Shown one piece after another: positions 1 to 64,000 of a DNA stretch of 64,000 bases (positions are counted from its first letter, which is position 1; each line of letters begins with the position of its first letter). Made by a program: the position numbers and the translations under genes. The notes below the pieces were generated by a model. The model ran no database searches and was not told where the DNA came from. It was given only the letters and a program-made list of their open reading frames with translations. Source of the DNA: Gracilimonas sp. GTDB lineage: Bacteria; Bacteroidota; Rhodothermia; Balneolales; Balneolaceae. Where the stretch lies: NCBI RefSeq assembly GCF_040218225.1, contig NZ_JAVJQO010000008.1, positions 1 through 64,000 on the forward strand, read 5' to 3'.

Positions 1-20
1 TTAAGTAATCATATGTTGTG

Positions 21-144
21 GTATAACAAGGCGTTTTAAATCGGACGCGGACGGGGTTCGATGGAAACTTGTTTGCAAGGAATTAATATCGCTACTTCAA
101 CTAAATTATAATCCCCGCGCCGTTTAAACGCTGGGCCGTTAGGC
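21..144 (+). other. Integron attC-like recombination site 1
   Basis: The site opens with GTATAAC (RYYYAAC type, 21-27) and closes with GTTAGGC (GTTRRRY type, 138-144), 124 nt in all. The inner arms are imperfectly complementary: GCGTTTTAAATCGGACGCGG on the left against CCGCGCCGTTTAAACGC on the right, with unpaired bases as in folded attC sites. The central part is shared almost word for word with the sites at 840 and 30320. The outermost bases GGTATAAC belong to a cassette that lies mostly before the window. I see the bases; calling it attC is inference from known attC architecture. Confidence 0.75.
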
Positions 145-161
145 CAACAAACCTATTCATC

Positions 162-833
162 ATGAATATTAAGAATTACATTTCGCTACTTTTTATACTG
201 GCGCTTTTAATTCCATCTAGCTATGGAAGTAATATTTATACTGTTCAGGCTGACTCTGCTACGATTGATAAAATTCAAATGAATCATAGAAATCTAGCTA
301 CTAAAATTGATTCATTACAAAAAGAACTTGATAAGTTTCAAATTTCTGAAAATTATTTTTCTTCGATACTTCAATCACAAACTGCAATATTTACTGGAAT
401 TGTAACTCTCTTATTATTCTTCTTTGGATTAATTGGGTGGCAAGCATATTTAAAAAAACACGAAAATCGACTAGATATTCTTGATGAGTGGAAAAATAAT
501 TTTGAGAAAGAATATCAGGATCTTAGGAAAACAAGCGACGAAATCAAATTTAATGCATTCAGAGCAAGTTACCATGTCCTAGAAAATGAATGGAAATTTA
601 TATATGCGGTCAGACTTGCAGAATATTTTGTAGACATCAAAGATAATAAAGGTGCACTTACTTGGTTGGGGCATGCAAAAAATGATTTTAACCAAGTAAC
701 AAAAATCATGAAACTGTATAAATATAATTCCTATCAATTGTTACAAGAACTTGAAGCCAATAATGACGAATCACTAGGTGAGAAAGCTAGAGAGTTACGT
801 AAATTGATAGAAAGTAAAACTGAAATGAAGTGA
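162..833 (+). CDS. Cassette-borne membrane protein with coiled coil, unknown function
   Basis: I do not recognise a family in this 223-residue protein. It starts with a hydrophobic signal-like segment (residues 8-22, ending SSYGSN), then a polar heptad-like stretch rich in I, L, K and Q (about 32-66) that may form a coiled coil. One transmembrane helix follows (about 73-95, FTGIVTLLLFFFGLIGW), then a charged helical C-terminal half. It lies alone between two attC-like sites and reads in the usual cassette direction. Its cassette ends are exactly complementary (GTTAGGCC at 138-145, GGCCTAAC at 839-846), which marks it as one complete gene cassette. It is very AT-rich compared with the core genes further on, consistent with foreign origin. 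Confidence 0.75.
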   Translation: MNIKNYISLLFILALLIPSSYGSNIYTVQADSATIDKIQMNHRNLATKIDSLQKELDKFQISENYFSSILQSQTAIFTGIVTLLLFFFGLIGWQAYLKKHENRLDILDEWKNNFEKEYQDLRKTSDEIKFNAFRASYHVLENEWKFIYAVRLAEYFVDIKDNKGALTWLGHAKNDFNQVTKIMKLYKYNSYQLLQELEANNDESLGEKARELRKLIESKTEMK

Positions 834-839
834 ATGTTG

Positions 840-961
840 GCCTAACAAGCGTTTTAAATCGGACGCGGACGGGGTTCGATGGAACTTGATTGCCAGGAAT
901 TAATTTCGCTACTTCAAAGAAATTATAATCCTTGTGGCGCTAAAAGGTCTGGCCGCTAAGT
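840..961 (+). other. Integron attC-like recombination site 2, 3' arm diverged
   Basis: Left end GCCTAAC (840-846), followed by AAGCGTTTTAAATCGGACG and a centre nearly identical to site 1. The right arm has drifted: where site 1 has CCGCGCCGTTTAAACGCTGGG, this copy reads CTTGTGGCGCTAAAAGGTCTGG. The terminal box is GCTAAGT (955-961), one mismatch from GTTRRRY. The loss of arm pairing suggests a decayed or weakly active site. Confidence 0.7.
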
Positions 962-971
962 AAGCATTGAG

Positions 972-1451
972 ATGAATAAACATCATAAATCATCAAAAGA
1001 TAACAAATACCCAAAGATTGTAGATCTCTGGATTTATCAAAGTGAGCTGTTTTGGAGAACTGTTTATTCTGTACCATTTGTAGCGATCGCAATTTTAGCA
1101 GGTTGGTACGCCTTAATAAGTAATGAGCAACTTTTATTAGGTCAATCACTACTGGTTGCTGGTATTTTAATTATGTTTGTTCAGATGTTAATCCTTTACA
1201 GGATGTCTCAATACCTAAATGCATTTAAGAAAGAAGCAAGAAAGCAAAACCATTTACCGAAAGTCGAAGATGCTCTATTGGGTTTGACAGGATATAGAAT
1301 TGGAACATCAGTTCCCGTAATTCTAATTGGCTTATTTTTGTTTATTCTGATCTTATATCCCAAATTTGAAGTAAGTGATAATCATGAAAGAGAGAATGAA
1401 GTATCCACAGAAATAAGAAAAGATTCACTTAAAAAAGGTTCTCTAAAATAG
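972..1451 (+). CDS. Cassette-borne three-helix membrane protein, unknown function
   Basis: A 159-residue protein with three predicted membrane helices at about 33-50 (VPFVAIAILAGWYALI), 55-77 (LLLGQSLLVAGILIMF) and 113-131 (PVILIGLFLFILILY). A basic loop lies between helices 2 and 3 and the tail is charged (EVSTEIRKDSLKKG). I cannot assign a family. The gene begins about 10 nt after the right box of attC-like site 2, the usual place for the first gene of a cassette. No attC follows the stop codon: only an isolated GTTAGAC at 1466-1472 resembles a terminal box. This cassette has therefore probably lost its own site and is fixed at the chromosome junction. Confidence 0.7.
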   Translation: MNKHHKSSKDNKYPKIVDLWIYQSELFWRTVYSVPFVAIAILAGWYALISNEQLLLGQSLLVAGILIMFVQMLILYRMSQYLNAFKKEARKQNHLPKVEDALLGLTGYRIGTSVPVILIGLFLFILILYPKFEVSDNHERENEVSTEIRKDSLKKGSLK

Positions 1452-1537
1452 ATTAATGTCATAAAGTTAGACCCTGCCAAACGTTCCAAATTGAACTGCC
1501 GACATATATGACAGGGACCCAATTCGGATTCTTAATT

Positions 1538-2281
1538 TTAAACTCCTGGTTCTTCCACCATACCAATCGGGGAACCTTTGGCCTTTGCGCGTATCCACTT
1601 GAAAAGTGCGTATACTATCAATGACCATGTCACCAGTATAACTTCCAGAACCAAAATGTATGCAGGCCAGGGGGGTAAAAGACTGAAAAAAGTAGTTCCC
1701 GGTGGTTTTCCCATCACGTACATGTAGTTACTGCCCAGCAGCAGGTTGATTCCAAAGATGAGTCCTGCCGCTACATTTAGCCATCCCACGGTTCGCAGGA
1801 TGTCTTTACGTTCAAGATCCCACTTCCAGATGAGGGCGGGATACAGGGCCAGCAGCACGAGCCCCATGTGCACCATCCAGTACCGGATGGCATCATAATG
1901 AAATAATGAAAACTGAACCGAGGGCGTCAGGTTGGCTTGAGAAACTCCCAAAACGATCCAGAAGAAGACGGTTCCCCAGACTTTGCGGCTTTTGGTGAAA
2001 TACACCCAGATCAATACAAATGGCAGGAAATTGCATAAATGCAGTGGGATGTCATGTTTCACATCAAAGGTGCCCAGATACATATTTACAGGTACCTTCA
2101 GAAGTTGTGTAATGGATAATAAAACAGCGATGCCAAGCAGCACTTTCCGTTGTGCAGGTTCTGGCCAGGAACCAAGCATCCGGAAAAACAGGAAGCCAAT
2201 GAACAGAAATCCGGTTAGGAGCAGGAGATGTTCCGTATCATAGGAGGCAAACAGATGCGTTGTTTCAAATAAGGAATTCAA
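1538..2281 (-). CDS. TIGR02206/YwaF-like integral membrane protein
   Basis: The protein has 247 residues and about six or seven hydrophobic helices. Features typical of the TIGR02206 (YwaF, TP0381) family are the N-terminal tyrosine/histidine segment (SYDTEHLLLLTGF), a conserved middle with DIPLHLCNFLPF, and the C-terminal LLGSNYMYVMGKPPGTTFFSLLPPWPAYI, whose core NYMY-GKP and PWPxYI motifs are characteristic. No biochemical role is established for the family. The gene stands alone, transcribed toward the cassette cluster, and its stop codon lies 86 nt from the last cassette gene, so it marks where ordinary chromosome resumes. ATG start; the first helix follows directly. Confidence 0.8.
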   Translation of the reverse strand: MNSLFETTHLFASYDTEHLLLLTGFLFIGFLFFRMLGSWPEPAQRKVLLGIAVLLSITQLLKVPVNMYLGTFDVKHDIPLHLCNFLPFVLIWVYFTKSRKVWGTVFFWIVLGVSQANLTPSVQFSLFHYDAIRYWMVHMGLVLLALYPALIWKWDLERKDILRTVGWLNVAAGLIFGINLLLGSNYMYVMGKPPGTTFFSLLPPWPAYILVLEVILVTWSLIVYALFKWIRAKAKGSPIGMVEEPGV

Positions 2282-2919
2282 AGGGTATGGAGGTATGAGT
2301 TATCTTTGAGAAAAAGTTAATAACCGGAAATTTGATTCAAAATAAAAGAGCGGATGCTTCATGAGTGAACTCAGCCGCTAAAGAAGTCAAACTGATTTTC
2401 TGGAAAATAGAGTTGACGTTCAAGTGGGCGAAATACATAGCTCCGTGTTGTTTGTTAAAACAATTTCACAAGGATACCGATGACTATGGAATTCCAGTCG
2501 GTTGAGAGGCTATTTCTGTGAATAGGATTAATAGCGATGTATTAAAGCTAAAATTTGCTTTCCCGAACGTTTATAACCTCTGTATTTGAATGAAGCAGCT
2601 TACTTGGACCTTCACTTTTGATAGGCAATTAGTCAAAACTTGATAATGCCCCAGTAATTTGTTTTAAATTGTTACATCAAGTTATTGAAAAATGACTTGG
2701 CATTTTAATACAGACACATTAGGTAAAAGACCTGTTAAATAGCATTTTGAGAGTAAAATAGGGGCACAACAAAAAATAAGTAAAGCAGATTAAATTCTGT
2801 TTTGCTCTACCAATAAAAAATCTTCAGGTCCTCAATTCTGACCATAATTAAGATTATAGTCAATGTGATAGCAGGTCACTTTTTGAATTAAAACTAAGAA
2901 TAGAGAATAAGGGGTTACA
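2282..2919. other. Intergenic region, no gene seen
   Basis: An AT-rich stretch between two divergently oriented genes. I find no open frame with convincing composition, no tRNA-like fold and no copy of the attC or palindromic repeats seen elsewhere. The only structure is an arm pair AGCGG (2349-2353) and CCGCT (2375-2379) around a small GAGTGAACTC palindrome, with no T-tract after it. Promoters for both flanking genes must lie here, but I cannot place them. Confidence 0.5.
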
Positions 2920-3660
2920 ATGTATTCAAGGTTAATTAAGCCAATAGCTTTAGCTACAGGAATATGTACAATTTTAATGTGCACCACATCCTGCAATATT
3001 TTCAACAGCAACGGCGGCAATAATTCTGATGATGAATTACCTCCTGAAGTAAAAGAAATAGTACCAGATGACCTGCTTGCCACTGTTGAAGACAGTTTAG
3101 GCGTATCGGTTAACCGAGGCAGCAGTCCGCCGAATATCGAAAGTTTATTAGCGGGTACACAGAAGGCGAAGCCTCCTGAGGGAGTCACAGTAATAATGGA
3201 GCCTTTTGAATTGGTTGAAACAGTGGTGCCGGATGATGATGAAGACCAGTTGTTCTACGACATGTATGTGAGAATGGGCAACCAGAACACAGACAATGAG
3301 GAAATTGATATCAGTATGAGGCATAGACAACAGTCCGTATCTACGGGTTTAGGAGGGTACATTACAGGAGAAGACAGCAGCTTTACGATATTTGCCGAAC
3401 AAGAGTCGGAGCGTGAGGGGGAAACCATCAGATCGGTACGTGTTTTTTCCGGAATTGTCACAGAAGATGGAATTGACAACCCTCAGCTTGCACTTATGAT
3501 GAAAGAGAATGCAGGTTTCGATGACATCATTCCCAACGGTACCGGAAGGTCGTTTGATGACGGGGACGGACTTGCCGAAATAGATGAATGGCCGGAAGGA
3601 GATGCTAGCCAGTCTGAACCATCCGAGCTGATTCTTTTAGAGAGACTGCCTGAGAAATAG
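2920..3660 (+). CDS. Lipoprotein of unknown function
   Basis: A 246-residue protein with a hydrophobic leader and a lipobox around CTTSC (Cys25), so probably membrane-anchored and facing the periplasm or surface. After the anchor comes a short N/G/D/E-rich linker (NSNGGNNSDDELPPEVKE) typical of exposed lipoproteins. The body has no motif I recognise; it is acidic, ends in a D/G/E-rich stretch (SFDDGDGLAEIDEWPEGDASQ) and lacks conserved Cys or His pairs that would suggest an enzyme. The next gene, 75 nt downstream on the same strand, encodes a very large secreted protein with a T9SS tail. The two may be co-transcribed and act together outside the cell, but nothing in the sequence proves that. 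Confidence 0.75.
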   Translation: MYSRLIKPIALATGICTILMCTTSCNIFNSNGGNNSDDELPPEVKEIVPDDLLATVEDSLGVSVNRGSSPPNIESLLAGTQKAKPPEGVTVIMEPFELVETVVPDDDEDQLFYDMYVRMGNQNTDNEEIDISMRHRQQSVSTGLGGYITGEDSSFTIFAEQESEREGETIRSVRVFSGIVTEDGIDNPQLALMMKENAGFDDIIPNGTGRSFDDGDGLAEIDEWPEGDASQSEPSELILLERLPEK

Positions 3661-3735
3661 TACTGACAGACAAGTACCCAGGCAGAATTCAAACCAGTTA
3701 TTCCTAGGAATATTTTTAAACAGCTTTGATCTATT

Positions 3736-6700
3736 ATGAATAGTTACGAGAGAACATTGGCCGATAAAAATAGAGTTCTAATTTTAGCTCTGCTTTTGTT
3801 TTTATTTCCGGCCTTTCTTCACGCACAAAACATTCAAGTCAATTCAAATTCAAGTACAGCCGAGTCTGTATCGCTGATTAATGATTTAGAACCCGGTTGG
3901 TATTTTTATCCCTATTTCACGGTTTTGGGATTTGAGTATAATTTTGAAGAGTTTTACCTGTCGAGAGTGGAAGTAGAATCCGTTAATGATATTTGGGCCA
4001 TTGGAGCAGGTAAGACATTTGCAGGGGATTACAAGGGACTTTTTATGCATTACCGGTCAGGTAGCTGGGAAGTAGAAGATGAATTTAATCTCTCCACGGA
4101 AAATGATACCGCTCTTACATCCCTGCCACTTATCATACCGGATAACAATTTACCGCTTTACTCCAGTGGCTATAACCTGAGGCAATACACTTCCAATGCT
4201 GTTGATGTTATAAATCCACAAAATTCAGCTATGCCGGAACCTATGGATGAAGGTCAGGAACGAATCGTTGATATGATAGAACATGAACAAGAAGATCGCT
4301 TGTTGATGCTAACCAGCTATCCGAGATTGTTATCCTATAATGAAGACGATGGATGGGCAGTATATGATACATCAAACAGTCCCTTGCCTGCTCCTCAACC
4401 GGATAGTATTAACATTGGAACAGAGCTCCCTGCAAGGCACATGGCAATGGCCAACGGGGCCTTATGGATAACCACTCATCGCGAAGGAGATGGGCTCATA
4501 AAGAAAGAAGGCAGCAATTGGGAAGTGTTCACGCCTCAAAACTCAGACTTGCCGAGCAGTTTGGTTTCATCCATTGTGGCACAGCAGGATGGACAACTAT
4601 GGATTGGTACTTTGCCTGCTGAATCCGGTACACAAAGTGGCGGACTTGTGCATATTAAAAATGGAAACTGGACAGTAATGACCACCGGTGATGGCCTGCC
4701 AAATAACCGTGTAAGAGTTCATACCTATGAAGATGCAGGAGACTATTTACTGGCTACTTTTGGTGAATTTACCGATCAGGCCGATTCCACACATTATGGA
4801 TACCTGGCGGAGTATGATGGACAAGAATGGACAGTGATAGCGGAGAAAGATGAGTTCTATAATTACCTGGGATGGATATCTGTGGATGGTGACCAGAATA
4901 AATGGATGTCCGGTGATTTCAATGTGTTAAACGCCGGCGTAGCAAGCCTGAACCAAGTTTATGTATCCCTGACCGATGCCCCTGAAGACGGAGGTTATTA
5001 TCAGGCCGGCAGTGATTTTTACCTTGACTGGGAATCAGGAAGCCGGATAGACAGCGTAGCTTTAGAATACTCGACGGATGGGGGAGAAACATGGCAATTA
5101 GAAGAGGACGGACTGGAACCTGAGGAAGTTCTGCATGAATACATATTTCCGGATGAACAATCAGAGAATTTCAAACTGAGAGTTTCGGCCGAAAACATCG
5201 AAGATGTAACGGATGAGTCGCCCACTTTTACAGTATTGGATCCCGATGAACCTTTTTATCACCTGAGAAATCTGGAAACCAATCAGACGTACGAGGTGTA
5301 CGATCCTCAAGTACATGGGTGGCGAATGGCAAACAGGGCAAGCGTAATGTGGACCCAGGATCTATGGCAAAACATTGAGTATGAAGGCCCGCTTGATTAC
5401 TTATTAGGCGGAGAACAGCGTGATTTTCCAAGTTTTAACTCACTGGTGGAGGCGTTTGGAGAAGATCGAACTATTGCAGGTTATACTCTGGGTTTTAACA
5501 ATATTATACCCACGCTAAGTGCATCGGTTTGGTGGGGAGTGCTCAGGGAGATGGGATTCAATGGTGTTTGCCATGGGTTCTCTGTTACCAACTTAATTAG
5601 TTTTACAGACGGCAAGCAGGAGCTGGGGCAGTTGGGAGCTAATATAACCGGTGATAGCTTATACAGTGCTGAAGTAAATAACGAAATTCGGAAGATGATC
5701 AACAAAGTTTGGGTGCGGCAATGGTCAGCTGATCATTTTCCAACTCAATTAATCGGCACCCTGAGTGAAGATCTTCTTGAGAACCTTGCTGAAAAGGCAG
5801 AGAATGATGAAGAAATAACTTTGGAAGATATACAACAAAGTGATTTAGTTTTTGCTCCCCCCGTGCAGACTTTGGAAGAGCTTAAGACTATGTTGGATAC
5901 TCCTGGTCCGGGCGTAAACTACCAGCCATTAATTATGGTTCAAAATGGCACCTTTACCTCTATCCACTCCGTGGTTCCATATAAGCTGGAACAGAGAGAA
6001 GATAATCCTGAGATATGGAAAATTTATATCCACGACAGTAATTATCCGGCGGACAACAGTACTTTTGTAGAAGTGGATACCCAAGCAAATACTTTTGTGT
6101 ATAATGAACCCGGTACCAACGGAAATCCCAGATATTTCGGTCAAACCGGTTTGTTCCTGGCCGACCCTATTGAAGATTATAAAACGGAATCGAGGATGCT
6201 TAAGGAACCCCAGGAGAAGGAAGGTAATATCCGAAATCAAATTACAGGACTTGAAGACATAGGCTATATGTTTGCTTTGGTAGATTCTGAAAATAATCTG
6301 CGAATCACCGATAGCCAGGGGAATGTTACTTCTCTTGAAGGTGATGAAAACTCTACCGAAATACCCGGTTCATTTCCCGTCATTCCTCTTGTGGGAGGAG
6401 AGCATGAGCCGATAGGATACTACCTGGTGGATGATGAGTACGAGGTAGAACTGGAATATACCGGGCAGGAACAGGGTTCATTTACAGCCTTTACAGGAAA
6501 TTCAGTGTATAAATATATAAACCATGAACCTGCTTCTGAAAGTGTTGATGAACTCAGGTATGGAAATTCAATTTCAATTTCAGGAGACAACCAACAGTTT
6601 GACCTTGAAGCTTACAATCTTACCGAAGATGAAGAACAGGTATTTCGACTGATGGATGTATCAGTTAGCGGGAGTGATTCTGTGACGGTTCAGCTTGAAA

Positions 6701-7242
6701 ACGGTAATGAGCTGAATGTAGAAAATTATGCAGGTGCTACTACACTCGACCTGGAGTTAAGGACTAACTTTGGGGGAGAAGACTACTTCAGGTATGAGGA
6801 CCTGGAACTAAACGAGTCATCGGGATATAAGATGGTGGTTGACAGTTGGGATAATCTGGAAGAACAGGAAGTAACCCTGAGAATTGATGACAACATGGAT
6901 GGGAGGTACGAGAATTCTGAAAATCTAACGAGCATAGCTACCTCTTCCGAAGAAAATGAACAAACCGAAGAGTTGCCTCAGAGGTTTAACCTGGGGCAGA
7001 ACTATCCCAATCCATTTAATCCTTCTACCACAATTGGATACAGCTTACCTGAACCCGCCGAGGTAGAAATCAAAGTGTATGATATGCTGGGAAGAGAAGT
7101 TAAAACATTAGTAAATGACTTCAGGAATGCAGGACAACATAAGGTAACATTTGATTCCGGAAACCTCTCCAGTGGAATTTACATTTACAAAATCAGGGCT
7201 GGTAATTACACCAATTCCAAAAAAATGACGCTGTTGAAATAA
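3736..7242 (+). CDS. Giant secreted protein: propeller-like N-half, papain-like triad, T9SS C-terminal tail
   Basis: 1168 residues. Signal peptide 1-31 (LLLFLFPAFLHAQ). Residues about 55-390 carry repeated two-component-sensor-type propeller blades (WAIGAG, LWITTHREGDGL, GQLWIGTLP, NWTVMTTGDGLPNNRVR). A beta-sandwich segment follows (about 420-500, DWESGSRIDSVALEYSTDGG). The middle part resembles papain-fold peptidases: Cys612 in NGVCHGFSVTNL, His744 in SIHSVVPYKL and Asp767 in YIHDSNYP occur in the right order and context. The last roughly 80 residues form a Por-secretion (type A) sorting domain (NLGQNYPNPFNPSTTIGYSL, then SSGIYIYKIRAG and KKMTLLK), which directs export by the type IX system. 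The protease assignment is inference from three short motifs; substrate and partners are unknown. Confidence 0.75.
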   Translation: MNSYERTLADKNRVLILALLLFLFPAFLHAQNIQVNSNSSTAESVSLINDLEPGWYFYPYFTVLGFEYNFEEFYLSRVEVESVNDIWAIGAGKTFAGDYKGLFMHYRSGSWEVEDEFNLSTENDTALTSLPLIIPDNNLPLYSSGYNLRQYTSNAVDVINPQNSAMPEPMDEGQERIVDMIEHEQEDRLLMLTSYPRLLSYNEDDGWAVYDTSNSPLPAPQPDSINIGTELPARHMAMANGALWITTHREGDGLIKKEGSNWEVFTPQNSDLPSSLVSSIVAQQDGQLWIGTLPAESGTQSGGLVHIKNGNWTVMTTGDGLPNNRVRVHTYEDAGDYLLATFGEFTDQADSTHYGYLAEYDGQEWTVIAEKDEFYNYLGWISVDGDQNKWMSGDFNVLNAGVASLNQVYVSLTDAPEDGGYYQAGSDFYLDWESGSRIDSVALEYSTDGGETWQLEEDGLEPEEVLHEYIFPDEQSENFKLRVSAENIEDVTDESPTFTVLDPDEPFYHLRNLETNQTYEVYDPQVHGWRMANRASVMWTQDLWQNIEYEGPLDYLLGGEQRDFPSFNSLVEAFGEDRTIAGYTLGFNNIIPTLSASVWWGVLREMGFNGVCHGFSVTNLISFTDGKQELGQLGANITGDSLYSAEVNNEIRKMINKVWVRQWSADHFPTQLIGTLSEDLLENLAEKAENDEEITLEDIQQSDLVFAPPVQTLEELKTMLDTPGPGVNYQPLIMVQNGTFTSIHSVVPYKLEQREDNPEIWKIYIHDSNYPADNSTFVEVDTQANTFVYNEPGTNGNPRYFGQTGLFLADPIEDYKTESRMLKEPQEKEGNIRNQITGLEDIGYMFALVDSENNLRITDSQGNVTSLEGDENSTEIPGSFPVIPLVGGEHEPIGYYLVDDEYEVELEYTGQEQGSFTAFTGNSVYKYINHEPASESVDELRYGNSISISGDNQQFDLEAYNLTEDEEQVFRLMDVSVSGSDSVTVQLENGNELNVENYAGATTLDLELRTNFGGEDYFRYEDLELNESSGYKMVVDSWDNLEEQEVTLRIDDNMDGRYENSENLTSIATSSEENEQTEELPQRFNLGQNYPNPFNPSTTIGYSLPEPAEVEIKVYDMLGREVKTLVNDFRNAGQHKVTFDSGNLSSGIYIYKIRAGNYTNSKKMTLLK

Positions 7243-7757
7243 TGAGCTGATTTCTTTGGCTCTTATTGGTTGAGTTTTTGAGTCCAGTTCCGGGATTTTT
7301 AGTTTCTGCTCTTACTTTTCATCCAAAAAAATCTCGAAAGAAGAGTAGGCTGAATACCTAATAATACATTCGGTCGAAATATATTGCTTTCGGTAACTAT
7401 GGACTGATTGCTTAGCTGATTAATAAATCATGTAATAAAAAAAAGTTAGAGCACTAAATGGTGTGATTCTTTTACTGCCCCTGGCCGGTTTAACAGGTAC
7501 GTACTTTTGTAAATGCCTAGCAGAGGCTAAGCCTGGAGGAAAGCCGGATTGTTGTAACACAGGATCGGATATCTTTATCAACTACAGGTACACGCTCAAA
7601 AAAAAAAAGACGGAGCGTACCTGGTAATTGCCGTTGCGTATGCTTATTAGGATAGTGTTTGATTTAGGCCAAATTGCTTGCTCTTGCCAAATATTCAATA
7701 TTTTGTTAGATAGAAGCGTTAAAAGCCCGCATGTCCTGTTCTTTTGAATTTCTATAT
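7243..7757. other. Intergenic region with a possible small Cys-rich gene remnant
   Basis: No normal gene. A frame from 7442 to 7627 reads a hydrophobic stretch (GVILLLPLAGLTGTYF) followed by KCLAEAKPGGKPDCCNTGSD and a basic tail, which looks like the core of a small exported peptide. It has no ATG (an in-frame stop lies just upstream; only GTG at 7463 is available) and contains a run of 11 A. It may be a decayed gene or chance. Confidence 0.3.
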
Positions 7758-8603
7758 ATGAGCAATTTAAAACAATTTTATCCATCCTTCCGACTTTTGC
7801 CTTCCGGCGGGCTGTTTTCTGCGGCTCATAAAAAGTATTTCATCTGGTTTTGTGCCTTCTGGGTTTTTATTGCTGTTCTGGAATTTGGACAGGATTACAT
7901 CAGCTCTGTTTTGCAGGACAACACATTCAGAATAGGGGAGTCGCTTTCGTACAAGCTTTTCTGGCCGTTATTTATTCCGTTTTTTATCGCTTTGGATTAC
8001 GGGCTTGCTAAAGCGGATGAGGCTTTGTCAGGAGTATGGTATGTGTGTGCCCTGATCTTACAGACGGTAGTGATCACTTTCATCCATCTGCTTGTATTCT
8101 CGTTGATTTTATTCGGGGTTTCTATTCTCATTCATGACAACCCGATGACCCTGTTATTTTTGCTGTATGAAAAACTATCCAGCCGGCTGTATATCGCGTT
8201 GTCAATCTACAGCACGTTGTCTGTGTTGAGCGTCTTCCTGAAGAGCAGAAGATCCCGGGAGGGAGTTCAGGCCAAGGTTCAGCCAAAAACCATCACGGTA
8301 AAGAATGGCAGAAGTGCTGTACTGGTTGAGATTGCTGATATTAAATGGATTAGCTCTGACGGGGGCTATCTTGATATTCACACCGATAACCAAAAACATG
8401 TGATACTTGACAGCCTGAAAAATATCATCCAAACCCTGCCGGAGAATTTTAAGCGTATTCATAAATCCACTATTGTGAATATCGCCCGGATTAAGAAATT
8501 GCAGTCGCGCGGTAACGGAGATTATGATGTAATTCTGGATGATGACAGGGAACTTCGTCTCAGCCGGAATTACACAAAAGAACTCAGGGGAAACCTGCTG
8601 TAG
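7758..8603 (+). CDS. Membrane-anchored LytTR-family transcriptional regulator
   Basis: About 281 residues from the ATG at 7758; an in-frame ATG at 7731 would add MSCSFEFLY, which looks less like a natural start. The N-terminal half has four hydrophobic helices (YFIWFCAFWVFIAVLEF; LFWPLFIPFFIALDYGL; VCALILQTVVITFIHLLVF; LYIALSIYSTLSVLSVFL). The last 95 residues form a LytTR DNA-binding domain: ITVKNGRSAVLVEIADIKWI, then DGGYLDIHT, RIHKSTIVNIARIKKLQ and ELRLSRNYTKELR. This pattern (membrane helices directly attached to LytTR, no receiver domain) is known for one-component regulators in Bacteroidota relatives. It may control the dioxygenase/YceI genes that follow 120 nt downstream, but no operator is visible to prove it. 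Confidence 0.85.
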   Translation: MSNLKQFYPSFRLLPSGGLFSAAHKKYFIWFCAFWVFIAVLEFGQDYISSVLQDNTFRIGESLSYKLFWPLFIPFFIALDYGLAKADEALSGVWYVCALILQTVVITFIHLLVFSLILFGVSILIHDNPMTLLFLLYEKLSSRLYIALSIYSTLSVLSVFLKSRRSREGVQAKVQPKTITVKNGRSAVLVEIADIKWISSDGGYLDIHTDNQKHVILDSLKNIIQTLPENFKRIHKSTIVNIARIKKLQSRGNGDYDVILDDDRELRLSRNYTKELRGNLL

Positions 8604-8725
8604 CTTTTCTACTCATCTTGTGCAACGAATTACTCATCTTATATAATTGCATTCTTCAGGGCTTATCGGGATGACTACATTGAGGCAGAAGCACATTCTG
8701 TTCAATAAATCAAAATCCAGTTGCT

Positions 8726-9355
8726 ATGCAAAAAATACTTATACCGCTATTGTTATTTACTGTTTATTCATGTTCGGGCTTTGCGCAGAAGTCGGCTGTA
8801 CAACATGCGAAGTTGGTGGGAGGTCCTTGTCAGGGTTGTGAAGCTGTACTTGATTTTGGAGACCGAAACCTGTCCTCAGTCGATACTTTACCCGAATTTG
8901 AAAGTAATGAGCCTAAAATAAAGTTAACCGGTACTATTTATGAACGTGATGGAGTAACTCCTGCCGGAGGTGTGATCCTGTTTGTACACCAAACAAACCG
9001 GAAGGGAGTATATCCAACCCGCGGCGATGAAACCGGCTGGGAGCGAAACTATGGGTATATCCATGGCTGGGTTAAAACCGGAGCAGATGGAAGATATACG
9101 TTTTACACGTTCAGACCTGGTGAATATGGTCGCCAACCTGCCCACATCCATCCAGTTGTTCTGGAACCGAATGGTAAATATTACTGGCTGGATGCCTACT
9201 TTTTTGATGATGACCCACGATTGGACTCTGACCAGAGAAATCCTGACTCGCCCCGGGGCGGGAGCAGTGGTGTGCTTTCGCTGGAAAAGGAGAATGGAAT
9301 CCTGACAGGGAAGAGAGATTTTATCCTTGGAAAAAATGTTTCCGGCTATGAGTAG
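8726..9355 (+). CDS. Exported intradiol ring-cleavage dioxygenase-like protein
   Basis: A 209-residue protein. The leader LLLFTVYSCSGFAQ could be a lipobox (Cys16) or an ordinary signal peptide. The mature part matches the protocatechuate/catechol intradiol dioxygenase fold: LTGTIYERDGVTPAGGVILFVHQT, GYIHGWVKTGADGRYTFYTFRPG, PAHIHPVV. Likely Fe(III) ligands are a Tyr near the GYIHGW region, another Tyr near the FRPGEYG segment, and the two His of PAHIH. Cytoplasmic family members open catechol rings; exported short versions of this kind are widespread but their substrates are mostly unknown. The last 8 nt overlap the preferred start of the YceI gene, so the two are translationally coupled. 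Confidence 0.8.
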   Translation: MQKILIPLLLFTVYSCSGFAQKSAVQHAKLVGGPCQGCEAVLDFGDRNLSSVDTLPEFESNEPKIKLTGTIYERDGVTPAGGVILFVHQTNRKGVYPTRGDETGWERNYGYIHGWVKTGADGRYTFYTFRPGEYGRQPAHIHPVVLEPNGKYYWLDAYFFDDDPRLDSDQRNPDSPRGGSSGVLSLEKENGILTGKRDFILGKNVSGYE

Positions 9356-10007
9356 GGTCATGATTTTAGCCATACTTTGTTTTTTGATGGTTGGTACAGC
9401 GGAGGTTTACTCTGCGATACAGCCGCCCGTTCAGTCTCAGGGTGATTCTTCAAAAGTGGTAAACCTGCAAATTGATAAAGAGCGGTCGGTTGTGAAATGG
9501 AGAGGAACAGAAATGCGCGGTGCTGACAGTCATGAGGGAATACTAAAGTTGAGTGACGGAGTTCTGAAGCTTGAAAATGGAGTCTTGGTCAGCGGATATT
9601 TTGTGGCAGACATGCATTCCATCGAAGTGACGGATATCCCGAAAAGCGATCCGGTTCCAAGAAGGTATTTAACCGAGCATCTGGAAAGTGAGGATTTCTT
9701 TCATGTAGAAAAATATCCAACTGCCAGGTTTGAAATTACCCGAACGGAAGATTCAGGAGGAGTCAGCTTGATGATCACCGGAAACCTGTCGATAAGAGAT
9801 GTGATAAAACCGGTGTCTTTTAAAGCTTATAAAACTATAAACGATAGCGAATTAGTTTACAGGGCTTCATTCACCATCGACCGTTTTGAGTGGAATGTTT
9901 CTTACCATGGGAGCTATTGGGAGCGAATATCCAGTATTATTGATAATAACTTTGTGGATGCAGAAATGTCGATAAATGTGAGGTTGGTTGTTTCTTCTGT
10001 GGAGTAA
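9348..10007 (+). CDS. YceI-family periplasmic protein
   Basis: About 219 residues from ATG 9348. In-frame ATGs at 9327 and 9336 exist, but 9348 gives a clean signal peptide (SRVMILAILCFLMVGTAEVYSA) and an ATGAGTAG overlap with the upstream stop. The body is a YceI lipocalin-like barrel: VVKWRGTEMRGADSHEGILKL, VLVSGYFVADMHSIEV, LESEDFFHVEKYPTARFEI, GNLSIRDVIKPVSFKA and the closing VDAEMSINVRL. YceI barrels bind long isoprenoid or lipid-like molecules in the periplasm. Pairing with the intradiol dioxygenase suggests shared handling of a hydrophobic aromatic or quinone-type compound; that is inference. Confidence 0.85.
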   Translation: MSRVMILAILCFLMVGTAEVYSAIQPPVQSQGDSSKVVNLQIDKERSVVKWRGTEMRGADSHEGILKLSDGVLKLENGVLVSGYFVADMHSIEVTDIPKSDPVPRRYLTEHLESEDFFHVEKYPTARFEITRTEDSGGVSLMITGNLSIRDVIKPVSFKAYKTINDSELVYRASFTIDRFEWNVSYHGSYWERISSIIDNNFVDAEMSINVRLVVSSVE

Positions 10008-10112
10008 ACTAAATCTTTCAGGCATCAAGTTAGTTCCTTTATTATATTTTCCCCGCCGCAGGCTTGTATGCAAGTGCAAGGGCTTCAATCATAACAACAG
10101 GGAGTCAATCAG

Positions 10113-10985
10113 GTGGGGAAAGATATTTTTAAAAATCCGGGAGCCTGTAACAGGCAGGAAGAATGGTATCAGCGGTTTTTGGTCAGAGCTAATCTGAAGG
10201 TAGAGTTTGAAACAGTATCCACTTCTTTTGGTGAAAGTCATGTTCTATTAGCCGGAGATCCTGACAACCCACCGCTGATTTGTCTGCATGCCATGCTCAC
10301 CAGCTCAGCCCATTTACTTTCTGAAATCAGATATCTGGCCGGGCACTACCAGTTAATCATCCCTGATATTCCAGGCTATTCGGTGAAAGCTATTCCTGAG
10401 CGACTGTTTTTTACAGATAATAGTCATTCTCAATGGTTTACCGAAGTCTTGGATGCTTTTGATCTGGACAGCTTTAATTTATTTGGGATCAGTATTGGAG
10501 GATATATAGCCCGGGAGTTTTCAACTGCATTTCCTGATCGGGTAAATAAGCTTGTGCTATTGGTGCCGGCCGGTATTGTTCAGGCTTCAGTTGTAAAAGG
10601 GTTGATGAGCATGGCTATTCCTATGATCAAATATAAGCTGAATCCCTCTGAAGATAACATGAAGAGCGTTGCCGGCTTTCTGTTAACGAGCTGGGATGAA
10701 GACTGGGGACCTTTCCTGATCGATTCTATGAATGATTTTGTCACCCCAAAAAAGATACCTTCGGTTGCTACTGATGAAGAGCTTCAAAACCTGAGGATGC
10801 CGGTTCTTGCCATAGCTGCACAGAATGACATTTCGTTTCCTGGCGAGTCATTGATCGAAAGGGTACAGGCACATATTCCGGGCGTAGAAACAGAGCTGCT
10901 GAAAGATACCCGTCACTGCCCACCCACAACGGAAGAATTCAGAAGGTGGCTGGAACACCGCTTGGTGAAGTTTCTGGATAGATAA
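10113..10985 (+). CDS. Alpha/beta-hydrolase
   Basis: 290 residues from a GTG start (no ATG fits upstream in this frame). Alpha/beta-hydrolase fold: oxyanion strand LICLHAMLTSS, then YQLIIPDIPGYSVK, the nucleophile elbow GISIGG with Ser127, the acid Asp239 in AAQNDISFPGES and His268 in DTRHCPPTT. The whole set is complete, so the enzyme should be active, probably on an ester or C-C bonded small substrate. No signal peptide, hence cytoplasmic. The sequence does not say which substrate. It follows the dioxygenase/YceI pair by about 100 nt on the same strand; some ring-cleavage pathways use a hydrolase of this fold, but the exported location of the dioxygenase argues against a simple joint pathway. 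Confidence 0.8.
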   Translation: MGKDIFKNPGACNRQEEWYQRFLVRANLKVEFETVSTSFGESHVLLAGDPDNPPLICLHAMLTSSAHLLSEIRYLAGHYQLIIPDIPGYSVKAIPERLFFTDNSHSQWFTEVLDAFDLDSFNLFGISIGGYIAREFSTAFPDRVNKLVLLVPAGIVQASVVKGLMSMAIPMIKYKLNPSEDNMKSVAGFLLTSWDEDWGPFLIDSMNDFVTPKKIPSVATDEELQNLRMPVLAIAAQNDISFPGESLIERVQAHIPGVETELLKDTRHCPPTTEEFRRWLEHRLVKFLDR

Positions 10986-10992
10986 TGGGTTA

Positions 10993-12507
10993 TTATTGTT
11001 TCCAGAAGGCAGGAGAGAAGATAATCAGGACGGTGAAAATTTCGAGGCGACCCACCATCATCAGCATGATTAAAATCCATTTACCAAGGTAAGGAAGTCC
11101 GGCAAAGTTATCGGTAGGACCAAAATCACCCCAACCGGGACCAATATTTCCTATAGCGGCAATACTTGCTCCAATGGATGACATGATATCGTAGCCGAAT
11201 AAACTAATGGCAAAAGCTCCGGCAGCAAATATGAAGATATACAGAATAAAAAAGCTTAATACGGTCTGCTGAATATTCCGGTTGATAGCCTGATCTCCGA
11301 TTCGTACAGGAAGGATGGCTTTAGGGTGGATGATTTGCTTGATTTCACGGGCGGTATTTCGAATCAGGATCATCCATCGAATCATCTTGATTCCACCTCC
11401 GGTTGAACCGGCACATCCTCCGGTAAAAAAGAGCAGGAAGAGAAAAAAGGCGCCAACGGTGTTCCATACTTCATAATTATCGGTACCGAATCCAGTGGTA
11501 GTTACAATAGCAAGTACCTGGAATGCTCCATACCGCAGGGCATCAAGAATGTCGTAATTATCGATAATCCAGAGAGAGCCGGAGATAATGAGGATCCCGA
11601 TAAAAATAACCAGTGTGTAAAAACGGATTTCACGGTTCGCGAAAAAGGAATCTCTATCACCCTGAATAAGCCGGAAATGCATGGCAAAGTTAATCCCGGC
11701 TAAATACATGAAAATGATGATCACCCAATCGACGTAGGCTGAGTTGAACGCTTCGATACTGGCATTTTTGGTGGAGAAACCTCCGGTAGCCATCGTCGCG
11801 AAAGCATGATTAATAGCTTCAAACCAATCCATGGAAGGGTGCAGCCAGAGTAAAATAAACTCGGCGGCAGTAAAGGCTACATAAATACCCCAGAGTAACT
11901 TGGCTGTTTCCTGTACACGCGGTGTGAGCTTGTCGGCGGTAGGCCCTGGAGATTCAGCCTGAAATAGCTGCATTCCTCCAATTCCAAGTAGAGGCAAGAT
12001 GGCCAGTGAGAGTACGATAATTCCCATTCCACCCAGCCAGTGAGCCAGCGATCGCCAGAACAAAAAGCTTTTTGGGATATCTTCAATCTGAGGATTCTGA
12101 AAACCATCGCTGGTTGTGCCTCCCAGGATAGTTGAACCTGTGGTCGATAATCCACTCATGGTTTCGAAAACAGCGTCCGTAAAGGAGGGGAGAATGCCGG
12201 AAATCACAAAGGGGAGAGCGCCCACCAAAGACAGCGATAGCCAGGTCAGGCTTACAATAAGAAAACCTTCCCGAACCCTGAGCTCATCCTGTGGGCGGAA
12301 TAAATACCATAAAGCACCTCCAACCACAAAAGCGATAGCTGCAGAAAAAAGAAAAGAATGCCAGGTATCTTGTCCGTAATAGAGATCAACAAAGGCGGGC
12401 ATCAGCAGGGCAAATCCCATAAAAAATATAAACGCACCCAACACTCCCAATACAACAAGGAAGTCAATCTTAGCCCGGTTCAGATTTGAGGTTGCAGAAA
12501 TAGCCAT
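10993..12507 (-). CDS. trkH: Trk-type potassium uptake channel TrkH
   Basis: 504 residues, the usual size for TrkH. It contains the four pore-loop repeats with their selectivity-filter glycines: MSGLSTTGSTILGG, FATMATGGFSTKN, IVTTTGFGTDNYEVW and IGNIGPGWGDFGP, each followed by a membrane helix. The segment GGCAGSTGGGIKMIRW is also typical. It carries K+ across the inner membrane together with the regulator encoded just upstream: the trkA stop and trkH start overlap by one base (TAATG), so the two are translationally coupled. The C-terminus ends within a helix close to PAFWKQ, normal for the family. Confidence 0.95.
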   Translation of the reverse strand: MAISATSNLNRAKIDFLVVLGVLGAFIFFMGFALLMPAFVDLYYGQDTWHSFLFSAAIAFVVGGALWYLFRPQDELRVREGFLIVSLTWLSLSLVGALPFVISGILPSFTDAVFETMSGLSTTGSTILGGTTSDGFQNPQIEDIPKSFLFWRSLAHWLGGMGIIVLSLAILPLLGIGGMQLFQAESPGPTADKLTPRVQETAKLLWGIYVAFTAAEFILLWLHPSMDWFEAINHAFATMATGGFSTKNASIEAFNSAYVDWVIIIFMYLAGINFAMHFRLIQGDRDSFFANREIRFYTLVIFIGILIISGSLWIIDNYDILDALRYGAFQVLAIVTTTGFGTDNYEVWNTVGAFFLFLLFFTGGCAGSTGGGIKMIRWMILIRNTAREIKQIIHPKAILPVRIGDQAINRNIQQTVLSFFILYIFIFAAGAFAISLFGYDIMSSIGASIAAIGNIGPGWGDFGPTDNFAGLPYLGKWILIMLMMVGRLEIFTVLIIFSPAFWKQ

Positions 12508-13859
12508 TATTGGAATAGCTTGGTTACTTTATCGATGGCTGATGGCAGGCAGAATATCATGACCCGGTCGTTAGCTTTTACTTCTGTCTCACCGGTGGCA
12601 ATTTCAACCGATCCGTCACATAATACACCACCAATTACGCAACCTTCCGGCAGCCGCAATTTTTTAATGGGTTTTTGAGTGATTTTTGAGTCTTCGTTGG
12701 CCTGAAGTTCAATAACTTCAGCTTTTATACCTCTTAGTTCGGTAACCGAAATAACCCGTCCGCGGCGCACATACCGATGAATTTCGTTAGAAGCCGCTAC
12801 TTTTTTGTTGATTACTGCATCAAGGCCGATGGTTTGGGCCAGGGGAATGAAATCAGGTTTAGAAACCAGAGCAACCGTCTTTTTCACTTCCAGGTGTTTG
12901 GCCATCAGGCAAGAAATAATATTCGATTCTTCGTCATCTGTAACAGCAATAAATGCATCCATCTCGCTGATGCCTTCGGTAGCCAGTAAATCCGGGTCGG
13001 TAGGATTTCCGTTTAAAACCATCACTTCTTTGAGCTCAATGGCGAGTTCTTCAGCGGTATCGTAGTCAGGTTCAATCAGCTTGATGGACCAGTTCTTGGA
13101 TGGGTCGGCACACAGAATACGGGCAATCATAGCTCCCATGGCAGAACCACCGGCAATCATAACGGAATTCAGTTCTGTCTCCTTTTTTCCGGTTGTTTCA
13201 ATGATAAAAGGGATGTTCTCCGTTTTAGCCAGCACAAACATCTGGTCATATTTTTGAAGCTTTACCGAACCGTTTGGGATAATAGTTCGTCCCCGCCGGC
13301 CAATAGCTACAACACGGAAAGTCACATCTGAATGAGCTGCAGAATATTCATTCAAAGATTTTCCAATCAAAGGCGAATTAGGTTCCAGCCTGATTCCAAT
13401 CAGCTGCATGCGATTTTCAGCGAGGTTAATAACATCACTGGCTGATGATCGCTTTAGAAGCTGAGCGATTTCCTGTGCGGCACTCAGCTCGGGGTGAATC
13501 ATCACGTCGATGCCCAGATCAGAAGGGGTGAGAGGGGCATTTTCGGCAGAAAATTCGTCGCTGCGAATCCGGGCTATTACCATTTTTGCGCCCAGCCGTT
13601 TCCCGATCATCCCTGAAATCATGTTTACCTCGTCAATACTGGTAACCGAAATCAGGATATCTGCTTCTCCCACATTGGCTTTTACCAAATCTTTGACGGA
13701 GGTGGCGTTTCCTTCTATGGTGAGTACATCGAGAGACTCGGCTACCCGGTTTAGGCATTCCTTCTCCCGGTCTAATACGGTAACGTCATGTTTTTCTGAT
13801 GAAAGTACACTGGCAAGATCATAGCCAATCTCCCCGGCACCAATAATAACAATCTTCAA
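12507..13859 (-). CDS. trkA: Trk potassium channel regulator TrkA (duplicated RCK)
   Basis: 450 residues with two RCK units in tandem, the standard TrkA plan. The first Rossmann half has MKIVIIGAGEIGYDLASVL and acidic strand end VLDRE; the second starts near residue 232 with SVMIAGGSAMGAMIA and strand end IEPD. Each is followed by an RCK-C part (SPLIGKSLNEY and the region around VIGGVLCDGS). It binds NAD(H) or nucleotides on the cytoplasmic side of TrkH and gates it. It lies about 100 nt downstream of the PKD gene on the same strand; the AT-rich gap may hold its own promoter. Confidence 0.93.
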   Translation of the reverse strand: MKIVIIGAGEIGYDLASVLSSEKHDVTVLDREKECLNRVAESLDVLTIEGNATSVKDLVKANVGEADILISVTSIDEVNMISGMIGKRLGAKMVIARIRSDEFSAENAPLTPSDLGIDVMIHPELSAAQEIAQLLKRSSASDVINLAENRMQLIGIRLEPNSPLIGKSLNEYSAAHSDVTFRVVAIGRRGRTIIPNGSVKLQKYDQMFVLAKTENIPFIIETTGKKETELNSVMIAGGSAMGAMIARILCADPSKNWSIKLIEPDYDTAEELAIELKEVMVLNGNPTDPDLLATEGISEMDAFIAVTDDEESNIISCLMAKHLEVKKTVALVSKPDFIPLAQTIGLDAVINKKVAASNEIHRYVRRGRVISVTELRGIKAEVIELQANEDSKITQKPIKKLRLPEGCVIGGVLCDGSVEIATGETEVKANDRVMIFCLPSAIDKVTKLFQ

Positions 13860-13966
13860 ATGAAGCCTGATGATTAATTATAAAACGTTCAATGTTACCA
13901 TCTTTTTTACTGAAAATAAAACCATATATAATATTTTAAATTCAATATAATCTTAAAGATACCGGT

Positions 13967-16900
13967 CTATTCAGTGATAATAACCATTTCGGTTTCAACG
14001 GGTGATGATTGTTTCACCTGCAGGTCTCTCACTCTCACGGTAAAACGATTTTCTCCTTTCTGAACCGGCAGGTTAATTCGATATCCCACGCCCACTTCTT
14101 CACCATCACGCAGCCAGGTAAATTTGACTTGTGAAACGTCCCGGTTAACTTCGGGAGCTCTGATTACAGTAAAGGGATTAGCCGGATTCCACTCAGCATT
14201 CCGAAGGGTATCCGAAGCGGAAACAAACTGAAGTGGTTCGGATACCACGATTGGGAATTTAACCGATGAGGTTGGGCGGTCTTCAAAAAACCACATTAAA
14301 TGGAGGCTGTCGGCACCCGGTGAATTGGCCGTCCAAATATCCTGAAACTGTCCGCTATACACGAACTTCCAGTCATTTTGATCAGGTATTTTAAGATCGC
14401 TGATGGAAATACTGCCTCCAAGGCTTATCCGGGATGGATATTCAGGTGAGATATCAGGGTGACCAACAGGGATAATTTCCACCACAGCCGAATCAACAGA
14501 ATTTGAAACTCCTCGCCCATCATCCTGAACATAAGTGATCCGGTATTTTCGAAGTTCAGTAGGGGTGAAAGCAGAGTCAGCAATAACACGGTTGTTGACT
14601 TTCCACAGACTGGTTAATTGATCTCCATCCCTGTCGGTGTCAGGACTTCCCGAAAGCCTGACCTCCCGATTCAGGTATACTTTTCCTGGAACAGTAATCT
14701 TAGGGTGGGGAGCGCTGTTAGCGAAAAAGGTTTTCTCCATACGTGCCTTGTTATTTTCGGAAGGAGAATTGTCTTTCACTTCAAGGACTACCGTATGATT
14801 ACCCGGTTCTACCGTTTTGATGATTTCAGATGCATTTTTGCTAATTAATTCACCATCCAGATACCAATTATATTCTTTGATAAAACCGTCAGGATCTTCT
14901 GATTGAAGAGCATTCAGGTTCAGGTCCGAACCGGCCGGAACTGTTTCAGCAAGCTCCCATACAATTTTTGGAGCCGCATTTACTTTTAAGGATTTCGTCA
15001 GGGTTACCGAATTACAACTGGTCGAAGAATTTGTTTGCAAGAACAAGGTAACCAGATACTCCCCAGGTTCAGTAAACTGGTGACTTGCCTGCAGGCCTTG
15101 AACGGTTTCGAGTGAACCGTCAGCTACATATTCAATTCTCCATTCGGCATTGATGATATCATCGTCGGCCGAAGAAGCACTCCCATCAAGGGTGATGACA
15201 TCTCCCGGAGTTGCCCATTCCTGCAAATCAAAAACGGCATTGGGGCCTTGAATAACCCGGACATTAGCCCGCACCTGGTTTGTATTTCCGCACTGAGCTG
15301 AACCTGAACCTTCAACCGTTAATGTGAGCGGGTAAATACCTGGTTCTGTGTATACATGCTGCACTTTAGGGCCACTTTCAGTGGTTCCGTCTCCCAGGCT
15401 CCAAACCAAAGAGGGAAGGGCGCCCGATGGATCGAGACTATTTGAGCCGTCAAGATTCAGAGCTGTATTAACACAAATGGTTGTGTCGCTTATATTCATT
15501 TTGGCAACGGGAGAACCTTCAACGATCACGGGTATTTTTGCAATCGTTTTTTCTTCGGTGATTCCGTCACTGAGTTCAAGTCTGGCTTCGTAAACCCCGG
15601 GAGCATCATAAATGTAAGAGGGATTAGCTTCTTTAGAAATGTCTCCGTTACCAAAGTACCAGGTTACATCAAAGTTATTTCCATCCGGGTCAAAACTGCT
15701 TGAACTGTTAAACAGAACGGTTTTTCCACTACAGGTTGCGATCAGCGAATCGACATTGGCTTCAACAGGGCGATTGACTAGTATTCGTATGGTTTCCTGA
15801 TTGGTGCTATTCGATAAACCCAGTCCGTCATGAACGGTTAAGCCTACGATATGTACACCGAACTCAGGAGCTCTCCAGCTGAAACTGGCTTCATTTCTTT
15901 TAGAACCGTCGGGAAGTGTCCACTCAAAAAATACCTGATCGTTGTCAACGTCATAGGTTTCAGAAGCGTCTAATTTTATATCCAGAGAATTTGAACGAAC
16001 TACTTTCTCTGTGATGATATAAGGTTCATGGTTAATATTTACCATTCCCTCTTTGGATATTGATGAGTTGGCCAATCCCTGGTTATCAGTGGCTGTCAGG
16101 GTAAAGTAATGAGGCCCGCTTTCATCAAATCGTTTCCGAACTTCTGAGCCTTTAATTTCGGTGCCATCAGCGAAGGTCCAGATCATTTCCCGGATCTCCC
16201 CATCCGGATCATAGGATTCTGATGCGTTCAAAGTAACCTCATCGCCCGGTGCAATTTTATCAGGACTGGTATTCCATTTAAGAACAGGGGCATGATTAAC
16301 CCATACATCTTTACTGGAAAGATCCTGGGCATTCTCGTGTCCGGAGTTGTCCTGAACCCTCAGGGAAATAGTATGCTCTCCGGGATCGCTAATCATAAGC
16401 GAAGGGCTGGGGCCGCTTGCAGCAGGAACCCCATCTATATACCATTGATAATTGGTAACAAAACCGTCATTATCGATACTTTGAGTTCCATCAACCCGGA
16501 AACTGTGTCCTGCAGCTAAAGTATCAGCAACGTTAAAAGAGGCAACCGGATATTCATTGATTACGATTACGTGACGTTTTTTCTGGATTTCATCACCCTT
16601 TCTAATACTTACGTTTACGGCATAGGTGCCGGGCTTTTCATATAAATGTGAGGGTTGAATTCCGGTAGCTACCGTTCCATCGCCAAAGTCCCATTCGTAC
16701 ACAACAGAACCAGTATCAGCAGCAGTTGTGAGAGAGTCGTTTACTGTAAAACCTACTTTTGAAGCTGAAGAAATACGGGGTGCACTAATGAAAGAATCAG
16801 GTTCAAATGCTAAGGCGCTATTAACTACGCTATCTTCTGCGATTACTTCATCATTCGTTTTAATATTTTCAGTTATTGGTTTTGCCCGGATAGTGTCAGC

Positions 16901-18586
16901 AACTGATGAATCCTGAGATACCGGCTGAATATTTCTCACAGGAGGGATGACGGTATAGTTCCGGGTGATCGTGTAACTGGAATTTTCTGTGTTTGTATTA
17001 TCATCAACCGTTAGGGACACTTCAAAAGTACCGGTAGCCATATGGCTGATCACCACTTCACGAGCTGTGATGTCACTGCTGACAACACCCAATCCTTCCC
17101 ATTCAAAGCTCAGGGAGTCGTTGTTTATATCCTTATCATTAGCGACAGAAAAGGTAAGGTATTGTCCGGTTTGGAATGTTGAATCATATTCAATTTCGGC
17201 ATAGGGCTGGGAGTTGACTCTTATCCGGATTTGGCGCTGACTGTTGTTACATCTTATGATATCCCCTCCGTTATTAACTCTCACTGAGATGATATAAGAA
17301 CCTTCATCGGGTGATGAAAAATCAAAAGTAGGTCCGTTTCCAGCTGGCCGTCCATTTATAAACCATGTGTAGTTCAATTCTTCCCTGCCTAAATCGTACG
17401 ACTCCTCGGCTGACAAAGTAATAACCTCCTCCGGAGCAATAATTTCCTTAGGGCTGTAAAGTCTGGCAATAGGAGGTGAAGTAATATTAACTTCAGTTGA
17501 TGCAATCCAGTATTCCGGCAATGCAGATGATACCGGATTTGGTATCATCACACTGACAGTTTGGTTTCCTCTCACAGAAAAAGGAATAGTAGGGGAAAAG
17601 CCGGTAGCTACCGTTCTTCCATCAACTTTCCACTGAGCATTTTGCATGTCCCGCTGTGAAAATAAATTACTGCTGAGCCTGAATATTTTATCTGTACAAT
17701 TGTTTGCAGTGGTAGTTTGTATCTCAAATTCAGGTTTTTCAGTTGATGAGAACTGTTCTTCATAAAGCCACAGGGTTGGTTGTTCCTTCCCATATATTGC
17801 AATGTTATTCAGGATTTGTTTGGATCCGCTTATATTCACTGCCCATTCATTCTCTATACCGAGGTTGCTTTCAGGGATGCGGTTACCAGGCTGATTGAAT
17901 GGATAGGTATTACCTAAAGCATCGGTTATTTCAACCTTGCTGTCTTCTTCTCCGTCAATAACCAGTTCTGGTATTATGAAACCGGGGTTGTGGGGCTTAA
18001 TCTGCAAACTTTGATCAGGTGGCATGTCAAAAAATCCAATAGCCAGATCAATGGTAATAATTTTCCAGGGTTGATTTCTGAGGGGTTCGCCAACGGTATT
18101 CATTACACGGAGGTCAAAATTATTTACATCATTGCCGCCATCAGTAGTAACCCTTACGATATATCCATTTTCAGCCTCTTCATTGAGTACGAAAAAGTTA
18201 ATCCACCGTCCTTTAAAACGTTCTTCATTTTTTACGGAGAGTGTTTCTAAGACCGATTCATTCTTCTGCTTTTCAACAACCTGATTTCCATCAAGTGAAT
18301 ACAGTTCATCAAATGTATAAATACGGTAGGAAGTAGTTGTGTTGGCATTCGGTGTAGTAATCTGATCAATGGTTCCACCAATACCTGCATCATAAAGCTG
18401 AAGCATGGCCTTTGGTGCATTGGCTTCTGGTTTTATCCAAATATCGTATTGATGCCTGCTGTCACCGCTTTTGAAATCTGTATTCGTTCCTGATATCGAG
18501 AGAAATAATTCCTGTGCCTGTACCGATACAAACGGACATAACACAAAAAGGAGCAGAAGATATGTGCTTATGGTGATTCTTTTCAT
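13967..18586 (-). CDS. Very large exported PKD-repeat protein
   Basis: 1539 residues with a signal peptide (TISTYLLLLFVLCPFVSVQAQ). From about residue 370 to 1400 it is a chain of roughly eleven PKD-type beta-sandwich repeats; clear core motifs are YEWDFGDGT, WYIDGVPAASG, MIWTFADGTEIKG, TWYFGNGDIS and VWSLGDGTTESG, with repeat starts such as NHAPVLKW, HEPYIITE, NAAPKIVW and NSAPHPKI. The first 370 residues and the last 140 are different and unassigned. No T9SS tail, lipobox or C-terminal membrane helix is seen, so it is probably periplasmic. The start overlaps the stop of the FecR-like gene (ATGA), and both follow the sensor kinase, so it probably forms part of a multi-protein envelope sensor or scaffold. 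That role is inference. Confidence 0.85.
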   Translation of the reverse strand: MKRITISTYLLLLFVLCPFVSVQAQELFLSISGTNTDFKSGDSRHQYDIWIKPEANAPKAMLQLYDAGIGGTIDQITTPNANTTTSYRIYTFDELYSLDGNQVVEKQKNESVLETLSVKNEERFKGRWINFFVLNEEAENGYIVRVTTDGGNDVNNFDLRVMNTVGEPLRNQPWKIITIDLAIGFFDMPPDQSLQIKPHNPGFIIPELVIDGEEDSKVEITDALGNTYPFNQPGNRIPESNLGIENEWAVNISGSKQILNNIAIYGKEQPTLWLYEEQFSSTEKPEFEIQTTTANNCTDKIFRLSSNLFSQRDMQNAQWKVDGRTVATGFSPTIPFSVRGNQTVSVMIPNPVSSALPEYWIASTEVNITSPPIARLYSPKEIIAPEEVITLSAEESYDLGREELNYTWFINGRPAGNGPTFDFSSPDEGSYIISVRVNNGGDIIRCNNSQRQIRIRVNSQPYAEIEYDSTFQTGQYLTFSVANDKDINNDSLSFEWEGLGVVSSDITAREVVISHMATGTFEVSLTVDDNTNTENSSYTITRNYTVIPPVRNIQPVSQDSSVADTIRAKPITENIKTNDEVIAEDSVVNSALAFEPDSFISAPRISSASKVGFTVNDSLTTAADTGSVVYEWDFGDGTVATGIQPSHLYEKPGTYAVNVSIRKGDEIQKKRHVIVINEYPVASFNVADTLAAGHSFRVDGTQSIDNDGFVTNYQWYIDGVPAASGPSPSLMISDPGEHTISLRVQDNSGHENAQDLSSKDVWVNHAPVLKWNTSPDKIAPGDEVTLNASESYDPDGEIREMIWTFADGTEIKGSEVRKRFDESGPHYFTLTATDNQGLANSSISKEGMVNINHEPYIITEKVVRSNSLDIKLDASETYDVDNDQVFFEWTLPDGSKRNEASFSWRAPEFGVHIVGLTVHDGLGLSNSTNQETIRILVNRPVEANVDSLIATCSGKTVLFNSSSSFDPDGNNFDVTWYFGNGDISKEANPSYIYDAPGVYEARLELSDGITEEKTIAKIPVIVEGSPVAKMNISDTTICVNTALNLDGSNSLDPSGALPSLVWSLGDGTTESGPKVQHVYTEPGIYPLTLTVEGSGSAQCGNTNQVRANVRVIQGPNAVFDLQEWATPGDVITLDGSASSADDDIINAEWRIEYVADGSLETVQGLQASHQFTEPGEYLVTLFLQTNSSTSCNSVTLTKSLKVNAAPKIVWELAETVPAGSDLNLNALQSEDPDGFIKEYNWYLDGELISKNASEIIKTVEPGNHTVVLEVKDNSPSENNKARMEKTFFANSAPHPKITVPGKVYLNREVRLSGSPDTDRDGDQLTSLWKVNNRVIADSAFTPTELRKYRITYVQDDGRGVSNSVDSAVVEIIPVGHPDISPEYPSRISLGGSISISDLKIPDQNDWKFVYSGQFQDIWTANSPGADSLHLMWFFEDRPTSSVKFPIVVSEPLQFVSASDTLRNAEWNPANPFTVIRAPEVNRDVSQVKFTWLRDGEEVGVGYRINLPVQKGENRFTVRVRDLQVKQSSPVETEMVIITE

Positions 18587-20367
18587 TGTTCTGCCTCAAC
18601 GATAAAAGACTTCGACAAATAGGTATGATCTGTACTCATGTTTTTGAAGGTAATGGTCAGTTCACCGGGTATTAAGTTCATTTTTGTACCCCAGCGACCC
18701 TGCCCATCAGTTGATATTGTTCGGGATTGTTGTTGGTTAGAGATCACAACTTTTATCCCGGCATAGGCCTGAGATGATAGAATAGTATTTCCTGCTTTTA
18801 CCCGTTCTGCATCTAAAGCAGGCAGCCTTCCAATATCGAAGTTAAAAAGAATTTCTTCTGACAATCGTACTACTGTGACCTTAAGTTCAGATTGATTACC
18901 TGTAGGATCTTTCGATAAAATCTCAACGGTAGTTTCTCCGGATAATCCTGATAACGGGTGTGAAAATCGACCCGAAGCTGCAATTGACACTAATTTTCCA
19001 TTGATAGTCAGTTTTGCATCCGGTTCGGTAACTCCCTCAATGGCAAAGTCCTCACTGGTTGTTAAAAGCAGATTCTCCCTTATATCATCCACAAAAACAG
19101 GAGGAGGGTTGTTGTCTACGTTCCTGATGATCCGCGCGGTTTTGGAATAAGGCCCTCTGAGTCCCAGCTGGTCAGTGGCCTGAACTCTTACATAAGTCAT
19201 GCCGAGGGGTAAATCTTCAATAGTGAGCGCTGTTTCATCGGTCATTACCTCCGTTACTTCTCCATCAAAATTCGCTGAGGTGCTATATTGAACCCGATAG
19301 TTTACAGCACCCTCTATTTCCCGGAATGAAAAAAGCAGGCTTTCTTTATTGATGATGGTATCTGCAGACGACCAATTTAAGGAAGGAGCTGGCAGCAGCT
19401 CTACAGGCTGCATGGGATCTTTACCTTCTTCAACAATAGTACCCTGATTCTTTTGAATGGTAATGGTTACATCATTGGAGTTTATAATAGCCTCCCCGTC
19501 ATAATTGGATAACTTCGCTCGTTCTTCACCTTCCGTTTCAGCATAAAAATTCTGAGTTTTCAATTCAGAGCGGGAGGGGCCTGCATTCAGGATATACCGG
19601 CTGCGATCTTTACCCGCTGCAGAAAGTTTGGCTAATAGTCCGCCATCCTCCAGTGTAATTTCTGTATCTGTTGAGTTATTGAGTTTGTCAATTCTCGATT
19701 TACGAATTACAGCAACGGTGTTGGGTGTTACCTGTATATCACTCCCGTCGGTAAAAGAGAGAGTAGCATAGCTTTCGATTAATGTTCTGATGCCATCCGA
19801 TTGCTTGAATAAGTCACCAGTCATGGCGTCCGACCAGCTTCCCAGGAGTCCGATTCTCTTATCAACTTCTCCTTTTTTTCTGCTTAGCTGAGCCTGAATG
19901 TCTACAATTCTGTTATTCATCAATGTAGTTTCCAGCAAGTCGACGGCTTCTTTTAACTGCCCGGCCGACTCAATGGCTTGTTCCAGCTCACCATCATCAA
20001 TTGCTGCAGAATACTCAGCGATAATGTTCTTAGCATTTATATATTCCTGATTGGCAAAAACAGTTGCCCCGGAATTAATAAGTTTACTGATTCGGTCTTT
20101 TTGTTCATTTACCCGGGAAGAGAAGTCCGCAAAGTTCTGTAGTTGCAATATATCAGCAGGGTTGAGTGTAAAAGAGTTACTGCTGACATTATGAGTTGCC
20201 ATTTCTATAACAATGGGCCAGTTAACCGTGCTTCCGGTATAGCGCTGGGCTATTAATTGCAGATCTTTGGATTGAAAGGTAAGCGGATTCTGCTGTGCAT
20301 GTGCCTGCACACAAATCACCGATAGCAGCACTAGCAATATGATATGACCTCTGTATTTTCTAGTCAT
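18583..20367 (-). CDS. Exported FecR-domain protein with fibronectin-like modules
   Basis: 594 residues with a signal peptide (GHIILLVLLSVICVQAHAQ). Residues about 60-165 are helical, with a heptad-like pattern (LEQAIESAGQLKEAVDLLETTL). A FecR-type segment follows at about 205-300: LSFTDGSDIQVTPNTVAVI, then ITLEDGGLLAKLS and an AETEGEERAKLSNYDGEAII loop. A fibronectin III-like domain comes next (FSFREIEGAVNYRVQYSTS, LPLGMTYVRVQATDQLGLRG), then further beta-rich modules. FecR domains usually pass an envelope signal to an inner-membrane partner. Here the partner may be the histidine kinase one nucleotide upstream rather than an anti-sigma factor; no sigma-factor gene is present. Confidence 0.8.
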   Translation of the reverse strand: MTRKYRGHIILLVLLSVICVQAHAQQNPLTFQSKDLQLIAQRYTGSTVNWPIVIEMATHNVSSNSFTLNPADILQLQNFADFSSRVNEQKDRISKLINSGATVFANQEYINAKNIIAEYSAAIDDGELEQAIESAGQLKEAVDLLETTLMNNRIVDIQAQLSRKKGEVDKRIGLLGSWSDAMTGDLFKQSDGIRTLIESYATLSFTDGSDIQVTPNTVAVIRKSRIDKLNNSTDTEITLEDGGLLAKLSAAGKDRSRYILNAGPSRSELKTQNFYAETEGEERAKLSNYDGEAIINSNDVTITIQKNQGTIVEEGKDPMQPVELLPAPSLNWSSADTIINKESLLFSFREIEGAVNYRVQYSTSANFDGEVTEVMTDETALTIEDLPLGMTYVRVQATDQLGLRGPYSKTARIIRNVDNNPPPVFVDDIRENLLLTTSEDFAIEGVTEPDAKLTINGKLVSIAASGRFSHPLSGLSGETTVEILSKDPTGNQSELKVTVVRLSEEILFNFDIGRLPALDAERVKAGNTILSSQAYAGIKVVISNQQQSRTISTDGQGRWGTKMNLIPGELTITFKNMSTDHTYLSKSFIVEAEQ

Positions 20368-20368
20368 A

Positions 20369-22474
20369 TTAATTCTGCCTGTTTAATTTTGGGAATACTA
20401 ATGTAAACCGGCTTCCAATGGCCTCATTCGATTCCAGTTCAATTTCTCCGTTATGGCGGTGCATAATTTCCCGTACATAGGCTAAACCAAGTCCGGTACC
20501 TTTTTCTTTAGCATTGGCTTTAGATTTAACCCGAAAAAACTTATCAAAAATCTTTTTTTGGTCCTCTGTGCTGATTCCATATCCAAAATCAGTAACACTA
20601 AACAGGATGCTGTCTTCTGTTTCTTTTAATTGCGTTTCTATGGTACGGTTGAGGTCACCATACTTAATGGCATTACTGATCAGGTTTTGGACTGCATCAA
20701 AAATTAAATCACTGTTTCCTTTGACCTTGAAATTTTTTCCTTTTTTGGAAGCACTAACTTTCAACTTTTTCTCGCTGAGTAAAGGATTGGTGATTTGATG
20801 CACGTTTTGTACAATCTTATTCAAATCAACATTTTCTAATTCCAGCGATTCTTTTCCTGATTCGAGCCTCTGAATTTCAAGGAAACGGTTTACCAGCTTA
20901 TTCATTCTGTCGCCCGACAAATAAATCTGGTCAACGAGAACTCCCCGTTCTTCAGCGGCAATATTTTTGTTTTCAAGCAGAATTTGGGATAATCCAATTA
21001 CCCCACTTATAGGGTTTTTGAGTTCATGTACGATGATATTGATCATGTCGTTCCGCTTGATGTCATTCAAACGGTCTTCTGTTTTGTCATGCAGGATAAT
21101 AAGTGCAGCTTGTTCAGCGCCTTCCTTATCAACAATCGTCACATACTGAAAATCATAAAAATAGGTTTTCCCTTCCTTAAAAGACTGCGATAGTTCTGCA
21201 CGATTGATCTTAATGGTGTAGGGGTTAGGATAATGAATGGTACGTTCGAACTTACCGGTCTGGATATTCTCGTGTCCCAATATATCATCCAGTGAGCTTA
21301 CTTTTGGATCCAGGGAAAGACTCTCCAGAAAACTCTGGAAATTGTTGTTGAGGAAACTGAACTGCTGGTTTTCGTCTAAAATGCCTATCAGATCTTCTGA
21401 ATAGGTCATCATATACTTGTTTTTAGACTCCTCCAGAATAATTTTTTCCACATTAATTTTTTGATAACGCTGAAGGGTGAGCCGGATGTTTTCCAGCGTC
21501 TCCTGCATCAGGTCAAACTCCGGTAGTGAAACAGGTTTGATCTGGTGATCAAAATTCAGGCCGCTCAAATATTCCACATCGGTAATAATCTGCTCAACGG
21601 GTTTATTCACGTGAATACTTACGTACCAGCTGAAGCAAAAGAGGATAAAGAGGATCACTCCACCCGTGATAAGGGAATAGGTGATGAGATCATAAACAGG
21701 TTGCAGCACAAACGAATCTTCAACGGCAATCACATGCCAAAAAGGAGTGGTCTGGAAACGGGAGGTCATTACAAACCAATTATTGCCATTAAGTTCTATG
21801 GTAGATTGATTGGAATAACTGGCATCGCCAACCAGAAAGGCTGGAAATTCAAAAGGTTGCTCAGGAACAATGTTATCACCCGTTCCGCTTACAATGTTGG
21901 CAACATAAGTTCCCCCAAGAGGAATGTTAATGAGCTCAATGGTAATTTGAGATGCATCAAAAAACATATCCAGCTGGTAGATATTACCGGCAATTTGGAT
22001 CACCCGTTTGGCAATAAAAAAATGAGTGTTTTGAAGGGTATCGGGGCTCCAGCTTACATTGATCATAGGATCTAACCGGGACTGATACCAGTTGTACTTA
22101 ATCCCGCTGAAGTCAATATCATCATATAAGGAACGCCTGATATCCACAGATTCTGTAGACGATTGCTCCGAAATGGTAATTCTCATCAACCCCGGGGTAA
22201 GGTTGATGGTTTTGGTTACGATATTCTGTGTCTGATCCGGCGCTTTTGCTATTTCTTCGGCGGTATAATTGGTTGAGTTCAGCCAGTTTCGGATGACCTG
22301 ATCAGAGCGTTTAAGGGAATATTCCTGGAGCTGAGAAACGATGGTGGTACGCTCGTTGATTATAGCTTCTCTGTATTGAGGGCGTACGAATACCCACATC
22401 AGCACAAAGGCCATAAGAAGTAATAGAGAAGAGAATAGAAAAATTCTATTCCTCAGCGTCAACCCATCAAACAT
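20369..22474 (-). CDS. Hybrid-free sensor histidine kinase with periplasmic sensing domain
   Basis: 701 residues. Helix 1 at about 10-28 (NRIFLFSSLLLLMAFVLMWVF), a periplasmic domain of about 235 residues that looks like a double-Cache sensor (SRFQTTPFWHVIAVEDSF near its end), helix 2 at about 266-286, then a HAMP-like linker (VNKPVEQIITDVEYLSGLNF), a PAS-like module (MMTYSEDLIGILDENQQF) and the kinase core. The phospho-acceptor is His483 in IIVHELKNPISG. The ATP-binding boxes are NLISNAIKYG, VTDFGYGIS, FDKFFR and GTGLGLAYV. All catalytic boxes are intact. It heads the kinase-FecR-PKD operon with a 1-nt gap to the next gene. No response regulator is adjacent, so its output protein is unknown. 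Confidence 0.92.
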   Translation of the reverse strand: MFDGLTLRNRIFLFSSLLLLMAFVLMWVFVRPQYREAIINERTTIVSQLQEYSLKRSDQVIRNWLNSTNYTAEEIAKAPDQTQNIVTKTINLTPGLMRITISEQSSTESVDIRRSLYDDIDFSGIKYNWYQSRLDPMINVSWSPDTLQNTHFFIAKRVIQIAGNIYQLDMFFDASQITIELINIPLGGTYVANIVSGTGDNIVPEQPFEFPAFLVGDASYSNQSTIELNGNNWFVMTSRFQTTPFWHVIAVEDSFVLQPVYDLITYSLITGGVILFILFCFSWYVSIHVNKPVEQIITDVEYLSGLNFDHQIKPVSLPEFDLMQETLENIRLTLQRYQKINVEKIILEESKNKYMMTYSEDLIGILDENQQFSFLNNNFQSFLESLSLDPKVSSLDDILGHENIQTGKFERTIHYPNPYTIKINRAELSQSFKEGKTYFYDFQYVTIVDKEGAEQAALIILHDKTEDRLNDIKRNDMINIIVHELKNPISGVIGLSQILLENKNIAAEERGVLVDQIYLSGDRMNKLVNRFLEIQRLESGKESLELENVDLNKIVQNVHQITNPLLSEKKLKVSASKKGKNFKVKGNSDLIFDAVQNLISNAIKYGDLNRTIETQLKETEDSILFSVTDFGYGISTEDQKKIFDKFFRVKSKANAKEKGTGLGLAYVREIMHRHNGEIELESNEAIGSRFTLVFPKLNRQN

Positions 22475-22575
22475 AAAACACCTATTTTTATTAAGGTAAA
22501 GTTCCGTCTAACTGAGCAAATATTCGATTAGAATAGTCTTATAAATCAACAGGTTTTCAATTCTGAGCTTTGCTC

Positions 22576-22602
22576 ATGTTAATGATAGCTTAACATTAAC
22601 AT
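22576..22602. promoter_or_regulatory. 8-bp inverted repeat in divergent promoter region
   Basis: ATGTTAAT (22576-22583) and ATTAACAT (22595-22602) are perfect inverted copies separated by 11 nt, between the kinase gene (minus) and the small winged-helix gene (plus). The spacing between arm centres is near two helical turns, which suits binding of a dimeric regulator. The neighbour at 22659 is a candidate ligand, but that is a guess. Confidence 0.4.
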
Positions 22603-22658
22603 AACCTTTTCTTTAGCTGAATTGGGGATTCTTAGCCAACAAACAAAAAAGCGTATAT

Positions 22659-22922
22659 ATGCTGATTGGCGGAGACTTTAATACCAGAGCAAAACAGTTG
22701 CTTATTAGACTTGGGGAGCTAAGTGAGCAGGATTCTGGAAAAAAAATACCTGTTGAAGATCTTGTAGAAGGACTCGAAATAGATCGCACAGAACTTAAAA
22801 ACCTGCTCGAGTACCTCGAAAATAAGGAACTGATTGAGATTGCCAGTATTGGTGGCCCATTACTTTACGGACATATCAAAATCTCCGAAAAAGGGATTCT
22901 GAAAGTACTGAAGCTTAAATAA
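22659..22922 (+). CDS. Small winged-helix protein, likely DNA-binding
   Basis: 87 residues. The order of predicted elements fits a minimal winged helix: helix RAKQLLIRLGELSEQ, helix VEDLVEGLEI, recognition-type helix DRTELKNLLEYLENKELIEI, then two strands forming the wing (ASIGGPLLYGHIKISEKGILKVLKL). The pattern 'LLEYLENKELI' is typical of domains that sort between helix 3 and the wing in MarR/ArsR-like proteins. There is no effector domain. It is transcribed away from the sensor-kinase operon across a region holding a perfect inverted repeat, and is followed at once by a terminator, so it forms a one-gene unit. Target genes are unknown. Confidence 0.75.
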   Translation: MLIGGDFNTRAKQLLIRLGELSEQDSGKKIPVEDLVEGLEIDRTELKNLLEYLENKELIEIASIGGPLLYGHIKISEKGILKVLKLK

Positions 22923-22924
22923 AA

Positions 22925-22955
22925 ATGGCTTCTGCTTTATTAAAACAGAAGCCAT
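22925..22955. terminator. Hairpin terminator between convergent genes
   Basis: ATGGCTTCTG (22925-22934) and CAGAAGCCAT (22946-22955) form a perfect 10-bp stem with an 11-nt A/T loop. On the minus strand the stem is followed by a short T-run from the AAAAA at 22920-22924. Placed between the stop codons of convergent genes, it can serve both directions, best for the metalloprotease gene. Confidence 0.7.
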
Positions 22956-22975
22956 CATAAGCAATACAGCTAATC

Positions 22976-25441
22976 TTAATTAGAAGGATCTAAAATCCCG
23001 TCAATTCGTTCCAGTACATCCGCGATGTGCGCTTTTGAAATGGGATCAGAAATCCGGTTCTGAGCACGCTCTAAATCATTCCGGAGTTCGTTCAACTCCA
23101 CTCTGAGCAATGGACGGATATCAGAAGTAGCCACATCAACGGGATTCCAGGAACTGCCCGCCTCATCATTTTCAAACATCTCTTCAATATTGTGAATGTA
23201 CATTCTTTGCAGGTTTCTGCGGTAAGGATCTATAGCCGATGGGGAGTATATTTCACTCCATATACCTTCTCGTACATCTTCCAGCATATCGAGCGGAGCA
23301 TACGCATCGTCATCGAAAGTATAGGCTTCGTTGAGGCGAATGATCACGTCTGCGGCCATCACATCATTGAGTAAACGAGACTGCAGGTTTTTCACTCTTT
23401 CTAAAGCTCCGGCATGTTCAATGCGGCGCAGGATTTCCTTGTCAAGAAGCCAAGCCGGAGTTGTAAAAACATGCTCATTCAGGAAAGCCAGTGCTTTTTG
23501 CTGATAATCTTTGGGTACCGGAGTGTAGAGGACGCCACCCTGATTTGAACTTTTTCTGCTCTGGTAAACACCCCCAATATTTGTAGAAACATGACCGGCG
23601 TAGCGAGCCCATTGAAATACCAATTCACCATAAATCTCTTCGAGGTCGTCGTAGCCTTCACCGGGAGTAGAGGTCCACTCAATCAGGTTTGGTACAACCC
23701 GTTTAAGGTTCATTAATCCGTAGGTACTGGCCTGAACCGGATCGTTGGATAAGTCCTCGGTTTGAGCCGATGGATCCCAGCCAGTGGATGAGGCAAAGCG
23801 GTAAATCGGATCGTCTGCCTTTTCTTCAATCCATTTGTCGAGAATTGGTTTTTCTTCTTCCGGAGTTTCTGCTTCTGGAATCACGCGATATCCCCAGTTT
23901 ACAGCATATTTATCATAAGGTCCGATTTTTCTAATGAACCGGATGTTCTCGTCACCCGGCTGGGCGATATAATTCTGGCGTGCGTATTCCATGATGGTCG
24001 TTGCAATGCCGTATTTCTGTGTGAATGTGCCAGAACGCAGGGAATCAACAGGATAAGCCGAGCTGGACTGCATGTTATGAGGAAGTCCGATGGCATGACC
24101 TACTTCGTGAGCAATTACGCGGCGCATGGTCTCACCAATAAGATCGTCATCCAGCTGGAGTTGCCGGGCGGCAGGATTTGCAGCTCCTGTTTCGATCATC
24201 AATCGGTTTCGGTAAGAGCGCATGTGGTTGTGATACCAAACAATATCGCTCTCGATTATTTCGCCGGTTCTGGGGTCACTTACACTGGGCCCAACCGCAT
24301 TCCGAATAGTACTGGCTACCCAGCGAACGGTAGAATAACGAATATCTTCCGGGCTCCAGTCAGGATCTTCTTCTGGTGTTGGAGCTTCTTTGGCGATAAC
24401 GGCATTTTTAAAGCCGGCAGCTTCAAATGCTTCATTCCAGTCTTCCACACCTTGCTTTACATACGGCACATATTTTTTGGGAGTGGCGGGATCCAGGTAA
24501 TACACAATGGGTTTTACCGGCTCAACCAGTTCACCCCGTGCATAGGCTTCAGGATCTTTTGGTTCCAGCCTCCAGCGGCGGATGTAACTGACTTCTTTGG
24601 CTTTTTGAGCTTCGAGTCCGTAATCAATTTGGTTTACTGTAAACCAGCCAACCCGGTAGTCTTCATAACGGGGACGCATGGGCTCTTTGGGAAGAAGTAC
24701 CATGGACTGATTCATCAGCATAGACAGGGTGTTGGTTCCCTGGTCGGAAGGAGGGTTACCGGCATCGTAAGTAAGGACGTGGCGGACTTCAATATTCTCG
24801 GGAAAACTTTTGGCTGACTCAATGTAGGTGCGGTTTCCATCCAGTCGGCGTACCTGATATTCTCTTCTCAGAAAGCTGATGGCACCGCTGATGGCTTCGA
24901 TATCTGAAGTGAAGAAATCCGTCATTTCAATTACAACGGAAGCTGAATCTTTACCAATGGCTTCGATTGGAAAAGCGGCAAGGATGGGGGCGAAATTATT
25001 GGCCTTAACCGACTTGTAAATAGGGAGTGTGTCGCTTGCAACCGCATTGTAAGACTGCTTTCGGATTAGAATCTGATCTTTCTGACGCTCAAAAGTGAGT
25101 ACCTGCTCTGCCGTTTTAGATCCGCCGGAAAAGAAACCAAAATAATCGGTGGGTACCTGGGCGATACGACTTACCAGCAGCATTTCGCGATTCAATAAAG
25201 AATCCGGGATTTCATAATAAAGTTTGTCATCAACCCAATGCACATCAAACAAGCCTTTATCCGTTTTTGCTTTATCGGTGATGACTTCCGGGTATGCCTT
25301 CATTCCATTGGAAGAAGAATTCATTGATTGGGAAGGTTTTTGAGCAGAATTGGAAGCTGTTTCTTTAGAAGAGGAACAGCCAGCAATCAAGAAAAGTGAT
25401 AGAAAAAAAGCGGATAAAAATTTAGGAGACGAGACAGACAT
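22976..25441 (-). CDS. Zinc-dependent metalloprotease lipoprotein (DUF4953/DUF5117 type)
   Basis: 821 residues. Lipobox LFLIAGC (Cys22) anchors it to a membrane; a Ser/Asn-rich linker follows. The first 300 residues match the DUF5117-type N-domain (GLFDVHWVDDKLYYEIPDSLLNREMLLVSRIAQVP split across this region). The catalytic site HEVGHAIGLPH gives zinc ligands His445, His449 and His455 with Glu446 as base, an extended HExxHxxGxxH metzincin site. The C-terminal domain has the family's NLKRVVPNLIEWTS and VGGVYQSRK-like stretch. Peptide substrates are not known for this family, which is common in Bacteroidota-related bacteria. It faces ald divergently, and its transcript ends at the shared hairpin at 22925-22955. 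Confidence 0.88.
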   Translation of the reverse strand: MSVSSPKFLSAFFLSLFLIAGCSSSKETASNSAQKPSQSMNSSSNGMKAYPEVITDKAKTDKGLFDVHWVDDKLYYEIPDSLLNREMLLVSRIAQVPTDYFGFFSGGSKTAEQVLTFERQKDQILIRKQSYNAVASDTLPIYKSVKANNFAPILAAFPIEAIGKDSASVVIEMTDFFTSDIEAISGAISFLRREYQVRRLDGNRTYIESAKSFPENIEVRHVLTYDAGNPPSDQGTNTLSMLMNQSMVLLPKEPMRPRYEDYRVGWFTVNQIDYGLEAQKAKEVSYIRRWRLEPKDPEAYARGELVEPVKPIVYYLDPATPKKYVPYVKQGVEDWNEAFEAAGFKNAVIAKEAPTPEEDPDWSPEDIRYSTVRWVASTIRNAVGPSVSDPRTGEIIESDIVWYHNHMRSYRNRLMIETGAANPAARQLQLDDDLIGETMRRVIAHEVGHAIGLPHNMQSSSAYPVDSLRSGTFTQKYGIATTIMEYARQNYIAQPGDENIRFIRKIGPYDKYAVNWGYRVIPEAETPEEEKPILDKWIEEKADDPIYRFASSTGWDPSAQTEDLSNDPVQASTYGLMNLKRVVPNLIEWTSTPGEGYDDLEEIYGELVFQWARYAGHVSTNIGGVYQSRKSSNQGGVLYTPVPKDYQQKALAFLNEHVFTTPAWLLDKEILRRIEHAGALERVKNLQSRLLNDVMAADVIIRLNEAYTFDDDAYAPLDMLEDVREGIWSEIYSPSAIDPYRRNLQRMYIHNIEEMFENDEAGSSWNPVDVATSDIRPLLRVELNELRNDLERAQNRISDPISKAHIADVLERIDGILDPSN

Positions 25442-25585
25442 GAAGCTTATAATTTAGTTTCCGAAAGTAATTTGGGTGAAATTAGTATAAATGATTCAAT
25501 TTTTTAGACATTTAACATCAAATAACAAAAATAGTTTTACAGCTAATTATTAAATATTCATTCGTCAGTTTTGGTTAAAAATACC

Positions 25586-25593
25586 TACCTTTG
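25586..25593 (+). promoter_or_regulatory. Bacteroidota-type -7 promoter element for ald
   Basis: TACCTTTG matches the TAnnTTTG -7 consensus of Bacteroidota-like sigma factors and lies 38 nt before the ald ATG. A TTTG 12 nt upstream is too close to be a good -33 box, so only the -7 element is supported. Confidence 0.45.
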
Positions 25594-25631
25594 CATCCCT
25601 TAAATGACAGCATAACTAAACGTTTTAAATC

Positions 25632-26747
25632 ATGATTATTGGAGTTCCAAAAGAGATTAAAACCCACGAAAACCGGGTAGCTATTCAGCCGGGCGGAGTG
25701 GTTCAAATGAAGCGCAACGGACACGAGGTATTAATTGAAAAAAATGCCGGGGTAGGTAGCGGCTTCAGCAACCAACAGTATATTGACGCTGGTGCTACCA
25801 TCATTGACGATGTGGAGGAAGTCTGGAAGAAGGCCGAAATGATCATGAAAGTAAAAGAACCAATCGCTGTGGAATACCCGCGTATGCGTGAAGGGCAGGT
25901 GATTTTCACCTACTTCCACTTTGCGGCTGAAGAAGCTCTGACCAAAGCTGTTGTGGATTCAAAGTGTATTGCCATTGCTTATGAAACGGTAGAAAAAGCA
26001 GATCGCTCGTTACCTTTGCTCATTCCGATGAGTGAAGTAGCAGGACGTATGGCTGCCCAGGAAGGAGCGGTATACCTTGAAAAACCCAAAGGTGGTTTAG
26101 GTAAACTGATGGGTGGAATTCCCGGTGTACCTCCGGCAAAAGTATTGGTATTAGGCGGGGGAGTTGTAGGTGTGAACGCAGCCAAGATCGCAGCCGGTAT
26201 GGGCGCAGATACAACCATCATGGATATCAATATGCCACGCCTGCGGTACCTTGATGATGTGATGGACAAAAATGTGAACACCATGTTTTCATCTGAAGCC
26301 AACATTCGCAAGATGCTTCCGGACGTGGATCTGATTATCGGGGCTGTACTAAAGCCCGGTGCAAAGGCCCCACATTTGATTACCCGTGATATGCTCAAAG
26401 AAATGAAGCCCGGAACGGTATTGGTGGATGTTGCTATTGATCAGGGCGGATGTTTTGAAACCTCCAAGCCAACCACGCATAAAGATCCGGTGTATATGGT
26501 GGAAGATGTTGTGCATTATTGTGTGGCTAATATGCCTGGTGCGGTTCCTTACACCTCAACAATGGGGCTCACCAATGTAACGCTTCCATATGCGGTATCT
26601 CTGGCCAACAAAGGCTGGAAGAAAGCGCTTAAAGATGATGCTGAGCTCCTGAAAGGGCTGAATATTGCCAACGGCACGATTGTGTACAAAGATGTGGCTG
26701 AAGCATTTGATCTGGAATGGGATGAAGTGGATACTGTTCTGAACTGA
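25632..26747 (+). CDS. ald: Alanine dehydrogenase
   Basis: 371 residues, the normal length. It interconverts L-alanine with pyruvate and ammonia using NAD, in the cytoplasm. Landmarks are the N-terminal [18 protein letters not shown], the substrate-binding Lys in MKVKEP, the catalytic His in [12 protein letters not shown], the dinucleotide-binding [18 protein letters not shown], and [18 protein letters not shown] with [18 protein letters not shown] near the end. All are intact. It is a single-gene unit: a -7 element lies 38 nt before the start and a strong terminator follows the stop. Confidence 0.96.
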
Positions 26748-26782
26748 GTCTGAGTTTTCAGTTTTAAAAAGAATACCAAAAG

Positions 26783-26807
26783 GGCGGACAGTTTGTCTGC
26801 CTTTTTT
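26783..26807 (+). terminator. Rho-independent terminator after ald
   Basis: GGCGGACA (26783-26790), loop GTT, TGTCTGCC (26794-26801), then six T. Eight-base stem with one G-T pair; 36 nt after the ald stop. Confidence 0.85.
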
Positions 26808-26836
26808 GTTTGGGGTAATTATTGCCCTTTCATAGA

Positions 26837-27031
26837 GGACCCTCACTCTGTCTCTCTCCCTCCGGCGCGCCTGTGCTGCATTCTATTCCTTAGCTTGGGC
26901 CGCGGGGAAAGAGGACTCTGTAGTGAGAGTTGGTGTGATGGAAAAGATATGAGTTAAGAAAACACTCTTTGATTAGGTGCTCCCTCCAGATAAGCGGAGC
27001 ACAATAGGGAGGGTTGGGGTGGGTCGTTTGG
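26837..27031. repeat. 195-bp direct repeat, left copy flanking DUF559 gene
   Basis: Begins GGACCCTCACTCTGTCTCTC and ends GGGTTGGGGTGGGTCG near 27026. The copy at 27486-27681 is about 88 percent identical by eye over its length, in the same orientation. Inside is a short inverted motif (GTGCTCCCTCCAGATAAGCG / GGAGCACAATAGGGAGGG) that can fold. It does not encode a protein: the two copies share peptide-like frames on the minus strand only because the DNA is repeated. Confidence 0.8.
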
Positions 27032-27094
27032 TGAAGGGCTAAAATGTTTGCAAAACAAACTTGCGGTTTTCGAGCAAAAGATTCTAATTCAATT

Positions 27095-27469
27095 ATGAAT
27101 CTCACCAAAAAAACCATAATCGAAATAGCAAGAGAGCTGCGGAAGAATGCAACGCCTTCCGAGAAAACATTATGGAAGTATGTAAGAAACCGTCAACTGG
27201 GTGGATATAAATTTCTTCGGCAGAAACCCTTTGTGCACGAGCAACATAATAACCACCGGTATTTCTACATCGCCGATTTCTATTGTGCGGAACTAAAACT
27301 GGTTGTAGAACTGGATGGCAAAGTCCACGATTTCCAAAAGGAGTTTGATTATCAACGGGATTTAGTACTGAATGGATTGGGGTTAAAAGTTCTTCGGATA
27401 AAAAATGAGGAGTTGGCGGATTTGGATAGGGTGCTGGAGAAGATTTTGGAGGTTAGTGTGAATAAATGA
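27095..27469 (+). CDS. DUF559 endonuclease-like protein
   Basis: 124 residues from ATG 27095, which gives the family's usual start just before IIEIARELRKNATPSEKTLW. A start at 27044 would read into repeat-adjacent sequence. DUF559 signature: LGGYKFLRQKP, YIADFYCAELKLVVELDGK and the closing VLRIKNEEL. The fold is Vsr/PD-(D/E)xK-like, with Asp in IADFYC and Glu-x-Asp in VVELDGK as likely metal ligands; nuclease activity is expected from the fold but rarely tested. It is a single gene enclosed by two 195-bp direct repeats. In many genomes DUF559 genes sit inside repeated DNA like this, which suggests that they travel as small mobile units; that last point is inference. Confidence 0.85.
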   Translation: MNLTKKTIIEIARELRKNATPSEKTLWKYVRNRQLGGYKFLRQKPFVHEQHNNHRYFYIADFYCAELKLVVELDGKVHDFQKEFDYQRDLVLNGLGLKVLRIKNEELADLDRVLEKILEVSVNK

Positions 27470-27485
27470 CTGCCCCTTTAATACC

Positions 27486-27681
27486 GGACCCTCACTCTGT
27501 CTCTCTCCCTCCGGCGTGTCTGTACTACATTCTAATCCTTAGCTTGGGCCGCAGGGAAAGAGGACTCTGTAGTGAGAGTTGGTGTGATGGAAAAGATATG
27601 AGTTAAGAAAACGCTCTTTGATTAAGCGCTCCCTCCATGTAAGCGGAGCGCAATAGGGAGGGCCGGGGTGGGTTGTTAGGT
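27486..27681. repeat. 195-bp direct repeat, right copy flanking DUF559 gene
   Basis: Partner of 26837-27031. Differences are scattered substitutions (for example GGCGTGTCTGTACTACATTC against GGCGCGCCTGTGCTGCATTC), and the inverted motif at its right end changes in a compensating way (GCGCTCCCTCC with GGAGCGCAATAGGGAGGG), so base pairing in the fold is preserved between copies. Confidence 0.8.
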
Positions 27682-27724
27682 GGAAATGGCTTGTCGAGTG
27701 GTAGCACATCCGGCCTCCTCTAAA

Positions 27725-27856
27725 TCTCCTCCTTCGTAAGGAGGAGACTTTTCCGTGCTTCATAAAAAGAGTATAATAATTGATTTGAGCCAGAAAATAT
27801 TCCAACGAGTCTTTCTCCTTGATGAGGAAAAAAGGAAAGAGGAGGACTCATGAATT
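27725..27856. repeat. Perfect hairpin and short dispersed repeat
   Basis: TCTCCTCCTT (27725-27734), loop CGT, AAGGAGGAGA (27738-27747) is a perfect 10-bp hairpin. At 27805-27856, ACGAGTCTTTCTCCTTGATG and the A/G-rich tail resemble 30717-30755 (GCGTCTTTCTCGTTGATAAA), where the same element cuts an attC remnant. Probably non-coding dispersed repeats. Confidence 0.5.
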
Positions 27857-27883
27857 AATGGTGATACCGGCAGGCAAGGATGG

Positions 27884-28876
27884 TTAGTTAAGCAACATCT
27901 CCATAAACGTTTCCCGTACTTCCTTATTTGCATCTCGATACGTCCCAAACTCCACATGTTGATTGGTATTGGTTGTATCAATCTCAATCCCCCAAAGCGG
28001 TGAGAGGGTAGTAGGAAGCATCGAATAGCGCCCATCGCCAATGACGTTATTGTAATCAGGATGCCAAATCAAAACCGCATCCGATAGCTTGGAAAAACGG
28101 GCGATGTCTTTGTACAAAGTGGTTCCTTTCAGGTGATTGAATTCCTGTTTCCATTGGAGTAGGGAAGCGGATTCGCCGTCATATATTACAGGGTCAGAAA
28201 AAGGAATAAGTTTAACGCCAGCAGAATATAAACTATCCCCGGCAACGTAGCGGATACTCCAGAGCCAGTTGTTGGCAATGGTAGGTTTTCCAATCAGCTG
28301 GCTGATTTCGCGATTCTTATCTTCGGCTATTTGCCGGGCGATCTCCACGGCTTTTTGCTGCTGACTAAATCCAAAGAGGAGGTAGAGTGCCATCCATCCG
28401 AGGGCGAGCCAGGCGAAGAGCTGCTTACGTTTGTAGAAGGCCATTCCGGTGAAAATGATAACCCCAAGGGTAAAAAGGGGATCGAAGACGGAGATGATAT
28501 CCAGGGAATAGCGGGCGTCGGTGAAAGGCCAGAATATATGTACGCCGTAGCTGGTGAAAACATCGGTAATGCCGGCAGTGGCATAGCCGGCTAAGCTGAA
28601 GAAGTACGTTTCTTTTACCGTGAGGTATTTCTTCACGTACCACCAGAGCAGGAAAGTAGCCACCAACGCTCCAACCGGAATAAACACGATGGAATGGGTA
28701 AACTGCCGGTGCAGCTCCAGATTGAGCAGCGGATCGGAGGCACTCCCAAGAAACACATCCAGATCGGCGAGCATGGCCGAAGCCAACCCGGTAAAAGCCG
28801 CTGCCCGAAAGGTTCGTTTATCCGCAAACGACTGCGAGGCGGTGGCACCAATAAGTCCGTGAGTGACGGGGTCCAT
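27884..28876 (-). CDS. YdjM/DUF457-type membrane-bound metal-dependent hydrolase
   Basis: 330 residues. The N-terminus is diagnostic: MDPVTHGLIGATASQSF, then LADLDVFLGS and ELHRQFTHSIVFIPVGA, giving the conserved His and Asp residues proposed to bind metal in this family (His6, the Asp pair of ADLD, His of RQFTHS). Four or five membrane helices follow up to about residue 160 (for example YFFSLAGYATAGITDVFTSYG, another conserved block). The last 170 residues are a soluble domain. Distant relatives interact with LexA or are SOS-linked in enteric bacteria, but the reaction is unknown. It stands alone between repeat-rich regions. Confidence 0.8.
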   Translation of the reverse strand: MDPVTHGLIGATASQSFADKRTFRAAAFTGLASAMLADLDVFLGSASDPLLNLELHRQFTHSIVFIPVGALVATFLLWWYVKKYLTVKETYFFSLAGYATAGITDVFTSYGVHIFWPFTDARYSLDIISVFDPLFTLGVIIFTGMAFYKRKQLFAWLALGWMALYLLFGFSQQQKAVEIARQIAEDKNREISQLIGKPTIANNWLWSIRYVAGDSLYSAGVKLIPFSDPVIYDGESASLLQWKQEFNHLKGTTLYKDIARFSKLSDAVLIWHPDYNNVIGDGRYSMLPTTLSPLWGIEIDTTNTNQHVEFGTYRDANKEVRETFMEMLLN

Positions 28877-29287
28877 GGGATATTTCTCAGTTTATGTTAT
28901 AGAGTTTTCAGTAATTGAGCTGCGTAATGTCTAATGAAGATTCGTATTCAAATTAAAAACTAATTCTTAAAACTGTCATTTTGCGGCGAATGCCCGAAAT
29001 CTTGTAGTGTTTTAGGTAACAGATATTGAGTTAATGGCACCAACCAGATCCCTGCTTTCGCAGGGATGACTTCTCTTCAGCTGAAGGATTAAAAGTAGGA
29101 GTTTCGGAGAAAAGAAATGAAAGCGAATTGATTACAATAAAAGTTCAATAAACTTTTATTCAGCCGACTTATTTGAACGAGTTTATTGAACATTTTGGGA
29201 TAAAAATACCCCTAACCCCTAAATTTTAATGAAATTGAGAAATGAATGATATACATTTATGGGAGACGAAATGTTCATCAATAATAT
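28877..29287. other. Intergenic region with palindromic repeat and overlapping inverted repeats
   Basis: No gene seen. ATCCCTGCTTTCGCAGGGAT (29048-29067) is a palindromic repeat found again at 30805-30824. AATAAAAGTT (29136-29145) pairs with AACTTTTATT (29151-29160), and overlapping it GTTCAATAAAC (29143-29153) pairs with GTTTATTGAAC (29181-29191); the two folds exclude each other. The region borders the second cassette cluster. Confidence 0.55.
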
Positions 29288-29319
29288 GTTATACCACTAA
29301 GACTTAGAATAACTGATTT

Positions 29320-29568
29320 ATGAAATTCAACTTTAAAACCATACTAGGAATTAGTCTTATTCTCCTGGCAGTTTTCATAACAAGTGATACAACATATACT
29401 TTTATAAAAAGTCTCTTAGTGGGTAATGGAAGTTCAATTTGGTTTGCGGTTCTTTTCACGTGGTCATTAATTGGTACTTCATTATTATGTGGCGTTGTCC
29501 TACTTAATGGGGGTAAATCAAAAAATAATAGTGGTATAAAAAGCGCATTAACTGGGACGCGGACGTAG
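29320..29568 (+). CDS. Cassette-borne two-helix membrane protein, unknown function
   Basis: 82 residues with two hydrophobic helices at about 8-30 (ILGISLILLAVFITSDTTYTF) and 40-63 (IWFAVLFTWSLIGTSLLCGVVLL), then a polar tail. The final residues (SALTGTRT) and the stop are encoded by the left arm of the attC-like site that follows, a common arrangement in integron cassettes. The cassette starts at GTTATACC (29288-29295) and ends at GGTATAAA (29533-29540), 7 of 8 complementary. I do not recognise a family. AT-rich like the other cassettes. Confidence 0.65.
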   Translation: MKFNFKTILGISLILLAVFITSDTTYTFIKSLLVGNGSSIWFAVLFTWSLIGTSLLCGVVLLNGGKSKNNSGIKSALTGTRT

Positions 29569-29655
29569 CTTCGGTTTCCAAAGTTACTTGTTATAACTTT
29601 TTAGAGTTTAATTAACTAATAATCCCTGCGCCGTTTAAACGCTGGGTCGTTAGTG
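29534..29655 (+). other. Integron attC-like recombination site 3
   Basis: Left box GTATAAA (29534-29540, one mismatch), right box GTTAGTG (29649-29655, core GTTAG intact), 122 nt. The right arm CTGCGCCGTTTAAACGCTGG is the same as in site 1, and the left arm has GGACGCGGACG, but the centre differs from the other copies (TTCCAAAGTTACTTGTTATA), so it is a diverged family member. Confidence 0.65.
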
Positions 29656-29672
29656 TGCCTCTTCTGCGAGAC

Positions 29673-29720
29673 ATTTAGTACAATATATTGTTCTGAATTT
29701 AGTACATTAAACAGAACAAT
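29673..29720 (+). promoter_or_regulatory. Toxin-antitoxin operator with direct and inverted repeats
   Basis: ATTTAGTACA occurs at 29673-29682 and 29697-29706 (24 bp apart), and ATTGTTCTG (29687-29695) is inverted as CAGAACAAT (29712-29720). This sits just before the antitoxin start, where Phd/YefM-type antitoxins usually bind to repress their own operon. Confidence 0.6.
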
Positions 29721-29737
29721 AATTAAAGATTTTACCC

Positions 29738-30019
29738 ATGTCTCACATTCAACTTGACCAAGATATTCGTTCACTCTCTGATTTTCGAGCTAATGCTGCA
29801 TCTTATATTGAGCGTGTCAAATCAAAACGCCGACCGCTTATTCTTACTCAGCATGGCAAAAGTTCTGCCGTACTAATTGATGTAGAAGATTATCAAAAAA
29901 TGTTAGATAAGATTGAGTTATTGGAAGAATTATCTGCTGCCCGAAAGGAATTAGATAATGGAGAAGGTATAAGTCATGATGAATTCATAAGCGAACTGAG
30001 ATCACAATATTCATCATGA
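29738..30019 (+). CDS. Phd/YefM-family antitoxin
   Basis: 93 residues. The N-terminal half is the DNA-binding Phd/YefM fold: SLSDFRANAASYIERVKSKRRPLILTQHGKSSAVLIDVEDYQKM, in which the N-terminal 'DFRANAASYIE' and the 'RPLILTQHGKSSAVLIDVEDY' stretches are typical. The C-terminal half (ELLEELSAARKELDNGEGISHDEFISEL) is the acidic toxin-neutralising tail. It should bind and inhibit the toxin encoded immediately downstream and repress transcription through the repeats at 29673-29720. Its stop overlaps the toxin start (ATGA). The pair forms one gene cassette between attC-like sites 3 and 4, as is common in large integrons. Confidence 0.9.
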   Translation: MSHIQLDQDIRSLSDFRANAASYIERVKSKRRPLILTQHGKSSAVLIDVEDYQKMLDKIELLEELSAARKELDNGEGISHDEFISELRSQYSS

Positions 30020-30309
30020 AAATTATTTGGTCGCCAACGGCAAGAAACAAAACCAAAGAAATTCTCGAGTATATTTCTGAAGATAACCCAACTGCTGCTT
30101 TAGCTCTTATTGATTTAATCGAAGAGAAAGTTGAAAATCTAAGTCAAAATCCAGAGTCAGGAAGAGTGTTTCCACCAACAAATAATGACAAAATTCGAGA
30201 AATAATTGTCCATGAGAATTATGGGGTAATCTATGAGGTTAATCCCAATATAATCGAAGTTTTAACAGTTCGTCATTTCCGGCAAGACTTTTCTAACTAT
30301 AACATGTAA
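30016..30309 (+). CDS. RelE/ParE-family toxin
   Basis: 97 residues, a normal length. The ParE/RelE fold shows as IIWSPTARNKTKEILEYISEDNP, LIDLIEEKVENLSQNPESGRVFP, IREIIVHENYGVIYEVNPNIIEVLTVRHFRQDF. The last part (VRHFRQDF, similar to VxHxRR in ParE proteins) is the usual C-terminal signature. Members either cleave mRNA at the ribosome or poison gyrase; the sequence leans to the ParE-like branch but does not settle it. Coupled to the antitoxin by a 4-nt overlap. Its stop lies about 10 nt before the attC-like site. Confidence 0.9.
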   Translation: MKIIWSPTARNKTKEILEYISEDNPTAALALIDLIEEKVENLSQNPESGRVFPPTNNDKIREIIVHENYGVIYEVNPNIIEVLTVRHFRQDFSNYNM

Positions 30310-30319
30310 TTCTTTCGGT

Positions 30320-30449
30320 GCCTAACAAGCGTTTAAATCGGATACTGAATCAACTTCAGCAGAGACCGCGGACGGGGTGCGATGGAAACTTGATTGCCAG
30401 GAATCAATTTCGCTACTTCAAATAAATCATAATCCCCGCGCCGTTAGCT
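30320..30449 (+). other. Integron attC-like recombination site 4, rearranged arms
   Basis: Left box GCCTAAC (30320-30326), right box GTTAGCT (30443-30449, one mismatch). The left arm starts GCGTTTAAATCGGA and is then interrupted by about 26 nt that contain their own hairpin (CTGAATCAACTTCAG), before GCGGACGGGG resumes. The right arm lacks the GTTTAAACGCTGGG segment present in sites 1 and 3. The long arms therefore pair less well than in site 1. Confidence 0.65.
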
Positions 30450-30451
30450 GT

Positions 30452-30691
30452 ATGATAGAACTAATGAAGAAATTCCTTCCATATTTGTTTGGTCTAGCTT
30501 TCTTGTTTAGAGCTATGCGCCCGCCAAACATTTTCAATCTTATTCCAGCAGAAATTCATAGAAGTTTGTTCAAAAATATTTTTCCAGAAGTAGTAACAAT
30601 TTTTCTCTTTAACCTATTAATTGCCTTATTTATTTTTTCGGTTTCAAAAAAAATTATTACTGCTTTTTCAAATTCAAAAGTCAATGCCTGA
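30452..30691 (+). CDS. Cassette-borne two-helix membrane protein, unknown function
   Basis: 79 residues from the ATG at 30452, 3 nt after the attC right box. An in-frame ATG at 30377 lies inside the attC and would translate it, so it was rejected. Two hydrophobic segments: FLPYLFGLAFLFRAM (about 8-22) and EVVTIFLFNLLIALFIFSV (about 47-66). No family recognised. The cassette ends are exactly complementary (GTTAGCTG at 30443-30450, CAGCTAAC at 30708-30715), proof that it was captured as a cassette. AT-rich. Confidence 0.6.
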   Translation: MIELMKKFLPYLFGLAFLFRAMRPPNIFNLIPAEIHRSLFKNIFPEVVTIFLFNLLIALFIFSVSKKIITAFSNSKVNA

Positions 30692-30707
30692 GCCAAGTTT
30701 AAACATA

Positions 30708-30720
30708 CAGCTAACAAGCG
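30708..30720 (+). other. Truncated attC-like remnant
   Basis: CAGCTAACAAGCG is the left end of an attC of this family (compare GCCTAACAAGCG at 30320 and 840). After it the sequence switches to a dispersed element (TCTTTCTCGTTGATAAAGAG, related to 27811), so the rest of the site is gone. Confidence 0.6.
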
Positions 30721-30804
30721 TCTTTCTCGTTGATAAAGAGAAAACAAAAGAGGTCGAAAGGGTTATCTAAAGGCACATGTTGTAGAGCTTATCTAGCCAA
30801 TCAG

Positions 30805-30824
30805 ATCCCTGCTTTCGCAGGGAT
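30805..30824. repeat. Palindromic dispersed repeat
   Basis: ATCCCTGCTTTCGCAGGGAT, identical to 29048-29067, with shared flanks (CCAA.CAG before, GAC after). REP-like; 8-bp perfect stem. Confidence 0.7.
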
Positions 30825-30855
30825 GACATTGTGTGATGATTTGGTTGCAATAGTC

Positions 30856-30920
30856 AAGGAGATTGCTTCGTCGATATAAATCTAAACCTGTGACTAGCTG
30901 ATCGGCTCCTCGCAATGACA
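30856..30920. repeat. Dispersed repeat of the GTCATTGCGAGGAG type, half copy
   Basis: Reads AAGGAGATTGCTTCGTCG and, 25 nt later, GGCTCCTCGCAATGAC. Both parts recur in the element at 32200-32330. This motif family is widespread in bacterial intergenic DNA. The repeat ends 5 nt before the stop codon of the permease gene. Confidence 0.65.
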
Positions 30921-30924
30921 ATGA

Positions 30925-32151
30925 CTACCGCCCAAACGAAATTACCTTAACCGGATCGGTGTTGGCCGCCACGCGGGCCGGGAAGTACGAAGCGATGGCA
31001 GAGAGGACGAGCGTAACCACGGTGGCAATCAGAAAATCCATAAGGTGTGGTTCAACCGGAGCATAACTCATGTAGTAGTTTTCCTGCGAGAGAGGTATGA
31101 TCTGGTAGTTAGCCTGCAGGAACCAGAAAAGTAATGATATACCAATCCCTATGATGAGTCCGACCCCGGCGACCATCAGGCCCTCCATTAAAAACACACG
31201 GCGGATGATCTTTGACTTACTGCCAATGGTTTTCAGCACGCCAATATCGCGGGTGCGCTCCAGCACCATCATCAGGATGGCTCCAATCAGGTTAAAGGCA
31301 GCTACAATAATCATCCCGCTGATTACCAGAGGGATCATGTTTTCCTGGAGCTCCACCCACGCAAAGATATTCCCGAACACGGTGTAAATGGTTTCGTTGT
31401 AATAGGGGAAAGTGAGACTTTCACTAAGCTTTTCCTTGAAAGGGAAAATATCTACATCATCCTGCAGCCTCAGTTCAATCCCATCAGCGGTATTTGGTGG
31501 ATATTTGAACAACTGTTGGGCGTGGCTTCGGCTCACCATGGCAAACACATCATCAAACCGATCGATACCTGTTTCGTAAATGCCCGTCAGCCTGAATTGC
31601 TTGATTTCCGGGGAGTTGATTAAAGAGGGAATGCCTTCAATGGTGTAAACAGTGATCACCGAGCCGAGTTCAGCCTGCAGCTCCTGGGCCAGCTGTGCAC
31701 CCATCACAATGCCGGGCATACCGGTGGAATCACGGCCTAAACTGTAGGTTCCTTTCGTGATGTATTTTCCGACTCCGAATGAAGGTTTATCCAAGTCGAC
31801 ACCTTTAAGGGTGGTTCCGGTTACGGCATCCCGGGTTTGGATCATCACCTGACCCTGAATTACAATTTGCTTGCTCTTGATTTCCGGGTATCGGTCGAGG
31901 TGTGCAAAAACGGTATCCACCCGTTCGATGGGTCGGTCGGTAAACGTAGTCACGGTGATATGCGGGGCAAAATCCATGATCTTTCCGTTAATCGTGGATT
32001 TAAATCCGTGAACAATGGAAAGGGCGATCAAGAGTCCGGCTGAACCGACTGCAATGCCGGTAATCGACATGTACTTGATGAACGACAAAAAGCCCGAGCT
32101 TTTGCGCGAGCCTTTGAAATATCGAAGCGCCAGATACCACTCAAATTTCAT
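30925..32151 (-). CDS. LolC/LolE-type ABC transporter permease
   Basis: 408 residues from ATG at 32151. A TTG start at 32166 would add five residues but lies inside a repeat, so ATG is preferred. Typical MacB/FtsX architecture: helix 1 near the N-terminus (GIAVGSAGLLIALSIVHGF), a large periplasmic core (about 45-260), then three helices in the C-terminal FtsX domain (MIPLVISGMIIVAAFNLIGA; GLMVAGVGLIIGIGISLLFWF; FLIATVVTLVLSAIASYF). The opening WYLALRYFKGSRKSSGFLSF is the LolC/E signature. With an ATPase (not in the window) it would release lipoproteins from the inner membrane. The single permease, rather than a LolC plus LolE pair, is normal in this phylum. Confidence 0.88.
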   Translation of the reverse strand: MKFEWYLALRYFKGSRKSSGFLSFIKYMSITGIAVGSAGLLIALSIVHGFKSTINGKIMDFAPHITVTTFTDRPIERVDTVFAHLDRYPEIKSKQIVIQGQVMIQTRDAVTGTTLKGVDLDKPSFGVGKYITKGTYSLGRDSTGMPGIVMGAQLAQELQAELGSVITVYTIEGIPSLINSPEIKQFRLTGIYETGIDRFDDVFAMVSRSHAQQLFKYPPNTADGIELRLQDDVDIFPFKEKLSESLTFPYYNETIYTVFGNIFAWVELQENMIPLVISGMIIVAAFNLIGAILMMVLERTRDIGVLKTIGSKSKIIRRVFLMEGLMVAGVGLIIGIGISLLFWFLQANYQIIPLSQENYYMSYAPVEPHLMDFLIATVVTLVLSAIASYFPARVAANTDPVKVISFGR

Positions 32152-32162
32152 CTGTTTAAACT

Positions 32163-32387
32163 CCAAGTTTCAAGTATCAAATTCCAAAAACCAGAAAATA
32201 CCGTCATTGCGAGGAGTGAATGCGACGTGGCAATCTCCTTTTCAGGACTTGTTGCTTGATTAATGAAGATTGCTTCGTCGTTATAAATCCCAATTACAGT
32301 TTTAACTGTTCGTCTCCTCGCAATGACGGTAAATGATGATCTATAAGTTTTTATTCTGGTCATTGGAATTTGGAGCTTGTGACTTGG
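32163..32387. repeat. Nested inverted-repeat element
   Basis: Inner element 32200-32330: perfect 17-bp terminal inverted repeats (ACCGTCATTGCGAGGAG at 32200-32216, its complement at 32314-32330), 131 bp. Around it is a second, imperfect inverted pair of 34 nt (32163-32196 starting CCAAGTTTCAAG, 32354-32387 starting TTCTGGTCATTGG). The whole unit fills the gap between two minus-strand genes and encodes nothing. Confidence 0.75.
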
Positions 32388-32405
32388 TATTTGGTGCTTA
32401 AACAA

Positions 32406-33953
32406 CTATTCCGGTTTCATCTGAGGGAAGAAGAGGACGTCGCGGATAGATTCTGAGTTGGTCATAATCATGGCAAGCCGGTCGATTCCAATTCCAATTC
32501 CTGCAGTAGGAGGCATGCCGTATTCGAGGGCTCGGATAAAGTCGTCGTCGATGGTCATGGCTTCATCATCTCCGCCTGCGCGAAGTTTAGCCTGTTCTTC
32601 CAGTCGTTCCCGCTGGTCGATCGGATCATTAAGCTCGGTGTAGGCATTGGCAATTTCCTTTCCGTTACAGATGGCTTCAAACCGCTCTACCAATCCTTCT
32701 TTGGATCGGTGCTTTTTGGTAAGCGGACTCATCTCCAACGGGTAATCCGTGATAAATGTTGGCTGAATTAATTTGCCTTCCACATATTCACCAAAAATCT
32801 CGTCAATGATCTTGCCGGCGCCAAAAGACTCATCCATTTCGATATGTAATTCTTTGGCAACCACCTTGAGTTCATCCAAGTCTTTGCCATAAAGATCATG
32901 CCCGGTTTCTTTTTCGATAGCTTCAAAAAGTGGTACACGAGGCCACGGAGCCTTGAAATCAATTTCGTTTTCTCCAACCTGAACTTTGGTTGAGCCATGT
33001 AGCTCGATGGCTACTTTCTCCAGCATCTTCTCGGTGAACTCCATCATCCAGTTGTAGTCTTTGTAAGCAACGTACAACTCAACCTGGGTAAACTCCGGAT
33101 TGTGGAAACGGGAGAGACCTTCATTCCTGAAATCTTTTGAAAATTCATACACGCCGTCATATCCGCCAACGATCAGTCGTTTCAGATAGAGTTCATTAGC
33201 GATACGGAGATACAAGTCCATATCCAGGGCGTTGTGGTGCGTCACAAAAGGCTTGGCCGCTGCGCCACCGTAAATAGGCTGAAGAATAGGCGTTTCTACT
33301 TCCAGGTAGCCTTTGTCGTTCATCACGTTGCGCATGATCTGAACCATTTTGGTTCGCTGCTGGAAGGTTTTCCGTACTTCAGGATTAACGATTAAATCTA
33401 CATAGCGCATTCGGTAGCGCTGCTCTTTGTCCGTAAAAGCGTCATGGACAATCGTCTCGCCATCTTCTGTTTCCTCTTCCTTGGGAGTAGGAATGGGACG
33501 GATGGTTTTGGTTAGAAAGTGAAATTCTTCGGCGTGGATGGTGGTCTCGCCGGTACCGGTCTTAAATACAAAACCCTTGATACCTACAATATCTCCTATA
33601 TCCACGAGCTTCTTGAATACCTTATTATAGTTGTCGGTACCCAATTCTTCGGTGGCTACATCATCGCGGCGAATATACACTTGAATGGTGCCTTCGGAAT
33701 CCTGAAGGTTAAAGAAAGAAGCTTTCCCCATAATGCGGCGGGTCATAACCCGTCCGGCCACTGTCACTTGTTCTGAATCAGGGTTGGTATCCTCATCACG
33801 CAGAAAGTGATCTTCGTTATTTAAAATCTGTTTTGAGTTGTGGGTAACGTCGAAAGAGTAAGGGTAAGGGTTGACTCCTAATTGCTGGAGTTCCTGCAGT
33901 TTTTCCCTGCGAATTTCTTCTTGTTCGGAGAGGGATAATTCCTGTTCAGACAT
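32406..33953 (-). CDS. lysS: Lysyl-tRNA synthetase, class II
   Basis: 515 residues, the usual length. It charges tRNA-Lys in the cytoplasm. The N-terminal OB-fold anticodon domain spans about 60-165 ([23 protein letters not shown] is its core). The class II catalytic domain has motif 1 near [21 protein letters not shown], motif 2 in [21 protein letters not shown], and motif 3 in [19 protein letters not shown]. All are complete. The adjacent gene on the same strand is a LolC/E-type permease, separated by the nested repeat; co-transcription is possible but not shown. A -7 promoter element lies 42 nt upstream. Confidence 0.97.
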
Positions 33954-33994
33954 CTATAAAAATTGGATTAATTAATTGCGTTCAAACGAAGCAT

Positions 33995-34002
33995 CAAAAA
34001 TA
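33995..34002 (-). promoter_or_regulatory. Bacteroidota-type -7 element for lysS
   Basis: On the minus strand this reads TATTTTTG (TAnnTTTG consensus), 42 nt before the lysS ATG, the same spacing as at ald. No clear -33 box. Confidence 0.4.
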
Positions 34003-34283
34003 CCGAATTGTAGTGAGAATTGTGAGGCTCAAAACAAATTAGTTTGGGTTTGCATTTTAAGTATTAACAAAATCAAATTGTAGTCGATAAGAATGCCTGA
34101 GAAGAAATAGTGCGGTATTTACGACTTATTAAAACTACATATTCAGGCGTTTTTTTTAGTTAAATCATTTTTAACTTTATATACTGAAAAGGCTTTGATA
34201 GCTTTAGGTTAAAATACTGTCGAACCTACCTTAAGGTATTTTCTTCGGGTCCAAATAAAATTAAAAAATCAAAACACTCGGTA
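34003..34283. other. Intergenic region with stem-loop and T-tract, and a 12-bp palindrome
   Basis: AATGCCTGA (34092-34100) can pair with TCAGGCGTT (34143-34151, one G-T pair) across a loop of about 42 nt, and eight T follow: a terminator-like fold though no plus-strand gene ends before it. Further on, TACCTTAAGGTA (34227-34238) is a perfect palindrome. Both precede the lipoprotein gene at 34284 and may belong to its leader. Confidence 0.45.
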
Positions 34284-36599
34284 ATGCAGATTAAAAAACA
34301 CTTTATAGCGTTTATTGCACTTGGTGTGGCTTTTACGGGTTGTGAAATTCCGAAATCACCGAATTTCAAGACCTCTCACAAAGTTGAAGCCCCCGTGATG
34401 TATAACAAAACGTTTCAATTCATGGGAGACTCTACGATGTCGGTGATGATTGATACGTCAGGCACAGACTTCGATTCTTTGTTTACAATAGATGGCGATG
34501 ACTTCATCACGATCTCAAAAGAACAGGATTTCAACTTTGGGGAGCTAGATGATGCCATTCCTGTCATTGATGTGGACCCGACTTCTTTTGACGCAGCGGT
34601 AGGAGAGATTGAGATAACAGACTTTTCCTCAGGATCCGGAGATTTGGGTTCGGCTAATATCGAGGAAGTAACGGGATCTGATCCAAACTTTGTGCCGGCA
34701 GGCACGCCAATCCCGGCTGGAAGTAATGCTTCTGCTCCGGTAAGAATTGGTATTGGTGCCAATACCGACTTTTTCCGAAGTGCAACCATTAAAAATGGAT
34801 CATTGGTCGTTGAATTGACGAACAGTTTAGGCTTCGATTTCCAGACGGCAAACATTCAGGTTATTGATACTACTACCAATACACCGATCGGGAGTGCTGC
34901 TACATTTAGTGCTGCTGATGGAAATCAGTTAACAGATGGAGCAACTCAAACAGCGGCTATCGACTTTTCTGATGGAGATCAACTACGTAATCTTGGGGTT
35001 GAAATTGTTGTATCCTGGAATAACTTTAATTTCCCTGCCAACCCACAGGAGCTGGTCGTTAACTCTGTGAATGGTCAAAACCTGATTGCCTCACAGGTAC
35101 AGGCAGCACTGGATGAGCAAGACTTTTCCACGACCAGTACAGCTACTTTCAGTAATGAGGAGTTTGAATTCACCGATGCAAGTCACTTCATCAGGATGAA
35201 TGCAGGTGAAATTGACATTGCACCTATCCAAAATGACCTGGAATTTTCTATTGATGTAACCATCGACTTTGCTGATATCAGAAATTGTCCGGCTTCTGTT
35301 GCTAACAACATTCCGGAGATTACAAGCGTGAACCCTCTGCAGATTTCATATACCGAAGCCAATAACACGGAGATATCGAGAGCAGGAAGTTCAAATCGTG
35401 TAACTATTCCATTGGCTGAATGTGAAGTTTATGCCACTAATAACGAGGTTACGTTTACTATAAGTGCGGCTACCGAAAACACGAAGTCTGCCCCTCAGGG
35501 AGACCAGATCCGTGTAATTAATGAGAATCAGTCTGTTGCTTCTTCAGTTACTATTTCAGGATTGGAGATCGAGAGGGCTACGGGTGTTATCAAGCAGCAA
35601 ACGGTATTGTTGAATACCGAAGATGAAACTGACTTTGATGATGACTTAGCGCTCTTTAATGACAATGAGGCTGAGATTACCGAGATTGATGGATTGAACG
35701 ATCTTTCATCACAACTAAGTAACCTGAATTTCACCAACCCGATTCTTTCCATTAACTATTCAACCAATATCAGTGTGCCTACCACTATTTACGGAGCTTT
35801 TGTAGGTACCAATGGTGATGGAGAGCAGGTTTACCTGAGAGGAACCGGCGGAGATTTTGACGTAGAATCTACAGATCCAATCGACGGACTTTTCAAGAAT
35901 GCAGGTGATCCTCTTGATGCCGATGAGATGATTAAGTTTTCACTGGCTGAGAATTTGAATGGGGATGATATCAACGCTTCCATTCAGTTCGACCGTACCA
36001 ATACCAATGTGGATGTTTTCCTGAATAATCTTCCTTCTGAAATTCGCTTTATAGGTAAAGCCGTTGTGAATGAAGATGAAGATGAGGCCACTATTATTGA
36101 CCCTCTGAACTTCGATCCTAAAATCAGTGTCGATATTCCATTGAGGCTCTCAACAAATCAGCCTATAACCTATACGGATACGGTAGAACAGGATTTGGGT
36201 GGTGTTCCTTCTCCAGAACAGGGAGATCAGAGTTCCATTAGTCAGGGTATTATCGCTATCGATTATGAAAACGGATTCCCTCTCGGCGTTGATCTGGAGA
36301 TCACATTTCTGGATTCATTACAGAACGAGTTTTCTCCTATAAATGTATCACTGGATGATATAAGCTTATTGCCTTCGCAGATTGGTACCGACCGATTTTC
36401 TGATCATGCAAATCCCGGCAGTGGAACTATTGAGATTGCACTGAACCAGGAACAACTGGACCAACTTTATAAGACAAGATTTTTGGAGGTTTCGGCTTCA
36501 TTACAAACAACAAATAATGAAGACGTAAAAATACGAACTACCGATTACATCACTTTGTCGGTTCGTGCTGAGTTAACCATCGAATCGGAGGTAAAGTAA
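34284..36599 (+). CDS. Large beta-rich lipoprotein of unknown function
   Basis: 771 residues. Leader with lipobox VAFTGC (Cys20). The body is strongly acidic and beta-rich, with Asp/Asn/Thr-rich strands (FDSLFTIDGDDFITI, SSGSGDLGSANIEEVTGSD, DETDFDDDLALFNDNEAEITEI) that suggest several stacked beta-sandwich or calcium-binding-like modules, but no catalytic motif is visible. I do not recognise a family by name. The next gene begins one nucleotide after the stop and encodes a DUF5723-type outer-membrane protein, so the two very likely form a lipoprotein plus beta-barrel pair at the outer membrane. That partnership is inferred from the tight spacing. Confidence 0.75.
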   Translation: MQIKKHFIAFIALGVAFTGCEIPKSPNFKTSHKVEAPVMYNKTFQFMGDSTMSVMIDTSGTDFDSLFTIDGDDFITISKEQDFNFGELDDAIPVIDVDPTSFDAAVGEIEITDFSSGSGDLGSANIEEVTGSDPNFVPAGTPIPAGSNASAPVRIGIGANTDFFRSATIKNGSLVVELTNSLGFDFQTANIQVIDTTTNTPIGSAATFSAADGNQLTDGATQTAAIDFSDGDQLRNLGVEIVVSWNNFNFPANPQELVVNSVNGQNLIASQVQAALDEQDFSTTSTATFSNEEFEFTDASHFIRMNAGEIDIAPIQNDLEFSIDVTIDFADIRNCPASVANNIPEITSVNPLQISYTEANNTEISRAGSSNRVTIPLAECEVYATNNEVTFTISAATENTKSAPQGDQIRVINENQSVASSVTISGLEIERATGVIKQQTVLLNTEDETDFDDDLALFNDNEAEITEIDGLNDLSSQLSNLNFTNPILSINYSTNISVPTTIYGAFVGTNGDGEQVYLRGTGGDFDVESTDPIDGLFKNAGDPLDADEMIKFSLAENLNGDDINASIQFDRTNTNVDVFLNNLPSEIRFIGKAVVNEDEDEATIIDPLNFDPKISVDIPLRLSTNQPITYTDTVEQDLGGVPSPEQGDQSSISQGIIAIDYENGFPLGVDLEITFLDSLQNEFSPINVSLDDISLLPSQIGTDRFSDHANPGSGTIEIALNQEQLDQLYKTRFLEVSASLQTTNNEDVKIRTTDYITLSVRAELTIESEVK

Positions 36600-36600
36600 G

Positions 36601-38133
36601 ATGAATAAAAGGGTATATAATAAGATTATGAAAAAAGGTTTATTCTTAACATTAGTTATTGGTTTCGCGACTACGTCATTGTTTGCACAATCAAGGCACT
36701 ACACTTCCCAATCCCTTGCAATGGGAAGTGGGGGTACTGCCTATGTGGATGGATATCATGCCAACTTTGTGAATCCTGCGAACCTGATGCTGGATATTCA
36801 CCGCAATAACACTCAGATAGGTCTGATAAATATTGGGGTGAAGGCTGGCGGAAGCCTGGCTAACGTTGCCGTTTACAATAAGTACCTGACAACGGGAGAA
36901 TTAATAGCCGGGGATACCCGAACCAATATGCTGAACGCTTGGTTTGGTGAAAGTTCTTCCAACGAACGCGAGCTTTCTGCTACATTCAGCATGGCACCGC
37001 TTGGAGTTTCTCATCGTGCGGCTAAACAAGCCTTTAGTGTTGCTTCAAGAGTTCGGGTTACCGAAGACTTTGCGATTAACAAGGGAATGGCTGAACTCAT
37101 GACCTATGGCCTGGATTCTGACAAGTTTTCTACACCAACACCGGTTAACTTCAGTTCCAATACCGTAGCTTTTGCGGAAGTATCCGTAGGTTATGCACGG
37201 GAGCTGGACTTTATTAATATCCCGGATCTGTTTTTTGCCAAAGACATTAAATTGTATGTGGGAGCAGCTCCGAAATATTTGTATGGTGTTTATACTGCGG
37301 ATCTTGATTTCAACTCTACTCTGCAGATAGATGACGGTTCAAATGGTTCAAATTTTACCATTAACCATGATTTCAATTACAGCCTGCAAACCATTGGTGA
37401 GCTTTCCCGTCAGCTTCAGGCATACGAAGCTGCCTACAATCAGGATAACAATGCTGAATTTGGAGATTATGTAGAGTTTGGAGATGCTACCGACGATCTG
37501 AGTTCCCCACAAGCAACAGGCTTTGGCCTGGATATTGGTGGTACACTGGAAATGGATATTTCTTCCGTTCCGATTCCTCTTTTTGTCAGAAAACAAAAGA
37601 CATTGCGTATTTCAATGTCGATTACTGACATGGGTAAACTGACCTATGACAAAGATCCTTCAAGTATTTATGCTGATGGTTCCTTTAGTTATCAGGGAGC
37701 GGGCGATGAAGATGAGTTTTCGAACTTTTTCGATAATCTCTCCGACAGTCTCCAGAATGATGTATATGGTCAGTTCAATTCTGAGCAGACGGATGGTATA
37801 ACCTACAATCTTCCATCTATGTATAATTTCGGAGCTTCTCTGGAGATGGGTAAACTTCTTCTGGCTTTGGACTATGGAATCGGATTCAACAAAAACGGCC
37901 TGAACTCAGACCGAAGTGTACTTAGCCTTGGTGCTCAGTACCGACTGTTTGGTTTTGTGCCTATCCGTGTTGGAACCCGTGTTGGAGGATATTCTTCAGC
38001 TTCTTACTCAGCCGGTATAGGACTAGACTTCAACTTCCTGGAGTTTACTGTTGGAGCATCCAATGTGGGTAACTCTGAGAACTTTGGGTCTTCTGCTGGT
38101 GTAGCCTGGAGTGGAATCCTGCTTCGATTCTGA
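36601..38133 (+). CDS. DUF5723-like outer-membrane beta-barrel protein
   Basis: 510 residues; an in-frame ATG at 36628 gives a cleaner signal peptide (KKGLFLTLVIGFATTSLFAQ). The opening of the mature part, SRHYTSQSLAMGSGGTAYVDGYHANFVNPANLML, matches the start of DUF5723/PorV-like outer-membrane barrels, where 'NPA' follows a Gly-rich stretch. The rest alternates short aromatic strands (LLALDYGIGFN, FVPIRVGTRVGGY, FLEFTVGASNVG), and the chain ends in SGILLRF, an aromatic C-terminal strand as in outer-membrane barrels. Function unknown. Coupled to the upstream lipoprotein gene. Confidence 0.75.
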   Translation: MNKRVYNKIMKKGLFLTLVIGFATTSLFAQSRHYTSQSLAMGSGGTAYVDGYHANFVNPANLMLDIHRNNTQIGLINIGVKAGGSLANVAVYNKYLTTGELIAGDTRTNMLNAWFGESSSNERELSATFSMAPLGVSHRAAKQAFSVASRVRVTEDFAINKGMAELMTYGLDSDKFSTPTPVNFSSNTVAFAEVSVGYARELDFINIPDLFFAKDIKLYVGAAPKYLYGVYTADLDFNSTLQIDDGSNGSNFTINHDFNYSLQTIGELSRQLQAYEAAYNQDNNAEFGDYVEFGDATDDLSSPQATGFGLDIGGTLEMDISSVPIPLFVRKQKTLRISMSITDMGKLTYDKDPSSIYADGSFSYQGAGDEDEFSNFFDNLSDSLQNDVYGQFNSEQTDGITYNLPSMYNFGASLEMGKLLLALDYGIGFNKNGLNSDRSVLSLGAQYRLFGFVPIRVGTRVGGYSSASYSAGIGLDFNFLEFTVGASNVGNSENFGSSAGVAWSGILLRF

Positions 38134-38198
38134 TTTTAATAATAAACTGAATTAAATTTTTAGCAAGCTCGTTTTAGGTGCCGAATCAAATAGGCACT

Positions 38199-38531
38199 AT
38201 GACGAGCTTTGCTATTTATGAGATTTTAGGTTTTATCCTGGCGCTGCCATTAAGCTACACAATGGCATGGTTTGCCCGGAAGTACTCCCGGGACACATAT
38301 AAGGATGAACTTGAACGACTTTTTTCTGCCATGTGGAGTGGAAGGGAAGAAGATGAGCTCAATGCCTGGTTGCGGGTTAAGCAAATATTTATGGATAAAA
38401 AAGCTCCGAAAAAAATGAAGTACATCCATAAGAAGATTGAAGAGCTGAATAAACAAAATCTGTACAGCAAATCAATGGTAGATGACAAAGGCAGAATTGA
38501 AGAGCAAAAACAATCAAAGCCGGTTCACTGA
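38199..38531 (+). CDS. Small single-helix membrane protein, unknown function
   Basis: 110 residues from the ATG at 38199; a GTG at 38178 would add MPNQIGT. One N-terminal membrane helix (FAIYEILGFILALPLSYTMAWF) is followed by a basic, helical cytoplasmic region (WFARKYSRDTYKDELERLF, KKMKYIHKKIEELNKQN). No named family recognised. The stop overlaps the 3' end of the oppositely transcribed oxidoreductase gene by 18 nt, so the two transcripts are antisense at their tails. Confidence 0.6.
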   Translation: MTSFAIYEILGFILALPLSYTMAWFARKYSRDTYKDELERLFSAMWSGREEDELNAWLRVKQIFMDKKAPKKMKYIHKKIEELNKQNLYSKSMVDDKGRIEEQKQSKPVH

Positions 38532-39599
38532 TACTTCTTTTGGAATAGCAGAACCGCGAATAATATAGTCTGTTAATGACTTTCCGAGGTAAACGCTATA
38601 CAGCAATCCCTTGGAACCCAACCCGGTGAAAACAAACATATTTTCTATCTCAGGATGAGAACCCAGGACAGGCTTTTTATTTGGCATTGAAGCCCGCACA
38701 CCAGCCCACTGGTCTACAAGTTTGGCTTCCTTAAATAAAGAGGGATAGACACCCCCCAGCCGGTCTGTAAGGTATTCCAGCCCTTCAATGTCCGGTTCAA
38801 TATCATCGAAATGGTGCTCGTATGTACTTCCGGCTACAAAGCGGTGATCAGATATGGAGGCGATATACCCAAGTGCAGAAATGGAGTAGTCAAACTTTCG
38901 TGTTTTGGGAGATTCAAAAACAGCAACCTGTCCTTTTATAGCATGAAGGGGAAGAAAATTCCAATACTCAGAATCCGCAGTATATGAGCCGGCTGCGAAA
39001 ACAACCGAGTTGGTTTCTATGGTTCCATGATCGCTGAAATTAAGTCTAAAACCAGTCCCTTTTTCATGGATGCTATAGTCAGCATTGATTCGTATTTCTA
39101 AGCCTTGCTTGTTAAGGAAGTCAGCTTTCGATTTCAGATATGTTGGAACGTTAACAGTTAGTCCATGCGGTAGCCACATTCCACCTTCAACACAATGTAA
39201 TTCCGGGTTGATGTCATGAACTTCTTTTTTATCCAGCCAATGGCACCAGTCTTCAGGCCAGTCATTTTTTTCATAGTTATCATGCATTCGCTCGGCCATT
39301 TTTTCATCCTGAGCGGGGCGAAGAATACCTGTTTTATCGAAAAGCCGGACTGGAGTGTGTTCTTGTATTTCTTTTAGGTCTTCATAAACAGCCTGATGAC
39401 ATTTTTCAGCTCGCCAGCTTTTGGTGCCCCAACGACCGGTAGCCGGGTTAACGAGGCCAAGGGGTGTTCCGGAAGCTCCTGAGGCAATTTCACTGGTATC
39501 AATCAGGCAAACCGAGGCTCCGCTGTCAATTAAATGTTTAGAGATAGATAATCCGGCTAGTCCGGCTCCGAGTACACAAAAATCAAATGTTTTACTCAC
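38514..39599 (-). CDS. FAD-dependent DAO-family oxidoreductase
   Basis: 361 residues. FAD-binding GxGxxG in FCVLGAGLAGLSISKHL, followed by the DAO-family stretch VCLIDTSEIASGASGTPLGLVNPATG, a substrate-domain core VVFAAGSYTADSEYW, and the C-terminal TGLGSKGLLYSVYLGKSL that closes the FAD site. The best comparison is the glycine/D-amino-acid oxidase group and the C-terminal half of MnmC; it has no MnmC methyltransferase half. The substrate is not evident. It lies 3 nt after pncA, so it is the last gene of the NAD-salvage operon. Confidence 0.85.
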   Translation of the reverse strand: MSKTFDFCVLGAGLAGLSISKHLIDSGASVCLIDTSEIASGASGTPLGLVNPATGRWGTKSWRAEKCHQAVYEDLKEIQEHTPVRLFDKTGILRPAQDEKMAERMHDNYEKNDWPEDWCHWLDKKEVHDINPELHCVEGGMWLPHGLTVNVPTYLKSKADFLNKQGLEIRINADYSIHEKGTGFRLNFSDHGTIETNSVVFAAGSYTADSEYWNFLPLHAIKGQVAVFESPKTRKFDYSISALGYIASISDHRFVAGSTYEHHFDDIEPDIEGLEYLTDRLGGVYPSLFKEAKLVDQWAGVRASMPNKKPVLGSHPEIENMFVFTGLGSKGLLYSVYLGKSLTDYIIRGSAIPKEVSVNRL

Positions 39600-39602
39600 G
39601 GG

Positions 39603-40211
39603 CTAAATATCTTTTGAATAGGTTAAATTTACTCCGGCGTCTTTCATTTCCTGCATGGCTTTATCAACGGAACCGTTAAGGTCAATTCCGCGAACAGCAT
39701 CTTCTACCAGATTAATTTTATAGCCAAGTTTGAGTCCGTCAAGAACGGTCCATTTTACGCAGAAGTCGGTAGCTAAACCTACCACAAATAATTCATCTAC
39801 ACCACGCTCCTGCAGAAACCCATGTAAACCGGTAACAGTTTCGTTATCATTTTCAAAAAAGGCAGAGTAGGAGTCAATGTGTTTTCGGAATCCTTTTCGT
39901 ACGACTACCTGCGAAGCATTGGTCTCCAAATCAGGGTGAAAGGCTGCGCCTTCAGATCCCTGCACACAATGATCCGGCCATAGCACCTGCTCACCATAAT
40001 CTAGTTCGATGGTTTCGTAGGGCTCTTTGCCTTCGTGATTGGATGCAAAGGATAGATGATCCTGAGGATGCCAGTCCTGCGTTTGAACAATGCAGTCAAA
40101 TTCCGATAACAAATTATTGGTTGGCTGAATGATTTCATCCCCACCTGGAACTGCAAGGGCTCCGCCGGGGCAGAAATCATTTTGTATATCAACCATCACT
40201 AAAGCTCTCAT
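39603..40211 (-). CDS. pncA: Nicotinamidase PncA
   Basis: 202 residues. It hydrolyses nicotinamide to nicotinate and ammonia. The catalytic triad is visible: Asp8 in VMVDIQNDFCPGGAL, Lys in VVRKGFRKHIDSYSAF, and nucleophile Cys151 in GLATDFCVKWT. The metal-binding set is QTQDWHPQDHLSFA (Asp and two His). The motif CPGGALAVPGGDEI is also standard. It sits 4 nt downstream of pncB, whose product uses the nicotinate it makes. Confidence 0.95.
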   Translation of the reverse strand: MRALVMVDIQNDFCPGGALAVPGGDEIIQPTNNLLSEFDCIVQTQDWHPQDHLSFASNHEGKEPYETIELDYGEQVLWPDHCVQGSEGAAFHPDLETNASQVVVRKGFRKHIDSYSAFFENDNETVTGLHGFLQERGVDELFVVGLATDFCVKWTVLDGLKLGYKINLVEDAVRGIDLNGSVDKAMQEMKDAGVNLTYSKDI

Positions 40212-40215
40212 CGTA

Positions 40216-41613
40216 TTAACTATTTTGAACCAGTTGATCTTTCAGTTCGCGTAACTTCTTGCTCACGCCCACTTTGTACACATGGGGATTATCAAAGCGT
40301 TTATGCTCTTGGTTTAGTTTCAATAATCTTTTTTGAGCATATTTTGAACTTTCTTCAGGGGTTGGCAGTGAGATGATGATTTTGCCTGAATCGACTACTT
40401 TATTCAAAAGGGGTTCGGACTTTAGCTGAGAAACCGGGGTGGATTTATGGATTACATGCGGATGGTAAATCATATCCTGATCTTCTTCATCTTCCAGCAA
40501 GACTCCATCACAGTTAAAGCTGCCATCTTCATTAAGGTAGCGCACGACTTTTTTGATATCGGGGAGGGTGATTTTTTCTACGTTCTCTGAGATTTTAAGG
40601 GTAGGGTTATTGTTGATCGAGCTGAGTTTGTATACACCATCAAGGGCAGGGTGATCATAAGCTGTAACTAACTTGGTTCCAACTCCAAACAGGTCAATTG
40701 GTGCTCCCTGATCCAGCAAGCTTTTGATTACATGCTCGTCCAGCTGATTGGAAGCAGCAATTTGAACGTAGTCCAGTCCTGCCTCGTCCAGCATTTTCCG
40801 GCTTTCCCGGGCTAGATAAGCCAAATCACCACTATCGAGACGAATGGCTAATAGCTGATGGCCCTGTTCTTCGATTTCTTTAGCCACTTTAATGGCGTTA
40901 GGAACACCGCTCTTTAACGTATCGTAGGTGTCAACCAACAGGATGGAAGCGTCGGGGTAATGCTCGGCATAAGTTCTGAATGCGAGAAGCTCATCTTCAA
41001 AAGATTGAATCCAGGAATGAGCCATCGTGCCACTCACCTTGATATCATACATCTTGCCTGCCATCACATTTGATGAACCTTCAACACCACCTATAACAGC
41101 TGCTTTGGAGGCTTGCAATCCACCCAAGCCCTGAGATCTGCGTAACCCAAAATCCAGAACGGATTTATCTCCGGCGGCAAGTTTAATTCGTGATGCTTTT
41201 GTGGCAATAAGAGATTCAAAATTGAGGGTGTTTAGCAGCACCGTTTCCAAAATCTGTGTTTCAAGAATATTGCCTTCAACCCGTAGTACCGGTTCGTTTG
41301 CAAAAACAATTTCACCTTCTTTTACCGACCAGATATTACCCTGAAACCTGAAATCTTCTAAATAGCTTAGAAATTCTTTCTTAAATCCCTGCTTTTCCAG
41401 ATAAGCTAATTCATCCTCATGAAATTGAAAATCATTGACGATTTCCAGCAGGTCCGATAAGCCAGCAAAAACTACATATCCGCCTTTAAAGGGGAGCTTG
41501 CGGAAGAAGTAATCAAAGTTGGCGGGCTGTTCGTGACGGCCAGACAAAAAATAGCCCTGAGCCATCGTGAGTTCATAGAAGTCGGTATAAAGTGTAGGTT
41601 TATCTAAGAGCAT
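40216..41613 (-). CDS. pncB: Nicotinate phosphoribosyltransferase PncB
   Basis: 465 residues. It joins nicotinate to phosphoribosyl pyrophosphate with ATP hydrolysis, the committed step of NAD salvage. N-terminal LYTDFYELTMAQGYFLSGRH and NFDYFFRKLPFKGGY, then TMAHSWIQSFEDELLAF (holding the His that is phosphorylated in the family), LLVDTYDTLKSGVPNAI, LAIRLDSGDLAYLAR and DLFGVGTKLVTAYDHPALDGVYKL. The length and motifs fit the TIGR01513 branch. First gene of a pncB-pncA-DAO operon that starts just downstream of the terminator of the lipoprotein operon. Confidence 0.95.
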   Translation of the reverse strand: MLLDKPTLYTDFYELTMAQGYFLSGRHEQPANFDYFFRKLPFKGGYVVFAGLSDLLEIVNDFQFHEDELAYLEKQGFKKEFLSYLEDFRFQGNIWSVKEGEIVFANEPVLRVEGNILETQILETVLLNTLNFESLIATKASRIKLAAGDKSVLDFGLRRSQGLGGLQASKAAVIGGVEGSSNVMAGKMYDIKVSGTMAHSWIQSFEDELLAFRTYAEHYPDASILLVDTYDTLKSGVPNAIKVAKEIEEQGHQLLAIRLDSGDLAYLARESRKMLDEAGLDYVQIAASNQLDEHVIKSLLDQGAPIDLFGVGTKLVTAYDHPALDGVYKLSSINNNPTLKISENVEKITLPDIKKVVRYLNEDGSFNCDGVLLEDEEDQDMIYHPHVIHKSTPVSQLKSEPLLNKVVDSGKIIISLPTPEESSKYAQKRLLKLNQEHKRFDNPHVYKVGVSKKLRELKDQLVQNS

Positions 41614-41630
41614 AGCTTACTTAAAATAAA

Positions 41631-41657
41631 AAGGCCTTCTGTAGTACAGAAAGCCTT
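41631..41657 (-). terminator. Rho-independent terminator after the lipoprotein operon
   Basis: Minus strand AAGGCTTTCTGTA, then TACAGAAGGCCTT (plus coordinates 41657 to 41631), a 12-bp stem with a single mismatch, followed by TTTTATTTT. It ends the 44665-41679 operon just before the pncB start. Confidence 0.85.
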
Positions 41658-41678
41658 AGCAAATCAAAACGTTCGATA

Positions 41679-42284
41679 TTATCCGCGTAGTTTACGGCGT
41701 TCGATAAGCTTCTTAATTTTCTTGTTACCAATCCAGACTTTACGATTGGTTTCCACATCAATAAGCTCAAGATTCACAGAATAAAAGATAGCTGCGTCTT
41801 TTCCACTCAATGATTCATCCATTATAGAACTGATGTTACCGATTAGCATAAAGTCTGCACCAAGTTCCTGGGCCAGTGCCTTGGTCGATTCGTAGGAGGC
41901 AAAGCTTTGCTGATCCTGGCGTTCTTGCCGAATCTGCTGGCGCTCATCCTGGCTTGCCACAACCTGAACCTTTCCACTATTTACAAACGCGCGCTCCATT
42001 TCTTTAGTAATAACTTCTGTATCAATATGCTCCATTGTTTCATTCCGAACATTACCTACAATAGTAACAGGAGGTTCGCTATGGTTTTGGTTGAAGTTAG
42101 ACAACCATGGCTTTGAAACGGCGTCGCTGATCATGTCTTCAGCTACCAGTCGGGCATCCGTATCATTCCAGCGTCCCGAAAGGTCGGTTTGGGTGTCAGC
42201 AGCTACACGGCTTACCTGCTGGGAAGGCCCACAGCCAGTGATAATCAATGAGCATATAAAAAGGGAGAGTGTAAGATATTTCAT
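41679..42284 (-). CDS. LpoB-like penicillin-binding-protein activator lipoprotein
   Basis: 201 residues. Lipobox LIITGC (Cys18). The rest matches the LpoB fold: PPVTIVGNVRNETMEHIDTEVITKEMERAFVNSGKVQVV, then ELGADFMLIGNISSI and VNLELIDVETNRKVWIGNKKIKK. In Gram-negative bacteria LpoB reaches through the peptidoglycan to stimulate PBP1b; in this phylum the family's partner is not established. It is the last gene of a three-lipoprotein operon, 12 nt after the LPP20-like gene, and is followed by a strong terminator. Confidence 0.88.
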   Translation of the reverse strand: MKYLTLSLFICSLIITGCGPSQQVSRVAADTQTDLSGRWNDTDARLVAEDMISDAVSKPWLSNFNQNHSEPPVTIVGNVRNETMEHIDTEVITKEMERAFVNSGKVQVVASQDERQQIRQERQDQQSFASYESTKALAQELGADFMLIGNISSIMDESLSGKDAAIFYSVNLELIDVETNRKVWIGNKKIKKLIERRKLRG

Positions 42285-42296
42285 AGTTCTGGAGGG

Positions 42297-43337
42297 TTAG
42301 TTGATTTGCAAAAGTTCGTTATTTAGAAAGGTATTAAAATCTTTTTCGATTTTTGAGCGTGCAGTAAAATCGGCTCTCTTCAATGCATCGGCATAGGAGG
42401 GGGCTCCATCACGGCCTTCGGTCATATAGGTTTTAAAAGAACGGTTTGTTTGCAGGTCATTAACCTCAATAATCAATTCCCACTTCACAAACTCAGCATC
42501 GTCGCGGTTTAAATCGGCTTTCTGAGTAAGGTAATTTACATTCACGGCAAGAATCGCATTTCCCTTGCTTTCGGAAAGAGTGAACCCGGCATTTTGGAGA
42601 ACACTGGCCACCGCAGCTCTAACGGTTGAAGTGGCATTTTCTGATGCCAACCTGACAATTGCTTTTTGCTGGGCTGTTCTGAATTTTTCCTGCAAGCGAG
42701 CCAGCGTTTCCGTGGCTTCACCACCCGTTCCGGCTCCGCCTCGTATAATGTTGAGTTGGCGTGTTAAGATCTCGTTAGCAGCAGCTATGGCCTGGGCTTT
42801 CTTCAAAAGAACGAGTTTCTGGAGGATGTTTTCTTCACCCGCTGCATTCTGTTCAAATTCATTAATCTTAATGTTGTTATTTGAAATTTCCTGGCTGTAA
42901 ATGCGGGATGATTCAGCGCGGTCCATGCCCGCGAGGGCGTGGTAAGTTCCAAAATTATCCACTTTGGAAGCCAGAATGGTGGTATTCATCAACTCCTGGT
43001 TTGTTCCAATCTTGATATTATTTAAAAGTTGAGAAGTGCTCTCAGAGTAGATCTGGTTATTGATGTTTCGGTCTATAAATTCAGAAGTAACTTGTTCGGT
43101 TGCATCAATATCCATCTGGAAAATTTGCGAAAGGCTGGCAAAGGCATCACCTCTTGCTTCGTTAAGCGTACTTCCGCTTCCTGCTGCCATTAGGTATTTT
43201 TGTTCGTTAAACTCACTAGCTGGATTGTTTGCCCAGCTTGGAATGCCATTGCTTCCCGAAGATGCATTCTGGGATGAACCACATCCATGCAAAAGAAGGG
43301 CGGCAATGGCGCAAAGCACTATCAATTGTTTGTTCAT
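42297..43337 (-). CDS. LPP20-family lipoprotein
   Basis: 346 residues from ATG 43337 (a GTG at 43346 would add MIV). Lipobox LLLHGC. The N-terminal half is the LPP20/FlgT-N-like domain: PSWANNPASEFNEQKYLMAAGSG, then EARGDAFASLSQIFQMDIDA. This fold is recognised in surface lipoproteins and flagellum-associated proteins. The C-terminal half has a beta-rich part with SENATSTVRAAVASVLQNAGF followed by VNYLTQKADLNRDDAEFVKWEL. Middle gene of the operon, between a COG3014-type and an LpoB-type lipoprotein. Confidence 0.85.
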   Translation of the reverse strand: MNKQLIVLCAIAALLLHGCGSSQNASSGSNGIPSWANNPASEFNEQKYLMAAGSGSTLNEARGDAFASLSQIFQMDIDATEQVTSEFIDRNINNQIYSESTSQLLNNIKIGTNQELMNTTILASKVDNFGTYHALAGMDRAESSRIYSQEISNNNIKINEFEQNAAGEENILQKLVLLKKAQAIAAANEILTRQLNIIRGGAGTGGEATETLARLQEKFRTAQQKAIVRLASENATSTVRAAVASVLQNAGFTLSESKGNAILAVNVNYLTQKADLNRDDAEFVKWELIIEVNDLQTNRSFKTYMTEGRDGAPSYADALKRADFTARSKIEKDFNTFLNNELLQIN

Positions 43338-43360
43338 AACGATCACTTAGAGATTCCGTA

Positions 43361-44665
43361 TTAATTCCAGTAAATAGATTCGACTAATTTCAGATTATCA
43401 TTTTCCAGCATGGTAATGGTGCGGTTCTGGGTATGAATGAGTTGCCCCGACCGGCCGTAATATTGTACCTGAATTTGATGTTCCCCCGGCCGCAGATTCA
43501 GTACCGTTGCGTAAGCTTTCCCAGGCATGGTCTGCCAGCTTCTTAAATCGGCTTTTTCAGTTGTTTCCTGTGCAATCTTGCCTAGAATATTCACAAAACT
43601 GCCCAGCGTTTCATTTTCCTTTTTGGCTTCCTTTTTCATCTTCGCAGCTGCTGCAGCTTTTAAAAAGGTTCGCACAAAAGTCCGGGCATATATTATAGGT
43701 TCCTTCACTTTATAAACTTCTTTAGCAACCTGGTCCATTTCTTCAATCAGGGCAAGTTGTACCGTTTCTTCATTAGCAAACTTAACCTTCACAGAGCTAA
43801 CCTGAGAGTTGAACGTTTTCAGGCTTGGAAGAGAGAACTTTAGATATGTATCGGTTTCATCCAGGTAAAGCCGGATATCATTTTGCTCTTTAACGGGTGC
43901 CCGTCCAGCAAAAGCCTGAACCAAAACATTGTAACGCTCAGGTTCAGTGATTTCGCGCAGTTTACTTTGATTTGGCCCGTTGCCATACACAGAAGGTTGC
44001 TCCCGATACGCTTGTAGTAAATTCTCGAATTCGATTCGGGCATCATCCGGCTTATTGGTTTTTGCAAACAGGATGGTAGAGAGATACCGACCCAAAGCAC
44101 TGTTCTGAACATTCGTCTTGCCCGTTTTCCACTTGTCTTCATTGGTGCTTGTGGTGTCCGCTTTGGATAATGATTCTACCAGGCCATTGTACTTTTGGTC
44201 GAGCCGTTCAAGTTTATAGGTAACACGCCGTACCTCAACGAGAGCGCTTTCCAGTTCATTAAGATGAATGTAATTCAGGCACTTGAAGATGTTTAGATAT
44301 ATGTCCTCGTAATCTTCACCGTCGTAGGCCAGGGTGTTGTCATTCACGACAAACGATTTTATAGCCCGGCTTACACTTTTTGAAAAGAGCGCATCAATTT
44401 CGTTCTCGGCTTCTGTGAAATGATAACTGCTCTGCTCATAGTTATCAGCAAAGTGGTTCACCATTCCGTGCTCAAGATGAAGTAATACACGTTCTTTATT
44501 CTGGTAGACTTCGTTTTTATCCAGCTTTTCGATGAGTTGCACGGTAGAAGCATAGTCGCCGGAGGCAAAGGAAGTACGCAGCTGGGTTTGAGCAGAATCC
44601 AGCTTGTAGGCAGCACATCCACCAATCAAAAAAATTAAAGCAACTAACCCCGGTAACCGTTTCAT
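43361..44665 (-). CDS. COG3014-type lipoprotein
   Basis: 434 residues. Lipobox FLIGGC (Cys17). TPR-like helical N-terminal half (YASTVQLIEKLDKNEVYQNK, HLEHGMVNHFADNYEQSSYHF), ending in CLNYIHLNELESALVEVRRV, which is typical of the COG3014 family. A beta-rich C-terminal domain follows (VKFANEETVQLALIEEM; SWQTMPGKAYATVLNLRPGEH). Homologues sit next to LPP20-type and LpoB-type genes in many Gram-negative bacteria, so this operon order is conserved. The function is unknown but probably concerns the cell envelope or wall synthesis. First gene of the operon, with a -7 element about 50 nt upstream. Confidence 0.82.
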   Translation of the reverse strand: MKRLPGLVALIFLIGGCAAYKLDSAQTQLRTSFASGDYASTVQLIEKLDKNEVYQNKERVLLHLEHGMVNHFADNYEQSSYHFTEAENEIDALFSKSVSRAIKSFVVNDNTLAYDGEDYEDIYLNIFKCLNYIHLNELESALVEVRRVTYKLERLDQKYNGLVESLSKADTTSTNEDKWKTGKTNVQNSALGRYLSTILFAKTNKPDDARIEFENLLQAYREQPSVYGNGPNQSKLREITEPERYNVLVQAFAGRAPVKEQNDIRLYLDETDTYLKFSLPSLKTFNSQVSSVKVKFANEETVQLALIEEMDQVAKEVYKVKEPIIYARTFVRTFLKAAAAAKMKKEAKKENETLGSFVNILGKIAQETTEKADLRSWQTMPGKAYATVLNLRPGEHQIQVQYYGRSGQLIHTQNRTITMLENDNLKLVESIYWN

Positions 44666-44713
44666 AAGCTATAAACTTTCAATATTTGCTTTACTTGTCA
44701 ACCAGCTGATTCA

Positions 44714-44721
44714 CAAATATA
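44714..44721 (-). promoter_or_regulatory. Bacteroidota-type -7 element for the lipoprotein operon
   Basis: On the minus strand this reads TATATTTG (TAnnTTTG). It lies about 50 nt before the first start codon of the operon. No convincing -33 element. Confidence 0.4.
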
Positions 44722-44865
44722 TCAGACTGAATAGATATGGATTTTTTTAGCTCTTTCCCAATCATTCCCTATTTTTTGTCCTAATTTTATTCTGTTTCAA
44801 AGATATCAATGCGGTGTAAATTGAGTATATTCTCGATGAAATTTTAACGGTTTGACTATTTTCAT

Positions 44866-46488
44866 TTGACCTCACGATTAAAAATTCAGATAGCTGTTCT
44901 CTGTGTATTTGCCGGAGTTGCACTTTCGTGCGCTACTCCTATGGCTCCAACCGGCGGTCCTCCCGATAAAGATGGCCCAAAGGTGGAATACACATTTCCG
45001 GAATCCGGGACTACAAATTTTAATGAACGGGCATTTGTATTTCAATTCGACGAATTCATAGGCCGTTCCTCGGTTCAAAGAGCAATTACAGTAGAACCTG
45101 ATCTGGGGATAGATTACGACATTTCCTGGCGCCGCAAGACAATGACCATCGAGTTTGCCGAGCCTTTTCCGGATTCTACAACCATTATTTTAAAACTGGG
45201 TACCGAGCTTTCTGATACCCGTGGAAATAAGATGGAACGCCCCGTTACACTTGCGATATCAACAGGTGATGAAATTGACGAAGGTGAAATTATGGGGCGA
45301 ATCCGGATGGCCAAAGACGGTACCGGGGCAGGAGATCAGCGAATTCTTCTCTACAGGCACCCTTTTGATTTAAGCAGAAAAGCCAATTATGAAGCCCAAA
45401 CGGATACGGGAGGAGTATTCAGATTCACCTATCTCGCCGAGGGCAGATATAAAGCTATGCTCGTTGATGACCGGAACCGGAATAAAATTTGGGATCGGGG
45501 AAATGAGTCAGCTTATCCCTTTTTTGATGAAACCATTACCCTGGAAAAAGAGGGTAAAGATACACTGGATGTAATTTATACTACTCAGGTAGATTCCATT
45601 GCTCCAAATTTACAGGGCATAGGATTATTCTCCACCAATCGGATGCGTCTCCGGTTCAGTGAGAACATTGTTATTCAAAAAGAAGCCGGGTTAACGGTAC
45701 AAGATTCATCGGGGGAGAACTATACTTCCGCATATCCACTATATATTTCACCTAAAGAACCATTTGTTGCTTTTGCGCAAAGTGAACAGCCTTTATTGGA
45801 AAACGAAGAATATACCCTGCGGTTATCAGGGTTTACAGATGAGGCGGGGAATCCACTTAAAACGGAAGAAATGTCGTTTACAGGAACCTCGCAGGAAGAC
45901 ACTACTCAACAGCGCATAATTTCTGCTAATGGAAAGAACGGTTTGCTTCAGGATGAAATATTCAGAGTAACCTACGCCGCTCCAATCACCGAGCCGGAGA
46001 TAACAGATTCTCTGGTTGTGATCGAGGGGCAGGTAGATTTTGAAGAATGGCCTGAGGTTCAAACTAACAGAAACGAATTAAGTGTGGCACCTCAGGGTGA
46101 ATGGATTGAAGGTGTTGACTACCAATTTCTGGTCTGGAATCCTAAAAGCCAGAGAAGAAAGTTGTACGAGCCTGAAGTTTGGGATTCGACTGAGTATGGG
46201 GAAATTGAAATCAACCTTCAGAATGTGGATTCAACCGATATCCATTATGTGCAATTACTTTCCCCAGGAGGAGAAGAGCGAGTTTTTACTCAATTCGGCC
46301 AATCTGCTATCATTTCAGATTTGCCCCCGCTTTCATATACCCTTATCCTATTCAGAGATAAGAATGGCGATAAAAAGTGGGATCGGGGAACCGTTATTCC
46401 GTTTAATGCGCCCGAACACTACTATGTACAAAAGAATTTGAAAGTTCAGGAAGGATTTACTTCTGAAGTAAATATCACATTCGACTAA
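44866..46488 (+). CDS. Ig-like-domain lipoprotein
   Basis: 540 residues from a TTG start; no in-frame ATG precedes the leader. Lipobox GVALSC (Cys22). The mature start APTGGPPDKDGPKVEYTFPE followed by TNFNERAFVFQFDEFI is the start of the SbsA/Big_5-type Ig-like domain common in Bacteroidota lipoproteins. A second set of strands appears at about 255-350 (NRMRLRFSENIVIQKEAG; YTLRLSGFTDEAGNPL). The protein closes with the conserved ending YTLILFRDKNGDKKWDRG, followed by 'YVQKNLKVQEG', typical of this family. It may help shape the cell surface; the role is unproven. It is 4 nt upstream of the MscS gene, so probably co-transcribed. Confidence 0.8.
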   Translation: MTSRLKIQIAVLCVFAGVALSCATPMAPTGGPPDKDGPKVEYTFPESGTTNFNERAFVFQFDEFIGRSSVQRAITVEPDLGIDYDISWRRKTMTIEFAEPFPDSTTIILKLGTELSDTRGNKMERPVTLAISTGDEIDEGEIMGRIRMAKDGTGAGDQRILLYRHPFDLSRKANYEAQTDTGGVFRFTYLAEGRYKAMLVDDRNRNKIWDRGNESAYPFFDETITLEKEGKDTLDVIYTTQVDSIAPNLQGIGLFSTNRMRLRFSENIVIQKEAGLTVQDSSGENYTSAYPLYISPKEPFVAFAQSEQPLLENEEYTLRLSGFTDEAGNPLKTEEMSFTGTSQEDTTQQRIISANGKNGLLQDEIFRVTYAAPITEPEITDSLVVIEGQVDFEEWPEVQTNRNELSVAPQGEWIEGVDYQFLVWNPKSQRRKLYEPEVWDSTEYGEIEINLQNVDSTDIHYVQLLSPGGEERVFTQFGQSAIISDLPPLSYTLILFRDKNGDKKWDRGTVIPFNAPEHYYVQKNLKVQEGFTSEVNITFD

Positions 46489-46492
46489 ACAC

Positions 46493-47392
46493 ATGAAAGA
46501 ACTGCTTTCAACCTACATTGACGAAATCTGGCACCTCCCGATATTAATCGGAGTAATCATCCTGTTCACGATTATTATTGCCTGGGTTACATCCAGAGTG
46601 CTGAATGCCATTATCAAGCGAAACCGCGAAGCAGAAGATAATGAAGATGTAACCAGCCTTGTTTTCTTTAAGCGTTCCATTGTCGTACTTATTTATCTGG
46701 CAGGTATCAGTTTTGCCATATATATGATTCCGCAGCTTCGGGTTATAGCAGCGTCTCTGCTTGCTGGTGCTGGTTTACTGGCTGTAGCGGTAGGTTTTGC
46801 TTCTCAGGCAGCTCTTTCGAATGTAATCAGCGGTTTATTCATCGTTCTTTTTAAACCATATAAAATTTCTGACCGTATTCAGGTTCGAATGGATTTAACG
46901 GGGGTAGTAGAAGATATTAACCTTCGCCACACCGTGATCCGTAATTTTGAAAACAAGCGTATTATCATTCCCAATTCGGTGATCAGCAATGAGGTGGTCA
47001 TTAATTCCAACTACGAGGATAACAAAATCTGTAAGTGGATTGATATGGGTATCAGTTATGACTCTGACGTTGATCTTGCCAAGAAAATTATGAAAGAAGA
47101 GGTGCTCAAGCATCCTAACTTTGTGGATGTCCGAACTGAAGAGCAAATTGAAGCGGGTGATGACATTGTTCCGGTACGTGTCATCATGATGGGTGAATCG
47201 TCGGTGAATTTAAGAGCCTGGAGCTGGGCCGAAAACCCTCCTGACGCATTCATAATGGGGTGTGATCTCCTCGAAAGCATTAAAAAACGATTTGACGCAG
47301 AAGGAATTGAAATTCCATTCCCATATCGGACGTTGGTATATAAAAATAGTCCTCCAAAAAGCATTGAAAGTGGTGAAAACTCCGCATCTTGA
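46493..47392 (+). CDS. MscS-type mechanosensitive channel
   Basis: 299 residues. Three membrane helices (IGVIILFTIIIAWVTSRVL, SIVVLIYLAGISFAIYMI, VIAASLLAGAGLLAVAVGFA). The pore-lining third helix and beta domain read GAGLLAVAVGFASQAALSNV, then SGLFIVLFKPYKISDRIQV, NLRHTVIRNFENKRIIIPNS, and DMGISYDSDVD: the MscS signature. It opens under membrane tension to relieve osmotic shock. Coupled to the upstream lipoprotein gene, which is unusual for mscS and may reflect an envelope-stress unit. Confidence 0.92.
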   Translation: MKELLSTYIDEIWHLPILIGVIILFTIIIAWVTSRVLNAIIKRNREAEDNEDVTSLVFFKRSIVVLIYLAGISFAIYMIPQLRVIAASLLAGAGLLAVAVGFASQAALSNVISGLFIVLFKPYKISDRIQVRMDLTGVVEDINLRHTVIRNFENKRIIIPNSVISNEVVINSNYEDNKICKWIDMGISYDSDVDLAKKIMKEEVLKHPNFVDVRTEEQIEAGDDIVPVRVIMMGESSVNLRAWSWAENPPDAFIMGCDLLESIKKRFDAEGIEIPFPYRTLVYKNSPPKSIESGENSAS

Positions 47393-47448
47393 AGAAGATG
47401 TAATATTCGATCAAGGCACTTAATACTTCTTGTTCAAATCCATATCTT

Positions 47449-50400
47449 ATGGAACCGCTTCCAACATCAAGAAAAAAGATTATGTCGGTAAACACGAAAA
47501 CATCACAAGCTAAAAAAGCTGCTGCAAAATCAGATAAGAATAACAACATTCAGCAGCCCTACCAGGCGAAGCATAAAATTCGCTTTGTGACAGCTGCAAG
47601 CCTGTTTGATGGCCATGATGCCAGTATCAACATTATGCGCCGAATTCTGCAAAGCAGCGGAGCTGAGGTCATTCACCTTGGGCATAACCGCTCGGTTCAT
47701 GAGATAGTGAATTGCGCTATTCAGGAAGACGCACAGGGAATTGCCATTAGCTCTTACCAGGGCGGACATGTAGAGTATTTCAAATATATGATTGAACTGC
47801 TGGAAGAACATGGTGCAGGACATATCGAGGTATTTGGTGGAGGTGGCGGAGTAATTGTGGATTCCGAAATAGAAGAACTCCATAAAGCTGGCGTAACCCG
47901 CATTTTTTCTGTTGAGGATGGAAGCAAGATGGGACTTCAGGGTATGATCAACTTCATGCTGGAAGAATGTGATTTCGATCCTATCTCTGTAGCAAAACCC
48001 GAATTTAAGAAGCTCAAAAAACGAGATACTATAGCACTGGCTCGTTCTCTGACAGCTATTGAAAATGAACACGATGATATTTTAACGCTGAAAGAAGGCA
48101 AGCTGCTGGATGGAAAAGGCAAAGAGATTGAGTTAGCAAAGAAAACTATTCCCCTGGTTGGAATTACAGGAACCGGAGGGGCTGGAAAAAGCTCCCTAAC
48201 CGATGAGCTGGTACGACGTTTTCTCACTGAATTTGAAGATCTGACCATTGGTATCATTTCCGTAGATCCTTCCAAAGTGAAAACAGGCGGAGCTTTATTG
48301 GGCGACCGTATCCGAATGAACAGCATTGACACCGACCGGGTGTACATGCGTAGTATGGCTACCCGGGCATCCAATCGCTCTACCAGCAAGGGATTACTAG
48401 GAGCTATTGAATTATACAAAGCTGCTGGATTTGACCTGATTATCGTGGGAACATCCGGTATCGGTCAGAGCGGCACCGAGATTGTGGATATCACCGATAT
48501 CCCGATGTATGTGATGACCAGTGAATATGGGGCTGCCACACAGCTTGAGAAAATCAACATGCTGGATCTGGCTGAATTGGTAGTGCTCAATAAATTTGAG
48601 AAGAAAGGATCGCTTGACGCCCTTAGAGACGTGCGCAAGCAAATGATCCGAAATACGGGCTCATGGCATGCCAAGCAGGAAGATATGCCGGTGTACCCAA
48701 CCATAGCCGCACAGTTTAATGATGAAGGCGTGAATCGCTTGTTTAAGGCTTTGGTGGATAAGATTAATGGGCATTATGACATTGGCTGGGAAACGAAAAT
48801 TTATACCAATCCCAAGCCAGCTGAAGATATTCAGGCACAGGCGATCATTCCGGGTAAACGGGTTCGGTATTTATCCGAAATCTCAGAAACCGTTCGTGAT
48901 TACCACGAGTGGGTGGAAGAGCAGGTTGATGCTGCCTCCAAACTGGACCAGGTTTCAGGAACCATTGATCAGCTGGAAAGCTGGAATCCTGATGAAAAAC
49001 AGGTTATGCAGGATAATCTGGCTAAGATGCGGGAACACTGGCTTTCTAAGCTGGATGTTTTACCCAAGAAAATCCTGGAGGGCTGGAATGAACTGTTTGA
49101 GCAATATCAGCAGGAGCATTTTGAAGTTCAGATCCGCGACAAAACCTTCAAAAATAAATTATACCGGGAATCACTGAGTGGATTAAAGATTCCACGTGTG
49201 GCCCTTCCGAAAACGAAGAATAAAGGCGAGCAGCTTAAGTTTGCTTTGAAAGAAAACCTTCCTGGCTACTTTCCATATACAGCTGGGGTTTTCCCGTTCA
49301 AGCGGGAAGGGGAAGACCCGACCAGAATGTTTGCGGGAGAGGGAACGCCCGAGCGAACCAATAAACGCTTTCACTATGTAAGTGAAGGGATGCCGGCCGC
49401 ACGACTTTCTACGGCTTTTGATTCGGTGACACTCTATGGTGAAGATCCGGGATATCGACCTGACATTTATGGTAAGATTGGAAATTCCGGAGTTAGTATT
49501 TGTACGCTGGACGACATGAAGAAGCTATATTCCGGTTTTGAGCTGACTTCCCCTAAAACTTCCGTTTCAATGACCATTAATGGTCCGGCGCCGATGATTT
49601 TGGCCATGTTTATGAATACAGCGATTGATCAGGAAGTGGAACGCTACCTTAAAGAGAATGGAAAGTGGGAAGAAGCGAAAAAGAAAATCAAAGCTTACTT
49701 CAAAGAGCGTGGTGTAGAGCAGCCTCAATACATTAATGAAATTCCGGAAGGCAACGATGAGTTTGGTCTTGCTACTTTGGGTATTTCAGGTGATCACTTA
49801 TTACCAGAGAGTACTTATAATGAAATTAAGGAGAATACGCTGAGTGTAGTACGCGGAACGGTTCAGGCAGATATACTGAAAGAAGATCAGGCCCAGAATA
49901 CCTGCATCTTCTCAACCGAATTTGCTCTTAAAATGATGGGGGATATTCAAACCTATTTCACCGAGCACAAAGTTCGGAATTATTATTCGGTTTCTATTTC
50001 CGGTTACCATATCGCAGAGGCCGGTGCGAACCCAATTACGCAGGCTGCATTTACACTTGCGAACGGATTCACTTTTGTGGAATACTACCTGGCACGCGGA
50101 CTGGATGTGGATGATTTCGCCCATAATCTGTCGTTCTTCTTCAGTAACGGCTTAGATCCTGAGTATGCGGTGATTGGCCGTGTAGCGCGACGTATTTGGG
50201 CTGTAGCTATGAAGAATAAGTATGAAGCCAACGATCGCTCCCAGAAGCTGAAGTATCATATTCAGACCAGTGGTCGTTCACTGCATGCACAGGAGATTCA
50301 GTTTAATGATATCCGTACTACTCTGCAGGCATTACTGGCGATATATGATAACTGTAACTCATTGCACACCAATGCATATGATGAGGCTATCACAACGCCG

Positions 50401-50955
50401 ACTGAAGAGTCGGTACGACGGGCCCTGGCTATCCAGATGATCATTAACAAAGAACTGGGAACGGCTAAAAATGAGAACATCAACCAGGGTTCTTATTTCA
50501 TAGATGAACTGACTGACCTTGTTGAAGAAGCTATTTTGACTGAGTTCGATCGTATCACCGAACGTGGTGGTGTATTGGGTGCAATGGAGAATATGTATCA
50601 GCGCGGCAAGATTCAGGATGAATCGCTCTACTATGAGTCTAAGAAACATTCCGGAGAGCTCCCTATTATCGGAGTGAATACCTTCCAGAAAGAAGGCGAA
50701 GGAGAAGAGGGGGATAAAGAAATTGATCTGATCCGATCTACGGAAGAGGAGAAGCGTCAGCAGATTGAGAACCTGGAAGCCTTCTGGAAGCGAAATGAAA
50801 AAGATGCCGATAAAGCCATCGAACGACTCAAAGAAGTAGCCCGAAACAACGGCAACTTATTTGAGGAACTCATGGAAACCGTGAAGGTTGCTTCGCTGGG
50901 CCAGATTTCACATGCCTTATATGAAGTAGGCGGGCAGTACCGACGTAATATGTGA
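47449..50955 (+). CDS. icmF: Fused acyl-CoA mutase IcmF
   Basis: 1168 residues; an ATG at 47482 is an equally plausible start. Domain order is that of IcmF: an N-terminal B12-binding domain ([14 protein letters not shown] with His56 as the cobalt ligand, then [14 protein letters not shown] and VFGGGGGVI), a central G-protein chaperone (Walker A ending at Lys247 in [41 protein letters not shown]), and a C-terminal mutase TIM-barrel ([60 protein letters not shown]). It rearranges isobutyryl-CoA and n-butyryl-CoA and related acids, with its own GTPase guarding the cofactor. Which acyl-CoA is preferred here cannot be read from the sequence. Confidence 0.92.
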
Positions 50956-50965
50956 CGCAGACATC

Positions 50966-51086
50966 CCGGACTTGATCCGGATTCTCTGTTACTATTTGGG
51001 TTACCCAAAATGGCATATACAGGTGTCACTCTATCAATTGCCCCTCATCTATTAAGGTAAGCAAGCGAAGTCCTTCAGGGCTTCGC
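50966..51086. repeat. Two hairpin-forming sequences after icmF
   Basis: CCGGA (50966-50970) pairs with TCCGG (50976-50980); GCGAAGTCC (51065-51073) pairs with GGGCTTCGC (51078-51086) with one G-T. Neither is followed by T-runs. The first resembles the common dispersed CCGGACTTGATCCGG motif; the second could still end the icmF transcript. Confidence 0.4.
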
Positions 51087-51167
51087 GTAACAGCGCTACT
51101 ATAAAACGGATTTGGTTTCTGTCCGATCATCAATGTCTATTCAACCTGAATTAGCTATATTCTCCCC

Positions 51168-52379
51168 ATGAAAAATATAGCCGGACTATTTCTACTCCTC
51201 ATTTTCTTCCAGTCATTCATAGCAGCCCAAACTCCAAAAGAGGGAATTTGGAAAGGAACTATCATCTACAGCAACGCCGAAATTCCTTTTCAGTTTGAGG
51301 TAGATTACCCTGGAAAATCTGAGTCTCCTATTCTGACCTTTATCAATGGCAAGGACAGAGCATCGCTCCAAGCTTCAGTTCGAAACGACAGTCTGATAAT
51401 CCCCATGTTTGGGTTTGATATAACCCTCAAAATGAAAATGGGGGAAATCCACATGGAAGGCCGGCTTTATAAGCACTACAGAAATCAAAGTTATTCTTTC
51501 AGGGCTGAATATGGACAACCTCGATATGAGATAACCGAGGAGGAGGAACCGCTTGATGTGGGAAAACGCTGGGATATGACGGTTAACTATGGCAGAAGCA
51601 GTGAGTATCCTGCGGTCGGACTTTTTAAACAGAATGGAAACCAGGTAACCGGCACGATCATGACGGAAGTCAGTGACTACCGGTTTTTTGAAGGTAAGGT
51701 GGAAGGTAACAGTATCGAGATGTCGACTTTTGATGGAGTGCATTCTTTTCTCCTGAAGGGAACTTATGATGCAGATGATGAAACCTGGAACGGTGAACTT
51801 GTGCTCGACGATGGCTATTCCCGACCATGGATAGCTACACGGGATGGCACAGCCAGACTCCCCGATCCGTTTGAAATGATTGATTTAACCGATAAGAATA
51901 TCAAGCCTGATCTGGAAAGTTTGGCTGTACTGGCCGAACAGAAAATCAACCCGGAAGAGTATATAGGCAAGGTGCTTATTGTTCAGCTGATGGGGACATG
52001 GTGCTCTAACAGTCAGGATCAAACCCGGTATTTGACCGAGTGGGTGGAGGAACATCCCGACAAAAACGTGGAAATTTTGGCGGTGAATTTCGAGGCTAAC
52101 TATTCGCCAGAATATGGTTTAAATCGAATTAAAACTTATAAAGAACGGCTGGGCATACCGTATAAAATGATTCTTGGCGGACCACTGTCCAAATCCAAAG
52201 CAGCCGAAGCTTTTCCATTTATAGATGAGATTGTGGCATTTCCAACACTGGTGTTTATCGATAAAAAAGGATATGCACGTTATGTACACAGCTATTTCAC
52301 CGGCCCGGCCACCGGGGAATACTATGAGGAATTTGATCGAAGATTTAATGATATAGTAGAAGAATTAACCCGTTATTAG
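51168..52379 (+). CDS. Exported thioredoxin-like protein with CxxS site
   Basis: 403 residues, signal peptide GLFLLLIFFQSFIAAQ. The N-terminal 240 residues are beta-rich and resemble the lipocalin-like N-domains of Bacteroidota TlpA proteins. The C-terminal part has a thioredoxin fold: VLIVQLMGTWCSNSQDQTRY, VEILAVNFEANYS, FPTLVFIDKKGYARYVHSYF (with cis-Pro region FPTL). The active site reads W-C279-S-N-S282, so the second cysteine of the usual CxxC is Ser. Such CxxS proteins act as isomerases, trap mixed disulfides or have lost redox cycling. Periplasmic location is expected. Confidence 0.82.
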   Translation: MKNIAGLFLLLIFFQSFIAAQTPKEGIWKGTIIYSNAEIPFQFEVDYPGKSESPILTFINGKDRASLQASVRNDSLIIPMFGFDITLKMKMGEIHMEGRLYKHYRNQSYSFRAEYGQPRYEITEEEEPLDVGKRWDMTVNYGRSSEYPAVGLFKQNGNQVTGTIMTEVSDYRFFEGKVEGNSIEMSTFDGVHSFLLKGTYDADDETWNGELVLDDGYSRPWIATRDGTARLPDPFEMIDLTDKNIKPDLESLAVLAEQKINPEEYIGKVLIVQLMGTWCSNSQDQTRYLTEWVEEHPDKNVEILAVNFEANYSPEYGLNRIKTYKERLGIPYKMILGGPLSKSKAAEAFPFIDEIVAFPTLVFIDKKGYARYVHSYFTGPATGEYYEEFDRRFNDIVEELTRY

Positions 52380-52519
52380 TTGGCTAAATCATGAAGAACA
52401 ATTCGTCAATCGTTACTCGCAGTTCTGTATGAAATGTGATAGATCGAGCGACCGATTTTTGATGGACGAATTTTTGGACTCCCGGTACAATCTTACCCAA
52501 GCAATTCATACATTCGGCT

Positions 52520-53380
52520 ATGGCATCCCAGAAAGACAAACATAGCAAACGCTTTAAAAACCATCTGCATAATAATGATCCGGAGCAGGAGCCGGAGTTA
52601 GATCTTGATTCCCGTGGTGAAGATCCTCAGGAGGAGGATGGGTTTCTGGGCTATGTTCAGCCGGAGTTCAACAAAGAAAAGAAGCGCACCCTCAAAAGAG
52701 ACGCTATTGTATTGAGTGTTTTCCTGGTCGTTTTCTTTTTCTGGTTAAACGACTGGCGTCCGCTTGAAACACTTGGAATTACCGGAGATTCCGGTCAGGT
52801 GACTGAAGTTGTTCAGGGGCAGTCAGGGTTGTCAGGTGGAATCCTGGAATACATGGATGAGGTTAACCAGCTCGATTTCAATGAGACTCCTGATCAAAAT
52901 CAGATTACAGCTTTATATCAAAACGATGTGCCACTGGACTATATGCAGGATCTCGATCGAATCGGCTTCCTGGAAGAATTGAGCTACTCCGGTGTCATTG
53001 GTTTATATGCCAATGGTGTACCCTCCGATTACATCCGTACGCTGGAACGCATCGACTATCTGGATGAGCTGGATTATTCGGGCGTTATTGGGTTATATGC
53101 GAATAACGTGCCTGAAGATTACCTCAGGGGATTGAATCGGCTGGATTACCTTGATGAACTCAGCTACTCTGGTATTATTGGTTTGTATGCAAATGGAGTT
53201 CCTCTCGATTACATTCAAACCCTCAATCGTATTGATTACCTGGATGAGCTGGACTATTCGGGGATCGTTGGCCTGCATGCCAATGGAGTAACGGAGGACT
53301 TTTTGAGAGAACTTAGTCGCCGTGAGATGCTGGATGGCTTGAGTTATTCGGAGATCATCACCCTTTATTTAAATAACTGA
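52520..53380 (+). CDS. Single-helix membrane protein with five 30-residue repeats
   Basis: 286 residues. Acidic/basic N-terminus, one membrane helix (about 56-74, AIVLSVFLVVFFFWLNDW), then five tandem 30-residue repeats of the type IGLYANGVPSDYIRTLERID plus YLDELDYSGV, with partial units at both ends. Repeat-to-repeat conservation is high (GLYAN.VP.DY, ..YLDEL.YSGI). The pattern recalls the GVTPEYIREL repeats found after M56/BlaR-type peptidases, and it probably forms a short helical solenoid on one side of the membrane. Function not known. Confidence 0.75.
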   Translation: MASQKDKHSKRFKNHLHNNDPEQEPELDLDSRGEDPQEEDGFLGYVQPEFNKEKKRTLKRDAIVLSVFLVVFFFWLNDWRPLETLGITGDSGQVTEVVQGQSGLSGGILEYMDEVNQLDFNETPDQNQITALYQNDVPLDYMQDLDRIGFLEELSYSGVIGLYANGVPSDYIRTLERIDYLDELDYSGVIGLYANNVPEDYLRGLNRLDYLDELSYSGIIGLYANGVPLDYIQTLNRIDYLDELDYSGIVGLHANGVTEDFLRELSRREMLDGLSYSEIITLYLNN

Positions 53381-53387
53381 GCTGTAG

Positions 53388-53711
53388 CTATTTTTTCTTT
53401 CTTTTCCTGGGTTCAGGCAACTCTTTCAATGTAATTCGAACCAATTCACTCAGCCATTCAGAATCTTCCAGTTTTTCCTCAATCAGGAAGCTATTTTTTG
53501 CACCCTCATAGGGAGGGGCTTCAACCACATTCCCGATATACTTTCGGCCAGCCTCGGTAGGTTTAACAAATAACTTGTTATCACAGATCAGCCCGAAGAT
53601 CTTTTTGTCAGAAAAGATTCCGTATTCTCCGAACATACTTCTTGCAGTGATATCACCGGCATTGGTTATTTGACCAATTACAAAATCAACGAATTCTTTG
53701 CTTGTAGCCAT
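53388..53711 (-). CDS. TfoX/Sxy N-terminal-domain protein
   Basis: 107 residues; the family's N-terminal domain alone, which is usual outside competence systems. Signature: VIGQITNAGDITARSMFGEYG, then KIFGLICDNKLFVKPTEAGR and the Pro-rich PPYEGAKNSFLIE. In Gammaproteobacteria TfoX switches on competence genes; stand-alone N-domains in other phyla have no known role. The basic tail (EPRKRKKK) may aid nucleic-acid contact. It runs convergent to the repeat protein gene, 7 nt apart. Confidence 0.88.
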   Translation of the reverse strand: MATSKEFVDFVIGQITNAGDITARSMFGEYGIFSDKKIFGLICDNKLFVKPTEAGRKYIGNVVEAPPYEGAKNSFLIEEKLEDSEWLSELVRITLKELPEPRKRKKK

Positions 53712-53747
53712 AGGCGTGCTTGTTAACTGGTTTAAAAGAAAGAAAAT

Positions 53748-54320
53748 CTACTCAGATTTCATACAGGTTATTTTCCAGGTTGGATAAGCAAAAGTCTCGT
53801 TTGTATTAACCCATTCGCCAACCCATTCAAACCCATCTTCACTAATTTCAGAAAAAGTTAATCTGTAGAAGCCTTCGGTGCCACTAGGGGCCGCCTGCTC
53901 CCGATAAAGCACAATGTTGCCTGCTTCTGTTTGTGTACCTTCCCAGGAGGGTAATACAGCCGGCAGGGAAGAAGAGCTGTAATAATGGACATACCATTTC
54001 AGACTGTCTGCATTAAACTGTCTGATACTTCCTGAATGAGCGCCATCGGCTTTTAGGGTCTCATCCTGAACAGCTTTTCCATTCATGATATATTTGAACG
54101 TCCATATCATATCTACCGGTTCATTCCAACTGCCGTCTGCAGCCCTGCTTTCAGAACTGCAGGAGCTTCTGCCAATAAGAGGATCGAAATCTGCTACCTG
54201 CTCAGGGGCCTCAGGATTGAGTTGTCCAAATGGATGGTCGGCATTGGGTTCATATTCGTATTGAGCATATATCGGAAAAGTCATGGATGAAATCAGGAAG
54301 AGGAAGAGTAGATGTTTCAT
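53748..54320 (-). CDS. Exported DUF1579-like protein
   Basis: 190 residues with a signal peptide (LLFLFLISSMTFPIYAQ). The mature part looks like a small beta-barrel of the DUF1579/lipocalin-like sort: VADFDPLIGRSSCSSESRAADG, VDMIWTFKYIMNGKAVQDET, and the closing FEWVGEWVNTNETFAYPTWK. The function is not known. Two Cys sit together (SSCSS has one; the other near the C-terminus). It is transcribed away from the glucan locus and shares with it a long intergenic region. Confidence 0.65.
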   Translation of the reverse strand: MKHLLFLFLISSMTFPIYAQYEYEPNADHPFGQLNPEAPEQVADFDPLIGRSSCSSESRAADGSWNEPVDMIWTFKYIMNGKAVQDETLKADGAHSGSIRQFNADSLKWYVHYYSSSSLPAVLPSWEGTQTEAGNIVLYREQAAPSGTEGFYRLTFSEISEDGFEWVGEWVNTNETFAYPTWKITCMKSE

Positions 54321-54601
54321 AATCGGTGATTTGGATTAAGGGTAGCTATCTTTTAAGATCAATAGAATCCCTACGCGACAAATGAGGTTTAAGATTCATT
54401 GACATCACCTGATTCAGCTTTTCTGGTTCCGGGTGAGCAATCCCGTTCTATCTTTTTGGACTTAAAAAAACATTTCAGGTAGTAAAATAAGGACCGACAA
54501 TCTTTATAAAGTATATACAGCCGGGTTTTTTTTAAGCTTTCACTCCAATCCAATGCAATTGTCAAACATGCCTTTCTGAATGAAGAAAGGGTATTTAGGA
54601 C

Positions 54602-54621
54602 TCAGAAAAGCGCTTTTCTGA
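54602..54621. promoter_or_regulatory. LacI-family-type operator palindrome
   Basis: TCAGAAAAGCGCTTTTCTGA is a perfect 20-bp palindrome with the central AAAGCGCTTT core typical of LacI-family operators. It sits about 130 nt before the first gene of the glucan locus, in the 430-nt gap 54321-54751. No other gene or RNA is seen in that gap. The regulator gene is not in the window. Confidence 0.6.
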
Positions 54622-54751
54622 CCGCTGTATATATAATGTTAATATTGCCATTTCGGCTTGTCACAATTATTGTCTGCCAGATCACTTGCGGAATAGTGAA
54701 TTAATTGGCGGAGTTCATAATAAATCTCTCCAGGAATAAAACTTAGTGGAA

Positions 54752-57700
54752 ATGAAAAGAATCGCTTTACTAATAATTGCGTTATTGAGTTTAAATATAA
54801 CAGCAATGAGCCAATCTGAAGAAGTTGCTGTTGAAAAATCCGCCGAGGGGTGGAAGCTACTCATCAACGGGGAAGAACTGATTATTAATGGTATGAACTG
54901 GGATTACTTTCCCAGGGGAACCAATTATGCATATAGCTTATGGGATCAATCTCCGGAGTTTATTCAACAAGCTTTAGACTATGAAATGTCTTTGCTTAAG
55001 AATATGGGCGTAAATGCAATTCGTGTTTACACCGGTATTCCCAAAAGATGGATCACCTACATTTATGAGAATTATGGCATTTACACGATGCTTAACCACT
55101 CTTTTGGCAGATATGGCCTTACTATTGACGGGGCCTGGATGGCAAATACAGAATATTCTGATCCAAGAGTCCGTGAGTTATTATTGAATGAAGTAACCCA
55201 GCTTGTAGAAGAATATAAAGACACCCCCGGACTGCTTCTTTATTTATTAGGAAATGAGAACAACTACGGTCTGTTCTGGGGTGGGGCTGAAACGGAAGAT
55301 ATTCCCATCGAAGACCGGAAGTCTACCATCCGTGCCCGGGCTATGTACGAATTATTTAATGATGCAGCTGTAGCCATGAAGGAAATTGACAGCAGTAACC
55401 CAATTGCGATCTGTAACGGGGATCTTCTGTTTATGGACCTTATCACGGAGCTAGTCCCTGATATCGACATCTTTGGTACAAACACCTACCGGGGCTTAAC
55501 CTTCACTGATTTATATGAGCGCGTAGAGAATGAATATGGCAAGCCAGTTCTGCTTACGGAATTCGGCTCTGATGCTTTTAATGCCCGAACTTTACAAGAA
55601 GCTCAGGGTGCACAGGCAACATATTTATTTAATAACTGGAAAGAGATCTATAAAAATGCAGCCGGAATGGGAGGAAGTGATAATTCTTTAGGCGGCTTTA
55701 CTTTTCAGTTTAGTGATGGCTGGTGGAAATATGGCCAAACTGAAAACCTTGATGTTCATGATAATAATGCTTCCTGGTCTAATGGTGGCTACCAGTTTGA
55801 TTTTGAAGAAGGCGAGAATAACATGAATGAGGAATGGTTTGGCATCATGGCTAAAGGGCCAACCAATCTTTCTGGTTTTTATGAGCTGTATCCAAGGGCT
55901 GCCTATTATGTGCTTAAAGAGGTACATCAATTCAACCCATACCAGCAGGGAGTATCTCAGGATAATCTGGAATCTCACTTTTCAGATATATCCATCATCG
56001 ATGCTGAACTTAGAACAAAGGCAGCAGGAGGAGAAGCAGGCGGAAGTTCAGATCTGATCTCCTTAAGCCGGTTCTCAGCTACCTTTGAAACATTTAATAC
56101 GGGGGGCAGCCTGATAACCACTCCTCAAAACGAAATCCCGGACAGGAACGCATTTCCCGATGAGTTAGGGTTTGATCACCTGCAGTCCTTTTACATAGGT
56201 GTAGAGGCAAACCCAAGCCCAAATATGAGAGCAGAAGTGGTTACCAACATTTTAGGGAATGTTGCTGAGAACCCGATTGATGAGATTTTCTATGAAAACA
56301 GGGGACGAGCGGTAGAGTTAATGGGGCAGAACGATGCCATTACCGTTGAATCTTTAAACAGGGTAGAGATTTACAGTGCAACGTATAACTGGAATCAGGA
56401 ATATTTTAACCTGGATGGTTTCTATAGAACCGGTCATTATCACTGGGGATACGAAGGCGACTTTTTTGGATTGTATCCGGAGGCAAATTATGGAGATCAA
56501 ATCGATATCTATAATGGCATTGCACCTTTTGGGTTTGAAGCCGAAGGGAAAAAAATGTTCGATGGCTTCAAATTGGCTTTCGGTCCACAACTTTGGTGGG
56601 GTGCTAACCCGGCAGTATTGCTAAAGTATTCCACAAATATTGGGCAAACCGATTTTACTGGAGTGTTTCATGAGGATATCGAAAGACAGGGATTAACAGG
56701 AAGCTCATTTGCTATTCCTCAGCCTAAAACCCGACGCCTGACTCTATATGCCGGTCGTGAGTTCGGGAATTTTGGAGTAGAACTTGGGGGTATTTGGGCC
56801 GGGCAGCCACTAAATGGCCGGGAATTCCAATTGGTTCGTGAGCAATCTGACGGTAGCTATGATGTATATGTAGATGAAATCGAATCAATGGATAACTGGG
56901 GTGGAAAAGTTAAACTGACCTATTCACGTGGTTTATTTAACTGGTATGCTCAATCTGCTATCATGGGATTAGTTGCCAACGGCGGAGCAGACCAAACCAT
57001 GACTTTTACAGGCTGGAGACTTAAAGACAGTGGAAGTGGCAATCAATACAATTTCTTGTCTGGTTTTACCTACAATGTCGGGAATCTGCAAATTGCACCT
57101 AACTTCTTATGGCAAAAACCAATTGAAGGTCCGGTACCTTCCGATGTGCAAGCGCCCGGTCGCCCCCGAAACATCCTTTCAGACCCATTTATAGTAAGGG
57201 CAAACCGTGAGCAAATAGCGGGTGAGCTGCTACTTACATTCGACCCGACTCCGGGCACTTACATGTACGAATGGAACAACGATATAGCGGAAGATGCCCC
57301 TCTGGCGATGAGTCTTGGATTTGTGTATCGCCATCTTCCCACTACACAGGATGCTGCAATTGGTATTCTGCCGGATGGAAGAACCTTTTTCCCATTCCCG
57401 GGAGCACCACCAGCTGAAGACCTTTGGGAAGTTCATGCCCGGGTTGTATCAAAACTGAACAGAGATCTTGGAATTATTGCCAACCTCTATGGAGGAGATG
57501 CTCAGGCACGAGGCAGCGATCCAAGACTAATCACCCGATATGGCGGGGATGTCAGGATGATTTACAAGAAAATGAAGTTCAGCAGTTTTGTAAAAGTAAA
57601 TGATTGGGGGCCTTACGATTACCATAGAGACTTTAATTTGACGTTCCCTCTGCAACTTATGGCTGATATATCAACATATATAAGCCGTCCGGACTGGTTT

Positions 57701-57889
57701 AACCTTCCCTCTACCAGAATCGGAATCAGAGGCACCTGGAGATCGCTTGATGATTTCTCTCCGCGGTATGCACCTACCTATACATTGGATCCAAGTGGTG
57801 AGCGTGTGCCGGATCCTACTGCTCCCGGATTTGATAATGGAGCTGAGTGGGAGTTCAGAACATACATACAAATTGATATAACGAATTAA
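54752..57889 (+). CDS. GH2/GH5-like glycosidase fused to an outer-membrane beta-barrel
   Basis: About 1045 residues from ATG 54752 (GTG at 54746 is possible). Signal peptide RIALLIIALLSLNITAMSQ. Residues about 27-390 form a clan-A TIM barrel: VNAIRVYTGIPKRW, likely acid/base Glu171 (numbered from 54746) in LLGNENNYGLFW, likely nucleophile Glu272 in VLLTEFGSDAF, with WWKYGQ near the end. After a Ser/Gly linker, about 460-1047 has no enzyme motif but alternates short hydrophobic strands with aromatic girdles (LTLYAGREFGNFGVELGGIW, FKLAFGPQLWWGA, AMSLGFVYRHL) and ends EFRTYIQIDITN, as outer-membrane barrels do. The enzyme would thus be held at the surface by its own barrel. The substrate is likely beta-1,3-glucan from the neighbours. 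Confidence 0.7.
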   Translation: MKRIALLIIALLSLNITAMSQSEEVAVEKSAEGWKLLINGEELIINGMNWDYFPRGTNYAYSLWDQSPEFIQQALDYEMSLLKNMGVNAIRVYTGIPKRWITYIYENYGIYTMLNHSFGRYGLTIDGAWMANTEYSDPRVRELLLNEVTQLVEEYKDTPGLLLYLLGNENNYGLFWGGAETEDIPIEDRKSTIRARAMYELFNDAAVAMKEIDSSNPIAICNGDLLFMDLITELVPDIDIFGTNTYRGLTFTDLYERVENEYGKPVLLTEFGSDAFNARTLQEAQGAQATYLFNNWKEIYKNAAGMGGSDNSLGGFTFQFSDGWWKYGQTENLDVHDNNASWSNGGYQFDFEEGENNMNEEWFGIMAKGPTNLSGFYELYPRAAYYVLKEVHQFNPYQQGVSQDNLESHFSDISIIDAELRTKAAGGEAGGSSDLISLSRFSATFETFNTGGSLITTPQNEIPDRNAFPDELGFDHLQSFYIGVEANPSPNMRAEVVTNILGNVAENPIDEIFYENRGRAVELMGQNDAITVESLNRVEIYSATYNWNQEYFNLDGFYRTGHYHWGYEGDFFGLYPEANYGDQIDIYNGIAPFGFEAEGKKMFDGFKLAFGPQLWWGANPAVLLKYSTNIGQTDFTGVFHEDIERQGLTGSSFAIPQPKTRRLTLYAGREFGNFGVELGGIWAGQPLNGREFQLVREQSDGSYDVYVDEIESMDNWGGKVKLTYSRGLFNWYAQSAIMGLVANGGADQTMTFTGWRLKDSGSGNQYNFLSGFTYNVGNLQIAPNFLWQKPIEGPVPSDVQAPGRPRNILSDPFIVRANREQIAGELLLTFDPTPGTYMYEWNNDIAEDAPLAMSLGFVYRHLPTTQDAAIGILPDGRTFFPFPGAPPAEDLWEVHARVVSKLNRDLGIIANLYGGDAQARGSDPRLITRYGGDVRMIYKKMKFSSFVKVNDWGPYDYHRDFNLTFPLQLMADISTYISRPDWFNLPSTRIGIRGTWRSLDDFSPRYAPTYTLDPSGERVPDPTAPGFDNGAEWEFRTYIQIDITN

Positions 57890-57905
57890 TTAAAAGGCTG
57901 GAAAC

Positions 57906-59333
57906 ATGAAGACAATGGTTTTAAAAAGCACCAAACGTACAATACTGGCAAGTTTGCTACTCATGTTCATTGCGCTGGGTTGTGAACGATCGGTAGATGG
58001 ATTAGAAGAGCCAAATTTTCCTGAAAATCCAGATGTTTTTATAGATGGATTTAGTTCAGGGCTCGAATACTATCCCTTTGCAGGCTCCAGGCCCGATGCC
58101 TTTAGCGTAGAGGAAGAGGATACCTATGATAACAGTTCTACGGCAATGCGCTTTGATGTACCCAATGAAGGAGATCCCCGGGGAGCATATGCAGGGGCTA
58201 TTTTCAGGGACGAAAATGGTGGCAGAGATCTTACTTCCTACAATGCACTGACCTTTTATGCAAAGGGTACAACGGCCGGAACAATTAATGAAATTGGGTT
58301 TGGTCAGGATTTTCTTGGAAATGAATATTCAGTTGCGCTGAACGGCCTCAGACTTACAACCAATTGGGAAAAGTATGTTATTCCAATACCAGATGCTTCA
58401 AATCTGACCTCTGAGCGCGGCCTGTTCTGGTATTCAGAAGGACCTGAGGAAGGTGATGGTTATTCTTTCTGGGTTGATGAGTTGAAATATGAGAACCTCA
58501 ATGGTTTAGCGCAGCCAAGACCAGCCATTGTTAATGGGAATGATGAGACTCAAACCAGTTTCATTGGTTCAACCATTCAGGTATCCGGACTTACATTTAC
58601 CATCAACCAGGCAAATGGGGTAGATGTAACGGTTGGTGCAGCTCCGGCTTATTTTACATTCAGCTCTTCAGATACGGATGTAGCTACTGTAAATGAGAAC
58701 GGATTGATAGAAGTAGTAGGATCTGGTACAGCCGAAATTACAGCCAGCCTTGGGGATGATCAGGCTAATGGATCTCTGACCGTTGAATCCATTGGTGATT
58801 TTACAGCAGCACCCACCCCTACAGAAGCTCCTGAAGATGTAATTTCAATCTTCAGCGATGCTTATGACAATGTACCGGTAGATTTCTACAATGGATTCTA
58901 TGCGCCATTTCAGACAACCACCTCAAATGACTTTTCTGTAAATGGCAACAATGTACTGAACTACGAGAACTTCAACTTCGTGGGAATCGAGTTCAACCAA
59001 AATGTACCAACCATAGATGGGTCTGATATGACCAATCTGAGCGTAGATATATACCTCCCGAATGATGTCCCCAATGGTTCAGCTTTTGCCGTAAATCTGA
59101 GAGATTTTGGAGCTGATGATGCCTTTGGCGGAGGCGATGACACGATTGCCTCTACAGTAGTATCTACGGGCAACAATCCTGTTTTGGTATCAGGCCAATG
59201 GATCAATATTAACCTTGATATATCAGGTATGGCTAACAAATCTAACCTCGGTCAGATTGTATTTGACTCAGATCAGGGAGCTGCACTTCAAGGTGCAACC
59301 ATCTATGTAGATAACATCTATCTGTACCGGTAA
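57906..59333 (+). CDS. Glycan-binding lipoprotein with BIG2-like domain
   Basis: 475 residues. Lipobox FIALGC (Cys26). Domains in order: a carbohydrate-binding-like beta-sandwich (about 45-195, LTSYNALTFYAKGTTAGTIN and GYSFWVDELKYENL), a bacterial Ig-like group 2 domain (about 235-295, FTFSSSDTDVATVNENGLIE and VVGSGTAEITASLGDD), then a second sandwich similar to the first (about 310-475, ending GATIYVDNIYLYR). Two like modules flanking an Ig spacer is a common plan for surface glycan-binding proteins. It stands between the barrel glycosidase and the GH16 gene and could hold laminarin at the cell surface. SusD-like features are absent. Confidence 0.75.
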   Translation: MKTMVLKSTKRTILASLLLMFIALGCERSVDGLEEPNFPENPDVFIDGFSSGLEYYPFAGSRPDAFSVEEEDTYDNSSTAMRFDVPNEGDPRGAYAGAIFRDENGGRDLTSYNALTFYAKGTTAGTINEIGFGQDFLGNEYSVALNGLRLTTNWEKYVIPIPDASNLTSERGLFWYSEGPEEGDGYSFWVDELKYENLNGLAQPRPAIVNGNDETQTSFIGSTIQVSGLTFTINQANGVDVTVGAAPAYFTFSSSDTDVATVNENGLIEVVGSGTAEITASLGDDQANGSLTVESIGDFTAAPTPTEAPEDVISIFSDAYDNVPVDFYNGFYAPFQTTTSNDFSVNGNNVLNYENFNFVGIEFNQNVPTIDGSDMTNLSVDIYLPNDVPNGSAFAVNLRDFGADDAFGGGDDTIASTVVSTGNNPVLVSGQWININLDISGMANKSNLGQIVFDSDQGAALQGATIYVDNIYLYR

Positions 59334-59370
59334 TCCGAAAATTAAAGCTGTCATAAATATTAAAATAAAC

Positions 59371-60198
59371 ATGACATTTCCATTCAGACTTACATCAGCA
59401 TTCTTAATTATAGCGTTCGTCATTTTGGGTTGCGACAGCAATAACGAACCCAAGGATACTTATACCAACATCGTTTGGCAGGATGAATTCGATGAAGATG
59501 GAAGCCCTGATCCTGACAAATGGACCTTTGACATTGGAACCGGACAGGAAATTTTCGGGCAGCCTGGTTGGGGTAATAACGAACAGCAGTATTACACTGA
59601 CCGTCCTGAGAATGTTGTGGTAGAAGATGGAATGCTTCGGATCACAGCCAGAAAAGAATCATTCCAGAATTCGTCCTATACCTCAGCCAGAATACTTACC
59701 AGGGGCAAATTTGAGACAACTTTTGGCCGATTTGAAGCCCGCATAATGCTTCCATTTGGCCAGGGTATATGGCCTGCTTTCTGGATGCTAGGCAACGACT
59801 CAAATGGGAGTGAAGTATGGCCCCAAATTGGTGAGATCGACATCATGGAGTACAGGGGACAACAGCCAACGATTATTCATGGCAGCGTACATGGCCCCGG
59901 ATACTCAGCAGGTCAGGCTGAAACAGACTCTTACCAGTTGACAAATGGAAGATTTGATACAGAATTCCACGTCTTTGCCATCGAGTGGGGCCCTGATTTC
60001 ATTAAATACTTTGTAGACGATGTACTCTACAATGAGATAACCCCTGAGGATGTAGCTGGAGAGTGGGTTTTTAATGATAAAACCTTCTATATCATTTTAA
60101 ACGTTGCGGTTGGGGGATCTTTTGTAGGCCCACCTAATAGCAGCACTCCTTTCCCTCAAACCATGCAAGTCGACTATGTGAGGGTTTTGACAGAATAA
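59371..60198 (+). CDS. GH16 endo-beta-1,3-glucanase lipoprotein
   Basis: 275 residues. Lipobox FVILGC (Cys21), so membrane-anchored and probably at the surface. The GH16 catalytic strand is complete: GEIDIMEYRG with nucleophile Glu155, Asp157 and acid/base Glu160. Other typical blocks are GWGNNEQQYYTDRPENVVVE, TSARILTRGKFETTFGRFEA, WPAFWMLGND, FHVFAIEWGPDFIKYFVDD and FYIILNVAVGGSF. The Met after the DI of the motif gives the beta-bulge form E-I-D-I-M-E that is usual in laminarinases. It cleaves beta-1,3-linked glucose chains internally. Predicted to work with the GH17 enzyme and the phosphorylase downstream. Confidence 0.92.
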   Translation: MTFPFRLTSAFLIIAFVILGCDSNNEPKDTYTNIVWQDEFDEDGSPDPDKWTFDIGTGQEIFGQPGWGNNEQQYYTDRPENVVVEDGMLRITARKESFQNSSYTSARILTRGKFETTFGRFEARIMLPFGQGIWPAFWMLGNDSNGSEVWPQIGEIDIMEYRGQQPTIIHGSVHGPGYSAGQAETDSYQLTNGRFDTEFHVFAIEWGPDFIKYFVDDVLYNEITPEDVAGEWVFNDKTFYIILNVAVGGSFVGPPNSSTPFPQTMQVDYVRVLTE

Positions 60199-60259
60199 AC
60201 TTGACCTGCATCATGCATTCATTAAATCGGAATTACTAAACAAACCTATAGCAGTAACA

Positions 60260-63200
60260 GTGTCTATCACCCTAAAAGAATTATATAACGAGAATTGGTT
60301 CAAAATATCTGACTCTGACTCAATTCGTCCTTTTTTCATGAGCATCGTGAGTGATTCAAATCACTGGATGTTTATTTCAAGTAATGGAGGGTTAACGGCG
60401 GGCAGGAAAAATGCAGAGTATGCTCTTTTCCCTTACAACACAGATGATAAAATTACTGAACTGGCTCACACTACAGGCAGCAAAACGATCTTTCAGGTTG
60501 AAGTAGATAATGATATCCATATCTGGGAGCCTTTTTCAAAACGAGATTCCTTCAAGTACCGTACAACTCAAAACCTGTACAAAAACTGGTATGGCAATAA
60601 GGTTCTTTTTGAGGAAGTAAATCATGATCTCGGCTTAACATTCAGGTATCAGTGGAATTCTAGCAATTTATACGGGTTTGTCAAGAAGTCTTCTCTAAAA
60701 AATAATTCTGAAAAAGAAATCAGTATTAAAGTCCTCGATGGCATGCAGAATATCATGCCTTATGGGGTAAGCAGTGATCTACAGAATAAATCCAGTAACC
60801 TTGTAGATGCCTATAAACGCAGTGAACTGGTGCCGGATACAGGATTGGGCTTGTTTGCTTTAAGTGCCATTATTGTAGATAAGGCAGAACCAAGTGAAGC
60901 ATTAAAGACTAATGTAGCCTGGTCAAAAGGACTCGAAAATCCCCTCTATTTACTTTCATCCCTTCAATTAGAGCGATTCCGGAAACAGCAACCGCTCACT
61001 CAGGAGGAGGACATTAAAGCTGAGAAAGGAGCCTACTTTGTTGTTTCTGATATAGAACTTGTCCCGGGCAAAACCAAGGGTTGGTCTATGGTTGCAAATG
61101 TGAACCAAAACCATGCGCAGGTTGCCGAGCTGAACCAATCTCTTAAGGCAGATGATGAGCTGTATGAATGGGTTGAGCAGGATATTGAGCGGGGCACCCA
61201 AAAGCTTAAACAACTGGTAGCTGGAGCTGATGGATTTCAGCATTCTTCAGATCAGCTTAAAAATGCCCGGCATTATTCAAATGTACTCTTCAATATCATG
61301 AGAGGTGGTACTTTTGATCATAACTACCGGATAGAAAAAGCCGACTTTGTTAAGTATCTCAATAATGCCAGCAAGAAAGTGGTAAAAGAAAACCAGGCTT
61401 TTATTGCTGGTTTAGGTGATGTATTCAACAGAGATATACTTCTTGAGAAATTATCGCAGAATGAAGACCCTGATTTAATACGTCTCGGAAAAGAATACTT
61501 GCCACTAAAATTCAGCCGCAGGCACGGTGATCCAAGCCGGCCCTGGAACCAGTTTTCAATCAACACCCATAGTGAAGAGGATGGTTCTAAGATTCTCGAC
61601 TATGAAGGCAACTGGAGAGATATTTTCCAAAACTGGGAGGCGCTGGCTCATTCATATCCTGATTTCATAGAGGGAATGATTTTTAAGTTTCTCAATGCAT
61701 CAACTTTTGATGGGTATAACCCATATCGGGTAACTAAAGATGGTTTTGACTGGGAAGTAGCTGACCCAGATGATCCATGGTCATACATAGGGTATTGGGG
61801 TGATCACCAAATTATCTATTTGCTGAAGTTTCTTGAGTTCTATCAAAGCCATGAACCCAAAGCGCTAAAGAACCTTTTTGATAAGGATGTTTTTGTATAC
61901 GCAAATGTGCCGTATCGAATTAAGTCGTTCGAAGAGATCGCGAAAGATCCTAAAGATACCATCGAGTTTAATGAGGATTCAGACACGATAATACGGGAGA
62001 AAGTTAAAGAGACTGGAGCAGACGGTGCTTTGCTGAGCAGCCATAAAGAAGAGATTCATCACATCAATTTTATTGAAAAGATACTGGCTACCGTACTGGC
62101 CAAAGTATCGAACTTTATTCCGGAGGCAGGCATTTGGATGAACACCCAGCGGCCTGAGTGGAATGATGCCAATAATGCCCTTGTGGGGAATGGAGTCTCG
62201 ATGGTTACGCTGTACTATCTGAGACGATTTCTTAAGTTTTTTGAGCCGGTTATTGAGCAGTCGGAACACGAGCATGTCAATGTATCGGAAGAGATTAAAG
62301 ATTTACTGGAAGGCACTCACGGAGTGCTTCAGGCTAACACTGACCTTTTAAAAAGCAGTTTCAGTAACAGTGATCGTAAAGCGATTACGGAAAAGCTTGG
62401 TAAAGCAGGCAGTACATATCGGAACAAAATTTATGATCAGGGTTTTTCGGGGAACAGAGCTTCTGTCAAGATCAGTGAACTCTCTGATTTTTTGCAAATA
62501 ACGCTTCAGTATCTGGAGCATTCGATTGAGGCTAATAAGCGGGATGATGATCTGTATCATGCTTATAACATTATGAGCCTGGATGAAGAGGGGATCTCTG
62601 TTTCCTATCTGGCAGAAATGCTTGAAGGTCAGGTTGCCGCACTTAGTTCTGGCTACTTAGATGCCAGGGAAGCTGTACAGCTATTGGATGCTCTTCGCAA
62701 CAGTTCCTTATACCGCGAAGACCAGCAGAGCTACATCCTTTATCCCAATAAAGAGCTTCCCGGATTTCTTGAACGGAATAATATTCCCAAGGAATTGGTC
62801 AAGAAGTCCAAATTACTGCAACAACTTATTGCTGATAACAACCTGCGCATTATAAACAAGGATGTGAATGGGGATTATCATTTCAACGGTAACTTCAAGA
62901 ATGCCAGAGATCTCAAAAAAGCTATAAACGATCTTAAAACGACCAAATATGCATCTCTGGCTGAAAAAGAAGAACAACTCATCCTGCAAATATTTGAAGA
63001 GGTGTTCAATCATAAGGCTTTTACCGGGAGATCAGGGACTTTCTTTGCATACGAAGGTTTAGGATCTATTTACTGGCACATGGTATCCAAGCTTCACCTG
63101 GCGGTATATGAAGTGTGTCAAACGGCCCATCAGCAACATGTTGAAACAGACATACAAAAAAAGCTTGCACACCACTTTGACGAAATTGGCAAAGGGATAG

Positions 63201-63673
63201 GAATTCATAAATCACCTGAATTATATGGAGCATTTCCCACAGACCCATACTCTCATACACCCGAGTATCGGGGAGCTCAACAGCCCGGAATGACCGGACA
63301 GGTTAAAGAAGACATCCTGGCTCGTCTTGGAGAATTGGGAGTAAAAGTACAAGCGTCCAGGCTGGAATTCGAACCTTTTCTGCTTAAGAAAGATGAGTTT
63401 ACAAACCAAAAAGAAAGCTTTGAGTGGGTGTCACTCAACAAGAAGCATGCAGAGCTCACACTTCCTGATAAGGCCCTTGCATTTACCTATTGCCAGGTAC
63501 CGGTTGTGTATGAAATGTCGGATTCAGAGCACCTGATTGTTCAGTTCAGCGATGGTACTACAAAAGCGTATGACCATTCCTCGCTGGATGAGGAAACATC
63601 TCAGAAAGTCTTTAAGCGAACGGGTACAGTTAAACATATTACAGTACGCCTGAATAAGGAAATACTTCGATAA
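60260..63673 (+). CDS. GH149-type beta-1,3-oligoglucan phosphorylase
   Basis: 1137 residues from a GTG start, no signal peptide, hence cytoplasmic. The length and blocks match GH149 rather than the shorter GH94: RRHGDPSRPWNQFSI, LDYEGNWRDIFQNWEAL, FDGYNPYRVTKDGFDWEV, then DPDDPWSYIGYWGDHQIIYL, where Asp515 in YWGDHQ is a good candidate for the general acid, and NTQRPEWNDANNALVGNGVS. GH149 enzymes cut beta-1,3-oligoglucans with phosphate and release glucose 1-phosphate. The assignment comes from memory of family features, and GH161 is the alternative. The GH16 and GH17 neighbours make a laminarin-oligosaccharide substrate very likely. Confidence 0.75.
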   Translation: MSITLKELYNENWFKISDSDSIRPFFMSIVSDSNHWMFISSNGGLTAGRKNAEYALFPYNTDDKITELAHTTGSKTIFQVEVDNDIHIWEPFSKRDSFKYRTTQNLYKNWYGNKVLFEEVNHDLGLTFRYQWNSSNLYGFVKKSSLKNNSEKEISIKVLDGMQNIMPYGVSSDLQNKSSNLVDAYKRSELVPDTGLGLFALSAIIVDKAEPSEALKTNVAWSKGLENPLYLLSSLQLERFRKQQPLTQEEDIKAEKGAYFVVSDIELVPGKTKGWSMVANVNQNHAQVAELNQSLKADDELYEWVEQDIERGTQKLKQLVAGADGFQHSSDQLKNARHYSNVLFNIMRGGTFDHNYRIEKADFVKYLNNASKKVVKENQAFIAGLGDVFNRDILLEKLSQNEDPDLIRLGKEYLPLKFSRRHGDPSRPWNQFSINTHSEEDGSKILDYEGNWRDIFQNWEALAHSYPDFIEGMIFKFLNASTFDGYNPYRVTKDGFDWEVADPDDPWSYIGYWGDHQIIYLLKFLEFYQSHEPKALKNLFDKDVFVYANVPYRIKSFEEIAKDPKDTIEFNEDSDTIIREKVKETGADGALLSSHKEEIHHINFIEKILATVLAKVSNFIPEAGIWMNTQRPEWNDANNALVGNGVSMVTLYYLRRFLKFFEPVIEQSEHEHVNVSEEIKDLLEGTHGVLQANTDLLKSSFSNSDRKAITEKLGKAGSTYRNKIYDQGFSGNRASVKISELSDFLQITLQYLEHSIEANKRDDDLYHAYNIMSLDEEGISVSYLAEMLEGQVAALSSGYLDAREAVQLLDALRNSSLYREDQQSYILYPNKELPGFLERNNIPKELVKKSKLLQQLIADNNLRIINKDVNGDYHFNGNFKNARDLKKAINDLKTTKYASLAEKEEQLILQIFEEVFNHKAFTGRSGTFFAYEGLGSIYWHMVSKLHLAVYEVCQTAHQQHVETDIQKKLAHHFDEIGKGIGIHKSPELYGAFPTDPYSHTPEYRGAQQPGMTGQVKEDILARLGELGVKVQASRLEFEPFLLKKDEFTNQKESFEWVSLNKKHAELTLPDKALAFTYCQVPVVYEMSDSEHLIVQFSDGTTKAYDHSSLDEETSQKVFKRTGTVKHITVRLNKEILR

Positions 63674-63690
63674 AATTAAAATAGATCACC

Positions 63691-64000
63691 ATGAGCAAAT
63701 CAATTACATACACAATTTTGTTGCTAAGCCTGTTTCTGGTTAGCTGTGGTGGTCACTCTGATGAAACTATGAGCTCCAATAATATTACAGCTAAGGAAAT
63801 ACTGGCTGACCCTATCAACTTTCCGGCCATTTCATATAGTGGCTATCGGGAAATCACCCGAGACAGTGTGCCGACCATACCTCAACTCAAAGAGGATATG
63901 ATGATTCTCTCGGCGATGGGAATAAAGATTGTCAGGACCTATAACGTCTACCTTGATGCGGTACCCAGGCTGCTTCAAGCAATCCGGGAGCTGAAGGATG
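63691..64000 (+). CDS. GH17-type beta-1,3-glucanase lipoprotein (5' part)
   Basis: Cut by the window end after about 103 codons. Lipobox FLVSC with Cys19, then a short linker. The visible part, FPAISYSGYREITRDSVPTI and AMGIKIVRTYNVYLDAV, is the opening strand and first helix of a GH17 TIM barrel (bacterial GH17 enzymes start with a very similar SYSGYRE block). The catalytic glutamates would lie beyond the window. Enzymes of this family cleave or transfer beta-1,3-glucan chains. It lies 17 nt after the phosphorylase gene, so is co-transcribed. Confidence 0.75.
   Translation, partial: MSKSITYTILLLSLFLVSCGGHSDETMSSNNITAKEILADPINFPAISYSGYREITRDSVPTIPQLKEDMMILSAMGIKIVRTYNVYLDAVPRLLQAIRELKD

Follow-up and report, generated by a model that had tools for sequence, protein, structure and literature searches.

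Integrase-less gene cassette arrays and orphan attI sites in the genus Gracilimonas

A sedentary chromosomal integron consists of an intI gene, an attI site and an array of attC sites that are alike, and such integrons are known chiefly from Vibrio and Xanthomonas. The recombination of attC as a single strand is an established mechanism of integrons. Arrays without an integrase have been proposed to be degraded integrons; in the portions of that paper drawn on here, CALINs have at least two attC sites, no nearby intI and cassettes with their own attC (PMC9024848). According to the same portions, IntegronFinder 2.0 does not seek attI outside class 1, where attI sites are hardly catalogued (PMC9024848). 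Three origins of CALINs have been proposed, and the list of phyla in the accessible text of that source contains no Balneolota, the phylum to which Gracilimonas belongs (PMC8618304). In excerpts of other papers, the CALINs of Xanthomonas were reported at seven loci and described as mobilisable in trans (PMC12444791), the delta-attI cassettes of mobile integrons were recombined by IntI1 (PMC12901181), and attG was described as a site unlike attI or attC (PMC12901181, PMC12444791). A scan of the available text of PMC7923331 for taxon names found none. Our literature search, which covered few subscription papers, turned up neither a description of arrays that lack an integrase and are headed by attI nor any account of integrons in Gracilimonas, and no paper combining integron integrase, attC and Balneol-, which agrees with an earlier sequence-only reading of the present DNA that had called the group little described.

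In our study, the window was the stretch from base 1 to 64000 (64 kb) of contig C8 of a Gracilimonas genome (G000) of 3.54 Mb, which is 98.56% complete in 11 contigs. Nine further genomes of the same genus were included (G001–G009). The window is best described as two integrase-less arrays, each of which would start at an attI without intI, the attI of the first array lying over the contig end. No IntI match was found in the window (tblastn, E<1), as the sequence-only reading had stated, and its CALIN label fits locally, since at least two attC sites are present and the intI lies about 608 kb from the first array. The label 'hydrolase' for window positions 27884–28876 was dropped, the Pfam match being YdjM. 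The starts of contigs C2 and C8 and the ends of C4 and C7 stopped inside cassette arrays. Cassettes are under-counted in the G000 assembly because of these four contig ends.

Two covariance models of attC were used, R1 built from 15 copies including those of the window, and R2 built from 12 copies of G000 that all lie outside the window. The first array lay at the start of the window, with all of its parts on the plus strand. The 3' end of a preceding cassette (1–20), the gene of which is on C2 (134–496, minus strand), was followed by attC site 1 at 21–145 (R1 137.5 bits, R2 133 bits), which contained the core GTTAGGC at 138–144 with the crossover between 138 and 139. The next integron gene cassette was found from nucleotide 139 to 956 and consisted of the 5' end TTAGGCC, a gene and its own attC, the 3' limit being approximate owing to the decay of that attC. 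The cassette gene (162–833, 223 aa) is predicted by eye to encode a membrane-type protein and had no Pfam family above cut-off; it lay between GTTAGGCC at 138–145 and the complementary GGCCTAAC at 839–846. The attC site 2 at 839–960 (R1 104.6 bits, R2 83 bits) was decayed in its right half, with GCTAAGT in place of GTTRRRY and several broken pairs in the R2 alignment. It was followed by an ORF of 159 aa (972–1451), either a cassette gene or a native gene, with no Pfam family above cut-off and no attC beyond it in the R1 search. The sequence and both models agreed with the earlier claim of two attC sites around one gene with complementary cassette ends.

An alignment of sites 1 and 2 extended over about 90 bp, with 92% of the positions matching (E 5.5e-30). 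With site 2 as query, 13 further matches were found in the genome at 87–94% identity (E 9e-22 or better), two of which represent one sequence that appears on each of two overlapping contigs. In the 64-kb window R1 gave four matches at E up to 1, all with E of 7.1e-16 or lower, at 21–143 (137.5 bits), 29534–29654 (106 bits), 840–960 (104.6 bits) and 30354–30452 (67.7 bits). The window-independent R2 recovered the same four sites (E 4.1e-35 to 5.8e-16) and, at E up to 1, no attC beyond them. Over the whole G000 genome, 23 matches were listed with R1 and an intI was found elsewhere in the genome; the models accepted the copies, and the cassettes carried different genes. The stated attC structure contained 4 + 17 pairs, with three unpaired bases in the left arm. 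On 15 copies, 91.4% of the cells in the R''/R' and L''/L' arms were paired as compared with 36–44% when the arms were slid by 1–3 columns, a comparison biased in favour of the stems, which were stated from these very sequences. On the same copies two-sided changes were present in 13 cells (mean of 4.7 in shuffles, with none of 500 reaching this count) and in 6 pairs (3.4 in shuffles, with 11 of 500 reaching it). The 15 copies omit the truncated or diverged w30319, c4b, c4c and c2a of the initial alignment of 19 copies, in which RNAalifold found only 8 pairs. Two subtypes of attC covaried, GCGTTT/AAACGC and GCGCAT/ATGCGC. Plain DNA folding of sites 1 and 2 was not clearly better than that of shuffled sequences, with z values of -1.52 and 0.08 for the bottom strand and -1.72 and -0.98 for the top strand. 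The core sites are expected to read RYYYAAC and GTTRRRY; site 1 ended with GTTAGGC, site 2 started with CCTAAC and ended with GCTAAGT, and many attC copies ended with GTTATAC instead of the strict GTTRRRY. The 8-mer GTTAGGCC is common by itself (17 places in the genome), and therefore the case for attC rests on whole sites. A search of the window against Rfam gave no match; we know of no attC family in Rfam. At the level of sequence, the window repeats are confirmed as integron attC sites, of which site 2 is decayed.

Two attC, at window 29534–29654 and at C2:134203–134324 of G000, were chimeric: a left arm of the GCGCAT subtype was combined with a right arm (AAACGC or AAACAC) that belongs to the second subtype. 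Their stems mispair because the arms stem from different subtypes. A third form of attC was present at two loci, window 30319–30452 and C4:667008–667120 of G000; its left arm contained about 24 nt of inserted sequence and its right arm was shortened.

The nucleotides 1–141 of the window were exactly identical to the reversed start of contig C2. Past this overlap, C2 contained the 120-aa cassette gene (134–496) and an attC (522–649), followed by three genes in the opposite orientation (TetR, metallo-beta-lactamase fold and polyketide-cyclase-like) and then by a copy of attI type A that shared 98.9% identity with the intI-linked attI over 180 bp. The start of the attI A copy coincided exactly with the crossover in a copy of attI B, so that two attI are nested, the usual G at that place being a T, and a gene of the MMPL family adjoined them. 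The MMPL gene and an FtsX-type gene were found on one contig in G005, G006 and G007, about 33, 25 and 28 kb apart, respectively; the FtsX-type gene of the window is at 30925–32166, and joining C2 to C8 predicts about 34 kb from it to the MMPL gene. The join, by which the first array would continue to the attI copies, is likely but not proven, because the overlap of 141 bp may be an assembler k-mer. This probable run over the contig end to attI, and the attI at the head of the second array, go beyond what had been noticed earlier.

The second array (29289–30715) was also on the plus strand and was headed by an orphan attI of type C at 29134–29288, with no intI beside it and the crossover between G29288 and T29289. 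Over 158 bp, nucleotides 29134–29291 showed 89.9% identity with the intI-linked attI of G004. A type C attI was present at the same left flank in G003 (C9) and G004 (C14), where the sequence differed directly past the crossover and matched only in attC-sized stretches; in the stretches compared from G001, G005 and G007, no attI was found at this place. The first cassette contained an ORF of 82 aa (29320–29568) without a Pfam match and the attC of chimeric subtype at 29534–29654 (R1 106 bits; R2 94 bits, with mispairs marked). Its 5' end, GTTATACC, agreed with its own R'', GGTATAAA, at 7 of 8 bases, one base short of an exact 8-nt match. The second cassette contained a Phd/YefM-type antitoxin gene (29738–30019; PF02604, 65.9 bits, cut-off 29.8) followed by a ParE-type toxin gene (30016–30309; PF05016, 67 bits, cut-off 23) and the variant attC at 30319–30452, recognised from the R1 match at 30354–30452 (67.7 bits), the sequence and the alignment. 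The ends of the last cassette (30443–30715) were complementary over 10 bases, GTTAGCTGTA at 30443–30452 and TACAGCTAAC at 30706–30715; its attC beyond 30715 was missing, with no R1 match there.

An IntI was found on the same contig at C8:608477–609421 (minus strand) without an internal stop. It scored 445.7 bits with TIGR02249 (curated cut-off 265) and was the one IntI above cut-off in G000. Its best solved match was IntI4 (2a3v, E 1.2e-82), aligned over residues 4–318 with two one-residue gaps, and the match of XerA to it left residues 178–237 unaligned, the part by which IntI is distinguished from Xer. With an attI at C8:609456–609653 and five model-found attC from 610179 to 613785, it formed a complete integron at C8:608477–613785. 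This locus, with IntI, attI and five alike attC, resembles a sedentary chromosomal integron, but G000 differs in having further arrays elsewhere that are headed by the same or other attI types. The suggestion of a novel recombination system, made from the sequence alone, was not borne out: the recombinase is ordinary and stands above cut-off with attI and five attC on the same contig, and the recombination system is one already known. The unusual features are the attI sites that head arrays with no intI beside them, and the cassette exchange at such sites.

In a sample of the class, IntI above cut-off was present in 92 of 195 genomes. Within the genus, IntI was found at E<=1e-60 in nine genomes, of which eight had one match (partial in G008) and G004 had three, and G009 (83% complete) had no IntI above cut-off. 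The named relatives of the IntI included Gracilimonas mengyeensis (86% identity) and G. amylolytica (75% identity). The attI beside intI was of type A in G000, G003 and also in G021 of another genus, type B in G002 and in a diverged form in G006, type C in G004, and type D in G001, G005, G007 and G008. Several of these types had little in common beyond a TAATATG^TTA-like end.

Searches with attI types A, C, B and D over 37 genomes, in which the matches were checked in the DNA, listed 45 attI copies in G000–G009, 9 beside intI and 36 orphan. Among the 36 orphans, 13 rest on 51 bp or less (10 cores of about 33–37 bp and 3 matches of 50–51 bp); the count includes C4:764011 of G006, further down the intI-linked array of that genome, takes in two copies on C2 of G000 that head one array, and treats orthologous places separately per species. 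It omits C8:256632 of G000 and C1:949039 of G007, which fall short of the crossover, the degraded C21:113403 of G004, the left-part-only C4:809576 of G005 and C4:1219932 of G006, matches to only a part of the intI promoter, and the copies of G018 from another genus. A model-found attC was present after 27 of the 36 orphans (E up to 0.1), in some only after 2–4.5 kb, and the same search found none after the other 9. The tblastn search at E<=1e-5 found IntI only at loci already known to carry intI; at E<1, 7 of 11 orphan loci had no match and 4 had chance-level pieces of 17–29 aa (E 0.11–0.97). A complementarity of at least 8 nt between the bases after the crossover and the R'' of the first attC was present in 20 of 31 attI, that is, in 7/7 beside intI and 13/24 orphans, as compared with 11/930 mismatched pairs. 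The 11 orphans with less complementarity include the type C attI of the window and damaged crossovers such as that of G001 at locus II.

Cassettes might have entered ordinary sites (attG) off target, the attI-like heads being chance or unrelated repeats. Places with a single attC do exist (C8:535034), and several attI types are, as described above, alike in little besides their end. However, the orphan heads matched the sequence between intI and the first cassette of relatives, over 100–200 bp for most of the 23 long copies, which makes off-target insertion highly unlikely. The cassettes reported at attG in the available text of PMC12901181 and PMC12444791 are likewise outside the integron locus, whereas the heads found here are long attI matches at conserved loci.

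The 180-bp attI A module of G000 had the same start bases (TTATATTG) in three contexts, one of which was exactly in the crossover of attI B. For the variant of attI B that has a left part of its own, seven matches were found in four kinds of place, none beside intI: beside the MMPL gene (G000, G001, G006 and G007), inside an array of G001, and at two other loci of G005. A tentative and rather doubtful reading of this pattern is that attI modules without intI multiply in Gracilimonas, with copies arising both at new sites of the chromosome and within other attI; one integrase would then have many platforms.

The loci without intI were compared between the sister genomes G001 and G007. At locus IV, the identity was 93.8% between -4371 and +4; unrelated segments of 3.4 and 2.8 kb followed, beyond which the identity was 96.4%. 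At locus II, the identity was 95.8% up to +6/+1 and, past differing segments of 2.0 and 0.7 kb, 93.0%. At both loci the left edges were at most 6 bases from the attI crossover, and the sequences rejoined at an attC crossover (GTTATAC; GTTAGCAACC), behind attC of unlike sequence. The tblastn search found no IntI at these loci except one chance-level fragment (17 aa, E 0.95). Whole cassettes were thus replaced at two orphan attI between two sister genomes. Since G001 and G007 share intI-less flanks and differ in cassettes, the exchange would have continued when intI was already absent from the loci; otherwise two separate losses of intI with identical edges would be required. The exchange loci carried attI types B and D and none of type C. 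In G001, the first crossover of locus II was damaged and a second attI B copy was present inside the array. The first cassette of locus III was common to both genomes (91% over 777 bp). In G000, both flanks of locus IV were present (right flank 92.8% to G001) with attI B instead of D; the attI type at one locus thus differs between species.

Such differences could also arise by homologous recombination between arrays with common attI or attC sequence, with no integrase action at the orphan sites. The attI and attC copies within a genome are 80–99% alike, and the change of attI type at the same locus between species is consistent with this. However, such recombination is expected anywhere in the repeats, whereas both ends of the changed segments were crossover bases, and the attC ahead of the right-hand edges were unlike one another; we consider this explanation quite improbable.

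The orphan attI might instead be relics of formerly complete integrons, in which intI was deleted and the arrays have only decayed since. The flank genes at C8:604871–607430 adjoin intI in G000, G001 and G007, and G005 contained at that place an attI B with a portion of the motif of the intI promoter, as well as an attC and the right flank known from G000, but no intI. The attC at 840–960 and some crossovers are decayed, as relics would be. The whole-cassette differences of G001 and G007 past shared intI-less flanks speak against relics, which are unlikely as the general explanation; intI loss can explain some orphans, as in G005, but not the later exchange.

We therefore favour, with a probability of about two-thirds, that one IntI serves several attI in trans, the orphan attI as well as its own. 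The IntI would recognise folded bottom strands of attC, excise cassettes as circles and insert the circles at the attI beside itself and at orphan attI. We infer both the agency of IntI in trans and the use of the type C attI of the window by the IntI of G000; against the latter, type C goes with an IntI that is 61% identical to that of G000. Further points against action in trans are the first cassette common to G001 and G007 at locus III, the 11 orphans with less than 8 nt of complementarity, and the 9 orphans after which the search found no attC.

Beyond their likeness to the CALINs of the consulted parts of PMC9024848, the present loci have attI heads and cassette turnover after the locus stood without intI. 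The Xanthomonas CALINs off the ilvD integron are similar in being integrase-less arrays at several conserved loci of an integron-bearing genus; in the available text, however, no attI heads were reported, and the CALIN of X. citri pv. citri contained the same two cassettes throughout (PMC12444791). The delta-attI cassettes also place attI sequence off intI and inside arrays, but in the excerpts of PMC12901181 one resistance cassette has a shortened attI in the position of its attC, whereas here attI of 100–200 bp head arrays at separate chromosomal loci, and some lie inside arrays (G001). A likeness to delta-attI was seen outside the window, in contig C51 of G018 from another genus (L237:3999–4968), where two attI-like sites 919 bp apart enclose one cassette. 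By eye, this cassette contained the R'' GCATGCTAAC followed by the second attI end in place of a full attC.

Should a single integrase supply several arrays that are headed by attI, many of the arrays now regarded as dead may be live, the expression of cassettes could be set at several places of the chromosome, and surveys that skip attI would miss such arrays. With its four types of attI, a single intI in most species, and sister genomes between which whole cassettes were exchanged, the genus allows a direct test.

In 16 of 20 relatives, the sequence CCTTACA was present within the 200 nt that precede intI, the place in G000 being C8:609463–609509 (L054:8964–9010), and in many relatives GTTAGAGCG or GTAAGAGCG stood 23 nt before it. 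The 38-bp motif upstream of intI also adjoined genes encoding a DUF4342 protein, a 23S rRNA intervening-sequence protein and a protein with a weak match to sigma-70 region 2, the last of which had a TPR neighbour. The motif is possibly a shared control element and is not the expected SOS box. Its reading as an ECF-sigma motif was not established, the Sigma70_r2 match reaching 17.5 bits (cut-off 24). Just past intI in G001 and G007, short extra matches to the IntI C-terminus were found (45% over 57–58 aa) at L249:2788–2940 and L250:4238–4643. These may be old remnants of a second integrase or partial duplications.
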